64,000 nt of DNA, taken from positions 62,001 through 126,000 of the IMG/VR virus record IMGVR_UViG_3300023174_003623; one strand, 5' to 3'. The stretch comes from a virus. The position numbers and the translations under genes are program-made. A model generated the notes under the pieces. That model searched no databases. It was not told the origin of the DNA and was given only the letters and a program-made list of their open reading frames with translations. Position 1 is the first letter of the stretch; each line of letters starts with the position of its first letter. Below are positions 1 through 64,000 of this stretch, one piece after another.

Positions 1-1
1 A

Positions 2-2677
2 ACAGATAGTACTGGTAGTATTGCTTCTCTTCTTATAACAAATAGCGGTAGATCATTTTCTTCAAGTGGACCCTTTACTGTAAGAATTGCCAACAGTTCT
101 GGTGGTTATTCAAATGGAGCTAAAGTAGTAAATGCTTCTGTAATCTCAAGTGGAAGTGCTGGTTTATACTCAAATACAGATTATCTAATTTTTCCAAGTC
201 CATCTGCTCCCGCTGGTGGTAATGCTTTTGCAAACGTCTTTACAGTAATCAATGGGAGTATGTCTTTAGCATTAGTAAATGCTACTGTAATCACATTAGG
301 CAATAATTATGGATTCACTTTAGACCCAACCTCATCTATAAATGGTTATGTAGCTAATAGTACAGGCGGAAAAATAAGATATTTAAATTCAAATATTGTA
401 AGTTCAATAATTGTTTCAAATTCTTCGCCCGTATATAGAGTTGCTAATGTAGTTATAACTGGCACTGCTAATGGACAAAATTATAATTCTACTAAGGTTT
501 TAAGAGTTGATATTGCGGATGGTGGCGTAGGATATAATTCAATAGCCAATAATATATTAATTTTCAGTGGTGGTGCAGGTTCTGGTGCCAATGCTACATT
601 TGTTAATAATAGCTTAGGTTCTATTATTTCGGTTACAATGGTAGCTAATGGCACCGGCTACACCTCTGTTCCAGCCGTAACAGCAAATGCGACAGCAAAT
701 GGTGTAGGTGCAAATTTAGTTGCAGTATTAGCTAATTCAATAACTTTTTCTAGTACTACTGGTGGTTATGGTGCTGTAGCATATTTTACAAATACTGCAT
801 CAGGAAATATTGTATCAATATCTGTTGTAAATGCAGGATTTGGTTATACTTCAGTACCAACTGCAACTATATCAGATCCAGTTGGTACTGGAGCAGTATT
901 TACAGTATCTGCAAACGGAGGCGCAAATCTATTTGCTGTAGATGATATTGTCTATGTAACTAATGGCAATATAAATGCTACTGCTACTGTAGCAGTGAAT
1001 GCTACACTTTTTATAACATCTACGACAGTCACAAATAGTGGCAAAGGATTTAATCCTTCTACTATGTTTGTTTACGCTGCAAATTCGAGTGGTGGAAATT
1101 ATCGATATTTTAATAATACTGTAATTAGAGATATTTCTGTTGCAAATGGTGGATTTACTGGTTTTTGTAGTAATAGTGACGTTTTAACTATTACAAATGG
1201 CGCTATAAATGCCATAGCAAACGTGAGATCAAATACTGTTGGTGGTTTATCTACTATAAATCTAACGACCAGTGGTCTTGGTTTTGCGAATCACTCTTCT
1301 TTGGTTATGAAATTAACCAATTCTACTGGTGGTGATATTCGTTATTTAAATGACTATATTGTAAATTCATACTCGATTTCAGATGGTGGTTCAGGATATA
1401 ATAATACAGATGTAATTATTATATCAAGTAATGATTCTACTATCAACTCTACTGCTAATATCATTACAACAACTACTGGGACAATTACTTCTGTTACATT
1501 TAATAATAGAGGAAAAGGTATTGCACCATGGTATATTTCTAATTTAAATATTGTAACTGGTGGGACTGGTTATTCTAACGCTGATAAAATTGTATTTTAT
1601 GGTGGTGGTGGAAGCGGCGCAAATGCAGTACTTCTTACAAATACTTCTGGTGGAATTGTTAGAGCGTATATTGTTGCTCCCGGTATAAATTATACAAGCG
1701 CACCAACAGTAGCAATAACAACATCGACAGGTAGTAGTGCAAATATTACTGCTAGCATTACTAAACCTTCTAGACTTAGAATATATGATGCAAACAATAA
1801 TCCATCATCTGGTCAATTTGCAGATATATCTTTCATGGTGTCTTTATCAGCAAATGCAGTGGCTAATTTAGTATATGCCCCTATTTTAGGTAATACTACA
1901 ATGATTGCTAATGTTGTAAGTGCTGCAAATGTTTCTGTAAATTTAAGTGATACTGCTAATTTAATTTTTGTATCTAATGCTGCACCAAACGTTTCAATTA
2001 ATCTAACTGGTCAGACTACATCATTTAGTAGTTCATTAGGTGCTGGTGATTACATTTACCTACAAACAAATAATGATCAATCGCAATTATTACAAGTCAA
2101 AAGTGTAACAAATTCTTCTCATTTAGAGGTAAATTCTTTTCCAGCATTCACTTCTAATGGTGTTGCAATTTCTGCTGCGAATGTGCATGCTCGTGGAAAT
2201 GTATTAGATAAAGCTTCAGGATATATTCAAGTTACAAATGTAGTTGGTTTTTTCACACAAGCAAATATTGTATATGGATTATCTTCTCAATCATCAGGAA
2301 ACGTTACTGCCATTTCCTTCAATGGAGTTTCTAAAACTGGTACAACTGTAAATCAATTATTTTATTATGGGGTGTCATCTGTTTCTGGCATTTTCCAAGA
2401 AGATGAAACAGTATATGCCAGTGGCGCTACTGCTACTTATCATTCTGGTAATAGCTCATCAATATTTGTGACTAGTCAAAATGGAATTTTTTATCCGGGA
2501 AATACAGTCACAGGGGCTTGTAGTTTTGCAACTGCTGTATTATCTTCAGGTAGTTCATATAAATATGAAGGTGATTTTATTAGGGGGTCTGGAGACGTAA
2601 TCTATATTGAAAATATAGAACCCATTTCTCGTTCTAATACCCAATCGGAAACTATAAAACTTATAGTGGAGTTTTAG
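2..2677 (+). CDS. Large repeat-rich virion structural protein (5' end outside window)
   Basis: The reading frame is open to the left edge: codons from base 2 continue without a stop into the first internal Met at 260, so the gene starts upstream and at least 891 residues are present here. The protein is rich in Asn, Ser, Thr, Gly and Val and repeats short turn motifs such as GGVGYNS, NGTGYTSVP, DGGSGYNN and GGTGYSN, each followed by strand-like stretches, which suggests a long beta-rich shaft. It ends 4 bases before the DUF4815-type baseplate gene, so it is most likely a tail or fibre structural protein of the same operon. A related turn motif appears in the gene at 7281. No catalytic motif is visible. 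The structural role is inferred from composition and position. Confidence 0.75.
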   Translation, partial: TDSTGSIASLLITNSGRSFSSSGPFTVRIANSSGGYSNGAKVVNASVISSGSAGLYSNTDYLIFPSPSAPAGGNAFANVFTVINGSMSLALVNATVITLGNNYGFTLDPTSSINGYVANSTGGKIRYLNSNIVSSIIVSNSSPVYRVANVVITGTANGQNYNSTKVLRVDIADGGVGYNSIANNILIFSGGAGSGANATFVNNSLGSIISVTMVANGTGYTSVPAVTANATANGVGANLVAVLANSITFSSTTGGYGAVAYFTNTASGNIVSISVVNAGFGYTSVPTATISDPVGTGAVFTVSANGGANLFAVDDIVYVTNGNINATATVAVNATLFITSTTVTNSGKGFNPSTMFVYAANSSGGNYRYFNNTVIRDISVANGGFTGFCSNSDVLTITNGAINAIANVRSNTVGGLSTINLTTSGLGFANHSSLVMKLTNSTGGDIRYLNDYIVNSYSISDGGSGYNNTDVIIISSNDSTINSTANIITTTTGTITSVTFNNRGKGIAPWYISNLNIVTGGTGYSNADKIVFYGGGGSGANAVLLTNTSGGIVRAYIVAPGINYTSAPTVAITTSTGSSANITASITKPSRLRIYDANNNPSSGQFADISFMVSLSANAVANLVYAPILGNTTMIANVVSAANVSVNLSDTANLIFVSNAAPNVSINLTGQTTSFSSSLGAGDYIYLQTNNDQSQLLQVKSVTNSSHLEVNSFPAFTSNGVAISAANVHARGNVLDKASGYIQVTNVVGFFTQANIVYGLSSQSSGNVTAISFNGVSKTGTTVNQLFYYGVSSVSGIFQEDETVYASGATATYHSGNSSSIFVTSQNGIFYPGNTVTGACSFATAVLSSGSSYKYEGDFIRGSGDVIYIENIEPISRSNTQSETIKLIVEF

Positions 2678-2681
2678 CTAA

Positions 2682-5600
2682 ATGCCTATTAATACAGATT
2701 TAAACGTATCTCCTTATTTTGATGATTATAATGAGAATGATGATTATTATAAGATTTTATTTAAACCGGGAGTTGCGGTTCAAGTTCGTGAGCTAAATCA
2801 GCTTCAGACAATTTTACAAAAGCAAATTGAGCGGTTTGGTGATAATATCTATAAAAGAGGTACTATCATTGATGGTTGTAATTTTGTTTTTCATAATCCA
2901 TTACCTTATGTTAAAATTAATGATCTCGAAACTGATGGTACTCCAGTAAACATTTCTGCATTTAAAGGTTATCTAGTTAAGAACTCAGCAAATCTTGTTG
3001 CTCAAGTTTTAGAAACCTCAACAGGATTTGAGGCAACTTATCCTGATTTAAATACTATTTTTGTTAAATATTTAAATCATGGTATTTCTGGAAATAAAAC
3101 CAATTTTTCCGCAGATGATATTCTGACTGTTTATGATCCAGCCTTAGCTATTTCTGATGTTGATGTTAATGTAAAGTCTTCTGGATTTAGCAATACCGAT
3201 ACTCCAGTATTTTTAAGTGCAATTGCAGTACAAAATAGTATTGGTGGGCAGTCTTTTGTCAATGCAACGGGGCAAGCTTGTACTTTTATTGTTGGTGAAG
3301 TACTTACACAAGATGTAACTGGAGCAAGAGCAGAAATCAGACAAGTTAATGCAACAGCAAATGTTGATAACTTAATTCTTAAAATTAGACCTTTAGCATC
3401 TGAACTTCGCATAGGAAATACTGATTCTTGGTCCTTTTTTGAAGGGTATTCATTTACTTCATCTTCTTCAAAGATCACAGCAAATTTAACATCAATAATT
3501 GGTTCTGGAGCTAAAGGAAGTATTATTACTGATGTTAATGGTGGCGTAACTTCTTTTATAGTTACATCTGGTGGCCGAGGTTATTATGTTGAGCCATACG
3601 CAACAGTTAAATATAATCTTGCAAATACAAGCTCATCTGCTAATGCTTTAATTGATGCTCTTAATATCACATCCAAAAATTATGCTGCAAAGATAACGGT
3701 AAACAGTGCTGCCGACGCTATTGGTAGTGGGTATGGTTTCAGTGTTTCTGATGGTATCATTTACCAAAAAGGTTATTTTTCAAGAGTAAGTGAAAATTTT
3801 GTAGTAGTGGAAAAATATTCCACCTCGACTAATAATGTCGTTGGGTTTGATACAATAGAAGATATAGATGATTATACTAATAACCCTAGATTATATGATA
3901 ATGCTACTGGCACATTTAATGTTAATGCACCGGGAGCAAATCGTCTTAAATTAACTCCAGTGCTTACTGTTCTTACAAAAGAAGAAGCTGAAGCTAATGA
4001 TACTTTCTTTTCAATTGTAGAATTTAGTGAAGGTAAACCGTTTAAACAAAATAAAACTACACAATTCAATACCATTAATAAACAGTTGGCAAGAAGAACT
4101 GCTGAAGAAAGTGGTGATTACGTTATTGATCAGTTTCTTGTAACAACTACAGGACAAGAAACATTTGCAGATGAAGCTTCTCAGTTTGAAGTTGCAATTG
4201 ATCCGGGTTTAGCATATATCGATGGATATCGAGTAGAGACAAATAGTTCTTATTATAAAGATATTCGTAAAGGTACAACTACTGAAGTTATTTCAAATAC
4301 TGCCATTTCTATAAATTATGGAAATTATATTCAGGTAAAAGAACTTGGTGGTTTGTTTAAATTTTCAGTAGGAGCTACCATTTCTTTAAGAAATACTGCT
4401 GCAACTTATTTGACAAGTTCATCTGGAACTTCTCAGTTTGCTACTCCTAGTGCAGTTGGTAATGAAATTGGCACAGCTAGAATTCGTTCATTATTACTAG
4501 TAAATGGAGTGGCGGGAGAACCATCAGCCACCTATTATATGTATTTGTTCGATATTAGAATGAATACTGGAAAAAACTTTAAAGATACAAGAAGTGTTTT
4601 TTATGATGGAACTGGTACGAATGATGGTGTTGCTGATATAATCTTAAATGGTACAGAAGCTACAATTTATGATCCTAAAAATAGTTCTTTATTGTATTAT
4701 TCTGGCGCAACATCTCTTAAAAACGCAAATAATCTCTCATACACATATAGAACAGTAGATGACACTATAAGCTGCGCTACTAGTGGACAAATGTCGGTTT
4801 CTGTTGCAGCTAATCCCGGAGAATTTTTTCCTTATAATAGCACACTATCAGATACACAAAAACTCTCAATTATTGTTGTTCCATTGGCTACTGCTATTTG
4901 TGTTAATGCTGTTGGGGGTATTAGTGTTACAACATTGGCTAATACTACTGTTACAGGAACATCTACAGTATTTAATAGTGTGTTTCAAGTTGGCGATTAT
5001 GTAAGAATTGCTAATTCTACTGCCGCAGAAATTAAACGAATTACTGCAATTGCTAATGCTACATCAATGACTGTTAATGGCACTATTGCAAATGCTTATT
5101 CTTCAGGAAACGTATCATTAATATTTCCAAAATATGCACCAATTCCTTTATATTTGAGAAATAATAGAACTGTAACTGTAAGTGCTAATACCACATTAGT
5201 AATTAATCTTGGTAATACAATTGCGTCTGCTGTAAATGTTGCAGTTTCATATAATGCACAAAGAAATGTAAATGCAGTTTCTAAAACTATAACTCGCAAA
5301 GCTTATGTGCAAATTAATACTGCAACAAATATTGCCAACAATAAAGGTCCATGGTGTTTAGGTGTACCCGATATTGTTAGATTAAGAAATGTATATTTGG
5401 GTAATAGTATTGCAGTTACAACAAGTGATACAGTTGTTACATCAAATTTCTGGATAGATCATAATCAAAAGAAAGATTATTATGATGTTGGGTTTTTATA
5501 TAAAAAACCAGAATATCCCGTATCTTCTAGTGTATTTTTACTTGCGGAATTTGATGTATTAAATGTCACTCAACAAGGATTAAAAACGATAGCATCATAT

Positions 5601-7265
5601 CCAATTGATGATAGTGTATTATTAGCTAATAGTGCAACATCTATCAATACTGTTGAAATTCCTGAAATGTATAATGATAACGACGAATATTTTGATTTAA
5701 GAGATTATTTTGATTTCAGACCATATTCATCAAATACAGCTACGATCACCACAACAGCAGCTAGTGCAACACTCAATCCAATTGAACCAACGCAAGCTAA
5801 TAGATTTGATACTACTTATGATAAAAAATTTCCAGCACCCCAATCAGATTGCGTTACAACTTTAGAAAAATACTTAGGACGAACTGACGCTATTGTAATT
5901 TCTTCTAATGGAGATTTTAGAATTATAGAAGGAACATCTTCAAATAAACCTAAACTTCCTGATATTCCAAGCGATGGATTATTAATTAACTATTTGGTTA
6001 TTCCACCATATCCATCTTTACCTAAAAACAACAGTGCAAATACTAATCAGTTTTTAGATAAAAAAATAGCAAATATCAAACTAACTAATAAACGACAAAC
6101 TGATTACAAAGTTTCAGTTCCTATTGATGAACAGGGATTGGCATTTTCTCAACCAAAACGTTATACTATGAAAGAGATTGGTTCTCTTGAAAGACGTATT
6201 TCTGATTTAGAATATTATACATCATTGAGTGCTACTGAAGATACAATAAATAATTTAGAATTGACTAGTTCTTCAGATAATACAAATAGATATAAGTTTG
6301 GATTCTTTGTAGATAATTTTACTACTGTTAATTTTGCAGAAATTAATGACCCAACATATAATGCACAAATTTATGGGTATGAATTACATCCTGCAAAGAA
6401 ACAAATACAAATTAAATATACTGCAAATCTTAATGATACGGGAACCGTTACTTGTTTAAATGGTGAGAAAATTATTCTTCCTTCAACAAGAAAACGTTTG
6501 ATTGGTCAATCGATTGCAACGGAATCCACTACAATAGATGTAGCAGTAACATCAACATTATATACCACTACTGGTACTCAAATACAATCTCAGACTACTC
6601 AAGTAAAACAAATTACTACTACTGATTATGAATTATTATCTGGAACTACTCAAGTATCATCAACAAAAACTGTTGCCGATACAAAAGGTAGTATAGGTAG
6701 TGTGCCGGCAGGACGCACTTGGTCTAGAAAATTTGAAGTTGGAAAATTAGCCGGTAGAATATTTGCACAAGGTGACTGTCAGCAAAATAAAGGAAACTTG
6801 CCTTATTTACAAAGATATGTAAACGGCACTTGGACGACTATTGCTAGCGGTTATTTTGGAGGAGAAGCACCATCTACTGTTGGAACAAATGGTAATAGAC
6901 ATTGGGCCTTATCTTATAATTATACACCTAATTCTTCTGCAACTGATAGACAATTTAGAGTTGTATTGGATAACAATTCTGGCACAGCCGATTTAGATAA
7001 TAGTTATTATCCTAGATCTAAAGATGTGACTACTATTAGCAATGCCACAACATATAAAGTAAATGCTGATACTAGTACTGAAACAAAAACTGAAATTATA
7101 CCAAATTCGACAATAGTTGAAAATACAACATATATAATTCAACCATTGTTTAATTCTAAATTAACTGGATTAATGACTATAGATAATTTATTTAATTCTC
7201 CATCTTCATTAAATTCTCCATTTATTGACCTTGCTTCAACAATTAGAAATGATATAAATTCGTAA
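2682..7265 (+). CDS. DUF4815-type baseplate/tail structural protein
   Basis: A 1527-residue protein. Its N terminus (SPYFDDYNENDDYYKILF, then VRELNQLQTILQKQIERFG, residues about 10-52) is the signature opening of the DUF4815 family, a long structural protein found beside baseplate genes in many T4-like phages of marine bacteria. The rest is beta-rich, with an NTT/TVTGTSTVF-type repeat near residue 750 and a polar C-terminal region that includes a probable carbohydrate-like jelly-roll stretch (about residues 1360-1450). It follows the preceding structural gene by 4 bases and precedes another by 15, so they are probably co-transcribed. The role is inferred as a peripheral baseplate or fibre-attachment component. 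The family assignment is fairly secure; the exact position in the virion is unknown. Confidence 0.8.
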   Translation: MPINTDLNVSPYFDDYNENDDYYKILFKPGVAVQVRELNQLQTILQKQIERFGDNIYKRGTIIDGCNFVFHNPLPYVKINDLETDGTPVNISAFKGYLVKNSANLVAQVLETSTGFEATYPDLNTIFVKYLNHGISGNKTNFSADDILTVYDPALAISDVDVNVKSSGFSNTDTPVFLSAIAVQNSIGGQSFVNATGQACTFIVGEVLTQDVTGARAEIRQVNATANVDNLILKIRPLASELRIGNTDSWSFFEGYSFTSSSSKITANLTSIIGSGAKGSIITDVNGGVTSFIVTSGGRGYYVEPYATVKYNLANTSSSANALIDALNITSKNYAAKITVNSAADAIGSGYGFSVSDGIIYQKGYFSRVSENFVVVEKYSTSTNNVVGFDTIEDIDDYTNNPRLYDNATGTFNVNAPGANRLKLTPVLTVLTKEEAEANDTFFSIVEFSEGKPFKQNKTTQFNTINKQLARRTAEESGDYVIDQFLVTTTGQETFADEASQFEVAIDPGLAYIDGYRVETNSSYYKDIRKGTTTEVISNTAISINYGNYIQVKELGGLFKFSVGATISLRNTAATYLTSSSGTSQFATPSAVGNEIGTARIRSLLLVNGVAGEPSATYYMYLFDIRMNTGKNFKDTRSVFYDGTGTNDGVADIILNGTEATIYDPKNSSLLYYSGATSLKNANNLSYTYRTVDDTISCATSGQMSVSVAANPGEFFPYNSTLSDTQKLSIIVVPLATAICVNAVGGISVTTLANTTVTGTSTVFNSVFQVGDYVRIANSTAAEIKRITAIANATSMTVNGTIANAYSSGNVSLIFPKYAPIPLYLRNNRTVTVSANTTLVINLGNTIASAVNVAVSYNAQRNVNAVSKTITRKAYVQINTATNIANNKGPWCLGVPDIVRLRNVYLGNSIAVTTSDTVVTSNFWIDHNQKKDYYDVGFLYKKPEYPVSSSVFLLAEFDVLNVTQQGLKTIASYPIDDSVLLANSATSINTVEIPEMYNDNDEYFDLRDYFDFRPYSSNTATITTTAASATLNPIEPTQANRFDTTYDKKFPAPQSDCVTTLEKYLGRTDAIVISSNGDFRIIEGTSSNKPKLPDIPSDGLLINYLVIPPYPSLPKNNSANTNQFLDKKIANIKLTNKRQTDYKVSVPIDEQGLAFSQPKRYTMKEIGSLERRISDLEYYTSLSATEDTINNLELTSSSDNTNRYKFGFFVDNFTTVNFAEINDPTYNAQIYGYELHPAKKQIQIKYTANLNDTGTVTCLNGEKIILPSTRKRLIGQSIATESTTIDVAVTSTLYTTTGTQIQSQTTQVKQITTTDYELLSGTTQVSSTKTVADTKGSIGSVPAGRTWSRKFEVGKLAGRIFAQGDCQQNKGNLPYLQRYVNGTWTTIASGYFGGEAPSTVGTNGNRHWALSYNYTPNSSATDRQFRVVLDNNSGTADLDNSYYPRSKDVTTISNATTYKVNADTSTETKTEIIPNSTIVENTTYIIQPLFNSKLTGLMTIDNLFNSPSSLNSPFIDLASTIRNDINS

Positions 7266-7280
7266 AGAGGAAAGAACACT

Positions 7281-10259
7281 ATGGCATCATTTGCTGTAAC
7301 TCCACAAAAAGTAACACAAGACCAGACTAATTTCATTTATCCAATGAATTGTAGTGTTTCTGGATTAAAACCAAATTCTACATATGATTTTTATGTAGAT
7401 GGAAAAAAAAGAAATGATGCAGTAGTACAAGGCACTAGTAAAGTTTATACTGGAACTGGTACAGTTAATGGATTAAAAAGTGATGCTAGCGGGAAATGTT
7501 CTTTTACCTTTTTTCCTATAGTAATAAATGGATTTAATAATGCAAATATTGGTGGTCTTAATTCTCGTAATAATTGGAATACTCCATTACCTAAAAAATT
7601 AGAATTAATTGGGCCTGATGGTAAATCTGCTGCTATTTCTAAACCACCCGCAGTTAGTGCTTCTAATCCAATAGTATATTCAAATAAGCCACCAACTGTC
7701 CCACCAGACAAAGTTACTGAAAAAATTATTTCTAATAATACGATTGAAACTGGAAGAACTGATTTAGGAGTAATTAGACAAACTACTTCATATGGTACGG
7801 GTAATCAAACTCCACTTTCAGAAGTTTCATTATATTTTGACTATATACAATCATTTTATATTGACCCATCATCTGTTGGTGGTAGTCAAACTGTAAGTGT
7901 ATCTGATATAGAATTATTTTTCAAGCAAAAACCTAATGCTAAACACAATCAATCTCAAATATTAAATCCCGGTGTATATTTGTACATCTGTCAAATGAAA
8001 GATGGTCAACCCGATTTATCTAAAATATATGCTGAATCTAAAATAAGATTAGAATATAGTGAAATTTTTCCATCATTAGATGCTAAATCTGAGACTATTT
8101 TTTCTTTTAAATCCCCTTTACTTTTAAAAACAGGTGAATCTTACGGTATTGTAATCAATTTTGAAGATCCTCAATTTTCTTTATGGACAGCAACTCAAGG
8201 TAAAAACTCAATTAATACTGGAAAGATTTGTGGCAGTGCCTATACATCTGGTAAATTATTTAGAGCAAGTAACTATCTAGAAATTGATAATGACCCTAAA
8301 ACCTTTGATCAACTTTTTAAACCATTATCCGATACAGATTTAAAATTTTATGTAAATGTTTTAGAATTTGATACTACAACTAGAACTGTAGAATTAGTCA
8401 ATCAAGATTATGAATTTTTAACTTTTACAAATTTGGTAGCAAACAATGTATTGATGTCGTCATTTTTAATTGGTGAAAATATATATCAAGATTTTGGCAA
8501 CACTAGTGCGAATGTAACCTTTTATAAATCGGGTACATTGAATATTAATGCTGGAGTATTAGGTGCAATTCATAGTCTCGATTCAGTTCAATATAATGTT
8601 TATGGAACTGGTACAAAATTTTTTACAGATGTGGATTATAATGATGCCATAGTTATTACTGATGGTACATTAGGAAATACAGATATTAGAAAAGTATCTA
8701 AAATTATAAGTGATACACAAATAAGATTAGATAAACCAACATCTTTTACAAATTCTGCTGCCAGATATAAAGTTACTGCTGTTGGTACTTTTGAGAATTT
8801 ATTATTAAACCCAAATACTGCCATTTTAAATAATTCAAATGCTAGTGACACAACTCGATTTATTAAAGATGGGGTGAATTATATTACTTTTACTGGTGGT
8901 AGTAATTATGCAAATAGCGATTATATCATATTTACTGGTGGTGTAGTAGAAGGCAGAGCTAATCTAGTTACAAATTCTTCAGGTGGTATTATAAGTATTA
9001 ATATTACAAATACTGGATATGGATTTACAGCTACACCAACAGCTACACTTTATACATCATCTGGAGTATCAGGTGGCACGGGTACATCTGCGGTTCTTAC
9101 AGTTTCTAGTGGTGCTCAATTAAAAGGTGAAATGTCTTTAGTTAAAGCAGAAATTTCCAATGTAACCGTTTTTTCAGTCGATTCGGTTATTCCAGATGTT
9201 CAAGTGCAAGTAAAAGGTTCTTCGTATAAAGAATCTAAAATGAATTTTGCAGTATTAGACACAGTTTCAAATGCATATACAATATCTACATCAAACTATA
9301 TTCCTGTGATTAATGATTCGATTGATATTAAAAATTATGATGCATCTATTCTTTCAAAATCACTTGAAATTGCAAATAAATCAACATTAATTTCCTCTAT
9401 TTCAGAAGGAAAAAGTTCTATTTTAAAATTTGATATTGGAACTTCTAACAAATACGAATCTCCAGAATTACATACCTCATTAGCTTCAATATATGCGTTT
9501 TATAATTCAATTAATAATGATGCGACAAATGAACATACAAATTCTGGTAACGCAACGTCACGCCACATTTCTAAGAAAATTACTTTTGCTAAAAACAGAT
9601 TTGCTGAAGACGTTAGACTCATTACAAACGTATGGAGACCTTCTGGCACCGATGTTAAGTTCTATGCTCGTATTCATAATTCAAAGGACGAGGATGCCTT
9701 TGATGATAAAGATTGGTCAGAACTTGAACTAAAAGATGCTGCATATGGTGGTCGAGTTTATAGTAGTTTAACAGATAGTAAAGATTATGTAGAATTGACA
9801 TATGGATTTCGTTCCTATCCTATAATCGCAACGACTGCATCTGGAATAGCAACTCTTGCTAATTCTAGTATAACAAATACTACTGTGACAGGTGTGGGTA
9901 CATCTTTCAATACAGAAATAGCAAATGGTGATGTTATTGTATTTTATGATCCATTATTTGCAAATACAAATTATGCTGTTGCGGTTGTTGCAAACACTCC
10001 AGTTTCATCTTCTTTTGAAATAAATAAAGCAATAGGTAATGTAAGTTTAGGTACAGCTTCTCTTAAAATTGGAGTAGCTTCTCGTAAAAATAGTGCATTC
10101 AATAATATTCAAAACGAAAATGTTGTACGTTATTATTCGACTAGTCTTACTGAGTTTGATACATACGATACCTTAGCTATTAAAATTGTACCATTATCAA
10201 ATAATTCTAATATTGTTCCGAGAGTAAATGATATAAGTGTTATTGGAGTTTCTGCATGA
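7281..10259 (+). CDS. Large virion structural protein, tail region
   Basis: A 992-residue protein starting at an ATG preceded by AGAGGAAAG. The N-terminal part (residues about 5-100) has the look of an Ig-like or fibronectin-like beta domain (SGLKPNSTYDFYVDGK). The middle contains a GGSNYANSDYIIFTGG-type Gly/Tyr turn block (about 537-610) like the repeats of the first gene of the window. The C-terminal third (SSYKESKMNFAV to PIIATTASGIATL) resembles long structural proteins that follow DUF4815 genes in T4-like phages. It overlaps the next small gene by 4 bases (ATGA), suggesting translational coupling. Role in the baseplate or fibre is inferred from context only. Confidence 0.7.
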   Translation: MASFAVTPQKVTQDQTNFIYPMNCSVSGLKPNSTYDFYVDGKKRNDAVVQGTSKVYTGTGTVNGLKSDASGKCSFTFFPIVINGFNNANIGGLNSRNNWNTPLPKKLELIGPDGKSAAISKPPAVSASNPIVYSNKPPTVPPDKVTEKIISNNTIETGRTDLGVIRQTTSYGTGNQTPLSEVSLYFDYIQSFYIDPSSVGGSQTVSVSDIELFFKQKPNAKHNQSQILNPGVYLYICQMKDGQPDLSKIYAESKIRLEYSEIFPSLDAKSETIFSFKSPLLLKTGESYGIVINFEDPQFSLWTATQGKNSINTGKICGSAYTSGKLFRASNYLEIDNDPKTFDQLFKPLSDTDLKFYVNVLEFDTTTRTVELVNQDYEFLTFTNLVANNVLMSSFLIGENIYQDFGNTSANVTFYKSGTLNINAGVLGAIHSLDSVQYNVYGTGTKFFTDVDYNDAIVITDGTLGNTDIRKVSKIISDTQIRLDKPTSFTNSAARYKVTAVGTFENLLLNPNTAILNNSNASDTTRFIKDGVNYITFTGGSNYANSDYIIFTGGVVEGRANLVTNSSGGIISINITNTGYGFTATPTATLYTSSGVSGGTGTSAVLTVSSGAQLKGEMSLVKAEISNVTVFSVDSVIPDVQVQVKGSSYKESKMNFAVLDTVSNAYTISTSNYIPVINDSIDIKNYDASILSKSLEIANKSTLISSISEGKSSILKFDIGTSNKYESPELHTSLASIYAFYNSINNDATNEHTNSGNATSRHISKKITFAKNRFAEDVRLITNVWRPSGTDVKFYARIHNSKDEDAFDDKDWSELELKDAAYGGRVYSSLTDSKDYVELTYGFRSYPIIATTASGIATLANSSITNTTVTGVGTSFNTEIANGDVIVFYDPLFANTNYAVAVVANTPVSSSFEINKAIGNVSLGTASLKIGVASRKNSAFNNIQNENVVRYYSTSLTEFDTYDTLAIKIVPLSNNSNIVPRVNDISVIGVSA

Positions 10260-10471
10260 CACAATATGCTAAAACTAATCATTCTGGGATTCTTCGTGAT
10301 ATATCGACAAATGTTATCATAAATACTAATGATGCAGATTATAATCGAATCTTAGAACAAAGAAAGCAAAATAGACAATCTCAAATGATTCAACAGCAAA
10401 TTGATAGTCTTAGAAATGAATTTGTTGAATTAAAAGAAATGCTTAAACAAGTAATAAATGGAAACAAATAA
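10256..10471 (+). CDS. Small coiled-coil protein between structural genes
   Basis: A 71-residue protein whose start overlaps the stop of the preceding gene and whose stop shares a base with the start of the following fibre gene, so all three are tightly coupled. The N-terminal half (GILRDISTNVIINTNDADYNRILEQRK) resembles small phage proteins that precede fibre genes. The C-terminal half (QQQIDSLRNEFVELKEMLKQV) is a clear coiled coil of about four heptads. It may be a trimerising adaptor or an assembly chaperone for the large neighbours. No specific family is claimed. Confidence 0.7.
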   Translation: MTQYAKTNHSGILRDISTNVIINTNDADYNRILEQRKQNRQSQMIQQQIDSLRNEFVELKEMLKQVINGNK

Positions 10472-13389
10472 TGGCGAGAACAGTAGCAAATCTTGATGTA
10501 TCCGTAGATACTTTTCAGAATTGGGTAAACAAAACTAATCAACTTGCGTATTCTCTTTCAACTGAAATAATTACTGGAAATTCTACTGTAGGGATTACTG
10601 GTACAACTCTAGAGCCTAGATATGCTCAGCTTGTAGGAAGATTTGGTGCAAATAGTATTGTTGCTACTGATGAACTTCGCGGTGGAAATGTATCTGGTTA
10701 TGCTCTTCTTACTATTACATCTAATACTACATTCAGTGGTAATTCTTCAGCAAATGCATCTTATGTAAATGCTCAAGCTAATGTGTATGTTAATAATGCG
10801 GTATTTCAAGTTAATAGTCAAGCAGTAACTATTACTGGTAATACAAATATTAAAGGAAATACTTCAGTAACTGCTATTACGGTTACAGGTAATTCTACCG
10901 TATCAAATACGATCATTACCGGTACAGATCTTTTTATTACTACGGTCAATACTTCTGTTAATAGTAGATCTATTTTTACTGGCAACACATATATTAAAGC
11001 AAACTCTACTGTTACCAATATTACGGTTCAAGGTAACGGCACTACAGCAAATACAATTCTTGCTGGTAATCTTACACAGATTACTTCTAATTTAGATGTA
11101 ACTGGTACGGTCCATACGATTGCGGGTAATGTAAATTTTGATAGTGCTACTCTATTTGTAAATAGTGTTGACAATCGTGTAGGTATTTCAAATTCCACAC
11201 CTGACGCTACATTTGTAGTTACAGGAACAGCAAATGTTTCTGGTGCATCACGATTTGCAAATACATTAAATGTAGTGGGTGCAGTCACATTATCAAATAC
11301 ATTAAGTGTTACTAATACTACATCTTTATCAAACACATTAACTGTGACAGGTGCAGTCACATTATCAAATACATTAATTGTTACTGGTAATGTCACATTA
11401 TCAAATACATTATCTATTGTTGGAAATGTTGCTTTAGCAAATACTCTAAGTGTCACAGGAAATGTTATTTTAGCGAATACTCTAAGTGTTACTGGTGCTG
11501 CTAATCTAATGTTTACTTTAGGCATAAGTGGTGCAGCTAATGCATTAAGTACGTTCGGTGTCACTGGTGCAGCTAACGCTTTGAGTACGTTCGGTGTCAC
11601 TGGTGCAGCTAACGCTTTGAGTACGTTCGGTGTCACTGGTGCAGCTAACGCTTTGAGTACGTTCGGTGTCACTGGTGCAGCTAACGCTTTGAGTGCGTTT
11701 GGTGTGAATGGATTACTTACAGCAGCAGGGAATATAAATGTAACTGGGGTTGCTAATGTATCCTCTAATTTGAATGTTGGTGTTTTTGGAACCACAAATG
11801 GTGTCAATATACAAAATACTGCAATTATTGTAGGTAACTCAACAGCCAACGCAACACATGCGTTTAATCTTGTACAAGTAGCTAACAGCACATTTATTGC
11901 TAATTTGACTTCATCTACATTAACGATTGGAACAACGACAGTAAATGGATCTCATATTAATGCGATCAATCTTACAGTTGGTTCTAACTTCATAGCTAAC
12001 TCTACTGCTATTGTTGGAACTGGATTTGCTAATGTAACCACCAGTGTTAACTCTTCTTTGTTAACGGTTGGTACTAACTTTATAGCGAATACTACCGGGG
12101 CTTATCATACTGGTACCGTCAATGCTGCTAGTCACACTGTTGGATCTAACTTTATAGCAAATACTACTGGAGTTTATCATACTGGTACTGTTAATGCAGC
12201 TAGTTATACAGTAGGTGTATTATTTACAGCTAACAGTACATTAGTCAACGCTGTGGCACTCAATATTGTTAATCAAGTTAATACCGCAACAATTTATGTG
12301 ACTACTAGTGCAAATGTTGGTAGTGCATTCTTAGCTAACACGACTGGTGCTTATCATACTGGCACGATGAACGCAGTTAGTCACACTGTTGGTTCTAACT
12401 TCATAGCTAACTCTACTGCTATTGTTGGAACTGGATTTGCTAACGTTACTACTAGTGTCAACTCTGCGCTACTAACGGTTGGTACTAATTTTATAGCGAA
12501 TACTACCGGGGCTTATCATACTGGTACCGTCAATGCAGCTAATGTTACGGTAGGATCTAACTTTATAGCAAATACTACTGGAGTTTATCATACTGGTACT
12601 GTTAACGCTGCTAGTCACACTGTTGGATCTAACTTTATAGCAAATACTACTGGAGTTTATCATACTGGTACTGTTAACGCTGCTAGTCACACTGTTGGAT
12701 TAATTGGTATATCAAATGGTAGCACTATTAATGCTACAGCAATTATTATCGGTAATACTACATCAAATGCAGTTATTTCTGGTAATTTAGTATCTGTATC
12801 GAATACTGCTAACTTAACTTCTATTGCTTTAACTATTGGCACGACGACTGTAAATGCAGGGCATATTAATGTTGGCACATTAATTGTAACTGGATCAGGT
12901 AACGTTGGAAGCACATTCGCTATAGGTGGTGCAGCTAACGCTTTAAGTACTCTAGGTGTTAGAGGTGCTACCACTCTTGCTAATACGCTAACGGTTACTG
13001 GTAATGCGACTTTTGTTAATACTGTATCAATAACCGGTACCACAGTATTTAATGCAGATTACAGTATTCAAGTAACTGCTAATGGAAATCTTGGTGCAAC
13101 AGTTGGTTCTCCATTGCTAGTGTATTCTTTTGATAAGACAGAGTATTCTTCAGCAAAAATTTCAGCACAAATGAAAAATAGCACTTCTTCTATTACACAA
13201 ATTAACGAAATTGTGCTTGCTCATGATACAACAACTCCATATATAACAGTATATGCCACAGTTGTTTCGCCCGCTGGTGGTAACAATGGTGTATACTCTG
13301 TGGTTATAAATAATGCAAATGTTGAATTAAAATTCACGCAGTCTGCTGCAAGTTCTAACGCTAGAATCATAGCTCATCTAATAAAGTAG
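10471..13389 (+). CDS. Repeat-built tail fibre protein
   Basis: A 972-residue protein, very rich in Asn, Thr, Val, Ala and Gly. The N-terminal segment (MARTVANLDVSVDTFQNWVNKTNQL, residues 1-25) is of the kind used by T4-like marine phages for fibre attachment. About fourteen consecutive 12-residue units (pattern GAVTLSNTLSVT to GAANALSTFGVT) span bases 11242-11745. Further on there are 24-residue units (SNFIANTTGVYHTGTVNAASHTVG pattern, in two clusters). The C terminus (after about residue 880) is non-repetitive and may be the receptor-binding tip or a trimerisation foldon. The regular hydrophobic/small alternation suggests an elongated trimeric beta shaft. Long antisense frames over the repeats are artefacts of their composition. 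Confidence 0.8.
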   Translation: MARTVANLDVSVDTFQNWVNKTNQLAYSLSTEIITGNSTVGITGTTLEPRYAQLVGRFGANSIVATDELRGGNVSGYALLTITSNTTFSGNSSANASYVNAQANVYVNNAVFQVNSQAVTITGNTNIKGNTSVTAITVTGNSTVSNTIITGTDLFITTVNTSVNSRSIFTGNTYIKANSTVTNITVQGNGTTANTILAGNLTQITSNLDVTGTVHTIAGNVNFDSATLFVNSVDNRVGISNSTPDATFVVTGTANVSGASRFANTLNVVGAVTLSNTLSVTNTTSLSNTLTVTGAVTLSNTLIVTGNVTLSNTLSIVGNVALANTLSVTGNVILANTLSVTGAANLMFTLGISGAANALSTFGVTGAANALSTFGVTGAANALSTFGVTGAANALSTFGVTGAANALSAFGVNGLLTAAGNINVTGVANVSSNLNVGVFGTTNGVNIQNTAIIVGNSTANATHAFNLVQVANSTFIANLTSSTLTIGTTTVNGSHINAINLTVGSNFIANSTAIVGTGFANVTTSVNSSLLTVGTNFIANTTGAYHTGTVNAASHTVGSNFIANTTGVYHTGTVNAASYTVGVLFTANSTLVNAVALNIVNQVNTATIYVTTSANVGSAFLANTTGAYHTGTMNAVSHTVGSNFIANSTAIVGTGFANVTTSVNSALLTVGTNFIANTTGAYHTGTVNAANVTVGSNFIANTTGVYHTGTVNAASHTVGSNFIANTTGVYHTGTVNAASHTVGLIGISNGSTINATAIIIGNTTSNAVISGNLVSVSNTANLTSIALTIGTTTVNAGHINVGTLIVTGSGNVGSTFAIGGAANALSTLGVRGATTLANTLTVTGNATFVNTVSITGTTVFNADYSIQVTANGNLGATVGSPLLVYSFDKTEYSSAKISAQMKNSTSSITQINEIVLAHDTTTPYITVYATVVSPAGGNNGVYSVVINNANVELKFTQSAASSNARIIAHLIK
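11242..11745 (+). repeat. Fourteen 36-bp tandem units inside fibre gene
   Basis: Consecutive 36-bp units encode 12 residues each. The early units diverge (GASRFANTLNVV, GAVTLSNTLSVT, GNVALANTLSVT). The five at 11530-11709 are nearly identical at DNA level; units at 11566, 11602 and 11638 match base for base. The unit phase stays fixed throughout. The gene at 13399 carries a related array. The array is coding and has no spacers. Confidence 0.9.
11966..12699 (+). repeat. 72-bp direct repeats in fibre gene
   Basis: Units of 72 bp encode a 24-residue motif (TVG-SNFIANTTG-YHTGTVNAA). Copies starting at 12118, 12529 and 12601 are nearly identical, and a partial copy starts at 12673. A longer block including TNFIANTTGAYHTG and NSTAIVGTGFANVTTSVNS at about 11966-12117 recurs at about 12385-12528. 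Part of it also appears at 14818 in the next fibre gene. These long near-identical stretches are substrates for unequal recombination. Confidence 0.85.
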
Positions 13390-13398
13390 TGGTACTAA

Positions 13399-16300
13399 AT
13401 GGCTAATACACGTTTTAAAGCAGAAAATGGTCTTATTGTAGTTAACGGCAATTCGCAATTCGATACTACTACTCAATTCAATGCTAACGTTACAGTTGCA
13501 GCAGATCAATGGTATATTGGTGGTAATCTTTATGTGGCCGATACAAAAGTATTCATTGGTGGAACTGTAGCTACAGCGGATATTATAGCAGGTACATCTG
13601 GATTAAAACTTGCAAATAGTACTTATCAATTTGATGCTTATTTAAGTAATGTTTATGTTTATGGAACTGCATTAAATCCAGTTGGAAACACTACTCTATT
13701 AGGAAATTCAACAAATCGTTGGGTCATTTCAGGTAACTCTCTTAATATTTCCACTACTACTGTATTAACTGGTGCTGCTAACGCTTTAAGTACGTTTGGT
13801 GTTACTGGTGCTGCTAACGCTTTAAGTACATTTGGTGTTACTGGTGCTACCACTCTTGCTAGTACTTTATCCGTTGCTGGTGCTGCTAACGCTTTGAGTA
13901 CGTTTGGTGTTGCTGGTGCTGCTAACGCTTTGAGTACGTTTGGTGTTACTGGTGCTACCACTCTTGCTAGTACTTTATCCGTTGCTGGTGCTGCTAACGC
14001 TTTGAGTACGTTTGGTGTTACTGGTGCTGCTAACGCTTTAAGTACATTTGGTGTTACTGGTGCTGCTAACGCTTTGAGTACTCTAGGTGTTAGAGGTGTT
14101 ACCACTCTTGCTTCTAATTTATCTGTTGCTGGTATAACAACATTATCTGGTAATGCTGTATTAAGTGGTAGCTTACAAACTATTTCTGGTAATACCTCAT
14201 TTAATGGTGGTGCTCTATTTGTTGATGCTATTAATAATCGTGTCGGTATTGGCACAACAACACCAGATAGAGGACTAGATGTTGCTGGGGGGTTTAGAGT
14301 TTCTCTTGCATCTGATTTTGGAAATACTACCACCCATCTTGGTGCAGCTACATTCTCCAATACTATTACAGTTACTGGTAATTCAACATTCAATAACACT
14401 GCTACATTTAATGCTAATGCTATTTTTAATAATGCGGTAACTATTTCTGGAAATTTAACGGTATCTGGCACTACGACTTATGTTAATACTCAAACCTTAA
14501 ATGTAGCTGATAATATCGTTACACTAAATGCTGATGTAGTCGGCGCTCCTCCTTCAGAAAAAGCTGGTATTGAAATTAATCGTGGAACTTCTGCTAATGC
14601 CCAATTAGTATGGGACGAAGCCGCTACTCCAAAAACATGGAAATTATCTTCTGATTCTATTACTTACTATAATATTGTAAATGAAGGCACATCAAATACT
14701 AGTTTAGATGGTGGTGTTTTATTTGTTGATGCGTTAAATAATCGTGTAGGTATTAACACAACAACTCCCGGTGCAGCTTTAAATGTCGTTGGAAACACTT
14801 TAATTACTGATACTGTTAATGCTGCTAGTTATACAGTAGGATCCAACTTCATTGCTAATACATCAAGAGTTACCATTTCAGGAATTCCATTACAAGCAAA
14901 TGGTAGCGTTGGTACTCAAGGTCAAATATTAGCAAGTAATGGTTCTATAGGATCTCCATATTGGACTACTGTACCTAGTGGTAGTGGTCCCGGCGGCGGA
15001 GGTTCTAGTACACAAGTGCAATTTAATGACGCTACTGCATTAGGGGGATCTGCTGGATTTACTTTCGATAAGACTACGAATAATGTAACTATTGCTAATA
15101 CCTTAACAGTTGGAACTGTAACTGCTACAACTGGGGTTTTTTCAAATAACTTCGTTAAAGCGCAAAAAATTGTAGCACCCACACCAATTATCAATAAAGG
15201 AACAGGTCTTCTTACTTCAATAGGAGCAACTACATCATTAGGTTCAAGCATCTTTAATCTGGCAGTTGACCCTACTGGTAGATTTCTTTATGCGCCTGTT
15301 TCAGGAGGAACTACTGTCGAGCAATATACTATTGATCAATCTACTGGTGCCTTAACTAGTATTGGTGCTGCAACAGCCGGTAATGGTCCTCGTGCTGTGG
15401 CAGTCGATCCTACTGGTAGATTCGCATATGTCAGTAATTTTACTGATAACTCGATAAGTCAATTCAGTATTGTTCAAGCTACCGGCGCATTAACTGCATT
15501 ATCGCCTGCTACAGTAGCGACGGGCACTAGCCCACAACAAAACTTGATGGTTGACCCTACTGGCAGATTTTTATACATAGGCACAACAACTGGTGGTCTT
15601 GCCTATGTTTATCAATATAGTATTGATCAATCTACTGGTGCATTAACTCTTATTCAATCAACATTACTTTCTTTTGCAACTAGTAGGTGTTCGGTATGGG
15701 TTGACCCTACTGGTAGATTTGTGTATGCCGCTGGAAGTGCTAGCATAAGCGTGTACCGTATTAATCAATCTACCGGTGCATTAACAATCGTGGGATCTGC
15801 TACGGCTCTTAGTGGCACTATATCCAGTATAGCAGGCGATCCTACTGGTAGATTCGTGTATCTTGTAGATCAAACTGGATCCCTAGTAAATCAATTCAGT
15901 ATTGATCAAAATACTGGCGCTGTAACTTCTCTCGGCACAGTGTCAACTGGAAGTACTCCAGTATATATTGCAATCAGCCCTAACGGTCTATACGCTTATG
16001 TTGTTAACAATACTGGGCCTAATATACAACAATATAGTATTAATCAAAGCACCGGTGTATTAACTAGTTTAGGAACAACTTCGGGATCAGGTATTGGACT
16101 AAGCTTGGCAGTTGACCCTACTGGTAGATTTGTTTACGGGGCTAGTTCATCCATAGGTTTATTCTTAGTAAACAATTTATCAGCCGGTAGCGTAACGATT
16201 GCGGGGTCATTAACATCATCAAGTAACTCACTGACTTTAGGAACATCAAGTATATCTTCCAGTGGATACTCTAGATTACCCAACGGTCTTTTAATGCAGT

Positions 16301-16509
16301 GGGGAAATATTTTAGCAAATTCCACAACAGCGTCTTTTAATTATCCAACAACTTTTTCAGCCCTATACAGCACACAAGCAACAGCTTCAAATTCTACATA
16401 TCATGTAACGTACACTGCTCAGTTAATTGCTGTTACAACTTCTAGTACTACTATCAGAACCGCTAATACAGCAAATACCACCGTATATTGGACTGCGATA
16501 GGAACCTAG
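13399..16509 (+). CDS. Tail fibre with seven-bladed beta-propeller domain
   Basis: A 1036-residue fibre protein. The N terminus (MANTRFKAENGLIVVNGNSQFD) is fibre-like. Residues 125-244 are ten 12-residue shaft repeats of two kinds. About residues 390-455 hold the segment VDALNNRVGI and related motifs typical of phage fibre shafts, and residues about 535-575 hold a TQVQFND module shared with two downstream genes. Residues about 600-925 contain seven copies of a DPTGRF-Y blade motif (the sixth is SPNGLYAY) alternating with QYSIDQSTGALTS, which is the pattern of the 6-phosphogluconolactonase-like (YVTN/lactonase) propeller. Seven copies make a closed propeller. A short C-terminal domain follows. 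The propeller probably binds or acts on a surface ligand; no catalytic residues can be assigned. Confidence 0.8.
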   Translation: MANTRFKAENGLIVVNGNSQFDTTTQFNANVTVAADQWYIGGNLYVADTKVFIGGTVATADIIAGTSGLKLANSTYQFDAYLSNVYVYGTALNPVGNTTLLGNSTNRWVISGNSLNISTTTVLTGAANALSTFGVTGAANALSTFGVTGATTLASTLSVAGAANALSTFGVAGAANALSTFGVTGATTLASTLSVAGAANALSTFGVTGAANALSTFGVTGAANALSTLGVRGVTTLASNLSVAGITTLSGNAVLSGSLQTISGNTSFNGGALFVDAINNRVGIGTTTPDRGLDVAGGFRVSLASDFGNTTTHLGAATFSNTITVTGNSTFNNTATFNANAIFNNAVTISGNLTVSGTTTYVNTQTLNVADNIVTLNADVVGAPPSEKAGIEINRGTSANAQLVWDEAATPKTWKLSSDSITYYNIVNEGTSNTSLDGGVLFVDALNNRVGINTTTPGAALNVVGNTLITDTVNAASYTVGSNFIANTSRVTISGIPLQANGSVGTQGQILASNGSIGSPYWTTVPSGSGPGGGGSSTQVQFNDATALGGSAGFTFDKTTNNVTIANTLTVGTVTATTGVFSNNFVKAQKIVAPTPIINKGTGLLTSIGATTSLGSSIFNLAVDPTGRFLYAPVSGGTTVEQYTIDQSTGALTSIGAATAGNGPRAVAVDPTGRFAYVSNFTDNSISQFSIVQATGALTALSPATVATGTSPQQNLMVDPTGRFLYIGTTTGGLAYVYQYSIDQSTGALTLIQSTLLSFATSRCSVWVDPTGRFVYAAGSASISVYRINQSTGALTIVGSATALSGTISSIAGDPTGRFVYLVDQTGSLVNQFSIDQNTGAVTSLGTVSTGSTPVYIAISPNGLYAYVVNNTGPNIQQYSINQSTGVLTSLGTTSGSGIGLSLAVDPTGRFVYGASSSIGLFLVNNLSAGSVTIAGSLTSSSNSLTLGTSSISSSGYSRLPNGLLMQWGNILANSTTASFNYPTTFSALYSTQATASNSTYHVTYTAQLIAVTTSSTTIRTANTANTTVYWTAIGT
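13771..14130 (+). repeat. Ten 36-bp tandem units in propeller fibre gene
   Basis: Ten consecutive 36-bp units. Type A encodes GAANALSTFGVT and type B encodes GATTLASTLSVA, in order A A B A A B A A A' B'. Units of the same type are almost identical in DNA (the B units at 13843 and 13951 match). The A unit is the same peptide as the nearly perfect array in the upstream fibre gene at 11530-11709, with different third-codon bases (gct-gct here against gca-gct there). Confidence 0.9.
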
Positions 16510-16528
16510 CATGGCAACCTCAAGAATA

Positions 16529-16536
16529 TATAAATA
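16529..16536 (+). promoter_or_regulatory. Late promoter octamer TATAAATA
   Basis: An exact T4-type late promoter octamer in the 102-base gap before the gene at 16612. The same gap holds a six-codon open frame (MLSKFW, start 16585) behind a good AGGAC-type ribosome site. The structural gene itself has only a weak site, so the tiny frame could help ribosome loading. Confidence 0.6.
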
Positions 16537-16611
16537 TGAAAGACTTGGTTGATTCTTCATATACAAAATGAATTGAGGACAAAAATGTTATCAAAATTTT
16601 GGTAAAGCAAA

Positions 16612-16941
16612 ATGGCAACAAAAGCAAATCTAATAATCGATCAAGGTTCTTCCTTTTCTACATCAATCGCTTTAACCGATAATGATGGTGTTGCATTAAA
16701 TTTGACTGGGTATACTGGTGCTGCTCAAATAAGAAAACATTATACTTCATCAACCGCAGTGACATTTACAGTTACAATTGATGAACCTAATGGAGAAGTT
16801 TTGTTGTCTTTAACATCCACGCAAACGGCTGCAATTGCGGCTGGTCGATATGTTTATGATGTAGAACTTACTATTGGAAGTTTAGTTTCTCGCGTAATAG
16901 AAGGAATCATTACAGTTACTCCAGAAGTTACCAAGGCTTAA
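16612..16941 (+). CDS. Small beta-rich structural protein
   Basis: A 109-residue protein. The opening (LIIDQGSSFSTSIALTDNDGVALNLTGYTGAAQIRK) matches a widespread phage module resembling the N-terminal domain of baseplate upper/fibre-associated proteins, where a short beta sandwich docks onto the tail. The tail end (GRYVYDVELTIGSLVSRVIEGIITVTPEVT) has the conserved closing strand pattern. It is the first gene after a late promoter and lies 13 bases before the next small gene. The role as a fibre- or baseplate-associated accessory is inferred. Confidence 0.65.
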   Translation: MATKANLIIDQGSSFSTSIALTDNDGVALNLTGYTGAAQIRKHYTSSTAVTFTVTIDEPNGEVLLSLTSTQTAAIAAGRYVYDVELTIGSLVSRVIEGIITVTPEVTKA

Positions 16942-16954
16942 AGGAACTACTAAA

Positions 16955-17194
16955 ATGAAAGCCTATGTAAAATTGAACAATAACGGTGGCATCTTATCGC
17001 CAACTGGTTCTATAAGTTTAAAGAATCAGCCTAATGTATTAGCAACTATTCAAGATATTCCAGATGTTAGTGAGATTGAAGTTTCAACTGGATCAACACT
17101 AATTTATAATTCCTCTACTGATAATTATGAAATCAAGCATATGCAATTTGCAGATATTTCAGGTACTCTCGATTTAGATGGAGGCACCTTTTAA
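16955..17194 (+). CDS. Small fibre-region protein ending LDLDGGTF
   Basis: A 79-residue protein of unknown function with a good AAAGGAAC ribosome site. It begins MKAYVKLNNNGGILSPTG and ends SGTLDLDGGTF. The same LDGGTF ending closes the much larger fibre protein encoded next (17209-18786), so the C-terminal tag may be a shared docking or assembly peptide. Its position between fibre genes suggests a role in fibre assembly or as a small fibre subunit. The tag similarity is seen directly; the function is inference. Confidence 0.6.
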   Translation: MKAYVKLNNNGGILSPTGSISLKNQPNVLATIQDIPDVSEIEVSTGSTLIYNSSTDNYEIKHMQFADISGTLDLDGGTF

Positions 17195-17208
17195 TTAAAG
17201 GAAATTAA

Positions 17209-18786
17209 ATGGCTAATAATACCATACAAATAAAACGAAGTTCTACTGTAGCTTCGCCACCAATATTAGCAAATGGTGAATTAGCATATTCATCTGCTAT
17301 TCATGTTCTTTATATTGGCAGTCCAACAGCAACAAATACCCCAATTCCAATTGGTGGTATAAGATCTCCCGGTACACTTACGGCTAACCAAGCAATTGTA
17401 GTAGATGCTTCGAGTTTTATTGATACTATAAAAGTAAGTGGTCAAGCAACAATGAACGTTATTGTTGCAAACGGAGCACTCGGTACTGCTGGTAGAGTTT
17501 TAACATCAAATGCTACTGGTGGCATTTTTTGGTCAACACCTTCTGCTTCCGCCACAGCATCAGGTTCAGATACACAAGTACAGTTTAACGACGGTGGTAC
17601 TGCATTTGGTGCTACGGCTGGTTTTACTTTCAATAAAGTGACAAATAATATTAGCGTTGGTAATACTCTTATTGTTCCAACTGTTAATGCTACATCGAAT
17701 TTGGCAGTAGGGTTATATGGTACAACAAATGGCGTAAATATTCAAAACACCGCGATACTTGTAGGTAATACTGCTGCATACGCTAACTTAACATTTGGTG
17801 TACTTTCCATAGTTAATGCAACAAGTACAGCAAATTTAACACCATTAGCATTAACTATTGGTACAGCAGTTGCCAACAGTACAGGATTTGTTGTAGGCCC
17901 ATTTGGTGTTACTAACGGTACAAATATCACTACAACCTCTATATTAACTGGTAACTCTACTGCTAATGCTACACATGCATATAATTTAATTCAAGTAACT
18001 AATGCAACAAGTACTGCAAATTTAACACCATTAGCATTAACTATTGGTACATTACTTGCTAATAGTACTTTTGTCAATCTTGGAACAGTAGGTACAACGA
18101 ATGGCACATCAATTGGCGTAAGTACATTTTCAATAGGTAACTCTACCGCAAACGTTACTGCAACAGGAGCAACTCTTACTTCAGATTATGTTAATGTTAG
18201 AAGAGATTTAGCAGTTTCTGGTAATTTAAGTGTAACCGGTGCTCTTGTTACAATTGATGTGAGCAATATAAACATTAGAGATCCATTAATTAAATTAGCG
18301 AAAGATAATACTACTACCGCTGATAATATTGATATTGGTTTATATGGTGTTTATACTAATACAACAGCAGGATATTTTACTGCTCTTTATAGAGATAATA
18401 CATCCAAAAATTGGAAACTAGTCGATAGTATTGCATCTGGTTCAGAACCTACTACTACTGTTACTGGTGGAACACAAGCATTATTGCAAGCGTATATAAA
18501 TGCTGGCGGGTTAATTTCTAATAGTACAGTAGTTAATATCACTGCTACACCTTCTATAAGTTCTGCGATTGTTGCTAATACTTTATCATTGACCACTGCT
18601 CTTCCAGCAACATCAGGTGGTACTGGACTAAATACATACGCTGCTGGTGATATAGCTTATGCTGGTTCTCTTAATCCCACAGCTTTAACAAAATTAACAA
18701 TCCCCGCTTCTGCTGCTAATGGACAAGTTCTTCAGATAAAAAACAATCTTCCAGCATATGACACATTAGATGGAGGCACTTTCTAA
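17209..18786 (+). CDS. Tail fibre with Mtd-like N-terminal motif
   Basis: A 525-residue protein. The N terminus (MANNTIQIKRSSTV, then ANGELAYSSA at 21-30) is the short attachment motif seen in many phage fibres and in the N-terminal domain of the Bordetella phage major tropism determinant. Residues about 120-155 carry the TQVQFND / GFTFNK / TNN module shared with the genes at 13399 and 19061. The middle has paired repeats (STANLTPLALTIGT appears twice). About residues 335-420 (VTIDVSNINIRDPLIKLA to NWKLVDS) resemble the DNIVTLNADV-type shaft domain of the propeller fibre. It ends in LDGGTF like the preceding gene. Receptor-binding function is inferred. Confidence 0.75.
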   Translation: MANNTIQIKRSSTVASPPILANGELAYSSAIHVLYIGSPTATNTPIPIGGIRSPGTLTANQAIVVDASSFIDTIKVSGQATMNVIVANGALGTAGRVLTSNATGGIFWSTPSASATASGSDTQVQFNDGGTAFGATAGFTFNKVTNNISVGNTLIVPTVNATSNLAVGLYGTTNGVNIQNTAILVGNTAAYANLTFGVLSIVNATSTANLTPLALTIGTAVANSTGFVVGPFGVTNGTNITTTSILTGNSTANATHAYNLIQVTNATSTANLTPLALTIGTLLANSTFVNLGTVGTTNGTSIGVSTFSIGNSTANVTATGATLTSDYVNVRRDLAVSGNLSVTGALVTIDVSNINIRDPLIKLAKDNTTTADNIDIGLYGVYTNTTAGYFTALYRDNTSKNWKLVDSIASGSEPTTTVTGGTQALLQAYINAGGLISNSTVVNITATPSISSAIVANTLSLTTALPATSGGTGLNTYAAGDIAYAGSLNPTALTKLTIPASAANGQVLQIKNNLPAYDTLDGGTF

Positions 18787-18797
18787 GGTAAATAAAT

Positions 18798-19016
18798 ATG
18801 GATATGAATAGTGAATTTATTAATTTGTATATTGAACGAATGAAAGCGACATTAGATGAGTTTCTTGCTAAGAATATATTAGTAGAAACTCAACTAACTA
18901 TAGCTACACAACAAGTAAATGCGTTAACCAAGGAATTAATGGAAGCCAATTTAAAAATAGAACAGCTTTCTAAGAAAAAAGAAAAAGTACAAAAGACTGA
19001 AGAACATTCTTTTTAG
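18798..19016 (+). CDS. Small coiled-coil protein
   Basis: A 72-residue, strongly helical and charged protein (KNILVETQLTIATQQVNALTKELMEANLKIEQLSKKKEK) that forms an uninterrupted coiled coil from about residue 15 to 65. It lies between two fibre genes. It could be a fibre chaperone or trimerisation partner. No family was recognised. A weaker late-like octamer (AATAAATA, 18791-18798) overlaps its start codon. Confidence 0.65.
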   Translation: MDMNSEFINLYIERMKATLDEFLAKNILVETQLTIATQQVNALTKELMEANLKIEQLSKKKEKVQKTEEHSF

Positions 19017-19025
19017 TCTATAAAC

Positions 19026-19056
19026 TTCCCTTGGTATATACCAATTAAATAGGGAG
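19026..19056 (+). promoter_or_regulatory. Palindromic hairpin in leader of fibre gene 19061
   Basis: A perfect 14-base palindrome (TTGGTATATACCAA, 19031-19044) sits in the 44-base gap. Outside it, TTCCC (19026-19030) can pair with GGGAG (19052-19056), the ribosome site of the next gene. It may be a weak translational control hairpin or a transcript-processing site. No T-run follows, so it is not a standard terminator. Confidence 0.45.
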
Positions 19057-19060
19057 CCAC

Positions 19061-20398
19061 ATGGCAAATAATACATTTCAAATAAAAAGAACAACTATAT
19101 CTGGTCGTACACCAAATACAACTAGTTCTGCAAATAGTTCATATATTAATATTGGTGAATTAGCATTAAATCTTACGGATTCAATTCTTTATAGCGCCAA
19201 TTCCACTAGTGGTTTAATAACTGTCGGTTCAAATTTAACTTCCACTTCTATTGGTGGCGGTGCTCTAATTGCTAACTCCTCTAGAATTACTATTACGGGC
19301 GTTCCATTGTCTGCTAATGGTAGTGTTGGTACTCAAGGTCAAGTATTAGCGAGTAATGGTTCTACAGGATCTCCATATTGGAAAGACGACGCCACTGGCG
19401 GAGGTGGTGGTTCCCCCGGTGGATCTACTACACAAATTCAATTTAATGATGCTAGTGCATTTGGTGGTTCTGCTGGATTTACTTTTAATAAGACTACGAA
19501 TAACGTAACTATTGCTAATACGTTATTCGTGACTACTCGTGTTAATACCGCAACTTTAGATGTTACCAGTCGAGCAAACGTTGGCGCTAACGTTCAATTA
19601 TCTACAAGTAATTTATCCATAGCAAATAGCACATTTCGGGTTGATTTAACTGCAAAAACGTTAGTAATAGATAATTTAGCAGCCCAAGCAGCTATTGTAA
19701 ATTCAAGTATAATAAAAATAAACGGTCCCGGTGGCACATCTTCCTCAATGGATTCAAATACTTTTGGATTTGGTTTTGAAAGTTTTTGGACGTATGATGC
19801 TCCAAGCAGTGGAAGTACGCTTTATTTTACTAATGGAGGAGATGGCAGTTCAAATTTAGTGCCCAATGGTTTAACTCTTACTGCTTTAGATGGTTATGGC
19901 ACTCCTACTGGTAGTTATACTGTGTATAGTTCAGGAACTTATGGGAGCGCAATTGTTAGTTATTATGCAGAACCAGTCAGTTTATTTACTTATAATTTTG
20001 CTCTTGGTCCTACTAAATTATCTTTTAGTGCTGCATCTAGACCAAACTTGATAAATTTATATATTGATACTCCTGATGCTCCAACAGGAACATATAATAC
20101 TGGACAATTAGACTTATTTAAATATTCTGCAACAAATTTGAATAATAAAGATAAAGGTATGTCGGTTGTTTCTGATAGAATAACTGCATATACTTATGAC
20201 TCTGGTGGAGTATCTTCTACAGTTTATGAAGCAAATGGAAGTGGGTTTTATCATACTGGTACTGTAAATATTGGTAATTCAACTGTAAACTCAACGATAA
20301 ATTCAACAAGTTTTAAATTTTCAGATTCAACAACACAAACATCTGCTGCAACGCTTGGTATAATATATGCTACTGCGGCAGGTTTTGCTATGCCATAA
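19061..20398 (+). CDS. Tail fibre protein
   Basis: A 445-residue fibre. The N terminus (MANNTFQIKRTTISG, then NIGELALNLTD) is a sequence relative of the fibre at 17209, so both probably attach at equivalent sites. Residues about 90-110 (VPLSANGSVGTQGQVLASNG) and 124-155 (TQIQFNDASAFGG, GFTFNKTTNN) are modules also present in the propeller fibre. The rest is a unique beta-rich domain (FGFGFESFWTYDAPSSGSTLY) and a C-terminal SDSTTQTSAATLG motif of the kind that often precedes the tip of phage fibres. The function is receptor contact by inference. Confidence 0.75.
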   Translation: MANNTFQIKRTTISGRTPNTTSSANSSYINIGELALNLTDSILYSANSTSGLITVGSNLTSTSIGGGALIANSSRITITGVPLSANGSVGTQGQVLASNGSTGSPYWKDDATGGGGGSPGGSTTQIQFNDASAFGGSAGFTFNKTTNNVTIANTLFVTTRVNTATLDVTSRANVGANVQLSTSNLSIANSTFRVDLTAKTLVIDNLAAQAAIVNSSIIKINGPGGTSSSMDSNTFGFGFESFWTYDAPSSGSTLYFTNGGDGSSNLVPNGLTLTALDGYGTPTGSYTVYSSGTYGSAIVSYYAEPVSLFTYNFALGPTKLSFSAASRPNLINLYIDTPDAPTGTYNTGQLDLFKYSATNLNNKDKGMSVVSDRITAYTYDSGGVSSTVYEANGSGFYHTGTVNIGNSTVNSTINSTSFKFSDSTTQTSAATLGIIYATAAGFAMP

Positions 20399-20410
20399 AG
20401 GAGATATACA

Positions 20411-21175
20411 ATGCCTAGTAATATTAGTCCAATTTATACAAGAGAAGGAGACATTCAAGGTGGCGTTTTACTACAAAACCTTGCAAATGATTACTCCGGT
20501 CAGAGTGCAAACACTGTTCCCGTTTTCACTGCGAATGCTACGAATGGTGGTTTCGTTCAACGTTTAAGATTTAAAGCTGCGAACTCAGTATCTACTGCTT
20601 CGGTTGTTCGTATATACATTAATGAAGGCGTTTTAAATTTAACAGGTCTCGGTGCTCAGCCAACTTCTGTCACTGGCGTAGCGAGTTCGACTGGTGGGAG
20701 TTTATCTAATGGTACTTTTTTTGCTAGAGTGCAAACTGTAGATCAATATGGCGGATTCGGCCCAATATCTACTGAATCTTCGGGCGTTACAGTTACTAGC
20801 GGTACAGGTGTTGGCAGTATAACATGGCAATGGACAGCTTCAGCAAACGTACAATCATATAGATTATTTGTCGGTCCAGTTACTGGTGGTGAATATACAA
20901 CTTTCAATGGAACAGCAGCCAATTCATATGTACAAACTACATCAAACGGCAGTGCAATTGGCACAGTTGAAGACTTCACTTATACTAATATGCTTATAGG
21001 TGAAGTTTCTTTACCTATTGTTACAGCATCAGCTACAGCAGCCACTACAGATATTGATTATCCATTAAATATTGCTCTTCCTCCGGGTTATAGAATTTTA
21101 GTTGGATTAAATTCAACAACAGGTTTTACTGGTGGTAATGGTTGGATTTGCACGACAATTGGAGGCAAATATTAA
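20411..21175 (+). CDS. Fibre-tip-associated beta protein
   Basis: A 254-residue protein with a strong AAGGAGAT ribosome site. It begins MPSNISPIYTREGDIQGG and continues as a compact beta-rich protein. It contains a fibronectin type III-like segment at about residues 80-180 (SNGTFFARVQTVDQYGG, TWQWTASANVQSYRLFVG). The end (IDYPLNIALPPGYRILVGLN, GWICTTIGGKY) resembles small virion proteins co-encoded with glycine-rich tip proteins. Its stop codon overlaps the start of the glycine-rich gene at 21175 (TAATG), implying coupled synthesis. The exact function is unknown. Confidence 0.65.
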   Translation: MPSNISPIYTREGDIQGGVLLQNLANDYSGQSANTVPVFTANATNGGFVQRLRFKAANSVSTASVVRIYINEGVLNLTGLGAQPTSVTGVASSTGGSLSNGTFFARVQTVDQYGGFGPISTESSGVTVTSGTGVGSITWQWTASANVQSYRLFVGPVTGGEYTTFNGTAANSYVQTTSNGSAIGTVEDFTYTNMLIGEVSLPIVTASATAATTDIDYPLNIALPPGYRILVGLNSTTGFTGGNGWICTTIGGKY

Positions 21176-22152
21176 TGTTAGATGTATTTCATGTACCGGA
21201 TAATCCAAAAACCAATCAGCAAATATTTGTTGGCACTTCCATGACAAATGGTACTAGTTGGGCAACATGGGTTAAACCGCGTGGAGTATCATTTGTTCAT
21301 ATTATAGCAATAGGAGGGGGCGGCGGAGGTGGCAGTGGAACATCTGGTGCAGTTTCAACTGCCGCTGGAGGTGGTGGTGGTGGTTCTGGAGCACAGTGTA
21401 ATTTTATCTATCCAGCATGGGCATTGCCTGATATTCTATATGTGTCTGCTGGAGCTGGAGGAAGAGGTGGCGCTGCTGCTGTAACTGCATCTGGTTCAGC
21501 AGGAACTCTTGGCATTAATTCATATGTGGCGTTTAATCCTAATATTAATCTTGTAGGAAATATTATAGCTCAAGGAAATGGTGGTGGTGCAGGTGGCGGC
21601 GGAACTGCTGGCGCAGCGGGTTCAGCAGGCGGCGCAGCGGGTGCAACTGCTATTGGTAATGCTTGGTTTGCTGGTGCCGGATTTCCTGCATTTGGAACAG
21701 CCGCTACAAATATTTCTTTAGCAGGAATGGCTGGTTCCGCTGGGGGCGGTGCTGTGGCTGGAGTTGCTACGACTTCGACTACGACGGGTTTGTTAGTTAC
21801 TGGTGGTTCTGGAGGAGCAGGGCTGGGCGCAGCAGCATCAACCGGATTTGCTGGAGGAGTTATAACTATGACGAATGTTATAGTTGCAAGTATCCCCGGT
21901 GGTACAGCCTCAGGTAGTGTAACTGGATCTGGAGGACAAGGTACAAATGGATATAGAGTAAATCCTAAATTTTTATTTTTCTTAGGCGGAACTGGAGGAG
22001 GGAGCAGCGGTGCAACTTCTGGTAATGGGGGTGACGGTGGTTCTGGTGCTAATGGATGTGGTGGTGGCGGAGGGGGCGGATGTATTACAGGTGGTACATC
22101 TGGTAGAGGTGGTAATGGCGGAGATGGTATCGTTATCATGACAGCATGGTAA
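21175..22152 (+). CDS. Glycine-rich adhesin-like protein, copy 1
   Basis: A 325-residue protein. The start at 21175 is chosen because the paralogue at 22175 opens with the same peptide (MLDVFHVPDNPKTNQQIF versus MLDVFHVPGNPKTNQQIF). An upstream in-frame start at 21142 lies inside the preceding gene and has no counterpart. After a conserved N-terminal domain (residues 1-45), the protein is dominated by poly-Gly and Gly-Ala stretches separated by conserved islands (GAQCNFIYPAWALPDILYVS, NPKFLFFLGGTGG), ending in GGNGGDGIVIMTAW. Glycine-rich tandem segments are known from the gp38 adhesins of T-even phages, which form polyglycine-II sandwiches. A tail-tip adhesin role is inferred. Confidence 0.75.
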   Translation: MLDVFHVPDNPKTNQQIFVGTSMTNGTSWATWVKPRGVSFVHIIAIGGGGGGGSGTSGAVSTAAGGGGGGSGAQCNFIYPAWALPDILYVSAGAGGRGGAAAVTASGSAGTLGINSYVAFNPNINLVGNIIAQGNGGGAGGGGTAGAAGSAGGAAGATAIGNAWFAGAGFPAFGTAATNISLAGMAGSAGGGAVAGVATTSTTTGLLVTGGSGGAGLGAAASTGFAGGVITMTNVIVASIPGGTASGSVTGSGGQGTNGYRVNPKFLFFLGGTGGGSSGATSGNGGDGGSGANGCGGGGGGGCITGGTSGRGGNGGDGIVIMTAW

Positions 22153-22174
22153 TTTTCATAGGAGTCATATATTA

Positions 22175-23170
22175 ATGTTAGATGTATTTCATGTACCGGG
22201 TAATCCAAAAACCAATCAGCAAATATTTTATCCCAATAATCTAGCATCCGCTAGTGCTACTGCATTTCAAACATGGGTTAAACCGCGTGGAGTAAATTTT
22301 GTGCATATATTTGCATTAGGTGCTGGGGGAGGAGGTAGTAGTGGAGCAGTTGGATCAAATTCATTAGCTGGTGGAGGAGGTGGTGGTGCTTCTGGAGCAC
22401 AGTGTAATTTATTATATCCTGCATGGTTATTGCCTGATGTGCTTTATATTTCAGTCGGAGTTGGTGGAAGAGGCGGCGCTAGTAGAGTTTCAACACTCGG
22501 AGCTGGTAATGTAGGAACTAATGGAATAACCAGTCAGGTATTGTTATATCCAGATAGTTCGCTTGCAGGAAATTACATAGCACGAGCCAATTTTGGGAGT
22601 GGTTCAGCAACTGCTCCCACTAACGTTCCTGCTGGTGGTGTTGGTGGTGTCGCTGGCGCAGTCGCAGCTATTTCTAGTGCTTGGTTTGCAGGTTTATCTA
22701 TTGCTGGATGGGGCACGGCTGCTACAAATATTTCTTTAGCAGGGCAAACTGGAGCCACTGGAGGAACAACTTCGTTCCCTGTATCTTCATCGGCTCCAGC
22801 GACTGGATTATTAGTTACTTGTGGATCGGGTGGTGCTGGATTGGGTGCTGCCGGTTTAGTTGGAAGCAACGGTGGGAATATAAACAATGTAACTATTCTT
22901 CCCACTAATGTTCTCGGTGGTGTTGCATCAACATCGTTAACTGGGAATGGAGGTTCAGGAACTAATGGGTTTAGAGCAGATCCTAAGTTTTTATTTTTCT
23001 TAGGCGGAACTGGTGGTGCTAGTGGTGGCGGTAATGGCGGTAATGGCGGTAATGGCGGAGATGGTTATTATGGATGTGGTGGAGGTGGAGGTGGAGCCGC
23101 ATTAACAGGCTTTTCAAGTGGTGCCGGCGGTAATGGCGGAGATGGTATCGTTATCATGACAGCATGGTAA
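22175..23170 (+). CDS. Glycine-rich adhesin-like protein, copy 2
   Basis: A 331-residue tandem paralogue of the previous gene, preceded by CATAGGAGTC. The first 20 codons and last 15 codons are nearly identical in DNA to copy 1, and the islands GAQCNLLYPAWLLPDVLYIS and DPKFLFFLGGTGG are conserved. The intervening sequence has diverged strongly in length and residues. This is the pattern expected of duplicated host-recognition tips under diversifying selection. The long frames on the other strand are mere complements of glycine codons. Confidence 0.75.
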   Translation: MLDVFHVPGNPKTNQQIFYPNNLASASATAFQTWVKPRGVNFVHIFALGAGGGGSSGAVGSNSLAGGGGGGASGAQCNLLYPAWLLPDVLYISVGVGGRGGASRVSTLGAGNVGTNGITSQVLLYPDSSLAGNYIARANFGSGSATAPTNVPAGGVGGVAGAVAAISSAWFAGLSIAGWGTAATNISLAGQTGATGGTTSFPVSSSAPATGLLVTCGSGGAGLGAAGLVGSNGGNINNVTILPTNVLGGVASTSLTGNGGSGTNGFRADPKFLFFLGGTGGASGGGNGGNGGNGGDGYYGCGGGGGGAALTGFSSGAGGNGGDGIVIMTAW

Positions 23171-23172
23171 AA

Positions 23173-23180
23173 CATAAATA
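23173..23180 (+). promoter_or_regulatory. Late-promoter-like octamer CATAAATA
   Basis: One mismatch from TATAAATA, 35 bases before the neck gene gp13 and just after the last fibre gene. A second near match (TATAAATG) overlaps the gp13 start codon at 23208. Confidence 0.45.
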
Positions 23181-23207
23181 GAATAAACTATATTACCGGA
23201 GATATAA

Positions 23208-23948
23208 ATGGCTGCACCTACTACACGAGATCAATTTAAAGCCTATTGTCTTAGACGATTAGGTGCTCCAGTCATTGAAATTAATGTAGACGACGATCAA
23301 GTAGAAGATCGTGTAGATGATGCTTTGCGTTATTATTGGGACTATCATTTTGATGGTACTGATAAAGTTTATTATAAACACTTAGTTACTGAAACTGATA
23401 GAACTAATAAGTATATTACTATACCTGAAAATATTATTGGTGCAATTAATGTTTTTCCAATTGCAGATCCATCAATTCGTTCAGATGATCTTTTCAATAT
23501 TCGATATCAAATTGCTTTAAATGATTTGTATACACTTACCTCTGTATCAATGGTTCCATATTATATGGTCATGGAGCATCTTTCTTTAATTGCAGAGATG
23601 TTAGTCGGAAAACAACTTATCCGTTATAATCGTCATAAGAATCGTCTTTATGTCGATATGGATTGGAATTCTATCTCAAATGAATATCTTCTTATTGAAG
23701 CATATGAAGTTGTAGATCCCACAACTTATGTGGATGTTTGGAAAGATCAATGGCTAATGAGATATGCTACTGCTTTAATTAAACGCCAATGGGGTTCTAA
23801 TTTAACTAAGTTTGTAGGAATGCAACTTCCCGGTGGTCTAACATTTAACGGTGAAAAAATTTATAACGATGCTGTAGCCGAAATACAAGATTTAGAAGAT
23901 AAGATGATTTCGAGTTATTCATTGCCGGTTATGGATATGGTAGGCTAG
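23208..23948 (+). CDS. gp13: gp13-like neck/head completion protein
   Basis: A 246-residue protein. The N-terminal block (FKAYCLRRLGAPVIEINVDDDQVEDRVDDALRYYWDYH, residues about 9-46) is highly characteristic of the T4-superfamily gp13 neck protein, which with gp14 closes the filled head and forms the connector to the tail. It is shorter than T4 gp13 (about 309 residues) but typical of exo-T4 phages. It is the first gene of the conserved 13-14-15-16-17 cluster. The gp14 gene that normally follows directly is displaced by an inserted homing endonuclease gene. Confidence 0.9.
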   Translation: MAAPTTRDQFKAYCLRRLGAPVIEINVDDDQVEDRVDDALRYYWDYHFDGTDKVYYKHLVTETDRTNKYITIPENIIGAINVFPIADPSIRSDDLFNIRYQIALNDLYTLTSVSMVPYYMVMEHLSLIAEMLVGKQLIRYNRHKNRLYVDMDWNSISNEYLLIEAYEVVDPTTYVDVWKDQWLMRYATALIKRQWGSNLTKFVGMQLPGGLTFNGEKIYNDAVAEIQDLEDKMISSYSLPVMDMVG

Positions 23949-23959
23949 TTACCCCATTT

Positions 23960-23967
23960 TATAAATA
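23960..23967 (+). promoter_or_regulatory. Late promoter TATAAATA of GIY-YIG gene, inside hairpin arm
   Basis: An exact late octamer 24 bases before the endonuclease start codon. It lies wholly within the 5' arm of the hairpin at 23960-23992. T4 late transcripts begin about six bases after the octamer, which would be in the hairpin loop. Confidence 0.7.
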
Positions 23968-23992
23968 CTCTAAAACAATAGGAGTATTTGTA
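23960..23992 (+). promoter_or_regulatory. RBS-sequestering hairpin before GIY-YIG gene
   Basis: The 5' arm 23960-23970 (TATAAATACTC) pairs with 23982-23992 (GAGTATTTGTA) over 11 base pairs with one T-G wobble; the loop is 11 bases. The 3' arm holds GGAG of the ribosome site and runs to the start codon. Read-through transcripts from upstream would hide the start region, while transcripts from the embedded late promoter would lack the 5' arm. Confidence 0.75.
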
Positions 23993-24666
23993 TGGAAAAA
24001 TATGGATTTGTATATATTTGGAGAGATCGTAAACATAATAGATATTATATAGGATCTCATTGGGGAACTGAATGCGATGGATATGTTTGTAGTTCTAAAT
24101 GGATGAATAAATCTTATAATAGAAGACCCAAAGATTTTAAAAGAAAAATTTTAGTTAAAATATATTCGTCTAAAAATGAATTATTAGAACAAGAATATAG
24201 GTGGCTTTCATTAATATCAGATGAGGAATTAGGTAAAAAATATTACAATTTTACTAAACATAAAAATGGACATTGGACAGCAGAAGATTATGAAAAAGAT
24301 ATAAGAAGAAGGATATCTCTTAAAACCAAAGAAGCAATGCAAAGACCAGAAGTTCGGCAGAAATATGAAGAAGGTTTAAAGACGAGAGATTGTCGTTCTT
24401 CAGATCTAGAAGTACGGGCAAAAAGAAGCTCATCTATGAAAGGTAAGAATAGAGGAGTTTTAAATAAATTGGAATCGTTATCAAAAGCATGGGAAACTAA
24501 TCGCGGAAAATCTTTATCACAAGATCACAAAGATAAAATCAAATCTGCTGGAATGTTTACGCAACTAAATAATAAACGTGTTACATGTACAGTATGTGGG
24601 TTTGAAGGTAATCCGGGTAATATTGGAAGATACCACAATAACAAATGTAAGAAAAGTATAAAATAA
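23992..24666 (+). CDS. GIY-YIG homing endonuclease (Seg-like)
   Basis: A 224-residue free-standing endonuclease. The GIY-YIG core is at residues 4-21 (YGFVYIW then YYIGSHWG), followed by a basic middle region with a KTKEAM and KGKNRGV DNA-binding stretch. A C-terminal zinc finger (CTVCGFEGNPGNIGRYHNNKC) is typical of phage GIY-YIG enzymes. It sits exactly between gp13 and gp14, which are otherwise adjacent, so it is a mobile insertion that probably cuts the corresponding junction in related phages. Its stop codon abuts the gp14 start (TAAATG). Expression appears to be set by its own late promoter and hairpin. Confidence 0.9.
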   Translation: MEKYGFVYIWRDRKHNRYYIGSHWGTECDGYVCSSKWMNKSYNRRPKDFKRKILVKIYSSKNELLEQEYRWLSLISDEELGKKYYNFTKHKNGHWTAEDYEKDIRRRISLKTKEAMQRPEVRQKYEEGLKTRDCRSSDLEVRAKRSSSMKGKNRGVLNKLESLSKAWETNRGKSLSQDHKDKIKSAGMFTQLNNKRVTCTVCGFEGNPGNIGRYHNNKCKKSIK

Positions 24667-25398
24667 ATGTGCCCTACCAGCGTTTTCTTCAATAACTTCG
24701 CAAGTTCTATGGAACAGAACTTGATTGAAAATTTGATTATCGAGTCAATTCGTATACATGGTCACGACATTTATTATATCCCAAGAGTATTGAAAAATAA
24801 AGATGAAATTTATGGAGAAGATAGTATCTCGGAATATAATGCCTCATATTTTGTTGAAGTTTATATTAAAGATATATCTGGATTTCAAGGTGAAGGCGAT
24901 TTTTTATCTAAATTTAATCTTCAAATTAGAGACCAAATAACATTTACTATAGCTCGTAGAACATTCTTTGATGAAATCTCCAGTTCTGATGAAATTGCCA
25001 GACCCCGTGAAGGAGATCTCATTTATCTCCCATTAAATAAAAAAATATTTGTAATTAAATTTGTTGAGCATGAATCAATTTTTTATCAATTAGGCGCACT
25101 ACAAACATTTGACATGATCTGTGAACTTTGGGAATACTCTAACGAAATTCTTAATACGGGTATTACAGAAATTGATTCTAAACAAAAACTATATTCTTTT
25201 GATTTTTCAAATTACAATCTATTAACTCAAGATTTATTTGCGATTCAAGATGAAGATGGTTATGATATTATTCAAGAGCAATTTGATTTTGTGACTCAAG
25301 TGGGTGATGCTTTTGAGGATAATACAGAACTTGAATTAGAAGCAGATGAGGTAATCGATTTTACAGCAATAGACCCCTTTAGTGAAGGTAATTATTAA
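24667..25398 (+). CDS. gp14: gp14-like neck protein
   Basis: A 243-residue protein. Residues about 5-40 (FFNNFASSMEQNLIENLIIESIRIHGHDIYYIPR) and the EVYIKDISGFQGEGDFLSKFNLQIRDQ segment identify the T4-superfamily gp14 neck protein (T4 about 256 residues), partner of gp13 in completing the head after packaging. The start codon follows the endonuclease stop immediately, and only a poor ribosome site (AAGAAAAG) lies upstream. Its translation may therefore depend on ribosomes ending the endonuclease. An internal Met at 24709 is a less likely start because it would cut into the conserved N terminus. Confidence 0.9.
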   Translation: MCPTSVFFNNFASSMEQNLIENLIIESIRIHGHDIYYIPRVLKNKDEIYGEDSISEYNASYFVEVYIKDISGFQGEGDFLSKFNLQIRDQITFTIARRTFFDEISSSDEIARPREGDLIYLPLNKKIFVIKFVEHESIFYQLGALQTFDMICELWEYSNEILNTGITEIDSKQKLYSFDFSNYNLLTQDLFAIQDEDGYDIIQEQFDFVTQVGDAFEDNTELELEADEVIDFTAIDPFSEGNY

Positions 25399-25400
25399 TA

Positions 25401-26237
25401 ATGTTTAATACTTTTTATCACGGCACAATAAGAAAGTATATTGTTGCTTTCGGAACTCTTTTTAATGACATTTATATTAATCGTGTAAATTCCGATGATG
25501 AAAATGTTCAAACAATGAAAGTACCATTATCCTATGGGCCAAAGGAAAAGTTTTTATCACGATTAGATGGAGATCCCGAATTAAATAGACCAGTTGCTAT
25601 AGTTCTCCCTAGAATGGCTTTTGAATTGGTTACTATATCATATGATCCTGAAAGAAAATTAAATACACTCAATCGAAGTATTTCACAGAGCACGAATGAT
25701 ACAACTCAGTCATCATACCAATATCAATCTGTTCCTTATAATTTTGGAATTACTTTAGATATAATGACAAAAAACGCAGATGATGCAACTAGAATAGTAG
25801 AACAAATACTTCCATATTTTACACCTCAATGGACATTTAGTATTAACTTGATACCTGAATTAGCCGTACAAGTAGACGTACCTGTAATTTTAAATACAAC
25901 AAGTTTACAAGATACTTATGAAGGTGATTATCTCAACCGTAGAGCTATTGTTTGGTCTCTTGGATTTACGATAAAAGGGTATCTATTTGGTCCCACTAAA
26001 AAAGGTGGGATTATTAAAAGAGCATATACTAATTTTTATATACCTTCTACAAATACTGCCAGTGAAGGTGTAGGAAATACTGCGATATCTGAAAGAACTA
26101 CAATAACACCCGGACTTTTGGCAAATGGCTCTCCAACTTCAAACTCAAGTCAATCAATAGATATTTCTCTTATTGATGCTAATGATGATTACGGATATAT
26201 AGTAGAATTTGATAGTATTTCGGATATCATCGTATGA
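25401..26237 (+). CDS. gp15: gp15-like tail terminator / sheath stabiliser
   Basis: A 278-residue protein. It opens MFNTFYHGTIRKYIVAFGTLFNDIYINR and continues with VPLSYGPKEKFLSRL and VAIVLPRMAFEL, the diagnostic blocks of T4-superfamily gp15 (T4 272 residues). gp15 caps the completed tail tube and sheath and joins the tail to the neck. It follows gp14 by 2 bases and overlaps gp16 by 4 bases. The C-terminal 50 residues are polar and low in complexity. Confidence 0.9.
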   Translation: MFNTFYHGTIRKYIVAFGTLFNDIYINRVNSDDENVQTMKVPLSYGPKEKFLSRLDGDPELNRPVAIVLPRMAFELVTISYDPERKLNTLNRSISQSTNDTTQSSYQYQSVPYNFGITLDIMTKNADDATRIVEQILPYFTPQWTFSINLIPELAVQVDVPVILNTTSLQDTYEGDYLNRRAIVWSLGFTIKGYLFGPTKKGGIIKRAYTNFYIPSTNTASEGVGNTAISERTTITPGLLANGSPTSNSSQSIDISLIDANDDYGYIVEFDSISDIIV

Positions 26238-26599
26238 AATCAGATAAAATTATATCAAACGCTTTAGATATTGAAGAGTTTGAAGAATGCTCAACAGTTA
26301 TTCGTCAAACTGAAGAAGATGATTATGAATTTGCTCGTAGAAATCTTAAAGAACTTTTAATTAAAGGTTCTCTTGCTCTTGATAAAATGATTGAAGTGGC
26401 AGACCTATCTCAACATCCTCGTAGTTATGAGGTTGTATCTACCTTAATAAATTCCTTGTCTGCTTCAAATAAAGATCTTTTAGAATTAACTGTCAAGAAA
26501 AAAAGAATTGAAAAATCAGATAATAAAGAACAAACTGTTAATAATAATCTATTCATAGGATCTACTGCGGAGCTTCAGAAACTTTTGAAAGGCGAATAA
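26234..26599 (+). CDS. gp16: gp16-like small terminase subunit
   Basis: A 121-residue, helical, acidic-then-basic protein in the canonical place between gp15 and gp17. Segments YEFARRNLKELLIKGSLALDKMIEVA and PRSYEVVSTLINSLSASNKDLLEL match the conserved central region of T4-like small terminases. These form a ring that regulates the ATPase and nuclease of gp17 during headful packaging. It is shorter than T4 gp16 (164 residues), as in marine relatives. It overlaps gp15 by an ATGA. Confidence 0.85.
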   Translation: MKSDKIISNALDIEEFEECSTVIRQTEEDDYEFARRNLKELLIKGSLALDKMIEVADLSQHPRSYEVVSTLINSLSASNKDLLELTVKKKRIEKSDNKEQTVNNNLFIGSTAELQKLLKGE

Positions 26600-26602
26600 A
26601 AT

Positions 26603-28222
26603 ATGTCAGGGGATAATTATCTTGGTAATCCTCTTATCAAGAAATCAAATGTAAGATTAAGTTTCACTGCTGAACAGATTCAAGAATACGCTAAATGCGT
26701 AAAAGACCCAGTACACTTTATACAGAATTATGTAAAAATTGTCAACATTGATGCGGGTTTGGTTACCTTTAATCTTTATTCTTATCAAAAAAAGATTGTA
26801 GAAACCGCTGTAAATAATCGATTTGTTATTTGTAAAATGCCTCGTCAATGTGGCAAAACTACAACAATCGTAGGTGTAATTCTTTGGCATATTTTATTTA
26901 ATGAAAACTATAATGTAGCTATCCTTGCTCATAAGGCTAGTCAGGCTCGTGAAATTCTATCGCGCATTCAATTTGCATATGAGCATCTTCCCAAGTGGAT
27001 GCAACAAGGTGTGGTCGAATGGAACAAGGGAAATATCGAGCTAGAAAATGGCGCGAAAGTGCTAGCTTCTGGCACATCTTCATCTGCTATTCGCGGTGGT
27101 TCATTTAATCTAATCTATCTTGACGAGTTTGCTTTCGTACCTAATAATCTTCAAGAACAGTTTTTCGCTTCAGTTTATCCTACCATTTCATCAGGTAAAA
27201 CATCTAAGGTTCTGATTACTTCCACACCAAATGGATTAAATCTTTTTTACAAGTTATGGACTGATAGTGTTGATGATAAAAATGAATATAAGCATGTAGA
27301 CGTACATTGGTCAGATACTCCCGGTAGAGATGAGCAATGGAAACGTCAAACCATTCGTAACACTTCGGAACAACAATTCAGAGTGGAATATGGTTGCGAG
27401 TTCTTGGGTTCATCTAATACGCTTATCGACCCATCCAAATTACAGACTTTAGTATTCTCTTATCCTATTAGTACCAAGTCGTATTTTGGTAGTGAAATGA
27501 AGGTCTATAAGGAACCAGAACAAGGTCATAAATACTTAGTTACAGTAGATGTAGCAGAAGGTGCGGGGTTAGACTATTCCGTTTGTCAAGTAATCGATGT
27601 TACATTTGTACCTTATCGTCAAGTTGCTACCTATAAGAACAATAATATTCATACACTAGTTTTTCCAGACGTTATAAGAAGCATTGCCATGTATTATAAC
27701 GAAGCACTGGTTTTAGTTGAAATAAATAGTATTGGAAAACAAGTCGTAGAAAGTCTTCATTACGACTTAGAATATGAAGGAATTTTGACTGTGGATAAGT
27801 CTATTGCGGCTGGTCAGAAATTGACGGGTGGCTTTGGAGGTAAAACACAAATGGGTGTCAGGACAACCACTCAAGTAAAACGGATTGGTTGCAGTAATTT
27901 AAAAACTCTAATAGAAACTGATAAACTTATTTTATGTGATTTCGATACTATTAATGAATTGTTCAGATTTGTTAGTATGCGAAATACATTTATGGCAGAA
28001 GAAGGAAACGATGACTTAGTAATGGGATTGGTTTTGTTCTCATGGCTAATAAACCAACCTTATTTTAAGGACATGTCAGAAAGTGATGTGCATAAAGTGC
28101 TGGTAGAAGCTGCAATGGAGGATGATCTTTTACCATTCATTTATGAAGAAAACGTTTCGACCTATAACAATGAACCAGTAGAGGTGGCTCCTGATCAATT
28201 TGAATCATATATGACTAATTAA
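26603..28222 (+). CDS. gp17: gp17-like large terminase (packaging motor)
   Basis: A 539-residue DNA-packaging ATPase/nuclease. The Walker A-type motif RQCGKTT is at residues 81-87, and the Walker B motif LIYLDEF at 171-177 is followed by the coupling motif (TSTPNG). The C-terminal RNase H-fold nuclease begins around YLVTVDVAEGAGLDYSV, which provides the first catalytic Asp. Length is near that of exo-T4 terminases (T4 gp17 610). It pumps DNA through the portal gp20 encoded 3 kb downstream. No intein or intron is seen. Confidence 0.95.
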   Translation: MSGDNYLGNPLIKKSNVRLSFTAEQIQEYAKCVKDPVHFIQNYVKIVNIDAGLVTFNLYSYQKKIVETAVNNRFVICKMPRQCGKTTTIVGVILWHILFNENYNVAILAHKASQAREILSRIQFAYEHLPKWMQQGVVEWNKGNIELENGAKVLASGTSSSAIRGGSFNLIYLDEFAFVPNNLQEQFFASVYPTISSGKTSKVLITSTPNGLNLFYKLWTDSVDDKNEYKHVDVHWSDTPGRDEQWKRQTIRNTSEQQFRVEYGCEFLGSSNTLIDPSKLQTLVFSYPISTKSYFGSEMKVYKEPEQGHKYLVTVDVAEGAGLDYSVCQVIDVTFVPYRQVATYKNNNIHTLVFPDVIRSIAMYYNEALVLVEINSIGKQVVESLHYDLEYEGILTVDKSIAAGQKLTGGFGGKTQMGVRTTTQVKRIGCSNLKTLIETDKLILCDFDTINELFRFVSMRNTFMAEEGNDDLVMGLVLFSWLINQPYFKDMSESDVHKVLVEAAMEDDLLPFIYEENVSTYNNEPVEVAPDQFESYMTN

Positions 28223-28233
28223 AATCGTAAAAT

Positions 28234-28241
28234 AATAAATA
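28234..28241 (+). promoter_or_regulatory. Late-promoter-like octamer AATAAATA before gp18
   Basis: One mismatch from TATAAATA, 57 bases before the sheath gene, in the 76-base gap after gp17. An AAGGGAGAA ribosome site follows at about 28284. Confidence 0.5.
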
Positions 28242-28298
28242 GAACAATAGCATATATCATCAAATCTGCTAAACGTTTTTCGTAAGGGAGAATAAACC

Positions 28299-30443
28299 AT
28301 GCCATTCCAAGTTAGTCCCGGAGTCAATGTATCTGAAATTGACTTAACCACTATAGTTCCTGCGGTATCCACAACAGAAGGTGCGATTGCAGGTGTTTTC
28401 CGTTGGGGTCCAATCGATAGAGCAGTACTTATCGACTCAGAAGATAAACTTGCTGCTCGATTTGGTAAACCTGACAATACAAATCCAGAAACCTTTTTTA
28501 CTGCTGCAAACTTCCTTGCATATGGCAACAAGCTTTATGTAAGTCGTGCAGCTAATACCACTGATGGCACTGGCGTTAGCGGTGTTCTATCAGCCATGGC
28601 AAATGTTGCTGCAATCGTTTCAAATGCAGTACACATTGTATTAAATGAGGATGATTATACTACTAAATCATCTGGTTTTGAAGCTGGTGTAGACTATATT
28701 GCAAAATATCCCGGTGCATTAGGCAATTCACTTAAAGTTTCTGTATGCGATTCAGTAAATGCATATGGTTCAAATTTGTCTATGTTTGTTCCTATCAATT
28801 CAGCATATAATGTATCTATTCCTACAAATATTTCAAATGCAGGAATTTCATTTATTGTAGGATCAAACCAAGCTACTATCTTTATTGCTAATAGTGCTGG
28901 TAGTTGGGATACTGGTGCAGGTACAAGTTCTGCACAATATGGTCTAGAAGCAATTGTAGCTAATACACTTATAGTTGGTAGTATTCTAAAAGCTGGTAAT
29001 GCTACATTAGGTATACAAGATCTTCGTATTACTGGATTTGCTGCTAACGCTGTATATTCTGCTGGTAATACAACTTATGTAGTTAATTTAAATACCAATT
29101 ATAGTTTATCTTCTAATTTTTATGCAAATACAATTGTAAACAATTGGGAATACTATAACGCAGTTTCTAAAGCTCCTAGTCCTTCAGTTTATCAAAAGAG
29201 TTTTGGTGGTAATTCGGCAGTTGTCGATGAACTTCATGTTGTAGTTGCCGATGAAGATGGCAAATTTACTGGTGTTCCCGGTACAATTCTTGAAGTATTC
29301 CAAGGTCTTTCAAGAGCTACAGATGCTAAAACACAAGATGGTAATACATTATACTACAAAAATGTAATTAATCAAAATTCAAATTATGTTTGGTGGGCAT
29401 CTGATCGTGGTGGTTCTAGTTCAGCAACTTCTCTTGTAATTACCAATTCAACTAATTCTAAACCAATGACTTTATCATTTATTAATGGTTCAGATGGTGT
29501 TGATGAATCAAGCATTGCAATTGGCAATTTAACTCGTGCTTATGACAAATTTAAATCCGCAGAAGATATTGATGTTTCGCTCATTCTTCAAGGTAAAGCT
29601 CGTGGTGGGTCTACACAACCAACTGGTGCTGTTGCCACTGCTGTTGGATATCAACTTGCAAATTATTTAATTGATAATATTGCTGGCTCTCGCAAAGATT
29701 GTGTAGTGTTTATATCACCAGATAAAGATGATGTTGTCAACAATATTGGTAAAGATGAATATCAAGATATTGTTGATTTTAGACTTGCGCTTTCTTCTAG
29801 TTCATATGCTGTGATAGACTCTGGTTATAAATACCAATATGACAAGTATAATGATGTTTATCGTTGGGTTCCTTTGAATGGTGATATTGCTGGTCTTGCA
29901 GTTCGTACTGATAATTTAAGAGATCCATGGTGGTCACCTGCTGGTTTTAATCGTGGTCAAATTAAAAATATCATTAAACTAGCTTATAATCCTGCTAAAG
30001 CAGAACGTGACATTCTTTATAAGAATGATATTAATCCAGTCTGCATATTCCCCGGCCAAGGTACGGTGTTATTTGGTGATAAAACGCTTCTTGGCAAACC
30101 AAGTGCATTTGACCGAATCAACGTTCGTCGTTTGTTCATCGTTCTTGAAAAAGCAATTGCAACTGCCGCTAAATTTACGTTATTTGAATTTAATGATGCA
30201 TTTACAAGAGCACAATTTAGAAACTTAGTTGAACCTTTCCTAAGAGACGTTCAGGGTCGTCGTGGTATCTACGACTTCAAGGTTGTTTGTGATGAAACAA
30301 ACAATACTGGTGAAGTTATTGACCGCAACGAATTTGTAGGAGACATTTACATCAAACCAGCACGCAGCATCAACTTTATTCAGTTGAACTTTGTAGCAGT
30401 TAGAACTGGTGTCGAATTCTCTGAAGTTGTTGGCAATTTCTAA
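28299..30443 (+). CDS. gp18: gp18-like contractile tail sheath protein
   Basis: A 714-residue sheath protein. The N terminus (MPFQVSPGVNVSEIDLTTIVPAVSTTEGAIAGVFRWGP) is the hallmark of myovirus sheath proteins. The conserved C-terminal core (DPWWSPAGFNRGQIKNI, INPVCIFPGQGTVLFGDKTLL, DRINVRRLFIVLEKAI, YIKPARSINFIQLNFVAVRTG) forms the interlocked inner layer. It is longer than T4 gp18 (659). The extra Asn/Thr/Gly-rich stretch at residues about 105-290 should be the surface-exposed protrusion. It is followed directly by the tail tube gene. Confidence 0.95.
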   Translation: MPFQVSPGVNVSEIDLTTIVPAVSTTEGAIAGVFRWGPIDRAVLIDSEDKLAARFGKPDNTNPETFFTAANFLAYGNKLYVSRAANTTDGTGVSGVLSAMANVAAIVSNAVHIVLNEDDYTTKSSGFEAGVDYIAKYPGALGNSLKVSVCDSVNAYGSNLSMFVPINSAYNVSIPTNISNAGISFIVGSNQATIFIANSAGSWDTGAGTSSAQYGLEAIVANTLIVGSILKAGNATLGIQDLRITGFAANAVYSAGNTTYVVNLNTNYSLSSNFYANTIVNNWEYYNAVSKAPSPSVYQKSFGGNSAVVDELHVVVADEDGKFTGVPGTILEVFQGLSRATDAKTQDGNTLYYKNVINQNSNYVWWASDRGGSSSATSLVITNSTNSKPMTLSFINGSDGVDESSIAIGNLTRAYDKFKSAEDIDVSLILQGKARGGSTQPTGAVATAVGYQLANYLIDNIAGSRKDCVVFISPDKDDVVNNIGKDEYQDIVDFRLALSSSSYAVIDSGYKYQYDKYNDVYRWVPLNGDIAGLAVRTDNLRDPWWSPAGFNRGQIKNIIKLAYNPAKAERDILYKNDINPVCIFPGQGTVLFGDKTLLGKPSAFDRINVRRLFIVLEKAIATAAKFTLFEFNDAFTRAQFRNLVEPFLRDVQGRRGIYDFKVVCDETNNTGEVIDRNEFVGDIYIKPARSINFIQLNFVAVRTGVEFSEVVGNF

Positions 30444-30449
30444 TAAATA
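30442..30449 (+). promoter_or_regulatory. Late-promoter-like octamer AATAAATA before gp19
   Basis: Overlaps the last base-pairs of gp18 and lies 26 bases before gp19. One mismatch from the T4-type octamer. The ribosome site CAAGGAG follows. Confidence 0.5.
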
Positions 30450-30474
30450 GGTTTAACTAGCAAGGAGAATTTAA

Positions 30475-31026
30475 ATGGCTTTCAATATTAATGAAATTAA
30501 AAGTCAAATGTTATTTGATGGAGCGCGACCTGCGCTCTTTCAGGTAACTCTACAAAACCCTGCAAATTCTGTAGCAGATATTAAGTTTCCATTTATGTGT
30601 GAGGCTACAGCATTACCCGCAGCAGATGTTGGTACAGTTCAAGTCCCATATTTTGGTAGATTTATCAAATTAGCTGGAGACCGTGTTTATGCTGATTGGC
30701 AGGTAACTATTATTAATGATGAAGATTTTTTAGTTAGAAATGCCCTTGAAGAGTGGTCTAATAAGATTAACTCTTTCCAAGGTAACATTAGAGCTTTTGG
30801 ATCAGCATCACCATTATTATATAAGTCACAGGCGCAAGTAATTCAATATTCAAAAACTGGTGTTCCAATTCGGACTTATCAATTTAATGGAATTTTCCCA
30901 ACTGTTATAAGCGATATTCCGCTTTCATGGTCTACACAAAATGAAATTGAAAGATTTACGGTAACCTTTGCCGTTGATTATTGGGAAGTTTCCGGTGGAA
31001 TTACCGGAAATGCGGGCGGTATTTAA
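30475..31026 (+). CDS. gp19: gp19-like tail tube protein
   Basis: A 183-residue tube protein (T4 163). The pattern ARPALFQVTLQNP, FMCEATALPAADVGTVQVPYFGR and LAGDRVYADWQVTIINDEDFLVRNALEEW is the conserved tail tube fold in which hexamers stack to make the DNA channel. It lies between sheath and portal as in T4. A strong terminator follows. Confidence 0.95.
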   Translation: MAFNINEIKSQMLFDGARPALFQVTLQNPANSVADIKFPFMCEATALPAADVGTVQVPYFGRFIKLAGDRVYADWQVTIINDEDFLVRNALEEWSNKINSFQGNIRAFGSASPLLYKSQAQVIQYSKTGVPIRTYQFNGIFPTVISDIPLSWSTQNEIERFTVTFAVDYWEVSGGITGNAGGI

Positions 31027-31033
31027 TAATAAA

Positions 31034-31060
31034 GGGGGAAAATTTCTTCCCCCTATTTTT
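31034..31060 (+). terminator. Rho-independent terminator after gp19
   Basis: GGGGGAA (31034-31040) pairs with TTCCCCC (31047-31053) around a 6-base loop, followed by TATTTTT. It separates the abundant sheath/tube transcript from the portal gene, which has no obvious late octamer in front of it and so probably relies on read-through. Confidence 0.85.
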
Positions 31061-31074
31061 AGTGAGATAATATA

Positions 31075-32634
31075 ATGGCAGGATCACCAAGTATTTTTGG
31101 GTTTCAATTCAAGCGAAAAAAAGAAGATGATAAAAGCAATAACGAATCATTCGCACCGTTAATTCAAGATGACGGTGCAGTCGCTGTTGCGGCTGGTGGT
31201 GCATATGGTACTTATGTAGATTTAGAAGGTTCTGCTCGTACAGAAGCAGAACTTGTTACCAAATACCGAGAAATGTCGCTTCATGCAGAACTCGATTCTG
31301 CAATTGAAGATATTGTTAATGAAGCGATTATTGTAGATGATGATTTTGATCGCGCTATCGAAATCAATCTAGATAAAACTGGACTTTCTGATAAACTTAA
31401 AGGTGCTATTCGTCAAGAGTTTTCTCAAATTCTTCAGTTGTTTGAATTCAATACACACAGCTATGATATCTTTAGACGTTGGTATATTGATGGTAGACTA
31501 TACTATCATGTAATTATCGATGATGCTAGACCCCAAGATGGTATTAAAGAATTTCGGTATATAGATCCAAGAAAAATTCGTAAGATTCGTGAAGTAAAGA
31601 AAAAGCCTATACCAAATTTTAACATTGAAGTTACAAAAAATCAACAAGAATATTTTATATACAATGAAAAGGGGTTTAGTCAAAACATAGGCCCAACTTC
31701 TACTGGTACTGGTAGCACTGGTGTTAAGATTTCTGCTGATGCAATTCTTCATATTACATCAGGATTAACAGATAAAAACAATCAATTAGTATTAGGATTT
31801 CTTCATACTGCAATTAAGCCATTAAATCAACTTAGAACACTTGAAGATGCCACATTAATTTATAGAATTTCTCGCGCACCAGAACGTCGAGTATTTTATA
31901 TCGATGTAGGTAACTTGCCTAAAATGAAAGCTGAACAATATCTTCGTGATATTATGGCAAGATTTAAAAACCGAGTTGTGTACGATTCTTCTACTGGTGA
32001 AGTAAGAGATGACAGAAAGTTTATGACCATGTTAGAAGATTTCTGGCTACCTCGTCGTGAAGGTGGTAAAGGAACAGAAATTCAAACACTTCCTCCCGGT
32101 CAAAATTTGGGGCAATTAGAAGATGTTAAATACTTTCAAAGAAATCTTTACAAAGCTTTAAAAATTCCTGTCAATCGTATTGAACCTGAACAGACTTACA
32201 ATCTTGGTCGTGCAACTGAAATTACAAGAGACGAAGTGAAATTTGCTAAATTTGTAAATAGATTGCAGACTCGTTTTGCAACTTTATTTTTAAATGCTCT
32301 TGAAAAACAATTAATTCTTAAAAAGATTATCACACCAGAAGATTGGGTGGTTCTCAGTAATTCAATATCATTTGATTTTGCTAGAGATAATCATTATGCA
32401 GAATTGAAAGAATTAGAAATTGTAAACAACAGAATGGCGGCTGTACAAGCTGTAGACCCATTTGTTGGAAAATATTTCTCAGTTGAGTGGGTTCAGAAAA
32501 ACCTTTTACGTCAAAAAGATGAAGATATAGAAGAAATTATGCAACAAATAGGTAATGAAGTCCAGCAGGGAATTATTCAACCTGTAGAACAACCAGAGCA
32601 GGCTGCTGCTCCTGCCAAATCAAGTAAAAAATAA
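31075..32634 (+). CDS. gp20: gp20-like portal protein
   Basis: A 519-residue portal (T4 524). Conserved blocks are KYREMSLHAELDSAIEDIVNEAI (about 64-86), FEFNTHSYDIFRRWYIDGRLYYHVIID, FRYIDPRKIRKIREV and EDFWLPRREGGKGTEIQTLPPGQNLG, with the FKNRVVYDSSTGEV segment typical of this family. Twelve copies form the portal vertex through which terminase packages DNA and on which the prohead core assembles. The C-terminal tail (EQPEQAAAPAKSSKK) is low complexity. Confidence 0.95.
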   Translation: MAGSPSIFGFQFKRKKEDDKSNNESFAPLIQDDGAVAVAAGGAYGTYVDLEGSARTEAELVTKYREMSLHAELDSAIEDIVNEAIIVDDDFDRAIEINLDKTGLSDKLKGAIRQEFSQILQLFEFNTHSYDIFRRWYIDGRLYYHVIIDDARPQDGIKEFRYIDPRKIRKIREVKKKPIPNFNIEVTKNQQEYFIYNEKGFSQNIGPTSTGTGSTGVKISADAILHITSGLTDKNNQLVLGFLHTAIKPLNQLRTLEDATLIYRISRAPERRVFYIDVGNLPKMKAEQYLRDIMARFKNRVVYDSSTGEVRDDRKFMTMLEDFWLPRREGGKGTEIQTLPPGQNLGQLEDVKYFQRNLYKALKIPVNRIEPEQTYNLGRATEITRDEVKFAKFVNRLQTRFATLFLNALEKQLILKKIITPEDWVVLSNSISFDFARDNHYAELKELEIVNNRMAAVQAVDPFVGKYFSVEWVQKNLLRQKDEDIEEIMQQIGNEVQQGIIQPVEQPEQAAAPAKSSKK

Positions 32635-32637
32635 TTT

Positions 32638-32645
32638 TATAAATA
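32638..32645 (+). promoter_or_regulatory. Late promoter octamer TATAAATA before gp67
   Basis: An exact octamer starting 4 bases after the portal stop codon. It would drive the prohead core and protease genes. Confidence 0.65.
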
Positions 32646-32657
32646 TAGGAAATTACC

Positions 32658-32918
32658 ATGTCTAATATAGAAATAATTGATTTAATTAAGTATGCAAATG
32701 AAAATCAACCTGTAAATTTTTCGGCTGCATTAGACAATATTTTAAGTCAAAAGACATTAGATGCTCTTGTTACAAAAAAAGAAGAAGTATCATCTACAAT
32801 GTTCAATGGCCCAGATGATGAAGAATATGAAGATGATGAAGAATATGAAGATGATGAAGAATATGAAAATACAGAAGACAACACCGAATTAGAAGACGAT
32901 GGAGAAATAGATGATTAA
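32658..32918 (+). CDS. gp67: gp67-like prohead core protein
   Basis: An 86-residue, strongly acidic protein between gp20 and the prohead protease group, the position and character of T4 gp67 (80 residues, acidic C terminus). The N-terminal half (IEIIDLIKYANENQPVNFSAALDNILSQKTLDAL) is a helical segment as in other gp67 proteins. The C-terminal half is three perfect 18-bp repeats coding DDEEYE followed by more acidic residues. It would be part of the internal scaffold degraded by gp21. The start of the next gene overlaps by 8 bases. Confidence 0.8.
   Translation: MSNIEIIDLIKYANENQPVNFSAALDNILSQKTLDALVTKKEEVSSTMFNGPDDEEYEDDEEYEDDEEYENTEDNTELEDDGEIDD
32814..32867 (+). repeat. Three perfect 18-bp tandem repeats in gp67
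   Basis: The unit gatgatgaagaatatgaa occurs three times in exact tandem and encodes DDEEYE. Copy number is likely to vary by slippage, since the product is an unstructured acidic tail. Confidence 0.9.
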
Positions 32919-33909
32919 TTTATCAGAACTTTTAGATCGTGCTAAAAAGAAGGCTTTAGAAAAACCTGATAATAAAGATGGGTATGCTCCAAAAAGCACT
33001 GATGAATTACGATTCAAACGTAAACATGTAGTTAATACTACACCAGATGCTAATAAAAATGGTGATGATGTGTTCAAGGGCACCAGCGTTAAGGCTGTAG
33101 ATCGTGCTGGAACACGCTTTGGTTATAATCCCGGTCAAGATGAAGAAGTTTATGAAGAAGTCAAGAAGAAAAAAGTGTGCAAGGAATGTGGTAAAAAATA
33201 CACAGGAAAGCAATGTTCTTGTTGCATGAATGAAGCAAAAACAAGAATGCCATTAGATGGGCACCCTTATCATAATAAATCTGATGCTGAATTAAAATAC
33301 ATAATTAAAGATGCGGGTGAAGCTGCTCAGGCTATGCGTGGTCAAGATTCCAAAGCTGAAAATAAATATTTAGACCAAGTTAATGATGCATCCACAATTC
33401 TTGCTTATCGTCAAAAGCTTCAAAAAAATTCTTATGAACCAGATGGTGAACATATTTCTGAAATGCAATGGAATTATGGAAAAAAAAGAGAACCATCACC
33501 AAATCCACACCCAGACCATGAATTCAATAAATTATCAGACAAAGAATTAAAAAATATTATAGACACACATAATCAAACTTATCCAGAACGCAATGATTAT
33601 GACCCAACCGGTAACAGACCTTCAAGAAAAACTCCATTAGGGAGTAATTGGTCTTATATGTCAGATAGAGACAAACAAAAAGAGATAAAACAAAACCCAA
33701 AAATTCAAGAATACTTGAAATCAGCTAAAAATTTTCCAATTGCTAAGGAGATCTTACGTTGGAGAGACGGTCAAGTTAATGAATCTGCTGCTCCCGGTAA
33801 AGAAGATTGGATTAAAGCAAATAAACAAAGATTTATCAAGCAATATGGTAAAGAAAAAGGATTAAAAATCCTTTATGCCAAAGCTTGGGCAATGTCAAAG
33901 GGTAAATAA
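32911..33909 (+). CDS. Hypothetical prohead-cluster protein with zinc ribbon
   Basis: A 332-residue hydrophilic, lysine-rich protein in the place where T4 carries gene 68 (prohead core). It has a four-cysteine zinc ribbon (CKECGKKYTGKQCSCC, about residues 90-105). It also has two related blocks, HPYHNKSDAELKYIIKDAGEA and HPDHEFNKLSDKELKNIIDTH. The C-terminal motif EDWIKANKQRFIKQYGKEKGLKILYAKAWAM is shared with many small proteins of T4-like phages. The function is unknown. Position suggests a head-interior or core protein, but sequence similarity to gp68 is not evident. Confidence 0.6.
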   Translation: MINLSELLDRAKKKALEKPDNKDGYAPKSTDELRFKRKHVVNTTPDANKNGDDVFKGTSVKAVDRAGTRFGYNPGQDEEVYEEVKKKKVCKECGKKYTGKQCSCCMNEAKTRMPLDGHPYHNKSDAELKYIIKDAGEAAQAMRGQDSKAENKYLDQVNDASTILAYRQKLQKNSYEPDGEHISEMQWNYGKKREPSPNPHPDHEFNKLSDKELKNIIDTHNQTYPERNDYDPTGNRPSRKTPLGSNWSYMSDRDKQKEIKQNPKIQEYLKSAKNFPIAKEILRWRDGQVNESAAPGKEDWIKANKQRFIKQYGKEKGLKILYAKAWAMSKGK

Positions 33910-33911
33910 CT

Positions 33912-34322
33912 ATGGCAACAATGATTAATAGATCTGGGGCTTCTGCAATTATTCATGTAACATCTAACGATTGTGTTGTTATTGCTGGTAATCCTACCGT
34001 TAGTAATATTGCATTTGGTAATAGCACTGTATTTGAAACCATAACAGGAGCTTCTATTACACAAGTTTGGTGGGGTTCTACAGGTATTTCAGGCAATTCT
34101 TATTGGGTGGTCAATCGAGGCTTAGGTAGTGCTGGTTCTCCAGTTACAACAGTTAATGCTAATACGGTTTTAGTTTTACCAGATTCCGGTTATATGGATT
34201 ACGCAGGTGCTGGTGCGGCGTTGATTAAAAATTTAACTGCCAATTGCTCAGTTGCTTTATATAATAGCACCACTGGTTATTTGATGGTTGAATTCCAAAA
34301 AACACCAACAATTGACAAATAA
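33912..34322 (+). CDS. Putative head-associated beta protein
   Basis: A 136-residue protein with no charged core, rich in Ser, Thr, Gly and Val (FETITGASITQVWWGSTGISGNSYWVVNRG, TVLVLPDSGYMDYAGAG). It looks like a compact beta sandwich. It lies immediately before the prohead protease gene and 3 bases after the previous gene. A capsid decoration or portal-associated role is possible from position and composition. No family was recognised with confidence. Confidence 0.55.
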   Translation: MATMINRSGASAIIHVTSNDCVVIAGNPTVSNIAFGNSTVFETITGASITQVWWGSTGISGNSYWVVNRGLGSAGSPVTTVNANTVLVLPDSGYMDYAGAGAALIKNLTANCSVALYNSTTGYLMVEFQKTPTIDK

Positions 34323-34331
34323 GGAACTAAC

Positions 34332-34991
34332 ATGAAACTTATCTGCGAACAAATAGAAAATGTTAGATACGTTGTAGAATCTAAAGAATCTGGTAAAAAA
34401 GATTTCTACATTGAAGGCATTTTTATGCAAGGCGAAATTCAAAATAGAAACGGTCGAGTATATCCCGTTACTGTTTTAGAAAAAGAATGCGCTCGTTACA
34501 TGAAAGAAGCTGTAAAGCAAAATAGAGCTTATGGCGAACTTGGGCATCCTAATGGCCCTTCAATTAATCTTGATCGAGTTTCTCATTTGATTACAGATCT
34601 TCGTCAAGAGGGATCTAATTTCTACGGTCGTGCTAAGATCATGGAAACTCCAATGGGAAATATCGTAAGAAATATTATGGAAGGTGGCGGATCATTTGGT
34701 GTTTCTACTCGTGGTATGGGATCTATTAAAGAAAATAAATCTGGCGTTATGGAAGTACAAGACGATTTTCATCTCGCAACTGCCGCAGACATTGTTGCAG
34801 ACCCTTCAGCCCCTGATGCATTTGTTCGTGGCATTATGGAAGGGGTTGAGTGGCTTTGGGACAATGGCATACTTAAGGCACATAAGCTTGAAGAGATGAA
34901 GACAACAATTACAAAGGCTTCATCAAAGAATCTCGAAGAAACAAAATTGAATGTTTTCAAGAGTTTTATCAACGAATTAGTTAAAAGATAA
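34332..34991 (+). CDS. gp21: gp21-like prohead core protease
   Basis: A 219-residue serine protease of the herpesvirus assemblin-like fold (T4 gp21 212). Catalytic His lies in GELGHP (H72) and the nucleophile Ser in GVSTRGMG (S125). The opening FYIEGIFMQGEIQNRNGRVYP and the block DRVSHLITDLRQEGSNFYGRAKI are conserved. It matures the prohead by cleaving gp22, gp23 and internal proteins after (hydrophobic)-x-Glu sites. It is followed by the scaffold gene. Confidence 0.95.
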   Translation: MKLICEQIENVRYVVESKESGKKDFYIEGIFMQGEIQNRNGRVYPVTVLEKECARYMKEAVKQNRAYGELGHPNGPSINLDRVSHLITDLRQEGSNFYGRAKIMETPMGNIVRNIMEGGGSFGVSTRGMGSIKENKSGVMEVQDDFHLATAADIVADPSAPDAFVRGIMEGVEWLWDNGILKAHKLEEMKTTITKASSKNLEETKLNVFKSFINELVKR

Positions 34992-34996
34992 CTTTT

Positions 34997-35004
34997 AATA
35001 AATA
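34997..35004 (+). promoter_or_regulatory. Late-promoter-like octamer AATAAATA before gp22
   Basis: One mismatch from consensus, 33 bases before the scaffold start. The ribosome site AGAGGAG follows at 35021. Confidence 0.5.
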
Positions 35005-35036
35005 CATAAAACATAATTTTTAGAGGAGTTTCTAAG

Positions 35037-36032
35037 ATGAACCTTACAGAAACAATAAAGAACATGAAACAAAATATTAATGAAGCTGTTCAAAATGGTG
35101 GCGGTACTACTGGTGTATCCATGGTACCTGATCCAACAAATGTTCGTGCAAAGCCTCCCGGTAATAGCAAGATACAAGGGGATATGAAGGTAATCAATCC
35201 TATTGCTGGTGATGAAGAAGAAACAGACCCAGAAAACAATAGTGCACCTACAAATACATCCGCAGATAAAAATAGAGCCACAATTGCTGCAAAAGGAACT
35301 GGCATGAAAGAACATATCATTTCAATGTTCGACGGAGAAGATCTCTCTGAAGAATTCAAAGAAAAAGCTGGCACACTATTTGAAGTTGCAGTAAATCAAC
35401 GTGTTGCCGAACTTCAAGAAGAATTTGAAATTGTTCTTGCTGAAGAAATTGAAAAAATAGAAGAAGAAGCCACTGCTCAAATTGAAGAGCTTGTCGCTAA
35501 GCTTGACGAATATCTTTCTTATGTTGCCGAACAGTGGGTTGCCGAGAACGAAATCGCAATAGAAACTGGTCTCAAAGCTGATATTACAGAAGGTTTTATC
35601 GAAGGTTTAAGAGATCTTTTTGCAGAACATTATATTGATGTTCCTGATGAAAAATTTGATGTTGTTGAGGAATTGGCTGCTCGTGTTGAAGAACTTGAGG
35701 GTCAGTTAAACGAAGCTATAAACGAAAACATTAAGCTTAATTCTTCGATCACCGAAATGACTGCTGAAGAAACTTTTAATGAAGTTGCTGAAGGTCTTGC
35801 TTCTACTCAGGTAGAAAAATTCAAGCATTTGGCAGAAGGTATTGAATTTGATGACGTTTCAAATTTCAAGAAAAAGCTTAATATCATCAAAGAAAATTAC
35901 TTCTCCACAGGAGTCGTAGAAAAGAAAACTTCTAATCTTCTAGAGGAATCTTTTGAAGGCGAAGAAGAACCAAAAAATCATGGTCCAATGGCTAACTATG
36001 TTAGAGCCATTAGCAGGAACATTGTTAAGTAA
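35037..36032 (+). CDS. gp22: gp22-like major prohead scaffold protein
   Basis: A 331-residue, acidic, mostly coiled-coil protein between protease and capsid genes, as T4 gp22 (269). After an N-terminal disordered segment (residues about 1-95) there is a long Glu-rich helix (EFEIVLAEEIEKIEEEATAQIEELVAKLDEYLSYVAEQW), then VEELAARVEELEGQLNEAI. The C terminus carries the conserved pattern GPMANYVRAISRNIVK, probably the capsid- or portal-binding end. Several Leu/Ile-x-Glu sites would be cut by gp21. Confidence 0.9.
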   Translation: MNLTETIKNMKQNINEAVQNGGGTTGVSMVPDPTNVRAKPPGNSKIQGDMKVINPIAGDEEETDPENNSAPTNTSADKNRATIAAKGTGMKEHIISMFDGEDLSEEFKEKAGTLFEVAVNQRVAELQEEFEIVLAEEIEKIEEEATAQIEELVAKLDEYLSYVAEQWVAENEIAIETGLKADITEGFIEGLRDLFAEHYIDVPDEKFDVVEELAARVEELEGQLNEAINENIKLNSSITEMTAEETFNEVAEGLASTQVEKFKHLAEGIEFDDVSNFKKKLNIIKENYFSTGVVEKKTSNLLEESFEGEEEPKNHGPMANYVRAISRNIVK

Positions 36033-36044
36033 AAAAATTAAATT

Positions 36045-36052
36045 TATAAATA
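36045..36052 (+). promoter_or_regulatory. Late promoter octamer TATAAATA before gp23
   Basis: An exact octamer 43 bases upstream of the major capsid start, giving a leader with AAAGGAGAAT as the ribosome site. Confidence 0.7.
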
Positions 36053-36094
36053 GTTAAAAGCAAAATAATTAATTGCTTACAAAGGAGAATCCCA

Positions 36095-37444
36095 ATGATG
36101 TTAACTGAAGATGCACAAAGAAAGTGGGCACCCGTTCTACAGCACCCAGATCTACCAAAGATCTCCGATGCTCATCGTCGTGCCGTAACCGCAATAATCC
36201 TAGAAAACACAGAGTACGCTCTCCGTGAAGCCGGTGCCCATCTTGGTCATCAAAGACTTCTAGGTGAAGATGCACCCAACAACGCAATCGGCAACCCAGC
36301 CTCAGATAATTCTGGTGCTATCGATACCTTCGATCCAGTATTAATTTCATTGGTTCGTCGCTCAATGCCAAATCTAATTGCCTATGATATCTGCGGCGTT
36401 CAGCCAATGACAGGTCCAACTGGTTTGATTTTCGCAATGCGTTCACGTTATACTAATCAAACTGGCACTGAAGCGTTATTTAACGAAGCAAATTCAATGT
36501 TTGCTACAACAAGAATAGCAGGCACTGGCCTTGGTAATAACTCTGTTGGTACTTCTCCCGTTGCAAACAACAGCATTACGAATAACCTTTACAACACTGG
36601 TAAAGGTGCTCTTACTGCTAATGCCGAAGCTTTAGGTACAACCAATAACCCAGACATTCCTCAAATGGCTTTCAGCATCGAGAAGGTAACCGTAACGGCT
36701 CTAACTCGTGCTCTAAAAGCTGAATACACAATGGAACTTGCTCAGGATCTAAAGGCTATTCATGGTCTAGATGCCGAAACAGAACTATCTAATATTCTAA
36801 GTTCTGAAATTCTAGCTGAAATCAACCGTGAAGTCATTCGTACAATCAACATTACTGCAAGACAAGGTGCCAGTTCTGGTACAACTACTGCCGGTGTGTT
36901 CGACCTTGATACGGACTCCAATGGTCGTTGGTCAGTTGAAAAGTTCAAAGGTCTAATGTTCCAAGTAGAACGTGAATGTAATCAGATTGCCAAAGAAACC
37001 CGTCGTGGTAAAGGCAATATTCTAATCTGCTCTTCTGACGTAGCTTCTGCTCTTCAGATGGCAGGTGTTCTAGATTACGCTCCTGCTCTAAATAGCAATA
37101 ACCTAAATGTTGACGATACTGGCAACACCTTTGCTGGTGTTCTAAATGGTCGTATCCGTGTCTACATTGACCCATATACAACTGGTAATTATCTAACAAC
37201 TGGTTATAAAGGTTCAAGCCCATTCGATGCCGGTCTATTCTATTGCCCATATGTTCCACTACAAATGGTTCGTGCGGTCGATCAGGGTAGCTTCCAGCCA
37301 AAGATTGGTTTCAAGACCCGCTACGGTATTGTTGCTAATCCATTCGCTGAAGCCACTAATGCTGCCACACCAGCAAATAGCGGTCGTCTAGTAGAAGATT
37401 CTAACGTCTACTATCGTCGTATGGTTGTTACCAACATCATGTAA
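36095..37444 (+). CDS. gp23: gp23-like major capsid protein
   Basis: A 449-residue HK97-fold capsid protein (T4 521 before cleavage). The DNA has a less AT-rich, more selected codon pattern than its neighbours, as expected for the most abundant virion protein. The core reads DTFDPVLISLVRRSMPNLIAYDICGVQPMTGPTGLIFAMRSRY, a signature of T4-like gp23. A likely gp21 cleavage point is LGE-DA (after E58), removing an N-terminal delta domain. ATGs at 36095 and 36098 are both possible; the ribosome site AAGGAG favours the first. Two tandem terminators follow. Confidence 0.95.
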   Translation: MMLTEDAQRKWAPVLQHPDLPKISDAHRRAVTAIILENTEYALREAGAHLGHQRLLGEDAPNNAIGNPASDNSGAIDTFDPVLISLVRRSMPNLIAYDICGVQPMTGPTGLIFAMRSRYTNQTGTEALFNEANSMFATTRIAGTGLGNNSVGTSPVANNSITNNLYNTGKGALTANAEALGTTNNPDIPQMAFSIEKVTVTALTRALKAEYTMELAQDLKAIHGLDAETELSNILSSEILAEINREVIRTINITARQGASSGTTTAGVFDLDTDSNGRWSVEKFKGLMFQVERECNQIAKETRRGKGNILICSSDVASALQMAGVLDYAPALNSNNLNVDDTGNTFAGVLNGRIRVYIDPYTTGNYLTTGYKGSSPFDAGLFYCPYVPLQMVRAVDQGSFQPKIGFKTRYGIVANPFAEATNAATPANSGRLVEDSNVYYRRMVVTNIM

Positions 37445-37455
37445 TTAAGGTACAA

Positions 37456-37481
37456 AAAGAGGGGGTTTATGCCCCCTCTTT
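37456..37481 (+). terminator. Terminator hairpin 1 after gp23
   Basis: AAAGAGGGGG (37456-37465) pairs with CCCCCTCTTT (37472-37481), 10 base pairs, loop 6. The T-run is short, so it may also act as a 3' stabilising hairpin for capsid RNA. Confidence 0.8.
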
Positions 37482-37506
37482 CCTTATAAGAAGATTGTTA
37501 TAAATT

Positions 37507-37535
37507 ATAGGAGAGTAACCCTCTCCTATTTTTTT
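37507..37535 (+). terminator. Terminator hairpin 2 after gp23
   Basis: ATAGGAGAG (37507-37515) pairs with CTCTCCTAT (37521-37529), loop 5, followed directly by a run of seven T. It is a strong intrinsic terminator placed immediately before a late promoter. Confidence 0.9.
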
Positions 37536-37536
37536 G

Positions 37537-37544
37537 TATAAATA
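37537..37544 (+). promoter_or_regulatory. Late promoter octamer TATAAATA after capsid terminators
   Basis: An exact octamer directly behind the T-run of the second terminator. It restarts late transcription for the gene at 37565. Confidence 0.7.
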
Positions 37545-37564
37545 TTATGATAAAGGAGATTTTT

Positions 37565-38101
37565 ATGTCAGCTTTATCAAATCAACCCACAAATAAAAAC
37601 TTTATGTCTCCGTTAGGATTTAAATTCCTAATTAAGAAGACACCTAATATCAATTGGTTTATACAATCCGTAAACCTCCCCGGAATCAAAGTTCCTCCTG
37701 CGCCTATTGATACTCCTTTTGTTCGCATTCCATTTAGTGGAGAACAAATGACATTTGATGATTTAAGGATTACTTTTCGTGTTGATGAAGACATGAAAAA
37801 TTATCTTGAAATATACAATTGGATTATCGGTACAGCATTTCCTGAAACATTTGAACAATATGAAGGTATTGGTCCCAGTACATCTAATACTAACAGATTT
37901 ACTAAACCGGGTCAACTAAAATCTGATGCATCTTTAATAATTATGAATTCTGCTATGAATCCTATCTTAGATATTTCTTTTTATGATGTAGCCCCTACGG
38001 AATTATCTGCAATATCATTTGATACTAGACTTACAGATGTTTCTTACATTGATGCCTCAGTAACATTTTCTTATCTTAGATACAAAATTAATACGATTTA
38101 G
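37565..38101 (+). CDS. gp3: gp3-like tail completion / tube-fold protein
   Basis: A 178-residue protein. The start at 37565 is preferred over the in-frame ATG at 37547 because AAAGGAG lies 6 bases before it, while 37547 would fall almost at the predicted transcript start. The sequence (GFKFLIKKTPNINWFIQSVNLPGI, FDDLRITFRVDEDMKNYLEIYNWIIG) has the tail-tube fold signature. It lies after gp23 and before uvsY, where exo-T4 phages encode the protein annotated as gp3, which terminates the tail tube. It could alternatively be a second tube-like protein; the gp3 label rests mainly on position. Confidence 0.65.
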   Translation: MSALSNQPTNKNFMSPLGFKFLIKKTPNINWFIQSVNLPGIKVPPAPIDTPFVRIPFSGEQMTFDDLRITFRVDEDMKNYLEIYNWIIGTAFPETFEQYEGIGPSTSNTNRFTKPGQLKSDASLIIMNSAMNPILDISFYDVAPTELSAISFDTRLTDVSYIDASVTFSYLRYKINTI

Positions 38102-38104
38102 CTA

Positions 38105-38132
38105 TTGACATTTTAAAAAATACTGGTATAAT
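38105..38132 (+). promoter_or_regulatory. Sigma70-type promoter before uvsY
   Basis: TTGACA (38105-38110), a 16-base spacer and TATAAT (38127-38132), with an extended -10 TGG in front. It is a near-perfect host vegetative promoter and marks the switch from late structural genes to early/middle recombination genes. Confidence 0.85.
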
Positions 38133-38165
38133 CAGTAATGTCTTGAATCATATAATGGAAGTATT

Positions 38166-38600
38166 ATGAAGTTAGAAGAAATACAGTCTATGTGGAAAGA
38201 ACACTGTAACATTGACAGAAGTGAACTTGGTGAGGAAAGCTTAAAGATTTCTCAATATCATTCTATTTACTTTAAGATTTTTTCAGAGGAACGTCTTCTT
38301 CTTAAGAAACTTGAAAGGTCTTATAAATCTTTATATAAAACTAAGTATGAATATTACAATGGATCGATTAGCTATGAAGAATTAAAAGAGAACGGATGGG
38401 AACCTTTTGGATTAAAGATTCTTAAATCAGATACACATATATACTTAGACTCAGATAAAGATGTGATATCCCTTCAGCTTAAGATTGAATACCAAAAAGA
38501 AAAAATTGATTTCTTAGAAAATATTATTAAGAGCTTAAACGCAAGAGGATATCAAATTAAAAATGCAATTGATTGGTCTAAGTTTATAAATGGTGTTTGA
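38166..38600 (+). CDS. uvsY: UvsY-like recombination mediator
   Basis: A 144-residue helical protein (T4 137). The blocks LEEIQSMWKEHCNIDRSELGEESLKISQYHSIYFKIFSEE and LEYQKEKIDFLENIIKSLNARGYQIKNAIDW-type C terminus are diagnostic of UvsY, which loads UvsX recombinase onto gp32-coated single-stranded DNA. It is the first gene of the early operon behind a consensus sigma70 promoter. Its stop overlaps the uvsW start (TGATG). Confidence 0.9.
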   Translation: MKLEEIQSMWKEHCNIDRSELGEESLKISQYHSIYFKIFSEERLLLKKLERSYKSLYKTKYEYYNGSISYEELKENGWEPFGLKILKSDTHIYLDSDKDVISLQLKIEYQKEKIDFLENIIKSLNARGYQIKNAIDWSKFINGV

Positions 38601-40045
38601 TGGATGTAAGAATTACTAAAATTAATGAAATCTATAATAAGATTGACTGTGAACCGGGAATAGCAAAAGAGATAGACTCTTTTTTTTCCTTTAAAGTTCC
38701 TAACTATCAGTTTATGCCTTTGTATAAAACTGGTAGTTGGGATGGTTCTGTTCATTTATTTTCTATACAAAACCGTCTTTTATATGCTGGTTTAACTCAG
38801 TACTTAGATAAGTTTTGTGAAGAAAGAGAATACACTATAGAATATAAATCAGATTTTAGTGACGATTCTTTATCTGATGAAGAAGTTAAAAGCTTCATTT
38901 CTTCATTAGGGCTACCATTTTCTCCAAGAGATTATCAAATAGATGCGTTTATTCATGCAATATGTAAACGCAGATCTCTTCTTATATCTCCAACTGCCTC
39001 TGGTAAATCTTTGATCATTTATTTGATCACACGATATCTCAACTCACGCACTCTTCTTATTGTCCCTACTACTTCCCTTGTGCATCAAATGTATTCTGAT
39101 TTTGAATCTTATGGTTTTGACTCAAAGAAGAACTGCCATAAAATTTATTCAGGCGAAGATAAACATGAAGATAAAATGGTAACAATTACAACATGGCAAT
39201 CTATTTACAAGATGCCCAAAGCATGGTTTAAAAAATTTGATGTTGTAATTGGAGATGAAGCTCATTTGTTTAAAGCCAAATCACTTACAACCATAATGAC
39301 AAATTTACTGAACAGCAAATATAGATTTGGCTTTACGGGAACTTTAGATGGCACTCAGACTCATAAGTTAATGCTTGAAGGATTATTTGGTCCCGTCAAA
39401 AAAGTAACCACTACTCATGAGTTGATCGAACAAAAACACCTTTCAAATTTTAAAATCAAGTGTATTCTTTTACAGCATACAGATGAACATCGTAAACTTC
39501 TGGTAAAGAAAAAATATGCTGAAGAAATGGATTTTATTGTTGGGTTAGAAAAACGAAATAAATTTATACAGGATTTAGTGCTTTCTCAGAAAGGAAATAC
39601 ATTATTGCTGTTTCAATATGTTGAAAAACATGGAAAAATACTGTATAATAGTATCAAACAGGCAATCTCTAAAGAGAGATCTATTTACTTTGTTCACGGT
39701 GGAGTTGAAGGAGAAGATCGAGAGAATATAAGAAAATTGGTGGAGATGGATAATGATGCGATTATTATTGCTTCTTATGGAACATTTAGTACTGGCATCA
39801 ACATAAAAAATCTTCACAACATTATATTTGCTTCTCCGTCAAAGTCAAGGATTAGAAATCTACAATCAATTGGTCGTGGGCTTCGATTAGGAGAGAACAA
39901 AGAAAGCTGTACATTGTTTGATATTGCAGATGACCTTTCATGGAAATCAAAAAGAAATCATACATTACTGCATTTTATCGAGCGAATTAAAACTTACAAC
40001 GAAGAGAAGTTTGACGTAAAAATTTTCTCAAAGAGACTGATATGA
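38600..40045 (+). CDS. uvsW: UvsW-like DNA/RNA helicase
   Basis: A 481-residue superfamily 2 helicase. The start is ATG 38600; an in-frame TTG at 38597 is not needed. Walker A is PTASGKS (131-137) and the DEAH box is at 219-222 (VVIGDEAHLF). The motif VI region reads QSIGRGLRLG. The N-terminal small domain matches the UvsW type (LYKTGSWDGSVHLF). UvsW unwinds branched DNA and R-loops and shuts off origin-dependent replication in T4. It overlaps neighbours at both ends, giving uvsY-uvsW-40042-55 as one operon. Confidence 0.93.
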   Translation: MDVRITKINEIYNKIDCEPGIAKEIDSFFSFKVPNYQFMPLYKTGSWDGSVHLFSIQNRLLYAGLTQYLDKFCEEREYTIEYKSDFSDDSLSDEEVKSFISSLGLPFSPRDYQIDAFIHAICKRRSLLISPTASGKSLIIYLITRYLNSRTLLIVPTTSLVHQMYSDFESYGFDSKKNCHKIYSGEDKHEDKMVTITTWQSIYKMPKAWFKKFDVVIGDEAHLFKAKSLTTIMTNLLNSKYRFGFTGTLDGTQTHKLMLEGLFGPVKKVTTTHELIEQKHLSNFKIKCILLQHTDEHRKLLVKKKYAEEMDFIVGLEKRNKFIQDLVLSQKGNTLLLFQYVEKHGKILYNSIKQAISKERSIYFVHGGVEGEDRENIRKLVEMDNDAIIIASYGTFSTGINIKNLHNIIFASPSKSRIRNLQSIGRGLRLGENKESCTLFDIADDLSWKSKRNHTLLHFIERIKTYNEEKFDVKIFSKRLI

Positions 40046-40476
40046 GTACATATACAATAATTAAATTAAACACAGGTCAAGATATTATTTGTTCACTTAC
40101 TAAGGAACACTTATCTTCTTCTTTCATGTTAGAAGTAGAGAATCCTATGTTAATTCATCATAGCGTGAATGCTGATGGTTCAATAATAATTCTTCTTAAA
40201 AGATTTAACCCATTAGCTTTATCTACTAAGATGACAATAGAGCGGGCGCATATTATTGCAACGTATGCGCCACAAAAACAATTTGCAAATTATTATTGTG
40301 CAATTCTAGCTTTTCATGAAAAAGTTTTGGATGAAATGGCAATAAGAGATATTGATATAGCCACATCATTTATTGATGCAGCAATTATGAATGAAAAATT
40401 TGAAGAGACCTTTAAAGATATAAAGGAAAAGAAGAATGCACATGTAACAAAAAAGACTGATAAAAAGGTACATTAA
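40042..40476 (+). CDS. Sm-like (LSm-fold) conserved phage protein
   Basis: A 144-residue protein whose first 50 residues (YTIIKLNTGQDIICSL, FMLEVENPMLIHHS) show the bent-strand pattern of an Sm/Hfq-like barrel. The C terminus is helical and lysine-rich (KDIKEKKNAHVTKKTDKK). Homologous small genes occupy this slot between uvsW and the late sigma gene 55 in T4-like marine phages. An RNA-binding role is plausible but inferred. It overlaps uvsW by 4 bases and abuts gp55. Confidence 0.6.
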   Translation: MSTYTIIKLNTGQDIICSLTKEHLSSSFMLEVENPMLIHHSVNADGSIIILLKRFNPLALSTKMTIERAHIIATYAPQKQFANYYCAILAFHEKVLDEMAIRDIDIATSFIDAAIMNEKFEETFKDIKEKKNAHVTKKTDKKVH

Positions 40477-41060
40477 TGAATATTGAAACCTCACATTATG
40501 TAAATAATAAAAAGTTACTAGAAGAACTTATTATACATCATAATCTAGTAAAAGAATCGAAAGTTAATGGTGCGAAAAAACCTCGCATTTCTAATTATGT
40601 AGGTGAGTGTATTATGTTGATTGCCAAAAAATTGTGCAATCGACCAAATTTCATGAACTATCCTTTTAAAGAAGAAATGATTGGTGATGGTATTGAAAAT
40701 TGCTTGATGTATATTGATAATTTTGATCCGGCAAAATCTAGTAATCCTTTTGCTTATATTACACAAATTATTTACTTTGCATTTGTTCGTCGTATAACAA
40801 AAGAAAAGCGTCATTTATATACAAAACATAAATTAATACAAAATTATGTAATTCATGGTGGTAACTATGATCAAAATGAATGGGATGAAATAGTTCAACA
40901 AACTTATGTTGAGAATGAGAATGCGGGCGATTTTATCAAAGCATTTGAAGAAGGTTTAGTCCGTAAGAAAAAAGAAAAAAAGAAAATAGGAATTGAAAAA
41001 TTTATTGAAGAAGATATTGAAGAATTAGAATCTGAAATTGTAGTGAAGGATGGATTATGA
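40476..41060 (+). CDS. gp55: gp55-like late sigma factor
   Basis: A 194-residue protein (T4 gp55 185). It carries a minimal sigma-2 region: ECIMLIAKKLCNRPNFMNYPFKEEMIGDGIENCLMYIDNFDPAKSSNPFAYITQIIYFAFVRRI, which contains core-binding and -10 recognition helices. With the sliding clamp (gene at 46411) and gp33 it directs RNA polymerase to TATAAATA late promoters, which are abundant in this window. The C-terminal basic/acidic tail is variable. It overlaps gp47 by 4 bases. Confidence 0.92.
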   Translation: MNIETSHYVNNKKLLEELIIHHNLVKESKVNGAKKPRISNYVGECIMLIAKKLCNRPNFMNYPFKEEMIGDGIENCLMYIDNFDPAKSSNPFAYITQIIYFAFVRRITKEKRHLYTKHKLIQNYVIHGGNYDQNEWDEIVQQTYVENENAGDFIKAFEEGLVRKKKEKKKIGIEKFIEEDIEELESEIVVKDGL

Positions 41061-42121
41061 CTCAAGTTGCTCTTATAACAGATACTCATTGGGGTTGTAG
41101 GAATGACAGTCCAATCTTTGCACAACATATTTTTAGGTTTTACAGCGAAGTATTTTTCCCTTATCTTAAGCAGCATGGAATTAATTTTATCATTCATCTT
41201 GGCGATATTGTAGATCGAAGAAAGTATATCAACTTTGTTACGGCTAAGAATCTTAAAGATGATTTTATCGACCCAATAAAGAATAACAAGTTATTCCTTC
41301 ATGCGATTATAGGCAATCACGATACATTTTTTAAGAACACTAATGAAGTAAACTCGATGGATGTTTTATATGGAGACAGTTCTCCATTTCGATATTATTC
41401 ATCCCCTCAAGAAATTAATATTGATGGCTGTAAAATATTATTGATGCCTTGGATTTGCACTGATAATCATGATGAGTGTATGGAAGCTATTGAAAATACA
41501 GATGCTCAAATATTGTTTGGTCATCTTGAACTCAGTGGGTTTGAGATGTATAAAGGACATGCTAACGATCATGGATTTGAGTCGAAGATTTTTGATAAGT
41601 TTGATTTAGTATGTTCCGGTCATTTTCATCATAAATCAACGAGAGGCAATATCAATTATCTTGGTGCCCCTTATGAAATGACTTGGAGTGATTATGATGA
41701 TCCCCGTGGCTTTCATGTGTTTGATACTGCAACAAGAGAATTGACTTTTATAGAAAATCCAAATAAGATATATCATAAAATAATCTATGATGATACTGAT
41801 AAAACTATTGAATATGTTACTTCTCAAGACTTTTCAGAGTATAAGGGTTGCATAATAAAAGTTATCATTAAGCAGAAGACCAACCCACATCTGTTTGATT
41901 TGTTTATTGATGCACTTGAGAAAGCTGGAGTTGCAGACCTTCAAGCAGTTGAAGATCATCTGAATCTAGACCTTACGATGGATGAAGAAATCCTTGAAGA
42001 AGCAGAAGATACTTTGTCGATATTGAATAAGTTTATTGAACAAATTGCAGACAAAAACAATCACAATAATCTTTCTCGTTTAATCAAAGAGTTATATGAT
42101 GAAGCTCTAGCGGTGGAATAA
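41057..42121 (+). CDS. gp47: gp47-like Mre11/SbcD nuclease subunit
   Basis: A 354-residue metallophosphoesterase. Metal-binding motifs DTHWG (residues 9-13), HLGDIVDRR (48-56), GNHD (86-89) and SGHFHHKS are all present. It partners gp46 in a Mre11-Rad50-like complex that resects DNA ends for recombination-dependent replication. It is followed by gp46 after 5 bases. Confidence 0.95.
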   Translation: MTQVALITDTHWGCRNDSPIFAQHIFRFYSEVFFPYLKQHGINFIIHLGDIVDRRKYINFVTAKNLKDDFIDPIKNNKLFLHAIIGNHDTFFKNTNEVNSMDVLYGDSSPFRYYSSPQEINIDGCKILLMPWICTDNHDECMEAIENTDAQILFGHLELSGFEMYKGHANDHGFESKIFDKFDLVCSGHFHHKSTRGNINYLGAPYEMTWSDYDDPRGFHVFDTATRELTFIENPNKIYHKIIYDDTDKTIEYVTSQDFSEYKGCIIKVIIKQKTNPHLFDLFIDALEKAGVADLQAVEDHLNLDLTMDEEILEEAEDTLSILNKFIEQIADKNNHNNLSRLIKELYDEALAVE

Positions 42122-42126
42122 TTTAT

Positions 42127-43842
42127 ATGATTAATTTTAAATTTCTACGATGGAAAAACCTGTTATCTACAGGTAATAATTTTACAGAAATAAATTTGAG
42201 TAAATCTAAAACCACTTTGATTGTGGGTGAGAACGGTGCGGGTAAGTCTACTATTCTTGATGCGCTATCGTTTAGTTTGTATGGTAAACCTTTTCGTAAA
42301 ATTAACAAATACCAACTGGCTAACACCATCAACAATAAAAATGTGGTTGCAGAAGTAGAGTTTGATATTGGTCGTCACTCGTATAAAGTTGTACGAGGAA
42401 TGAAGCCCAATATATTTGAAATTTATCAAAACGGAACTCTACTTAATCAAAACGCTGAGATGAAGGAGTACCAAGAGATATTTGAGAAGCAGATTTTGAA
42501 GATGAATCATAAATCTTTTTCTCAGGTGGTCATTCTTGGATCAGCATCTTTTACTCCATTTATGCAATTACCTGCTGCTCATCGTCGTGAAGTAATTGAA
42601 GATCTACTTGACATTCAGATTTTTTCGACAATGAACTCTTTGCTTAAAACAAAGATGCAGCAGAATAAAGAAGATTTAGCGAAATCTGAAATGATGATTC
42701 AGTTAGCCAATCAGAAGATAACCTTACACAGACAAAACATTGAAACTCTTAAACAAAATAATGATGAGTTAATTGAAGGATATCATCGTAAAATTGATAC
42801 TAATAGAATGGCAATTGAAGAATATTCTTTATTAGTTCAAAAGCTAGTGGCAGAGACTGAAGACTTGAAGACAAAGATTACTGACCAATCTAAGGTACAC
42901 AATAAGTCTAAGAAATTAGATACTATAGAATTTCAAATAAAAGAAAAACGAAAGTCTATTGAAAAGGAAATATCTTTTTTTCATGACAACGACAACTGCC
43001 CAACTTGTAAACAAGAGTTACAAGTTGAACATAAGAATGAAAGACTAACTGAGCGGTCTAGTCAATTAAAATCTCTTGAAGAAGCTTTTGAACGGTTCAA
43101 ACAAGAACGGGCTGATTGTAATGTTAGGCTTGAAGAGATTATAGCAATTACCGCTGAGATTTCTAAAAAGAATAATAAGATTTCTGAAATTAAACATAGC
43201 ATCAATATCTGTAATGCTACGATTAATTCACTAGAAAATAATATTAAATCTATTGAATCTCAATCTAAGAAAATTGGAGAAGATAGCAGCAAGTTAGAAG
43301 AAATTCAAAACGAACTTTCGCTTTCTATTCAAGAAAAAAACAAATATGCAGAATTAAAGTCATTACACGACATTGCAGCAAATCTCCTTAAAGATACAGG
43401 AATAAAAACTAAAATCATTAAACAATATATTCCTGTGATGAATAAGTTGATTAACAAGTATTTGGCGGCAATGGATTTTTTTGTAGAATTTGAGTTGAAT
43501 GAAAATTTTGAAGAAAAGATTAAATCGAGGTATCGAGATGAATTTAGCTATGACTCTTTTTCAGAAGGTGAAAAACTTCGTATTGACTTGGCTTTATTGT
43601 TTACTTGGAGAGCCATTTCTAAATTACGCAACAGTGCTAGCACTAATCTTCTCATCATGGACGAGATATTTGATTCTTCCTTAGATAATGCAGGTACAGA
43701 AGAGTTTCTAAAAATTCTAGAAACCTTGACAACAGACACAAATGTGTTTATAATAAGTCATAAAATAGATAATCTTTATGACAAATTTCACTCTGTGATT
43801 CGGTTTGAAAAACATAAAAACTTTAGTAGAATAGCGGCTTAA
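42127..43842 (+). CDS. gp46: gp46-like Rad50/SbcC ATPase subunit
   Basis: A 571-residue SMC-like ATPase (T4 560). Walker A GENGAGKS is at 34-41. Two coiled-coil arms flank the zinc hook CPTC (about residue 291). The ABC signature FSEGEKLRIDLALL and Walker B LLIMDEIFDSSLD lie near the C terminus. It controls the gp47 nuclease. It ends 2 bases before the deformylase gene. Confidence 0.95.
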   Translation: MINFKFLRWKNLLSTGNNFTEINLSKSKTTLIVGENGAGKSTILDALSFSLYGKPFRKINKYQLANTINNKNVVAEVEFDIGRHSYKVVRGMKPNIFEIYQNGTLLNQNAEMKEYQEIFEKQILKMNHKSFSQVVILGSASFTPFMQLPAAHRREVIEDLLDIQIFSTMNSLLKTKMQQNKEDLAKSEMMIQLANQKITLHRQNIETLKQNNDELIEGYHRKIDTNRMAIEEYSLLVQKLVAETEDLKTKITDQSKVHNKSKKLDTIEFQIKEKRKSIEKEISFFHDNDNCPTCKQELQVEHKNERLTERSSQLKSLEEAFERFKQERADCNVRLEEIIAITAEISKKNNKISEIKHSINICNATINSLENNIKSIESQSKKIGEDSSKLEEIQNELSLSIQEKNKYAELKSLHDIAANLLKDTGIKTKIIKQYIPVMNKLINKYLAAMDFFVEFELNENFEEKIKSRYRDEFSYDSFSEGEKLRIDLALLFTWRAISKLRNSASTNLLIMDEIFDSSLDNAGTEEFLKILETLTTDTNVFIISHKIDNLYDKFHSVIRFEKHKNFSRIAA

Positions 43843-43844
43843 TT

Positions 43845-44381
43845 ATGACAGAAGAAATTAAATACGAAATATTACCATTAGTTCCTAATACAGACCCTAT
43901 TCTGTTTAGGCCAATCGAACGGTTTAATTTTGAAAACCCACCAGTAGATCCAATTTATCTAGCAAATTGTTTGATTGCTACAATGAATCATAATTCCGGT
44001 ATGGGGTTATCAGCAAACCAATGTGGACTTCCTTTTAGGGTATTTGTAATGCGAGCAGAAGAAGCTATTGTGTGTTATAATCCACGCATTATTGAAGTTG
44101 CTCCAGAGCAAGTTAATTTAGATGAAGGCTGTCTTTCATATCCTTTTCTATATGTTAAAATTAAACGCCCCATGTATGTTAGGGCACGTTTTACTAATGC
44201 ATTTGGTGAAACGTTTACAAAACAATTTGTGGGTATGAGTGCTCGTTGTTTTCTGCATGAAATGGATCATCTTGAAGGAATTAATTTTACTCAGAGAGCT
44301 AATAAAGCATTGTTAGACCGAGCAAAACGTCAATCTATTAAAGTACAAAAAAGACAGAAACCTGCTAAGTTGGCACTATGA
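43845..44381 (+). CDS. def: Peptide deformylase
   Basis: A 178-residue metalloenzyme that removes formyl groups from N-terminal methionine. The three diagnostic motifs are GMGLSANQ (52-59), EGCLS (94-98, metal-binding Cys) and HEMDH (138-142). Phage-encoded deformylases are known in several T4-like marine phages, where they are thought to aid phage protein maturation during heavy synthesis. The fold is complete and the C-terminal extension is basic. It overlaps the next gene by 4 bases. Confidence 0.93.
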   Translation: MTEEIKYEILPLVPNTDPILFRPIERFNFENPPVDPIYLANCLIATMNHNSGMGLSANQCGLPFRVFVMRAEEAIVCYNPRIIEVAPEQVNLDEGCLSYPFLYVKIKRPMYVRARFTNAFGETFTKQFVGMSARCFLHEMDHLEGINFTQRANKALLDRAKRQSIKVQKRQKPAKLAL

Positions 44382-44716
44382 AATTATTTAATTTAATTCA
44401 AGATGATATAATCCTTGCTGAAGGAGTAACCTTTACTGATGGTCGTTGTGCTTTAAATTGGTTAAACACAAATTATAAGAAAATTACTGGTATGGCTTTT
44501 TTTGATTGCGAAGAACATATTATAGAAATACATGGGCACAATCGAAAAATAAAAATCAAATATCTTGATGAAGATACGCCGGTAAGTCCTACATCAGAAT
44601 ACGATGCTGATGAAAATGGATATGTGGTAAAACATATTAGATGCTTAACAAGTGACCCAGATAAGATGTGCGATTCTTGCACATGTTGGAAGTCAACAAG
44701 AAAATATTGCTCATAA
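44378..44716 (+). CDS. Hypothetical protein with C-terminal Cys cluster
   Basis: A 112-residue protein of unknown function. The C terminus has a compact cysteine cluster (CDSCTCWKSTRKYCS, last 15 residues), with a further Cys in HIRCLTSD, suggesting metal binding. The middle (IIEIHGHNRKIKIKYLDEDTP) is beta-like. It is wedged between deformylase and dCMP deaminase with a 4-base overlap upstream and 3 bases downstream, so it belongs to the early operon. Confidence 0.6.
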   Translation: MKLFNLIQDDIILAEGVTFTDGRCALNWLNTNYKKITGMAFFDCEEHIIEIHGHNRKIKIKYLDEDTPVSPTSEYDADENGYVVKHIRCLTSDPDKMCDSCTCWKSTRKYCS

Positions 44717-44719
44717 ATT

Positions 44720-45181
44720 ATGAATTCTTGGGATAAAAAATATTGTGAATTGGCTCAACATATTTCTACTTGGTCAAAAGACCCATCTACTCAAGTAGGT
44801 GCTATTACTGTAGGAAAGATGGGGCAAATTCTTTCGCAAGGTTATAACGGCTTTCCTCGTGGGATTGAGGATACACGAGTACGTCTTTATAATCGTGAAG
44901 AAAAATATAAATACGTTGTTCATGCAGAAATGAACTGTATTTACAATGCATGTTTGAATGGTGTTTCATTGCATGATTCTACCCTTTATGTCTATGGCTT
45001 GCCAGTTTGCTCAGAATGTGCTAAAGGCGTAATCCAAGTTGGTATCAAACGTGTTGTAGTATATACACCAAATATGCATAAAGAAGATTTTTCAGATAAG
45101 TGGAAAGCATCTGGAGAATGGGCTGAAGAACTATTTAATGAAACTAATGTGGAGTTTTGCTGGTATGTCAATTCCTTATAA
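44720..45181 (+). CDS. cd: dCMP deaminase
   Basis: A 153-residue zinc-dependent deoxycytidylate deaminase. The catalytic HAE is at 68-70 and the second metal motif PVCSEC at 95-100; the N-terminal block KDPSTQVGAITVG is conserved. It turns dCMP into dUMP, feeding thymidylate synthesis for an AT-rich genome. The next gene overlaps its 3' end by 17 bases. Confidence 0.93.
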   Translation: MNSWDKKYCELAQHISTWSKDPSTQVGAITVGKMGQILSQGYNGFPRGIEDTRVRLYNREEKYKYVVHAEMNCIYNACLNGVSLHDSTLYVYGLPVCSECAKGVIQVGIKRVVVYTPNMHKEDFSDKWKASGEWAEELFNETNVEFCWYVNSL

Positions 45182-45518
45182 ATATAATGAAGATGAAGCA
45201 CTACAAGAAATTAAAAAATATGTAGATGCAACGTATAATGAACATTACAGTGGTAAGTATCAAGCCACTGATATGATTATTGATGCTGGTCATGGTACTG
45301 GGTTTTGCATTGGTAATATTATGAAATATGCCAAGCGATATGGTAAAAAAGGTGGCTATAATAGAAAAGATATAATGAAGATTATTCATTATGCAATTAT
45401 TGAATTGTATGTCCAAGACTTACAACAAAAATTGGATAAAGAAAATCAACTAAATATAGTAGTTGATGATGATAAACCTTTACATATATCACCAAGTCAT
45501 TATTATAGTGTGCCTTAA
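45165..45518 (+). CDS. DUF3310-like protein (nucleotide kinase-type label)
   Basis: A 117-residue protein. The start at 45165 (MSIPYKYNEDEAL) is preferred over an upstream in-frame start at 45138 inside the deaminase gene, because GGAG lies 10 bases ahead. The segment YQATDMIIDAGHGTGFCIGNIMKYAKRYGKKGGYNRKDIMKIIHYA is the core of the DUF3310 family, common in phages, whose biochemical role is unsettled. A TATAAATA octamer inside the 5' coding region (45177) could be chance. It sits beside a nucleotide metabolism gene. Confidence 0.7.
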   Translation: MSIPYKYNEDEALQEIKKYVDATYNEHYSGKYQATDMIIDAGHGTGFCIGNIMKYAKRYGKKGGYNRKDIMKIIHYAIIELYVQDLQQKLDKENQLNIVVDDDKPLHISPSHYYSVP

Positions 45519-45541
45519 AATTATTAAAAGTGGAGTAAATT

Positions 45542-46399
45542 ATGTCTAATTTTCAAGTTAAGGTTCCTGTTGAAACATTAAGAACACGCAAGCTATTCCT
45601 TGCTGTGCCTATGTATGGTGGGCAATGCAGTGGAATGTTTGCGCGGTCAGTTGCAGATTTGTCTGCAATGTGTACTCAATATGGAATTCCCCTTCAGCTT
45701 TATTTTCTATTCAATGAATCGCTAATTACTCGCGCACGCAATTATTGTGCAGATGAATTTATGCGTTCTGGTGCAACCCATCTAATGTTCATTGATAGTG
45801 ACATTGGGTTTAATCCAAATGACGTTATTGCACTTCTTGCTATTCAAGATGATGCAAGTCCATATGACGTTATTGGTGGCCCTTATCCTAAGAAGTGTAT
45901 CTCTTGGGAAAAGATTAAACTTGCAGTAGATAAGGGTGTAGCGGATGATAATCCAAACAACCTTGAGAAGTTTGTCGGTGATTATGTATTCAATCCTAAG
46001 TCTGGTCAGGCTCAGATTCCGATTGGCGAACCAGTTGAAGTATCTGAAATTGGTACTGGATTTATGATGATTCGTCGTCGTACTTTTGAGAAGTATGCGG
46101 AAGCTTTCCCCGAGCTTTCTTATAAGCCAGACCATGTTCGTACCGAGCATTTCGATGGTAGCCGTGAGATTATGGCTTACTTCGATTGTATCATTGACCC
46201 AGTATCAAAGCGGTACTTGTCAGAGGACTACATGTTCTGTTATAATGTACAGAAGATGGGCGGTCAGGTTTGGTTCTGTCCTTGGATGCAGCTACAACAT
46301 GTCGGCACTTATATCTTCGGTGGCTCACTTGCAGATCTTGCATCAATTGGTGCTGCTGCTACTGCTGATGTTAATTATTCGCATAAGAAGGGTAAATGA
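45542..46399 (+). CDS. GT-A-type glycosyltransferase-like protein
   Basis: A 285-residue protein with a glycosyltransferase A architecture. The N-terminal strand KLFLAVPMYGGQ, a nucleotide-sugar pocket (YFLFNESLITRARNYCADEF), the metal-binding DSD (THLMFIDSDIGF, about residues 79-90) and a late acidic/His motif (SEDYMFCYN, LQHVGTYIF) are all present. The acceptor is unknown; modified bases, host glycans or virion proteins are all possible. Codon use is somewhat richer in G/C than flanking genes. It directly precedes the clamp gene. Confidence 0.65.
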   Translation: MSNFQVKVPVETLRTRKLFLAVPMYGGQCSGMFARSVADLSAMCTQYGIPLQLYFLFNESLITRARNYCADEFMRSGATHLMFIDSDIGFNPNDVIALLAIQDDASPYDVIGGPYPKKCISWEKIKLAVDKGVADDNPNNLEKFVGDYVFNPKSGQAQIPIGEPVEVSEIGTGFMMIRRRTFEKYAEAFPELSYKPDHVRTEHFDGSREIMAYFDCIIDPVSKRYLSEDYMFCYNVQKMGGQVWFCPWMQLQHVGTYIFGGSLADLASIGAAATADVNYSHKKGK

Positions 46400-46410
46400 G
46401 GTAATATATT

Positions 46411-47067
46411 ATGAAATTGAGTGCTAAAACGATTCAGATTCTGAAGAACTTTAGCTCTATCAATCCCTCAATCATGTTCAAGGAGGGGAACATCTTATCA
46501 ACGATGTCCCCTCTAAGGACTATTATCGCTAAAGCAACTATTGCTGAAACGATTGAACGGGATTTTGGTATCTTTGACCTTAATCGGTTTCTTGGAATTC
46601 TCTCATTATTTAATGATCCAGACCTTATCTTTACTGATACTTTTGTAAAGATTACCGATGGACAGAAAAGCGTAAACTTTACTTACGCCGATCCAATTAC
46701 CATCACAACTCCTCCTGAAAAAGAAATCAAAATGAACATGCCCTATGTGGAATTCGATTTGACTTCTGACCTATTGCAAAACGTAATGAGAGCAGCAAGT
46801 GTTCTCCAGCTATCAGAAATTTCATTGTTTTCTGAAAATGGTAGAATGATGATGGGTGCGAAAGATTTTAAGAATCCTTCAAACAACTCATTTGAAATTG
46901 ATGTAAAAGAAACGAACGATAACTTTAAAATCATTTTCCTATGTAATAATATGAAGATGATGCACAACTCCTATAAAGCTTGTGTGGCTAAGGGTATCGG
47001 TCGTTTTTCATCTGAAGATATTGAATATTTTATTGTGACTGAAAGTAAGTCTACCTATGGGGTTTAG
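46411..47067 (+). CDS. gp45: gp45-like sliding clamp
   Basis: A 218-residue clamp (T4 228). The sequence MKLSAKTIQILKNFSSINPSIMFKEGNILSTMSPLRTIIAKATI is the typical N-terminal domain, with a hydrophobic C-terminal domain (VEFDLTSDLLQNVMRAASVLQLSEISLF). A trimer tethers polymerase gp43 and also serves as the mobile activator of late transcription with gp55. It is followed by clamp loader gp44. Confidence 0.93.
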   Translation: MKLSAKTIQILKNFSSINPSIMFKEGNILSTMSPLRTIIAKATIAETIERDFGIFDLNRFLGILSLFNDPDLIFTDTFVKITDGQKSVNFTYADPITITTPPEKEIKMNMPYVEFDLTSDLLQNVMRAASVLQLSEISLFSENGRMMMGAKDFKNPSNNSFEIDVKETNDNFKIIFLCNNMKMMHNSYKACVAKGIGRFSSEDIEYFIVTESKSTYGV

Positions 47068-47073
47068 TAACTT

Positions 47074-48015
47074 ATGATTCGTGATGAATTTTTGTGGTCT
47101 CAGCAATACCGTCCTAAGACTGTATCAGAATGTATTCTTCCTATTAACCTTAAGACAACCTTTCAGGAGTTTGTCGATAAGGGCACAATTCCTAATATGC
47201 TTCTTACTGGGCGGGCTGGAGTAGGTAAAACTACTGTGGCCCGCGCCATTCTTGATCAATTAGAATGTGATTATATGGTTATCAATGGATCGATGAACGG
47301 TAACATTGATACTCTTCGTGTTGATATAAGTCAGTTTGCTTCTTCTATGTCTTTGATGGGTGGAAGAAAATATGTTATTCTTGATGAAGCAGACTATCTA
47401 AATCCCAATAGCACTCAGCCTGCTTTGCGAAACTTCATGGAGGAGTTTTCAAGCAACTGTGGATTTATTTTGACTTGTAATTTTAAGAACAAGATTATTG
47501 AGCCGCTGCATAGTCGTTGTACCGTAATTGATTTTAAGATTCCTAATGATGAGAAGTCTAAGTTAGCTTCTCAATTTATGAAACGAATTGAGAAAATTCT
47601 TGAGGTAGAAAATGTACAGTTCGACCGGCCTGCTATTGCTGAGCTTATTAGTAAGCATTTCCCTGATTGGCGGCGAGTTCTAAACGAGCTTCAGCGATAT
47701 TCTGCTACGGGTAAAATCGATAGTGGTATATTGGCTAATATTGGCGATGAAAGCTTTAAGACGCTTTTTGGTCATCTGAAAGCTAAATCGTTTACCAATA
47801 TGCGTAAGTGGGTAGGAGAGAATAGTGACATTGAAACTTCGGCATTGTTTCGTCGAATTTATGATAGTGCAGCCCAATACATTAAACCAGCATCTATTCC
47901 TAGTTTAGTATTGTTGTTGGGTGACTATCAATATAAAGCCGCTTTTGTATCCGATCCTGAAATCAATATTGTAGCGTGCTTGACTATGATTATGACTGAG
48001 TGTGAGTTTATATAA
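47074..48015 (+). CDS. gp44: gp44-like clamp loader large subunit
   Basis: A 313-residue AAA+ ATPase (T4 319). Walker A GRAGVGKT is at 46-53, Walker B ILDEADYL at 102-109, and the SRC arginine-finger motif in PLHSRCTVIDF. With gp62 it opens and loads the gp45 clamp. In T4 gene 62 follows directly; here a 636-residue accessory gene is inserted between 44 and 62. Confidence 0.95.
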   Translation: MIRDEFLWSQQYRPKTVSECILPINLKTTFQEFVDKGTIPNMLLTGRAGVGKTTVARAILDQLECDYMVINGSMNGNIDTLRVDISQFASSMSLMGGRKYVILDEADYLNPNSTQPALRNFMEEFSSNCGFILTCNFKNKIIEPLHSRCTVIDFKIPNDEKSKLASQFMKRIEKILEVENVQFDRPAIAELISKHFPDWRRVLNELQRYSATGKIDSGILANIGDESFKTLFGHLKAKSFTNMRKWVGENSDIETSALFRRIYDSAAQYIKPASIPSLVLLLGDYQYKAAFVSDPEINIVACLTMIMTECEFI

Positions 48016-48018
48016 ATA
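48011..48018 (+). promoter_or_regulatory. Late promoter octamer TATAAATA before accessory gene 48050
   Basis: An exact octamer overlapping the stop codon of gp44, inside an otherwise early replication operon. It would give the inserted gene late expression. Confidence 0.65.
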
Positions 48019-48049
48019 GAAAAACAATATTTTTTTGGAGAAACCCCTT

Positions 48050-49960
48050 ATGCTCAAGTTCAGTAAATTTATAGTTGAAAGTGTTCAAGAAGAACATAAT
48101 GAAGTTCCAATAGAGCAAGATAGACAGAATACACTTTTTGGAACAAATGATTATGTGCCATTTCATGAAGGCGATAAGTTTAATGAATCTTATATTGTAG
48201 AATCAGTTGAAGACCACCCTGATAATCCTGCAAGATTAGTTTTTAGAGGTAGCGGCGCTGCAAAGGGTATTGTTGTGCCTCGACATATGTGGGAAGGCAG
48301 TAAACCTACAGACCCAAATGCACCGGTCAAATTGGGTAAAGATGGTAAGCCTAAAAAACAAAACCGAACGATGGGAATGCGAGATAGAAATAAACTTAGA
48401 GCACAAGTATATGGTGGTGAAAATAGAGATCCATTAACTTTAGGTCAAATAGAAAATGTTCATAAACAAACTTTAGATGAGCATTTTGCAAAACCTAAAT
48501 CTCAACAAATTGAAGCAGAAAAAGCCGCAATATCAAGATTACAAGCTGCTGGTCATTTAGGTAAGAACGGTGATACTACGGATGAGGGTGAAAAAACTGA
48601 TACCGTCCAAAATGAATATGATGAGAAAGGTAGATCTTTTGTTGCTTCTGCTTCCAAAGGTGTTGCTGGTCATGCTCTTTATACTTCTGGTTATGGTGAA
48701 AATGAAAGACATCATATTTTAAACACTTGCCCTGCTCAAACCGTAGGTTGTGGTGGTGGCGTTGATGCACATGGTGTGGCTGATACGTCTAAAGGTGGGT
48801 GTTTTGCACCTAACGCTGAAGCTCAATATGTTGCCGCTTCAGTTAAAAGAGCTTGTCATGAACAAGCTAAACATGACCCAGCAATGACCCGTGATTGGAT
48901 TCTAGCTCATGCTCATTCTTTACGAAATCGAGCAGATGAAGCAGATAAACAAGATAAAAGAACATTATTTAGACCAAACGTAGTAGATGAAACTGATAGA
49001 ACCTCGCGTCATTTAATTAATCATTTGAATGCTCAACGGGCAACAGAAGACAATCCAAGTCGCCCCGGTGAATCAAAACCACCAATTATTGCTAATTCTT
49101 ATGGTAAGACTAATGAATTACATGATCCCGAAAATAATTATCATGTAACTTATTCAAATACTGGGCCTAAAGTAAAAAATGGTGGTTTTATTCATGAAAA
49201 TATGCGAAAAGATAAACAGAGAATTAGGAATACAATCAACGCTACACGAAATGCTGTAGGTGAAGACATCGTTAATGATCAAGGTAATAAGACACCACCT
49301 AAAGGCTCATATTTAGTAACAGACATGAGAAGAGGTAAAAAACTAGATCAAGAATATCAAAAAAACATAACTCATATTAAATATTGGTCTGGACCTAGAG
49401 AAGAAAATGAATTATCTTCTGCTGAAAAAAAGGAAGGACCAGAAGGTCATTATGATGGTAATGGTAAGGCAACCACTCCAGATAAAGCTCATTATGGACA
49501 TAAGACTATCAACGGAAGGCGATATGATTATCAAAAACAACATGTAGTACATCCTCGGTTAGTAAAGGTTGGTGATAAATTAATTCCAACAGACTCAAGA
49601 TTTAAAGATGAAGATTTCTTACCAAAAGAAAGATTTAAATCTAAGAATGGTAAAACTCCCGGTGGCATTTTAGTTACTACACCAACTACATCTACAAGCA
49701 AGATAAAACATGAATCGGAGTTTAATCACCATGTTGGACCTGAGACTATTGAACATGCTAAAATGAATAACGGTGAGCATGAAATTGATAAGCCAGAAGA
49801 TCAAGAAGCTGCTCGTGGTAATCCTTTTGTTAACCCATCAATGGAAACGGCTGTAAAATCCGCCAAATCAAAATCCGACAAAGTAAGGCAGAAAGTTGGT
49901 CGCCCCATGACGGGTGTTGAACGTGCAATTGCAAGAGCAAAGGGTCAGCAAATAGACTAA
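48050..49960 (+). CDS. Large accessory protein with capsid-targeting-like N terminus
   Basis: A 636-residue hydrophilic protein. Start ATG 48050 follows TTGGAG; an in-frame TTG at 48035 overlaps that site and is rejected. The N terminus MLKFSKFIVES resembles the T4 capsid-targeting leader (M-x-x-(F/Y)-x-x-F-I-x-E) that gp21 removes from internal head proteins. The main domain (about residues 185-390) has a conserved Cys/His core: NTCPAQTVGCGGGVDAHG, GGCFAPNAEAQYVAASVKRACHEQAKHD, TLFRPNVVDETD and PPIIANSYGKTNELHDPENNYHVTYSN. The C-terminal part is basic and low complexity. The function is unknown. Insertion between clamp-loader genes behind a late promoter suggests a virion-packaged protein. 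Confidence 0.6.
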   Translation: MLKFSKFIVESVQEEHNEVPIEQDRQNTLFGTNDYVPFHEGDKFNESYIVESVEDHPDNPARLVFRGSGAAKGIVVPRHMWEGSKPTDPNAPVKLGKDGKPKKQNRTMGMRDRNKLRAQVYGGENRDPLTLGQIENVHKQTLDEHFAKPKSQQIEAEKAAISRLQAAGHLGKNGDTTDEGEKTDTVQNEYDEKGRSFVASASKGVAGHALYTSGYGENERHHILNTCPAQTVGCGGGVDAHGVADTSKGGCFAPNAEAQYVAASVKRACHEQAKHDPAMTRDWILAHAHSLRNRADEADKQDKRTLFRPNVVDETDRTSRHLINHLNAQRATEDNPSRPGESKPPIIANSYGKTNELHDPENNYHVTYSNTGPKVKNGGFIHENMRKDKQRIRNTINATRNAVGEDIVNDQGNKTPPKGSYLVTDMRRGKKLDQEYQKNITHIKYWSGPREENELSSAEKKEGPEGHYDGNGKATTPDKAHYGHKTINGRRYDYQKQHVVHPRLVKVGDKLIPTDSRFKDEDFLPKERFKSKNGKTPGGILVTTPTTSTSKIKHESEFNHHVGPETIEHAKMNNGEHEIDKPEDQEAARGNPFVNPSMETAVKSAKSKSDKVRQKVGRPMTGVERAIARAKGQQID

Positions 49961-49976
49961 AGGTAAATACTATATT

Positions 49977-50369
49977 ATGAATCCATTTGATTATGTGAAA
50001 TCGATTAATGAATCGAAAGTGAATTTGATGGTTGATACAGAGAATGATGAGTTGGCAGAGAAGGATTATGTTCCCTTTCTGACCAACAAGTCATTCTCGT
50101 ATCATATTGACACAATCCTCTATGCAAACGAAATTAATCAGTTTGCACACATGGATAACAAGCTTCAATATGAATACTATCTAAACGGTATTCCTAAAAA
50201 GAAGCGGTTTAGCCAGTGGACAAAGAAAACCTCCAATGAAGATTTAGATATTGTAGCTGAATATTACAGTTGCAATTACATTCGTGCTGCCGAAATCTTG
50301 ACAATTATAAATAAAAAACAGTTCAGTCTGATTAAAAATAAATTGCAAAAAGGCGGGACAAATGAATAG
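49977..50369 (+). CDS. gp62: gp62-like clamp loader small subunit
   Basis: A 130-residue protein (T4 187, shorter in exo-T4 phages). The segments DYVPFLTNKSFSYHIDTILYANEINQFAHMDNKLQYEYYLNGIPKKKRF and WTKKTSNEDLDIVAEYYSCNYIRAAEIL identify gp62. It completes the 4:1 gp44-gp62 clamp loader. It is separated from gp44 by the accessory gene but still adjacent to regA, as in T4. Confidence 0.88.
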   Translation: MNPFDYVKSINESKVNLMVDTENDELAEKDYVPFLTNKSFSYHIDTILYANEINQFAHMDNKLQYEYYLNGIPKKKRFSQWTKKTSNEDLDIVAEYYSCNYIRAAEILTIINKKQFSLIKNKLQKGGTNE

Positions 50370-50375
50370 ATCTGT

Positions 50376-50434
50376 GTAGTTGAAGGTTAGAAACAACTAC
50401 TCCGATTATAATAAATTAAAAAAAGCGGAGTGAG
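50376..50434 (+). promoter_or_regulatory. Structured regA leader that can mask its RBS
   Basis: Two overlapping foldings are visible in the 70-base gap. GTAGTTG (50376-50382) pairs with CAACTAC (50394-50400), loop 11. Alternatively ACTCCG (50399-50404) pairs with CGGAGT (50426-50431), which contains the GGAG ribosome site of regA (start 50440). The two helices share two bases (50399-50400), so they compete at their junction. RegA is an autogenous translational repressor in T4, so a structured leader is in keeping with control at this point. Confidence 0.6.
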
Positions 50435-50439
50435 TAAAC

Positions 50440-50835
50440 ATGAATGTAGTTGATTCCTTAGTAGAAGTGAGTCTCTTAGAACAAGAAGATTTTTTAAAGA
50501 TTAAAGAAACTTTGACTCGTATTGGTGTTGCTTCAAAGAAAGATAATACTTTATATCAATCTTGTCATATTCTTCATAAACAAGCAAAATATTACATCGT
50601 ACACTTTAAAGAACTTTTCATGTTAGATGGTAAGCCGTCTAACTTTTCAGATGATGATAAAGCCAGACGAAATACTATTGCCACTTTATTAGAACAGTGG
50701 GGTCTTCTTAAAGTTGTTCGTCCAGAGTACATTGCAGAAATGATGGCACCAATTAGTCAAATCAAAATTATCTCTCATAAAGAAAAAGATGATTGGGAAT
50801 TGGTAGCGAAATATAATATAGGCAGAAAAAAATGA
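50440..50835 (+). CDS. regA: RegA-like translational repressor
   Basis: A 131-residue RNA-binding protein (T4 122). The blocks LTRIGVASKKDNTLYQSCHILHKQAKYYIVHFKELFMLDGKP, ARRNTIATLLEQWGL and ISQIKIISHKEKDDWELVAKYNI are almost invariant in RegA proteins. It represses translation of many early mRNAs, including its own, by covering start regions. It overlaps the next gene by 4 bases. Confidence 0.95.
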   Translation: MNVVDSLVEVSLLEQEDFLKIKETLTRIGVASKKDNTLYQSCHILHKQAKYYIVHFKELFMLDGKPSNFSDDDKARRNTIATLLEQWGLLKVVRPEYIAEMMAPISQIKIISHKEKDDWELVAKYNIGRKK

Positions 50836-51356
50836 TAGCAACTTTTAGGGAATTTGTAGAGACTATACCTGAGCATGAGCCTAAATTTAATAAACTTAGT
50901 GACGATCAAATTTCCAAAAGAGGAAACCTATCACATACTCTTGAGACTGACAGATTCCATGTAAAAGCTATCGATCACAATGACGGGTTTAGAACTTATA
51001 CCGTTCATGATAAAGCTACCGGAGAACATGTCGGTACTGTAGAAGGTCAGATGCTACATAAAGGCAAAACTTTCAGAGCAGAAGAAGTAACTAAGGATAG
51101 AACTTCTCATCCAAAAATGATGCATGAAGTCTATAATGCAATATTGAATAACGGAACTTCGATGATGAGTTCTGGGTCTATAAGCAAAACGGCACATAAG
51201 ATCTGGGAACGCTTGCATTCTGAAGATAGACCTGTTAGACTAGTCAAAGATGGAAAGATTGTTCCAAATTCTAGTCCTGACTGGAAGAAAAATGTCCAAA
51301 AGCCTACATTAAAAAATATAGAAAATCCTACAGTTTATTTTGTAAGGGCTAAATAA
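50832..51356 (+). CDS. Accessory protein with capsid-targeting-like N terminus
   Basis: A 174-residue protein of unknown function. The N terminus MIATFREFVETIPEHE fits the M-x-x-F-x-x-F-(I/V)-x-E pattern of T4-type internal head proteins. The body (HVKAIDHNDGFRTYTVHDKATGEHVGTVEGQMLHKGKTFRAEEV, then HPKMMHEVYNAILNNGTSMMSSGSISKTAHKIWERL) resembles an acyltransferase-like fold (GNAT-type core: SGSISKTAHKIWERL) often seen in phage polyvalent proteins. It starts inside the regA stop and abuts the LRV-repeat gene. Confidence 0.55.
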   Translation: MIATFREFVETIPEHEPKFNKLSDDQISKRGNLSHTLETDRFHVKAIDHNDGFRTYTVHDKATGEHVGTVEGQMLHKGKTFRAEEVTKDRTSHPKMMHEVYNAILNNGTSMMSSGSISKTAHKIWERLHSEDRPVRLVKDGKIVPNSSPDWKKNVQKPTLKNIENPTVYFVRAK

Positions 51357-53096
51357 ATGTTAAGATTCAAAGCTTTTTTATTAATTTCAGAAGAATTAAA
51401 TGATTCACAACGTGAAGAATTTAATCAAATGCCTAGAGATCCAAAAGCCGTAAAAGCTACTGATCATTATTTTGGTGTAGGTAATGATGTTGTGTCTAAA
51501 CCATTAGAAGGCACAATGGATAAATCTGAAATACACAAAGCTATTGAACGACATTTAGGACGATCCATTTCGCATCAAGATTACAAAAATGGTATAACAA
51601 ATGATGAATATGGTCGTCAAACTAAACTTGGTAAACTTCTAACTAAAACAAAAGCACCTTCTACATTAGTTAATGGGTTTGCTAACGATAACACCAGACA
51701 AGGTAAAAAATTCACTGGGTTAACTGCAATAACTACTAGATCTCCGGGCGGAGATCCTAGTAAAGGTGATAAATCTGGTGTTGCAGGTCAAACCTCTTCT
51801 AATCAATCTTGGCAACAACAATCTTGCAAAAATGTAGAAACCGGTCTCCATAAAAAGTACCTACCACAAGAAATTAAACATGGAACAGTTGTTACTTATT
51901 TACAAGATCATGAAGGGCGAGAATTAGCCAGAGCAACATTACAACCGCATATTAATGATCAAGGGCATACAGCATATGCCGTAGATTCACATTATGGTAT
52001 CGATCACGCTGGATTTAAAGCTCATGCAGAGCAATTAGCTAAAGATTTATCAGGACCACATAAAGGTGGTTCAATCGTTTATAAAAAACATCCTGATGTA
52101 TATAATGATAATGGTTATACTACAATGATGCATCCTGATGTTGCACCAGAACATATAACTAAAGCATTAGATGATGATGATAAATTAGTTCGTCTAGCAG
52201 CAATTAGTCACCCTAAAGCAACATCAGAACATATAACTAAAGCATTAGATGATCCAAACGAAGGAATTCGTAAAGCAGCACTTGAACACCCTAAAGTAAC
52301 ATCAGAACATATAACTAAAGCATTAGATAATACAAATGATTTTGTTCGTTTAGCAGCAATTAGACACCCTAAAGCAACATCAGAACATATAACTAAAGCA
52401 TTAGATGATCCAGCTGAATATATTCGTGACTCAGCACTTGAACACCCTAAAGTAACATCAGAACATATAACTAAAGCATTAGATAATACAAATGATTTTG
52501 TTCGTCAAATAGCAATTAAACACCCTAAAGCAACACCAGAACATATAACTAAAGCTTTAAATGATCCAAGCATTGAAGTTCGTAGAGCAGCACTTGAACA
52601 CCCTAAAGTGACATCAGAACATATAACTAAAGCTTTAAATGATCCAAGCAGTAGTGCAGGAGTTCGTCAAGCAGCAATTAGACACCCTAAAGCAACATCA
52701 GAACATATAACTAAAGCTTTAAATGATCCAAGCAGTAGTACAGGAGTTCGTCTAGCAGCAATTAGTCACCCTAAAGCGACACCAGAACATATAACTAAAG
52801 CATTAGATGATACAAATGATTTTGTTCGTGAAATAGCAATTAGACGCCCTAATGCAACACCAGAACATATAACTAAAGCTTTAAATGATCCAAGCATTGA
52901 AGTTCGTAGAGAAGCACTTAAACACCCTAAAGTGACATCAGAACATATAACTAAAGCATTAGATGATGATGATGTATTTCGTCGTGCAGCAGCACTTGAA
53001 CACCCTAAAGTAACATCAGAACATATAACTAAAGCATTAAATGATCCAAGCAGAGAAATTCGTCAAATAGCAATGAAAAAACAAAAAGCTAAATAA
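51357..53096 (+). CDS. LRV-repeat accessory protein
   Basis: A 579-residue protein in three parts. Residues 1-20 (MLRFKAFLLISEELNDSQ) resemble a capsid-targeting leader. About residues 60-260 form a globular domain (SWQQQSCKNVETGLHKKYLP, IKHGTVVTYLQDHEGRELARATLQPH, HTAYAVDSHYGIDHAGFKAHAEQLAKDLSG). Residues about 264-579 are twelve tandem 26-28 residue repeats of pattern ALDDPN-(x)4-VR-(x)2-A-(x)3-HPKATSEHITK, close to the leucine-rich variant (LRV) solenoid. Such solenoids usually bind proteins or nucleic acid. Function unknown; the leader suggests packaging in the head and ejection into the host. Confidence 0.65.
   Translation: MLRFKAFLLISEELNDSQREEFNQMPRDPKAVKATDHYFGVGNDVVSKPLEGTMDKSEIHKAIERHLGRSISHQDYKNGITNDEYGRQTKLGKLLTKTKAPSTLVNGFANDNTRQGKKFTGLTAITTRSPGGDPSKGDKSGVAGQTSSNQSWQQQSCKNVETGLHKKYLPQEIKHGTVVTYLQDHEGRELARATLQPHINDQGHTAYAVDSHYGIDHAGFKAHAEQLAKDLSGPHKGGSIVYKKHPDVYNDNGYTTMMHPDVAPEHITKALDDDDKLVRLAAISHPKATSEHITKALDDPNEGIRKAALEHPKVTSEHITKALDNTNDFVRLAAIRHPKATSEHITKALDDPAEYIRDSALEHPKVTSEHITKALDNTNDFVRQIAIKHPKATPEHITKALNDPSIEVRRAALEHPKVTSEHITKALNDPSSSAGVRQAAIRHPKATSEHITKALNDPSSSTGVRLAAISHPKATPEHITKALDDTNDFVREIAIRRPNATPEHITKALNDPSIEVRREALKHPKVTSEHITKALDDDDVFRRAAALEHPKVTSEHITKALNDPSREIRQIAMKKQKAK
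52150..53093 (+). repeat. Twelve 78-84 bp tandem repeats encoding LRV units
   Basis: Repeat units of 78 bp (two of 84 bp) contain the near-constant stretch that encodes SEHITKAL. DNA identity between units is very high in the hinge and lower around the variable helix (NTNDF, PSIEV, PSSSAG, PAEY), as expected from recent duplication with divergence at binding positions. Confidence 0.9.
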
Positions 53097-53100
53097 ATTG

Positions 53101-53108
53101 TATAAATA
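53101..53108 (+). promoter_or_regulatory. Late promoter octamer TATAAATA before hsp20
   Basis: An exact octamer just after the LRV gene, 90 bases upstream of the small heat-shock gene. Confidence 0.65.
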
Positions 53109-53120
53109 GAGTTTGATATT

Positions 53121-53168
53121 GCCATGCCTTCGGGGTGGCGCGTTTGATAGTATCGCATAAACTATCAA
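53121..53168 (+). ncRNA. Structured 5' leader of small heat-shock gene
   Basis: Two hairpins lie between the late promoter and the start codon. Hairpin 1 (53121-53139) has GCCA/TGGC and CC/GG helices, closed by a TTCG tetraloop. Hairpin 2 has an 8-base-pair stem TTGATAGT (53144-53151) / ACTATCAA (53161-53168). The GTATC in hairpin 2 can also pair with GATAC next to the AGGAG ribosome site at 53187-53195. Bacterial small heat-shock genes are often controlled by RNA thermometers; whether this is one is not shown. Confidence 0.4.
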
Positions 53169-53198
53169 TTTATTAATCTTGCCTAACAGGAGATACTT

Positions 53199-53669
53199 AT
53201 GACTAAGACATACTATGTCCCAAAAAATTGGGACGCCTTCAATTCGTTCTTTGTCGGATTTGATCACGTTTTCAACGAAGCTTCAAAACTTCATGACGAC
53301 TTCACAAAGAGCATCCCCCACTATCCTCCGTACAACATCAAAAAAATCGATGAGAATAAGTACGCAATCGAGCTTGCAGTAGCTGGTTTCGGTCGTTCTG
53401 ATATCGAGATTGAGTTTGTCGAAGATAAGCTAGTCATCACGGGCAATTCCAAAAATGACGATGCCAATCCTTACCTTTATAAGGGAATCAGTACTCGTGC
53501 CTTTACACGAACTTTTTCTCTAAATGACTCTATCGAAATTAAGGGTGCTGAGATTTTAAATGGTATTCTTCAGATTGTTCTGGAGCGTATTATTCCTGAT
53601 CATAAGAAGCCCAAAAAGATCGAAATTAAAGAACCAACTACTAAACAGTTTCTTGCGGAGGAAAAATGA
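53199..53669 (+). CDS. hsp20: Small heat-shock protein (Hsp20)
   Basis: A 156-residue alpha-crystallin family chaperone. The core reads YNIKKIDENKYAIELAVAGFGRSDIEIEFVEDKLVITGNS, and RTFSLNDSIEIKGAEILNGILQIVLER closes the crystallin domain. The IbpA-like N-terminal motif (WDAFNSFFVGFDHVF) is present. Phage Hsp20 genes are widespread in T4-like marine phages, near the polymerase gene as here; they probably protect virion or host proteins during late infection. A late promoter and structured leader precede it. Confidence 0.93.
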   Translation: MTKTYYVPKNWDAFNSFFVGFDHVFNEASKLHDDFTKSIPHYPPYNIKKIDENKYAIELAVAGFGRSDIEIEFVEDKLVITGNSKNDDANPYLYKGISTRAFTRTFSLNDSIEIKGAEILNGILQIVLERIIPDHKKPKKIEIKEPTTKQFLAEEK

Positions 53670-53758
53670 ATCTTATTAAAGACAATACAGCTTTGTCACT
53701 TTTGATCTTATTTAATGCTTGTTCATTGATAAGTTATTTTATGAGAACTGGCATTTAA
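53666..53758 (+). CDS. Tiny membrane peptide
   Basis: A 30-codon open frame whose ATG overlaps the hsp20 stop codon (ATGA) and which has GCGGAGGAAA as ribosome site. The peptide MNLIKDNTALSLLILFNACS followed by LISYFMRTGI is one hydrophobic helix with charged ends, so a single-pass membrane peptide. Overlap and ribosome site support translation. The function is unknown; its place beside the lysin suggests checking for a holin-like role. Confidence 0.5.
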   Translation: MNLIKDNTALSLLILFNACSLISYFMRTGI

Positions 53759-53769
53759 TCTAAAAAAGG

Positions 53770-53793
53770 AAAGGGGAGATTTTGCTCCCCTTT
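53770..53793. terminator. Bidirectional terminator between hsp20 and endolysin
   Basis: AAAGGGGAG (53770-53778) and CTCCCCTTT (53785-53793) form a 9-base-pair stem with a 6-base loop. A-runs on the left and T-runs on the right make it work on both strands. It serves the convergent hsp20 (+) and lysin (-) transcripts. Confidence 0.9.
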
Positions 53794-53796
53794 TCA

Positions 53797-54414
53797 TTAA
53801 ACTCCTAGGAGTTTAGCATATTCATAAGTGTGATTTTTGCGATCTTCTAACCCAATAGTGCCACCATTGATTTTTTTTGTCAATTCTGTAATTGCTATAA
53901 GATTGATGCCTTTATCGCAAATATCCCAAAGATTATTCTTATCAAAAAAGAACATAGCGGATTCAAAAGCAAGTTCACCAGAAACAATGTCTGGGTTTGA
54001 AAGTATATCTGGGCGTCCAAAAGCTTTAGCAAAAGCAGCATAATTTTCACGACCAGTTAATTGAATAGCACCGCGCCCTCTGTATTTCCAACCATCACCA
54101 GAAGATTCATCACTATTTCCCATACGATTACTGTATACTTTATTAGCAATCTTTTCTGGATTTCTGGCATAAGGAGTAGCAGCAGAAATATCAGGGAAAT
54201 ACTTATGAAAGATCTTGACAAGTCCGTCTGCACTATAGTTTAGATTTTCTGATAGAGTTTTGAAGTTGCCACTTTCATGAGCAGTTTGAGCAAAGAAATG
54301 AGCAGCACGAATTTTAGACATTTTATAATAATTTACTGCTGCTTTAAGAGTGTTTGCTCCCCATTCACCATCAGGAGTTACGCCAATTTTTGTTTGAAAA
54401 TGTTTTAAACTCAT
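53797..54414 (-). CDS. GH19 endolysin (chitinase-like lysozyme)
   Basis: A 205-residue endolysin and the only minus-strand gene in the window. A short N-terminal peptidoglycan-binding-like segment (MSLKHFQTKIGVTPDGEWGANTLKAAVNYY, residues 1-30) is followed by the glycoside hydrolase family 19 domain. Catalytic Glu candidates are E47 (AHESGNF) and E56, and the substrate-binding motifs are WKYRGRGAIQLTGRENYAAF and NPDIVSGELAFESAMFFFDK. It cuts the glycan backbone of peptidoglycan at lysis. It is convergent with hsp20 and divergent from gp43. No signal peptide is evident, so a holin or equivalent should be encoded elsewhere. Confidence 0.92.
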   Translation of the reverse strand: MSLKHFQTKIGVTPDGEWGANTLKAAVNYYKMSKIRAAHFFAQTAHESGNFKTLSENLNYSADGLVKIFHKYFPDISAATPYARNPEKIANKVYSNRMGNSDESSGDGWKYRGRGAIQLTGRENYAAFAKAFGRPDILSNPDIVSGELAFESAMFFFDKNNLWDICDKGINLIAITELTKKINGGTIGLEDRKNHTYEYAKLLGV

Positions 54415-54436
54415 ATGAAAATCCTTTAAATATTAT

Positions 54437-54465
54437 TTGACTTACTGTTAAAATAGTAGTATAAT
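54437..54465 (+). promoter_or_regulatory. Sigma70-type promoter before gp43
   Basis: TTGACT (54437-54442), a 17-base spacer and a perfect TATAAT (54460-54465), in the divergent gap between lysin and polymerase. It drives the early polymerase-uvsX-gp41 operon. Confidence 0.85.
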
Positions 54466-54495
54466 ACAATATAAAATATTTATATAGGAACAAAA

Positions 54496-57042
54496 ATGCA
54501 TTTTTATACTTCCGTGATTCAACGAGGCGATAATATTCTATACAGAGGATATGAAAACGGAAAGCTTGTACAGAAGAAGATTCGATATAAACCTTACCTT
54601 TTCGTAGAGTCTTCTAATCCTTCTAAGTATAAAACCCTTCAAGATGTGTCTGTCCACAAAATGGATTTTGATTCTATTGGTGATGCTAAAGAATTTGTAG
54701 AAACTCATGAGGGCGTTTCTAATTTTACTATTCATGGTCAAAGCCCTCGTTCATTTAATTATCTTTGGATTTATGACAATTATCCTACTGAAATTGCTAT
54801 TGATGTTGACTTGATTAAAGTTGTATACCTTGATATTGAGGTTGCTTCTGATGATGGGTTTCCTAAACCAGAATTTGCAGATAAAGAAGTTACTGCAATC
54901 GGTATGAAAATTAAGGATACTAAAATAGTACTTGGTTGTGGTAAGTATTCCGCGAACGATGATGTTAAGTATATTAAATGCCGTGATGAAGCCCACCTTC
55001 TAGACTCTTTTTTGAGGGTATGGAAAGAAATCAATCCTGATATTATTACGGGTTGGAATGTTGAATCATTTGACGTAATGTACCTCATCAATCGTATTAA
55101 TAAAATTCTTGGTGATAACGAGGCAAGGCGGCTTTCACCTTGGAATATTATTGTAGAGAAGAAAGTCAGTCACGGTAAAGCAAATGGACATTTTACTGCG
55201 TATGATATTTTAGGTATTGCTATTCTTGATTACCTTCAGCTTTACAAGAAATTTACTTATAGTAATCAAGAATCTTATAAGCTCGACCATATTGCCATGG
55301 TTGAACTTGGTGAGAAAAAACTTGATTATTCTGAGTATGGTAATCTATATGAGTTGTATCGAAATAATTATCAAATGTTCATCGATTACAATATCAAGGA
55401 CGTAGAGCTTGTAGAACGTTTAGAGGATAAACTTAAACTTATTGAACTTGTTTTTGCAATGGCTTACAGTGCCAAAGTAAACTATGTGGATACTTTTGGT
55501 GTTGTAAAGCTTTGGGATATTGTCAGCCATAACTTCTTGTTAGATCGCAACATTGTAGTGACACCAAAGGAAAGCATCCCTGATATTCCGTATGCGATGT
55601 TGAATTCACCAGAGAATCTTATGAATGATTCTATTGAAGAAGGATCATTTACTGGTGCGTATGTTAAGGTGCCACAAGTAGGAATGCACGAGTGGGTTTG
55701 TTCATTCGATTTGAACAGCCTATATCCACACCTTATCATGCAGTACAACATTTCACCAGAGACTTATGTCGAACAGGTTCCCGGTCAAAAGAATGTAGAT
55801 ACTTTCCTTCAAGGGGATGCTGATAATTGGAATACAGACCTAATCAAAACTGCGAATCGTTGTTTGTTTCGACGGGATAAACAAGGATTTCTTCCTGAAT
55901 TGATGGAATTGTATTACAACAAACGAACCATCTATAAGAAGAAGATGATCGAACTTCAGAAAGAATATCAAAAGAATAAGTCTTATGAGCTAGAAAAGGA
56001 GATTGCTCGATACAACAATCTTCAGATGGCTTTTAAGATTATGTTGAATTCGGCGTATGGTGCTCTTGGCAATTCACATTTTAGATATTACCAGATTGCC
56101 CTTGCCGAATGTATTACTCTTTCAGGTCAGGTTGCGATTCGTTGGATTGAGAATGAAATGAATAGATATCTGAACAAGTTATTGAAAACGGATAAGGATT
56201 ATATTATTGCCTCAGACACAGATTCAATTTATATCAATTTTAGTGAACTTGTAGATAAAGCGTTTGAAGGTAAAAAGAAAGATATCACAAAAGTTATTAA
56301 TTATCTGAATAGAGTATGCGAAGAAAAACTTGAGCCTTTTATTGACGAGTGTTATAGGCATCTTGCAGTGTATACTAATGCGTATGCTCAGAAGATGAAA
56401 ATGAAGCGAGAGTCTATTGCCGACAAAGGTATCTGGACTGCCAAAAAGCGATACATTTTAAACGTATATGACTCAGAAGGTGTACGATATGCTGAACCCA
56501 AACTTAAGATGATGGGTATTGAAGCTATTAAATCATCTACTCCTTTGGCCTGTCGAGAGTCTATCAAAAATGCTTTAAAGATTATGATGACTCAAGACAA
56601 TCAAGTACTTATTGAGTTTGTCAAGGATTTTCGTGAGAAATTTTCTAAGATGACTTTTGAAGAAATTGCCTTTCCTCGTGGATGTAATAATCTAGCCAAA
56701 TATTCTAACGATGATTTAGTATATTCTAAGGGAACACCCATTCATGTTAAGGGTGCATTGTGGTATAATCTTCTAATAAAGAAGAAGAATTTGGCAAAAC
56801 GCTATCCTTACATTTCTGAGGGTGAGAAGATTAAGTTTTGTTATTTGATGCCGAATAAATACGGAATAACGGTTATTTCATCTCCAGCGGAATTACCTAA
56901 AGAATTAGATATTGAGCAGTTTATTGATTATGATACTCAGTTTGATAAGGCATTCATTGAACCTTTAAATGCAATTGCTGAAAAGATTAACTGGACAACA
57001 AAAGAAAACACTGCTACTACGCTGGACGACTTTTTTTTATGA
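54496..57042 (+). CDS. gp43: gp43-like family B DNA polymerase
   Basis: An 848-residue replicative polymerase (T4 898). The exonuclease site is YLDIE (D113, E115) and TGWNVESFD (about 185-193). Polymerase motif A is DLNSLYPHLI (D405), motif B is KIMLNSAYGALGN (from about 514) and motif C is SDTDS (D574, D576). The C-terminal clamp-binding tail is TTLDDFFL. It is intact, with no intein or split, unlike some relatives. It begins the early operon with uvsX and gp41. Confidence 0.96.
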   Translation: MHFYTSVIQRGDNILYRGYENGKLVQKKIRYKPYLFVESSNPSKYKTLQDVSVHKMDFDSIGDAKEFVETHEGVSNFTIHGQSPRSFNYLWIYDNYPTEIAIDVDLIKVVYLDIEVASDDGFPKPEFADKEVTAIGMKIKDTKIVLGCGKYSANDDVKYIKCRDEAHLLDSFLRVWKEINPDIITGWNVESFDVMYLINRINKILGDNEARRLSPWNIIVEKKVSHGKANGHFTAYDILGIAILDYLQLYKKFTYSNQESYKLDHIAMVELGEKKLDYSEYGNLYELYRNNYQMFIDYNIKDVELVERLEDKLKLIELVFAMAYSAKVNYVDTFGVVKLWDIVSHNFLLDRNIVVTPKESIPDIPYAMLNSPENLMNDSIEEGSFTGAYVKVPQVGMHEWVCSFDLNSLYPHLIMQYNISPETYVEQVPGQKNVDTFLQGDADNWNTDLIKTANRCLFRRDKQGFLPELMELYYNKRTIYKKKMIELQKEYQKNKSYELEKEIARYNNLQMAFKIMLNSAYGALGNSHFRYYQIALAECITLSGQVAIRWIENEMNRYLNKLLKTDKDYIIASDTDSIYINFSELVDKAFEGKKKDITKVINYLNRVCEEKLEPFIDECYRHLAVYTNAYAQKMKMKRESIADKGIWTAKKRYILNVYDSEGVRYAEPKLKMMGIEAIKSSTPLACRESIKNALKIMMTQDNQVLIEFVKDFREKFSKMTFEEIAFPRGCNNLAKYSNDDLVYSKGTPIHVKGALWYNLLIKKKNLAKRYPYISEGEKIKFCYLMPNKYGITVISSPAELPKELDIEQFIDYDTQFDKAFIEPLNAIAEKINWTTKENTATTLDDFFL

Positions 57043-57059
57043 ACAATTTGAGGTAAAAT

Positions 57060-57980
57060 ATGTCATTTTTCAAAAATCTTGTAGAAAGTATAAAAGATGA
57101 AGACACTAATATCGTTGCTGATGGTCAAGGTTCTTCAGAATTTAGTGGATTTATTGATACTGGGTCTTATATTCTCAATGCAGTTGTTAGTGGTAGTATT
57201 TTTGGTGGTGTCCCAAATAATAAGATTACTGCTTTTGCTGGTGAATCTGCTACCGGAAAAACTTTCTTTGTGCTTGGGATTGTCAAAGCCTTCTTAGATG
57301 CAAATCCTACCGCTGGTGTTATGTATTATGATACTGAGGCTGCTGTTACCAAACAGATGATGGAGTCTCGCGGAATTGATACTAAGCGAGTAATTGTTGC
57401 TGAACCAGATACTATTCAGAAGTTTAGAACTCATGCCCTTAAGACGCTTGACTATTATGAAAAGGGTGGTGCAGACCGTCCTCCGTTTATGATGGTGCTT
57501 GATTCATTGGGTCTTCTATCTACCACAAAAGAAATGGAAGATACTGCTGAAGGTAAAGAGACTCGTGACATGACTAAATCCCAAACTATTAAGGCTGCAT
57601 TTCGAGTGTTGACTTTGAAGTTAGCAAAGGTCAAGGTTCCGCTTATTGTAACCAATCACGTTTATGATATCGTTGGCGCATATGTTCCCACCAAAGAAAT
57701 TTCTGGTGGATGTTTGGTTGCAGGCACTAACGTCTTAACGCGCAGAGGGTTTGTTAGCATAGAAAATATTAGTACTAACGATTTAGTGATGACTAAAGAA
57801 GGTGAATTTAAAAACGTATTAGAATGTCACACTTTTGATGATAAAGAACTATTGCAAATCCATTTAGAAGATGGGTCAAGTGTAACGTGTACACCAGAGC
57901 ACAAATTTTTTATTAACAATCAATGGGTTGAAGCAAAAAACATTATTATAGGTGATGATCTGCAAACATTACAAAAATAG
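57060..57980 (+). CDS. uvsX: UvsX N-terminal half fused to N-intein (split intein)
   Basis: A 306-residue protein. Residues 1-217 are the N-terminal part of the RecA-like recombinase UvsX, with Walker A GESATGKT (61-68) and Walker B MMVLDSL. At residue 218 (codon 57711) the sequence switches to an intein: [20 protein letters not shown] (block A, Cys1), then TCTPEHKF (block B). The open frame stops after LQTLQK at 57980. The 89-residue N-intein ends where split inteins are commonly broken. The extein break is EISGG/SGLKY, next to the DNA-binding loop. The C-terminal partner is at 58708. A functional UvsX of about 354 residues needs trans-splicing. Confidence 0.9.
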
Positions 57981-58002
57981 GTAGTGGTTTAAAGTATAAA
58001 TT

Positions 58003-58010
58003 AATAAATA
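58003..58010 (+). promoter_or_regulatory. Late-promoter-like octamer AATAAATA before intein-locus HNH
   Basis: One mismatch from consensus and largely within the 5' arm of the hairpin at 58005-58045. A second near match (TATAAATT) lies at 57995-58002. Confidence 0.5.
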
Positions 58011-58045
58011 CATGTATGACGTTTAGGAGGTCTTGCATGTATTTA
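58005..58045 (+). promoter_or_regulatory. Start-codon-sequestering hairpin before HNH gene
   Basis: TAAATACATG (58005-58014) pairs perfectly with CATGTATTTA (58036-58045), 10 base pairs. The loop (58015-58035) holds the ribosome site TAGGAGG and the 3' arm holds the start codon at 58037. A transcript starting from the adjacent late octamer, about six bases downstream, would begin at the edge of the loop and could not form it. Confidence 0.7.
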
Positions 58046-58711
58046 AATAACAAATATACAAATTGGTATATGAAATTGATGAATTCTAGAAAACAATTAC
58101 CTAGAAAAAGAAAAGACGGTAATTGTTATGAATCTCATCATATTTTACCTAAAAGTTTAGGCGGCAGTAATCATAAATCTAATTTAGTATTATTAACTCC
58201 AAGAGAACATTTTATAGCCCATTGTTTATTAATAAGAATGACCTATGGCGCACAAAAACGAAGTATGACATATGCATTGGTGCGGTTTTTAGGTAAAAAT
58301 ATCGATAATCAACGGTATAAAATAACTTCTAGAATATATGAAAATATCATAAAAAATAATCGAATTTTTACTTTAGGTAAAAATAATCCCATGTATGGCA
58401 AACCTTGTTGGCATACAATGACAGAAGAAGAAAAAAGTGAATGGAAAACTAATATTAGTAAAGGGATGATGGGAGAAAAAAATCCATTTTATGGTAAAAC
58501 ACACAATCAAGAAACTCGAAATATTATATCACAAATCCGTTCTCAACCAATTTTAGTTAAATTCAATAATGGTTCAGAAATAACATTTACTCAATATAAA
58601 TTTTTAGGTACTTACATTGGTAAATCTGAAGCATTAGGACAGAAATTATGCAAACCTCAACACAATAATTTATTGGCAAAATATGGAATAAAGGAAATTA
58701 TAAAATTATGA
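58037..58711 (+). CDS. HNH homing endonuclease inside split-intein locus
   Basis: A 224-residue endonuclease encoded between the two uvsX halves. Start 58037 is chosen for the TAGGAGG site 6 bases ahead; the upstream ATG at 58016 has none. The HNH core is [31 protein letters not shown] (H34, H35 and H58 with the central Asn). Two NUMOD3-like DNA-binding repeats follow ([14 protein letters not shown] and [13 protein letters not shown]). Its stop overlaps the start of the C-intein gene (ATGA), so the latter may be translationally coupled. It is the likely mobility factor of the split-intein insertion. Confidence 0.9.
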
Positions 58712-59226
58712 AAGTAGTTAATATTAAATCTGTAGGAACAGGAAAAGTATATGACATTACAGTTGATGAGCATGAAAATTATATTCTTGAAAATGGATTG
58801 ATAACTCACAATTCAGGGCTTAAATATGCTGCGTCTACTATCGCCATGCTTTCTAAGAAGAAAGATAAAGATGGTAACAACGATGTGGTTGGTAACATCA
58901 TCAAAGTCAAGATGCACAAATCTAGGTTATCGAAAGAGAATGGTCAGGTTGAAGTTCGCTTATCATATGATAAAGGTCTTGATAAGTATTATGGTTTGCT
59001 TGATTTAGCTGAAAAGTATGGTATAATCAAGAAGGTCACTACTCGATACGAGATGCCTAACGGAACTAGGCTTTTTGGAAAGGAAATTCTATCCAATCCA
59101 GAAAAGTATTTCGATGATGAAATGCTTCTTCGTCTAGAAGAGTGTGCCAAAAAAGAATTTAGTTATGGTGGTCAAGGAGAAATTGATGACAATCGAGAAG
59201 ACGATTCTATCGAATCTGGTGTTTAA
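58708..59226 (+). CDS. uvsX: C-intein fused to UvsX C-terminal half (split intein)
   Basis: A 172-residue protein. Residues 1-35 are a C-intein with blocks F and G ([17 protein letters not shown], then LITHN with terminal His-Asn). Ser36 is the +1 extein residue (codon 58813). The remaining 137 residues continue Uvs[48 protein letters not shown]. The Ser+1 and Cys1 nucleophiles fit class 1 splicing. No strong ribosome site lies at normal spacing (AAGGA at about 58691), consistent with coupling to the HNH gene. Confidence 0.9.
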
Positions 59227-60565
59227 TGAACAATATGCTCGTAAAACAATACCCTTTCTCAAAGAAGAATATTTCAAAGATAATACAGAAAAACGACTTT
59301 TTAGACTACTTGATGAATATGTGAAGAAGTACAATGCCTTTCCTTCAAAGGAGGCATTGACAATTGATTCATCAGCTATGGCTGACCATACTGAACAATC
59401 ATTTAAAGAAACACAGGAATATATCGAAGCATTAATTTTTGATTCCTCTACAAAGGAAGAATGGTTGTTAGATCAGACCGAGAAGTTTTGTCAAGACCAA
59501 GCTTTGTTCAATGCAATTTCTAAATCTATTCAACTTATGAATAGTGACAATTCAGGTATTTCTAAAGGATCTATTCCTCAGATTTTGGCAGATGCTTTGG
59601 CAGTATCTTTCGATACACACATTGGTCACAGTTTCCTTGATGACTGGGAGACTCGATTTAATTCCTATCATTTGAAAGAGTCTAAGATTCCTTTTGATTT
59701 GGAATATTTTAATAAAATTACTCAGGGCGGTCTTTCTCCTAAGACATTGAACATTTGCTTGGCTGGTACTGGTGTTGGTAAGTCAATGTTTATGTGTCAC
59801 TGTGCTACCGGTAATCTGATGGCAGGGTATAATGTTTTGTATATCACCCTTGAAATGTCTGAAGAAAAGATTGCTGAACGTATTGATGCAAACACTCTTA
59901 ACGTCACAATCGATGAGTTGTCTTCTCTCTCTAAAGATGTTTATGAAAAGAAGATTAACAAAGCTCGTGAGAAAACTGTAGGTAAACTCATTATTAAAGA
60001 ATATCCTACGGCATCTGCTAGTGCTTCTAATTTTCGTTATTTACTGAATGAACTTAAGATTAAGAGAAATTTTGTACCTGATATTGTATACATTGATTAC
60101 TTAAACATTTGTGCATCTTCTCGTTTAAAGACAGGAACAAACTTCAATTCATACACTTACATCAAAGCAATTGCAGAAGAGCTTCGTGGACTTGCTGTTG
60201 AGTTTAACGTACCAATCATTAGTGCGACTCAGACAAATCGCGGAGGTTTTGGAAACTCTGACGTAGAACTTACAGATACTTCGGAATCGTTTGGTCTTCC
60301 TGCTACGGCTGACTTTATGTTTGCAATCATCACTAGCGAACAGCTTAACACATTGAATCAATTAATGGTCAAGCAATTGAAGAACCGTTATAGTGACCCA
60401 AATATGTATAGAAAGTTTGTCATAGGGGTTGACAGGTCTAAGATGAGATTGTATAATCTTGAGGAACGAGCACAGGATAACATTATTGATGGTGCTCAAC
60501 CTTCAATGACAGTTTCCCCTGTCAAAAAAAAATTTGACAAACCCTCATTTCAGGACTTTACTTAA
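59186..60565 (+). CDS. gp41: gp41-like replicative helicase
   Basis: A 459-residue DnaB-family helicase. The start at 59186 ([20 protein letters not shown]) has AAGGAG 6 bases upstream and matches the usual gp41 opening; an earlier GTG frame start at 59144 lacks support. It overlaps the uvsX C-half by 41 bases. Walker A AGTGVGKS is at 193-200; the Walker [13 protein letters not shown] and the SATQTNR loop follow. It unwinds the fork with primase gp61, which is not in this window. An internal sigma70-like element (TTGATT, 16 bases, TATAAT near 59018) could supply extra transcripts. Confidence 0.94.
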
Positions 60566-61146
60566 TGAATATCTTTTTCTTGTCACATGACCCGAATCAA
60601 TGTGCTGAGTATCACTGTGATAAACATGTGGTCAAGATGATTCTTGAATATGCACAACTATTATCAACCGCTCATCGTATTCTTGATGGTCAAGAATATG
60701 TTGACAACAGTTCTGGGCGTAAAATCAAACGTTGGAAGTTAAATGATGGGCGAGAAGATATGTTGTATAAAGCTACACATATCAACCATCCTTCAGCAGT
60801 TTGGGCTAGGCAAGGAAAAGCTAATTATTCATGGCTTTATGCATTGTGGGTAAGTTGCCTTAATGAATATACTCATCGATATGGTAAAGAACATGCTTGC
60901 GAAAAACTTAGATTTGTTCTTGTCAACTGTCCTAAAAATCTAAAAGATAATGACTGGTCAGATCCACCGCAAGCAATGCCTGACGAATGCAAAACAAGTG
61001 ATGTTGTAAATGCATATCGTCAATACTACATTATGAAAAAGAATGGATTTGCTCGATGGACTAACCGAGAGATTCCAAAGTGGTATTCACACGGAATTTT
61101 ATCTTTACTTACAATCGAATCACAAGCGATGGGTCTATATGATTGA
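60565..61146 (+). CDS. Conserved phage protein, Cys/His-rich N terminus
   Basis: A 193-residue protein. The opening [38 protein letters not shown] and the block HINHPSAVWARQGKANYSWLYALWVSCLNEYTHRYGKEHAC are typical of a family found in many T4-like and other phages with no assigned biochemistry. Its end (CPKNLKDNDWSDPPQAMPDECKTSDVVNAYRQYYIMKK) is also conserved. It follows gp41 with a one-base overlap and may act in DNA metabolism. No catalytic motif was recognised. Confidence 0.7.
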   Translation: MNIFFLSHDPNQCAEYHCDKHVVKMILEYAQLLSTAHRILDGQEYVDNSSGRKIKRWKLNDGREDMLYKATHINHPSAVWARQGKANYSWLYALWVSCLNEYTHRYGKEHACEKLRFVLVNCPKNLKDNDWSDPPQAMPDECKTSDVVNAYRQYYIMKKNGFARWTNREIPKWYSHGILSLLTIESQAMGLYD

Positions 61147-61588
61147 TATAGAAATAAATGGCATTCGTTCAAATAAGAAAAAGATGAGTCTCTTTACCGA
61201 GGCTCTGAATTTTTATATGAGCAAATTGTTTAATAAAGATCCAAAAATTGAAGTTGAACTTAATTTCATTAAAAATTTAGATGCCCATGGCTATTGTATT
61301 GTAGAAAGTTCTCATTATCCAAAATTTTTTGTGATAGAACTAAATAAAAGCATAGATGAAGAACATCAACTCAGAGCACTTGCACATGAATCTGTGCATT
61401 GTATGCAATATCGTAAAAACCATCTTCAAAATAAAAAAGATGGTGTTTATTGGAAAGGTGTTTGGTTTGAGTCGATGGAAAAAAATGAAATGTATTTCAC
61501 AGCACCTTGGGAAGTGCAAGCATATGAATTAGAAGAAACACTTTACAATGATTTTATGTTACATTATATTGCAATAAATAGTAAATAA
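61139..61588 (+). CDS. Putative zinc metallopeptidase-like protein
   Basis: A 149-residue protein. The start at 61139 overlaps the previous gene by 8 bases; an in-frame start at 61043 is deep inside that gene and is rejected. The motif ALAHESVHCMQY (about residues 78-89) is an HExxH metal site, and PWEVQAYELEE downstream offers a third ligand Glu, the pattern of gluzincin-like or SprT-like small proteases. Such proteins are common and uncharacterised in T4-like phages. Activity is inferred from the motif only. Confidence 0.65.
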   Translation: MIDIEINGIRSNKKKMSLFTEALNFYMSKLFNKDPKIEVELNFIKNLDAHGYCIVESSHYPKFFVIELNKSIDEEHQLRALAHESVHCMQYRKNHLQNKKDGVYWKGVWFESMEKNEMYFTAPWEVQAYELEETLYNDFMLHYIAINSK

Positions 61589-61595
61589 AGAATAT

Positions 61596-61668
<73 letters not shown>

Positions 61669-61674
61669 CCTTGA

Positions 61675-61692
61675 GAGTCTTCGTCAAGACTC
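61675..61692 (+). other. Perfect hairpin after tRNA-Asn
   Basis: GAGTCTT (61675-61681) pairs with AAGACTC (61686-61692) with a CGTC loop. No T-run follows, so a processing or stabilising structure at the tRNA 3' end is more likely than a terminator. Confidence 0.6.
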
Positions 61693-61695
61693 GAC

Positions 61696-61742
61696 CTTAT
61701 AAATAAGTGTAGGAGGCTTTTATGCACTACACAATTTATAAG
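61696..61742 (+). promoter_or_regulatory. Start-region-enclosing hairpin of second GIY-YIG gene
   Basis: CTTATAAAT (61696-61704) pairs with ATTTATAAG (61734-61742), 9 base pairs. After an AA/A internal loop, GTGTAG (61707-61712) pairs with CTACAC (61727-61732), 6 base pairs. The terminal loop (61713-61726) holds most of the AGGAGG ribosome site and the ATG at 61722. Late initiation would begin at about 61710, removing the 5' arm. Confidence 0.75.
61698..61705 (+). promoter_or_regulatory. Late promoter TATAAATA of second GIY-YIG gene, inside hairpin arm
   Basis: An exact late octamer 16 bases before the endonuclease start. It overlaps the 5' arm of the hairpin at 61696-61742. Confidence 0.7.
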
Positions 61743-62282
61743 ATTACAAATAAGATTAACGGCAAGGTCTACATAGGATCACATAAGACCAAAAATCTTG
61801 ATGACGGGTACATGGGTTCAGGAAAGTATCTTAAACGAGCCATAGAAAAAAATGGAATAGAGAATTTTGAGAAAGAAATTCTTTTCGTTTATGATAACCC
61901 TGAAACCATGTATCAAAAAGAAGGCGAACTTGTTAACGAAGATTTTCTCGCTACAGAAAACACTTACAACTTAAAAGTTGGTGGTTATGGCGGATTTGAT
62001 TATATTAACAGCAATAAATTAAACGTCTACGAAAATGCCGGTAAAATCGGGTATGGTGGAGAAAATTTATTAAGAAGCCATACAGAAGAAACGAAAAAGA
62101 AAATAAGCGAGAAAAATAAAATCTCCCAAAAAGGAGAAAAAAATTCTCAATATGGAACTAAATGGGTTCATAATCCTTTGACTAAAAAATCAAAAAAGAT
62201 AAAGGGCGAACTTGAAGAAGGTTGGCTGTTAGGTAAATATAAATTACCTAAATCAAAAGTAATTTCTATCCGTGTGGTGTAA
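61722..62282 (+). CDS. GIY-YIG homing endonuclease between tRNA genes
   Basis: A 186-residue endonuclease. The GIY-YIG core is YTIYKIT (3-9) and KVYIGSHK (15-22), with catalytic-type residues in DGYMGSGKYLKRAIEKNGIENFEKEIL. A C-terminal NUMOD3-like DNA-binding segment (GEKNSQYGTKWVHNP) follows. It lies between tRNA-Asn and tRNA-Trp. Its last codons (CGT GTG GTG TAA) are the first 15 bases of the tRNA-Trp gene, so the enzyme and tRNA share sequence. Seg-type enzymes next to phage tRNA genes are known in T4. Confidence 0.9.
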   Translation: MHYTIYKITNKINGKVYIGSHKTKNLDDGYMGSGKYLKRAIEKNGIENFEKEILFVYDNPETMYQKEGELVNEDFLATENTYNLKVGGYGGFDYINSNKLNVYENAGKIGYGGENLLRSHTEETKKKISEKNKISQKGEKNSQYGTKWVHNPLTKKSKKIKGELEEGWLLGKYKLPKSKVISIRVV

Positions 62283-62341
62283 CGGCAGCACAACTGTCTC
62301 CAAAATAGTTAGTTGAGGTTCAAATCCTTACACGGATGCCA
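62268..62341 (+). tRNA. trnW: tRNA-Trp (CCA)
   Basis: Cloverleaf: acceptor ATCCGTG/CACGGAT, D arm GTGT/GCAC, anticodon stem ACTGT/ATAGT with loop CTCCAAA giving anticodon CCA, and T arm TGAGG/CCTTA around TTCAAAT. The discriminator is G (as in tRNA-Trp) and a CCA end is encoded (62339-62341). Its 5' 15 bases overlap the 3' end of the endonuclease gene. A membrane protein gene starts 4 bases after it. Confidence 0.9.
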
Positions 62342-62345
62342 AATT

Positions 62346-62618
62346 ATGAAAAACATTTTACGATGGATAAAACATGATTTCAATTCAAATCCTTTTAGGT
62401 TTGTTATTGAGTGTCTCGCTTGGTGTGGCAGTATCGGAAGTGCTATTGGAATGGCGCTTACCGTTCCTAATCCTCCCCTTATGGTGTTTTATCCTATATG
62501 GATTACTAGTTGCGGTATGTACGCTTGGTCTGCTTTTACTCGCAGGTCATTCAGTATGCTCTTAAATTATGTACTTCTAATGACGATTGATTCGATTGCA
62601 CTTTATAGAATGTTATAA
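62346..62618 (+). CDS. Small integral membrane protein
   Basis: A 90-residue protein. The start at 62346 lies just after tRNA-Trp; the in-frame start at 62313 would be inside the tRNA. After MKNILRWIKHDFNSNPFRFVIE there are three hydrophobic helices (LAWCGSIGSAIGMALTV, PLMVFYPIWITSCGMYAWSAF, MLLNYVLLMTIDSIALYRML). Similar small membrane proteins occur in many T4-like marine phages without known function. Confidence 0.7.
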   Translation: MKNILRWIKHDFNSNPFRFVIECLAWCGSIGSAIGMALTVPNPPLMVFYPIWITSCGMYAWSAFTRRSFSMLLNYVLLMTIDSIALYRML

Positions 62619-62621
62619 ATA
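62614..62621 (+). promoter_or_regulatory. Late promoter octamer TATAAATA before 62660
   Basis: An exact octamer overlapping the stop codon of the membrane protein gene, 39 bases before the next small gene. Confidence 0.6.
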
Positions 62622-62659
62622 TCATTTCTATCAACCAGCTTAAACAGTAGGAGATGTCT

Positions 62660-62839
62660 ATGTATAAGCAAGTAAACTATTATGAAGTTGATAATTTCAA
62701 TACACTTGAAATATTGTATCAACAATTACACGATCAATATAAAAATGTCGAAAAACGTTTAATTAAAACACTCGACGAAAACATGACTCTTAAATCGTTA
62801 TATTCAGAAAATAAAAATCTACATCCTTTTATCGACTAA
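62660..62839 (+). CDS. Small hypothetical protein
   Basis: A 59-residue protein. The start at 62660 has TAGGAG 7 bases upstream; the in-frame ATG at 62654 would sit directly on that site. MYKQVNYYEVDNFNTLEILYQQLHDQYKNVEKRLIKTLDE is helical and probably coiled. No family was recognised. It overlaps the zinc-finger gene by one base. Confidence 0.55.
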   Translation: MYKQVNYYEVDNFNTLEILYQQLHDQYKNVEKRLIKTLDENMTLKSLYSENKNLHPFID

Positions 62840-63156
62840 TGAAAACATGTCCTAAATGTGGCAAGGATCATGAGCGAAACGGAAAATTTTGCTCATCCTC
62901 TTGTGCTAATAGTAGGACATGGACTGAAGAAGATAAGAAAAAAAAATCTGATTCTTATAAAAAATTTTATAAGACTGAAGAAGGTGAACTAAATAAATGG
63001 ATAAAGGGGAAAAGGAATTCCAAAGATGGATTTCTTCCCATGGATTCGATAGAAGTCTTAGAAAAAGTAGAAGATGATTATATAATTCCATATAATTTTG
63101 AAGAAGATACTTCAAGATTTGTTTCAGGTGGAGATGTGTGGTTCGTTGATGAATGA
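62839..63156 (+). CDS. Zinc-finger protein, possible endonuclease remnant
   Basis: A 105-residue protein. The N terminus CPKCGKDHERNGKFCSSSCANSRTWTEEDKKKKSDSYKKF is a Cys4-type zinc finger plus the linker commonly seen at the ends of phage homing endonucleases. No nuclease core follows; the rest is an acidic, unremarkable tail. It may be the residue of a decayed endonuclease or an independent DNA-binding protein. It overlaps its downstream neighbour's upstream in-frame region but ends 8 bases before the chosen start. Confidence 0.6.
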   Translation: MKTCPKCGKDHERNGKFCSSSCANSRTWTEEDKKKKSDSYKKFYKTEEGELNKWIKGKRNSKDGFLPMDSIEVLEKVEDDYIIPYNFEEDTSRFVSGGDVWFVDE

Positions 63157-63164
63157 GGTGCAAC

Positions 63165-63866
63165 ATGTTTGAACATGCAAAAAGTAATTTTATTGTTGTT
63201 TTTAAAAATTTTAAAAGATATGATTGCTTAGAGTTGTCTATAAAAACTACTAAACATTTTATACCTGAAAGTGATATTTTTTGTGTTGACATGATGGGTG
63301 AACAATATTCAGAATCTTTTAAAGATTTAATTCCTCTCCCTAAATCTCAAATTTTTAATCGCCCCACAAAATACATAGCATCAAATCCACAATTTATAGA
63401 ATCGTGGAGACCTTATAATTGTTTATTTTTTTCCGAAGGATATAATACAATATTTGATATTTTTCAAAATTTCAATGGAAAAATTTTGGCAATAAATGAA
63501 GATCAATTTTTTACTAATGGTAATACGCTTAAAGAACTAAAGGAAAATGACTTTGATTTGGCATGGGCTAATTGGGTGTGGCCTGATGAAAACACTGTAA
63601 ATGGTAGCATATTATGTTTTAATCCAATTAAATGTAAAAACTTATTTCCTTTACCAGAAGAACCTACTTATGTAGATAAGCGTTTGTATGAACATATCAT
63701 GACTAAACATGAAGAACTGGACATAAAATTATATAAGATGAAAAATAGAGTGGGAGATAATTATATGCAAGATGGTATAAGAGTTACTATCGATAAAGGG
63801 TATTCTGAAAAACAACAAATGATAGAATACTTATCGTATAATTTACCATCGGTGCTTAATATATGA
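63165..63866 (+). CDS. Putative glycan-related protein next to sugar kinase
   Basis: A 233-residue protein. The start at 63165 follows TGAGGTG 5 bases ahead; an in-frame start at 63153 is possible but has no site. The sequence (NFIVVFKNFKRYDCLELSIKTTKHFIPESDIFCVDMMG, KILAINEDQFFTNGNTLKELKENDFDLAWANWVWPDE) resembles nucleotide-sugar-binding folds with an NEDQ acidic motif, so a glycosyltransferase-like enzyme is possible. The overlap (ATGA) with the heptose-kinase-like gene supports a glycan role. No family was firmly recognised. Confidence 0.5.
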   Translation: MFEHAKSNFIVVFKNFKRYDCLELSIKTTKHFIPESDIFCVDMMGEQYSESFKDLIPLPKSQIFNRPTKYIASNPQFIESWRPYNCLFFSEGYNTIFDIFQNFNGKILAINEDQFFTNGNTLKELKENDFDLAWANWVWPDENTVNGSILCFNPIKCKNLFPLPEEPTYVDKRLYEHIMTKHEELDIKLYKMKNRVGDNYMQDGIRVTIDKGYSEKQQMIEYLSYNLPSVLNI

Positions 63867-64000
63867 AAAAACCATTTATTCTTTTAATTGGCGATAATTG
63901 CCGTGATATCTATTATTATGGCAATGTAAATCGAATTAGTCCAGAAGCTCCTGTTCCTATTTTAGATTCTTCTTTTAAAGAAGAAAAATATGGAATGGCA
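63863..64000 (+). CDS. RfaE/HldE-type heptose kinase (3' end outside window)
   Basis: The first 46 codons of a gene that runs past the right edge. The protein begins MKKPFILLIGDNCRDIYYYG and continues NVNRISPEAPVPILDSSF, the unmistakable start of the PfkB-fold D-glycero-beta-D-manno-heptose-7-phosphate kinase domain (HldE N-terminal half; the SRISPEAPVPV motif). Phages carry such genes to make or alter ADP-heptose-type sugars. Whether an HldE adenylyltransferase half follows is outside this window. Confidence 0.85.
   Translation, partial: MKKPFILLIGDNCRDIYYYGNVNRISPEAPVPILDSSFKEEKYGMA

Follow-up and report, generated by a model that had tools for sequence, protein, structure and literature searches.

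A late promoter box within a ribosome-site-masking hairpin as a candidate translational switch of a mobile endonuclease gene in the late operon of a T4-like phage

The locus described herein raises the question of why a homing endonuclease gene (HEG) located in a late operon should carry a hairpin over its own ribosome-binding site. The benefit of such a mask is not obvious, because the documented cases in T4 and Aeh1 sit on transcripts of early and middle genes (PMC2988022), whereas the present gene, designated HEG1, stands behind a late gene. The mechanism itself, a hairpin at the ribosome-binding site combined with a late promoter, is already known from these two phages, where it is established in the case of T4 I-TevI and has been either demonstrated or implicated in those of Aeh1 mobE and T4 segB (PMC2988022, PMC3014915). 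Three aspects are new in the present study: the scale on which the arrangement occurs, the repeated shifts between masking of the Shine-Dalgarno sequence (SD) and masking of the AUG, and its place in a late operon downstream of a gene that itself has a late box. Based on sequence analysis and folding models, we consider it highly probable that the leader of HEG1, 43 nt in length, acts as a translational switch coupled to a promoter and arrived together with the endonuclease gene. In such a switch, read-through RNA from gp13 or from farther upstream would fold the late-promoter sequence onto the ribosome site, and this masked RNA would be translated poorly into endonuclease. RNA from the embedded late promoter would lack the 5' arm of the hairpin and expose an open ribosome site, and the output of endonuclease would then follow its own gp55-type late promoter rather than the surrounding operon.

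The window, namely the whole 64,000-nucleotide stretch of DNA that was analysed, comprises bases 62001-126000 of a 154,777-base IMG/VR virus record. By gene content, including gp13, gp14, gp17, gp20 and a homologue of the late sigma factor gp55, the source is a T4-like phage, and its closest isolates share only approximately 50-64% identity in such proteins. HEG1 is an intact GIY-YIG homing endonuclease gene of 224 aa (23992-24666, + strand; PHROG homing endonuclease, 2e-16) inserted between two neck genes, with gp13 (head-tail adaptor Ad2; 23208-23948, + strand; PHROG, 1.7e-41) as the upstream flank and gp14 (24667-25398, + strand; Pfam T4 neck protein, 2e-33) downstream. The GIY-YIG domain was recognized by PF01541 with 23.1 bits, counting in-frame neighbours, against a cut-off of 22.6, and HEG1 searched alone against Pfam gave no match at E 0.001. 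The relation of HEG1 to SegB is distant (26% over 93 aa), and no solved structure near HEG1 in sequence was found. Both elements of a T4-type late promoter system are present in this genome, that is, a TATAAATA-type box and the gp55 homologue (40476-41060, + strand; 39% to T4 gp55, E 8e-23, G000:102494-102988). The box variant NATAAATA is accepted in cyanophages (PMC2984593).

The sequence of positions 23960-23992 is TATAAATACTCTAAAACAATAGGAGTATTTGTA, which is composed of the parts TATAAATACTCT AAAACAATA GGAGTATTTGTA. The late promoter box TATAAATA (23960-23967, + strand) occupies the outermost 8 bases of the hairpin's 5' arm (23960-23971, + strand, from the fold). The 3' arm (23981-23992, + strand), supported by the fold and by covariation, contains the GGAG (23981-23984) of the SD AGGAG (23980-23984, + strand), and its last base is the A of the ATG (23992). 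In the minimum-free-energy structure, a stem of 12 bp closes a loop at 23972-23980 (-11.1 kcal/mol, z = -3.2), and none of 200 shuffled sequences was equally stable. The first-pass annotation had described an 11-bp hairpin with the GGAG in its 3' arm; the position of the GGAG was correct, and the stem is 12 bp long rather than 11 bp. The folding of 23930-24010 that it had recommended gives a z of only -1.7. The predicted late transcription start (23973, + strand), placed 6 nt past the end of the box according to T4 late-promoter geometry, lies in the loop, and RNA starting there lacks the whole 5' arm. The cost of opening the SD-to-AUG stretch is 12.1-12.7 kcal/mol on long RNA, for transcripts extended upstream by up to 392 nt, and 3.3 kcal/mol on RNA from the predicted start, a drop resembling those of T4 I-TevI, I-TevII and segB. 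The exact TATAAATA box shows no over-representation across the whole window (16 copies vs 12.7 expected); therefore, weight is placed on the position and pairing of the box at HEG1. Sequence, fold and opening energies together bear out the original proposal of a late box within a hairpin masking the ribosome-binding site of this gene. The further statement of the first-pass annotation, that long transcripts yield no endonuclease and that the gene's late promoter is its sole source, has the standing of a prediction.

To compare leaders, a switch value was calculated as the free energy required to free the SD-to-AUG stretch on long RNA minus that on RNA starting 6 nt past the box; these energies are predictions from short leaders with assumed start sites. 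In T4, switches documented in the literature (PMC2988022, PMC3014915) were recovered, with 8.6 kcal/mol for I-TevI, 12.8 for I-TevII, 10.3 for segB, 11.7 for the lysozyme gene e and 10.4 for gp49, and the other T4 late genes tested reached at most 4.2 kcal/mol. The metric misses some switches, since soc, a documented case, scores only 2.2 kcal/mol. I-TevIII was unsuitable as a positive control, being annotated as defective in T4, and a value of 1.1 was obtained at its annotated start. A close counterpart of the HEG1 leader is that of segB, CATAAATACTCTTAGAAATAGGAGATATTTATG, in which the box and CTC pair with the SD in almost the same design, although segB lies in a tRNA cluster, HEG1 in a late structural operon, and the two proteins are only distantly related. 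As predicted for HEG1, the ribosome-binding sites of I-TevI and I-TevII are hidden on long RNA and exposed on the gene's own transcript (PMC2988022). Both of these genes, however, are encoded within introns and belong to early or middle transcripts; HEG1 is a free-standing gene of a late operon. Aeh1 mobE, compared here by its description, is likewise a free-standing HEG, of the HNH type, with a hairpin that sequesters the ribosome-binding site (PMC2988022, PMC3014915); unlike HEG1, it is located inside a ribonucleotide reductase gene.

The same calculation was applied to genes of the window and of IMG/VR loci whose start is preceded by an SD and, at a distance of 15-60 nt, by a late-type box. 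Dereplication by shared 8-mers, after which some relatedness remains, left 37 members of the HEG1 family, 19 of the HEG3 family, 4 of the HEG2 family and 91 other genes, the last group comprising assorted late genes, 31 of them gp13. The median switch was 6.9 kcal/mol in the HEG1 family, 5.9 in the HEG3 family, 4.9 in the HEG2 family and 0.6 among the others (Mann-Whitney against the others, p 1e-12 for the HEG1 family and 4e-6 for the HEG3 family), and the shares reaching at least 4 kcal/mol were 0.86, 0.63, 0.50 and 0.16, respectively. These family differences hold when the start is set 4-8 nt past the box. When the spacer was shuffled with box and SD fixed, p was at most 0.05 in 28 of 37 HEG1 leaders and in 12 of 91 others. 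Similarly, in five T4-like genomes, values of at least 6 kcal/mol were obtained for 10 of 13 late-box HEGs and for 9 of 58 other late-box genes (Fisher, 4e-5). Ordinary late genes may thus also score highly, as these 9 of 58 and the 16% of the 91 show, and the high scorers among the 91 include nucleases (HNH+NUMOD3 and PD-(D/E)XK) and an endolysin. Equal hairpins, which the first-pass annotation had regarded as damaging to its proposal if common at late genes of other kinds, are absent from most of these (16% of 91 vs 86% of 37).

The promoter and hairpin appear to belong to the inserted element. Nearly all of 80 HEG1 relatives adjoin gp13 or gp14, and a late box is present within 70 nt in 77 of 79 relatives vs 0 of 20 alleles without HEG1. 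Presence and absence of the gene are polymorphic at this site, with empty alleles whose gp13 is 87-94% identical and in which gp13 and gp14 are mostly 2-13 nt apart. Because alleles without the gene have no promoter, we infer that the hairpin-promoter module probably entered together with HEG1. At one locus (L099, 1367-1429), a HEG1-like gene is reduced to its terminal ~50 nt between gp13 and gp14, with promoter, hairpin and gene body gone, constituting a deletion scar. In cultured phages, relatives are found between gp25 and gp6 (phiM7), between gp19 and gp20 (RHph_I1_18) and after an nrdC.11-like gene (phiN3). These relatives from Sinorhizobium and Rhizobium phages have boxes and hairpins with unrelated stem sequences, whereas at the neighbouring gp25, gp19 and gp20 a box is present without a mask. 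Several relatives are annotated with TTG or GTG starts (L262 1501 in phiM7, L261 1477 in phiN3 and L260 1495 in phiM12), which is possibly another damper on expression. In L104, L111 and L114, a second, distant GIY-YIG gene without a masking hairpin occupies the gp13/gp14 site, and L114 retains a box-like TGTAAATACTCTTGTAAGG stretch upstream of it.

Two further HEGs are present in the same window, and the first-pass annotation had ascribed one geometry to all three. This was only partly right, since the pairing differs: the SD is paired in HEG1, the AUG in HEG2 and neither in HEG3. HEG2 (58037-58711, + strand) is an HNH + NUMOD3 gene identified by NUMOD3 (8e-10) and PHROG homing endonuclease (9e-33) matches, the HNH_3 profile giving none. 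Its late-type box AATAAATA (58003-58010, + strand) overlaps a hairpin with a 12-bp outer stem (58005-58045, + strand), whose 3' arm includes the AUG (58037) and whose apical part holds the SD. The fold over 57985-58060 has -18.4 kcal/mol (z -3.9), and opening requires 15.5-16.8 kcal/mol on long RNA vs 4.1 from the late start. HEG2 lies within uvsX, an early/middle gene in T4, which is broken here by a split intein at 57060-57980 and 58708-59226. The order is UvsX-N with the intein N-half (CLVAGT...TPEHKF), HEG2, and the intein C-half (...GLITHN, followed by S) with UvsX-C, which is the 'fractured gene' arrangement, in this case with an HNH/NUMOD3 endonuclease between the halves.

HEG3 (61722-62282, + strand) is a GIY-YIG gene homologous to T4 SegB (42% identity, E 2e-46; PHROG homing endonuclease, 4e-47). 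Its late box TATAAATA (61698-61705, + strand) and a GTGTAG pair with early codons of the gene in a structure spanning 61696-61742 (+ strand; -15.8 kcal/mol, z -4.8). Although opening costs 8.0 kcal/mol on long RNA vs 3.4 on late RNA, HEG3 is only weakly masked, the unpaired fraction of its SD-to-AUG stretch being 65% on long RNA compared with 50% on late RNA, and masking is doubtful because SD and AUG are left in the loop. Since YTIYK, the conserved beginning of the GIY-YIG domain, is encoded by the paired codons, part of this pairing may be a by-product of coding. HEG3, the true SegB relative, has a fold that differs from that of the segB leader and is weaker. The gene lies between tRNA-Asn (61596-61670) and tRNA-Trp (62268-62341), the latter overlapping its 3' end, in a context like that of T4 segB.

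For these two genes, by analogy with T4, the position inside uvsX or in a tRNA region fits a T4-style timer, in which the hairpin would prevent expression from early and middle read-through RNA and would play no part on late RNA. Such a role is documented for I-TevI, with similar arrangements described for segB and Aeh1 mobE, and as a sufficient account of the HEG1 hairpin it is possible, although we regard it as doubtful. The neighbours of HEG1 are neck genes, that is, late virion genes, and not early or middle genes as in the known cases, and HEG1 and its relatives in isolates are found in late structural operons (gp13/14, gp25/6, gp19/20). Moreover, gp13 has its own late box CATAAATA (23173-23180, + strand) that is not accompanied by a masking hairpin (switch value, -2.3 kcal/mol), and the stretch from gp13 to HEG1 contains no terminator-like site; the mask must therefore act among late transcripts, if at all, and a pure early-off/late-on timer does not explain it. 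Among the T4 HEGs in late regions, segC and segD have no late box near the start and segE scores only 2.5 kcal/mol. The early/late timing that the first-pass annotation had carried over from T4 thus does not transfer directly to this operon. A mask acting among late transcripts suggests that the endonuclease gene is insulated from the operon, that the cassette is made portable between sites, or both; insulation would shield the gene from abundant late read-through RNA.

We also propose, tentatively, that the hairpin in the late operon is an insulator rather than a timer and that the gp13/gp14 operon has additionally been rewired, gp14 being tied to the promoter and translation of HEG1. In empty alleles, gp14 follows directly after gp13 and mostly has no good SD (73% weaker than -4 kcal/mol), which suggests translational coupling to gp13. 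In the window, the ATG of gp14 abuts the HEG1 stop codon without an SD, and gp14 may therefore depend on translation of HEG1; this dependence is not general, because some occupied alleles carry an SD for gp14. If true, the dependence of an essential neck protein on HEG1 would make the element hard to lose.

When HEG1 leaders were given the 5' arms of other members, the opening cost fell from 9.5 to 6.3 kcal/mol (p 4e-6), whereas the same swap among other late-box genes produced no change (4.4 vs 4.2, p 0.21). Compensatory changes, which the first-pass annotation had suggested seeking in homologues, were found: in 24 SD-stem leaders, 14 cells were changed on both sides vs 5.6 in shuffles (0 of 500 shuffles), in an alignment of the two arms only, in register with a constant spacer between them, that omits three leaders with overlapping or out-of-register arms. 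When the partner arm was slid, at most 3 doubly changed cells were obtained in the same leaders. G-U pairs are common, with U-G at pair 10/22 in 16 of 24 leaders and at 9/23 in 8 of 24. The masked element varies among HEG1 relatives, being the SD in 16, the AUG in 8 and both in 11, and the AUG-masking type changed at least 4 times on well-supported branches of the protein tree. Because the stems differ and the architecture changed so often, the acquisition of one common leader sequence, one of two origins offered at first, is disfavoured. In L085, two HEG1-family genes (3989 and 5519) stand before and after gp14, one masking the SD and the other the AUG. At the level of sequence, these data imply that selection keeps the pairing, and not the sequence, of HEG1-family leaders, with SD, AUG or both masked by differing stems.

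These observations bear on the possibility that the hairpin is a relic, selected at an earlier genomic site and merely carried at gp13/gp14. It is true that the module is part of the inserted DNA and that alleles lacking the gene have no box, but the covariation, the repeated change of architecture and the arm-swap result were all obtained among relatives located nearly all at gp13/gp14, which argues for continuing selection there and renders a relic improbable. Alternatively, the inverted repeat could be a palindromic DNA operator to which the endonuclease, or some other protein, binds at the promoter of the gene. Repeat and promoter do overlap, and autorepression has been shown for T4 I-TevI, which binds an operator overlapping its late promoter (PMC2988022). 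In contrast, no operator resemblance was found in the HEG1 leader, whose similarity to the reconstructed gp13/gp14 homing site was not above that of shuffles (median p 0.6; p at most 0.05 in 1 of 30). The many G-U pairs would be mismatches in a DNA palindrome, and the stem sequence differs between relatives, so that an operator seems very unlikely. Finally, a chance pairing of GGAG with TATAAATA through the base composition of an AT-rich genome, for which the 16% of other late-box genes reaching 4 kcal/mol and the modest z of the wider stretch might speak, is made extremely improbable by the shuffle, swap, slide and control-gene tests.

Previously, the promoter-coupled switch had been described for only a few endonucleases, in T4 and Aeh1. 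Here, it would appear to be a general and actively maintained property of a large endonuclease family in uncultured and cultured T4-like phages, and the reason for the tight regulation of HEGs becomes testable in the late-operon cases and in culturable Sinorhizobium phages. The switch value may also provide a computable signature for genes that a phage must not express from read-through RNA, with endolysins among the hits. The T4 lysozyme gene e, which is harmful if made early, has the switch predicted for HEG1, but it is not mobile. In parallel with e, the GH19-type endolysin genes of two other phages have strong switches (L197 4635 and, in RHph_I1_18, L284 5160-5924; 7.5 and 9.9 kcal/mol). 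The GH19 endolysin of the window itself (53797-54414, - strand) has a late box ~70 nt upstream, and in its leader TAAATATT could pair with AATATTTA beside the SD. A PhoH-like gene in phiN3 (L291, 14026-14736) and phiM12 (L272, 13308-13565) likewise combines a box with a hairpin, with a switch of 8.9 kcal/mol.
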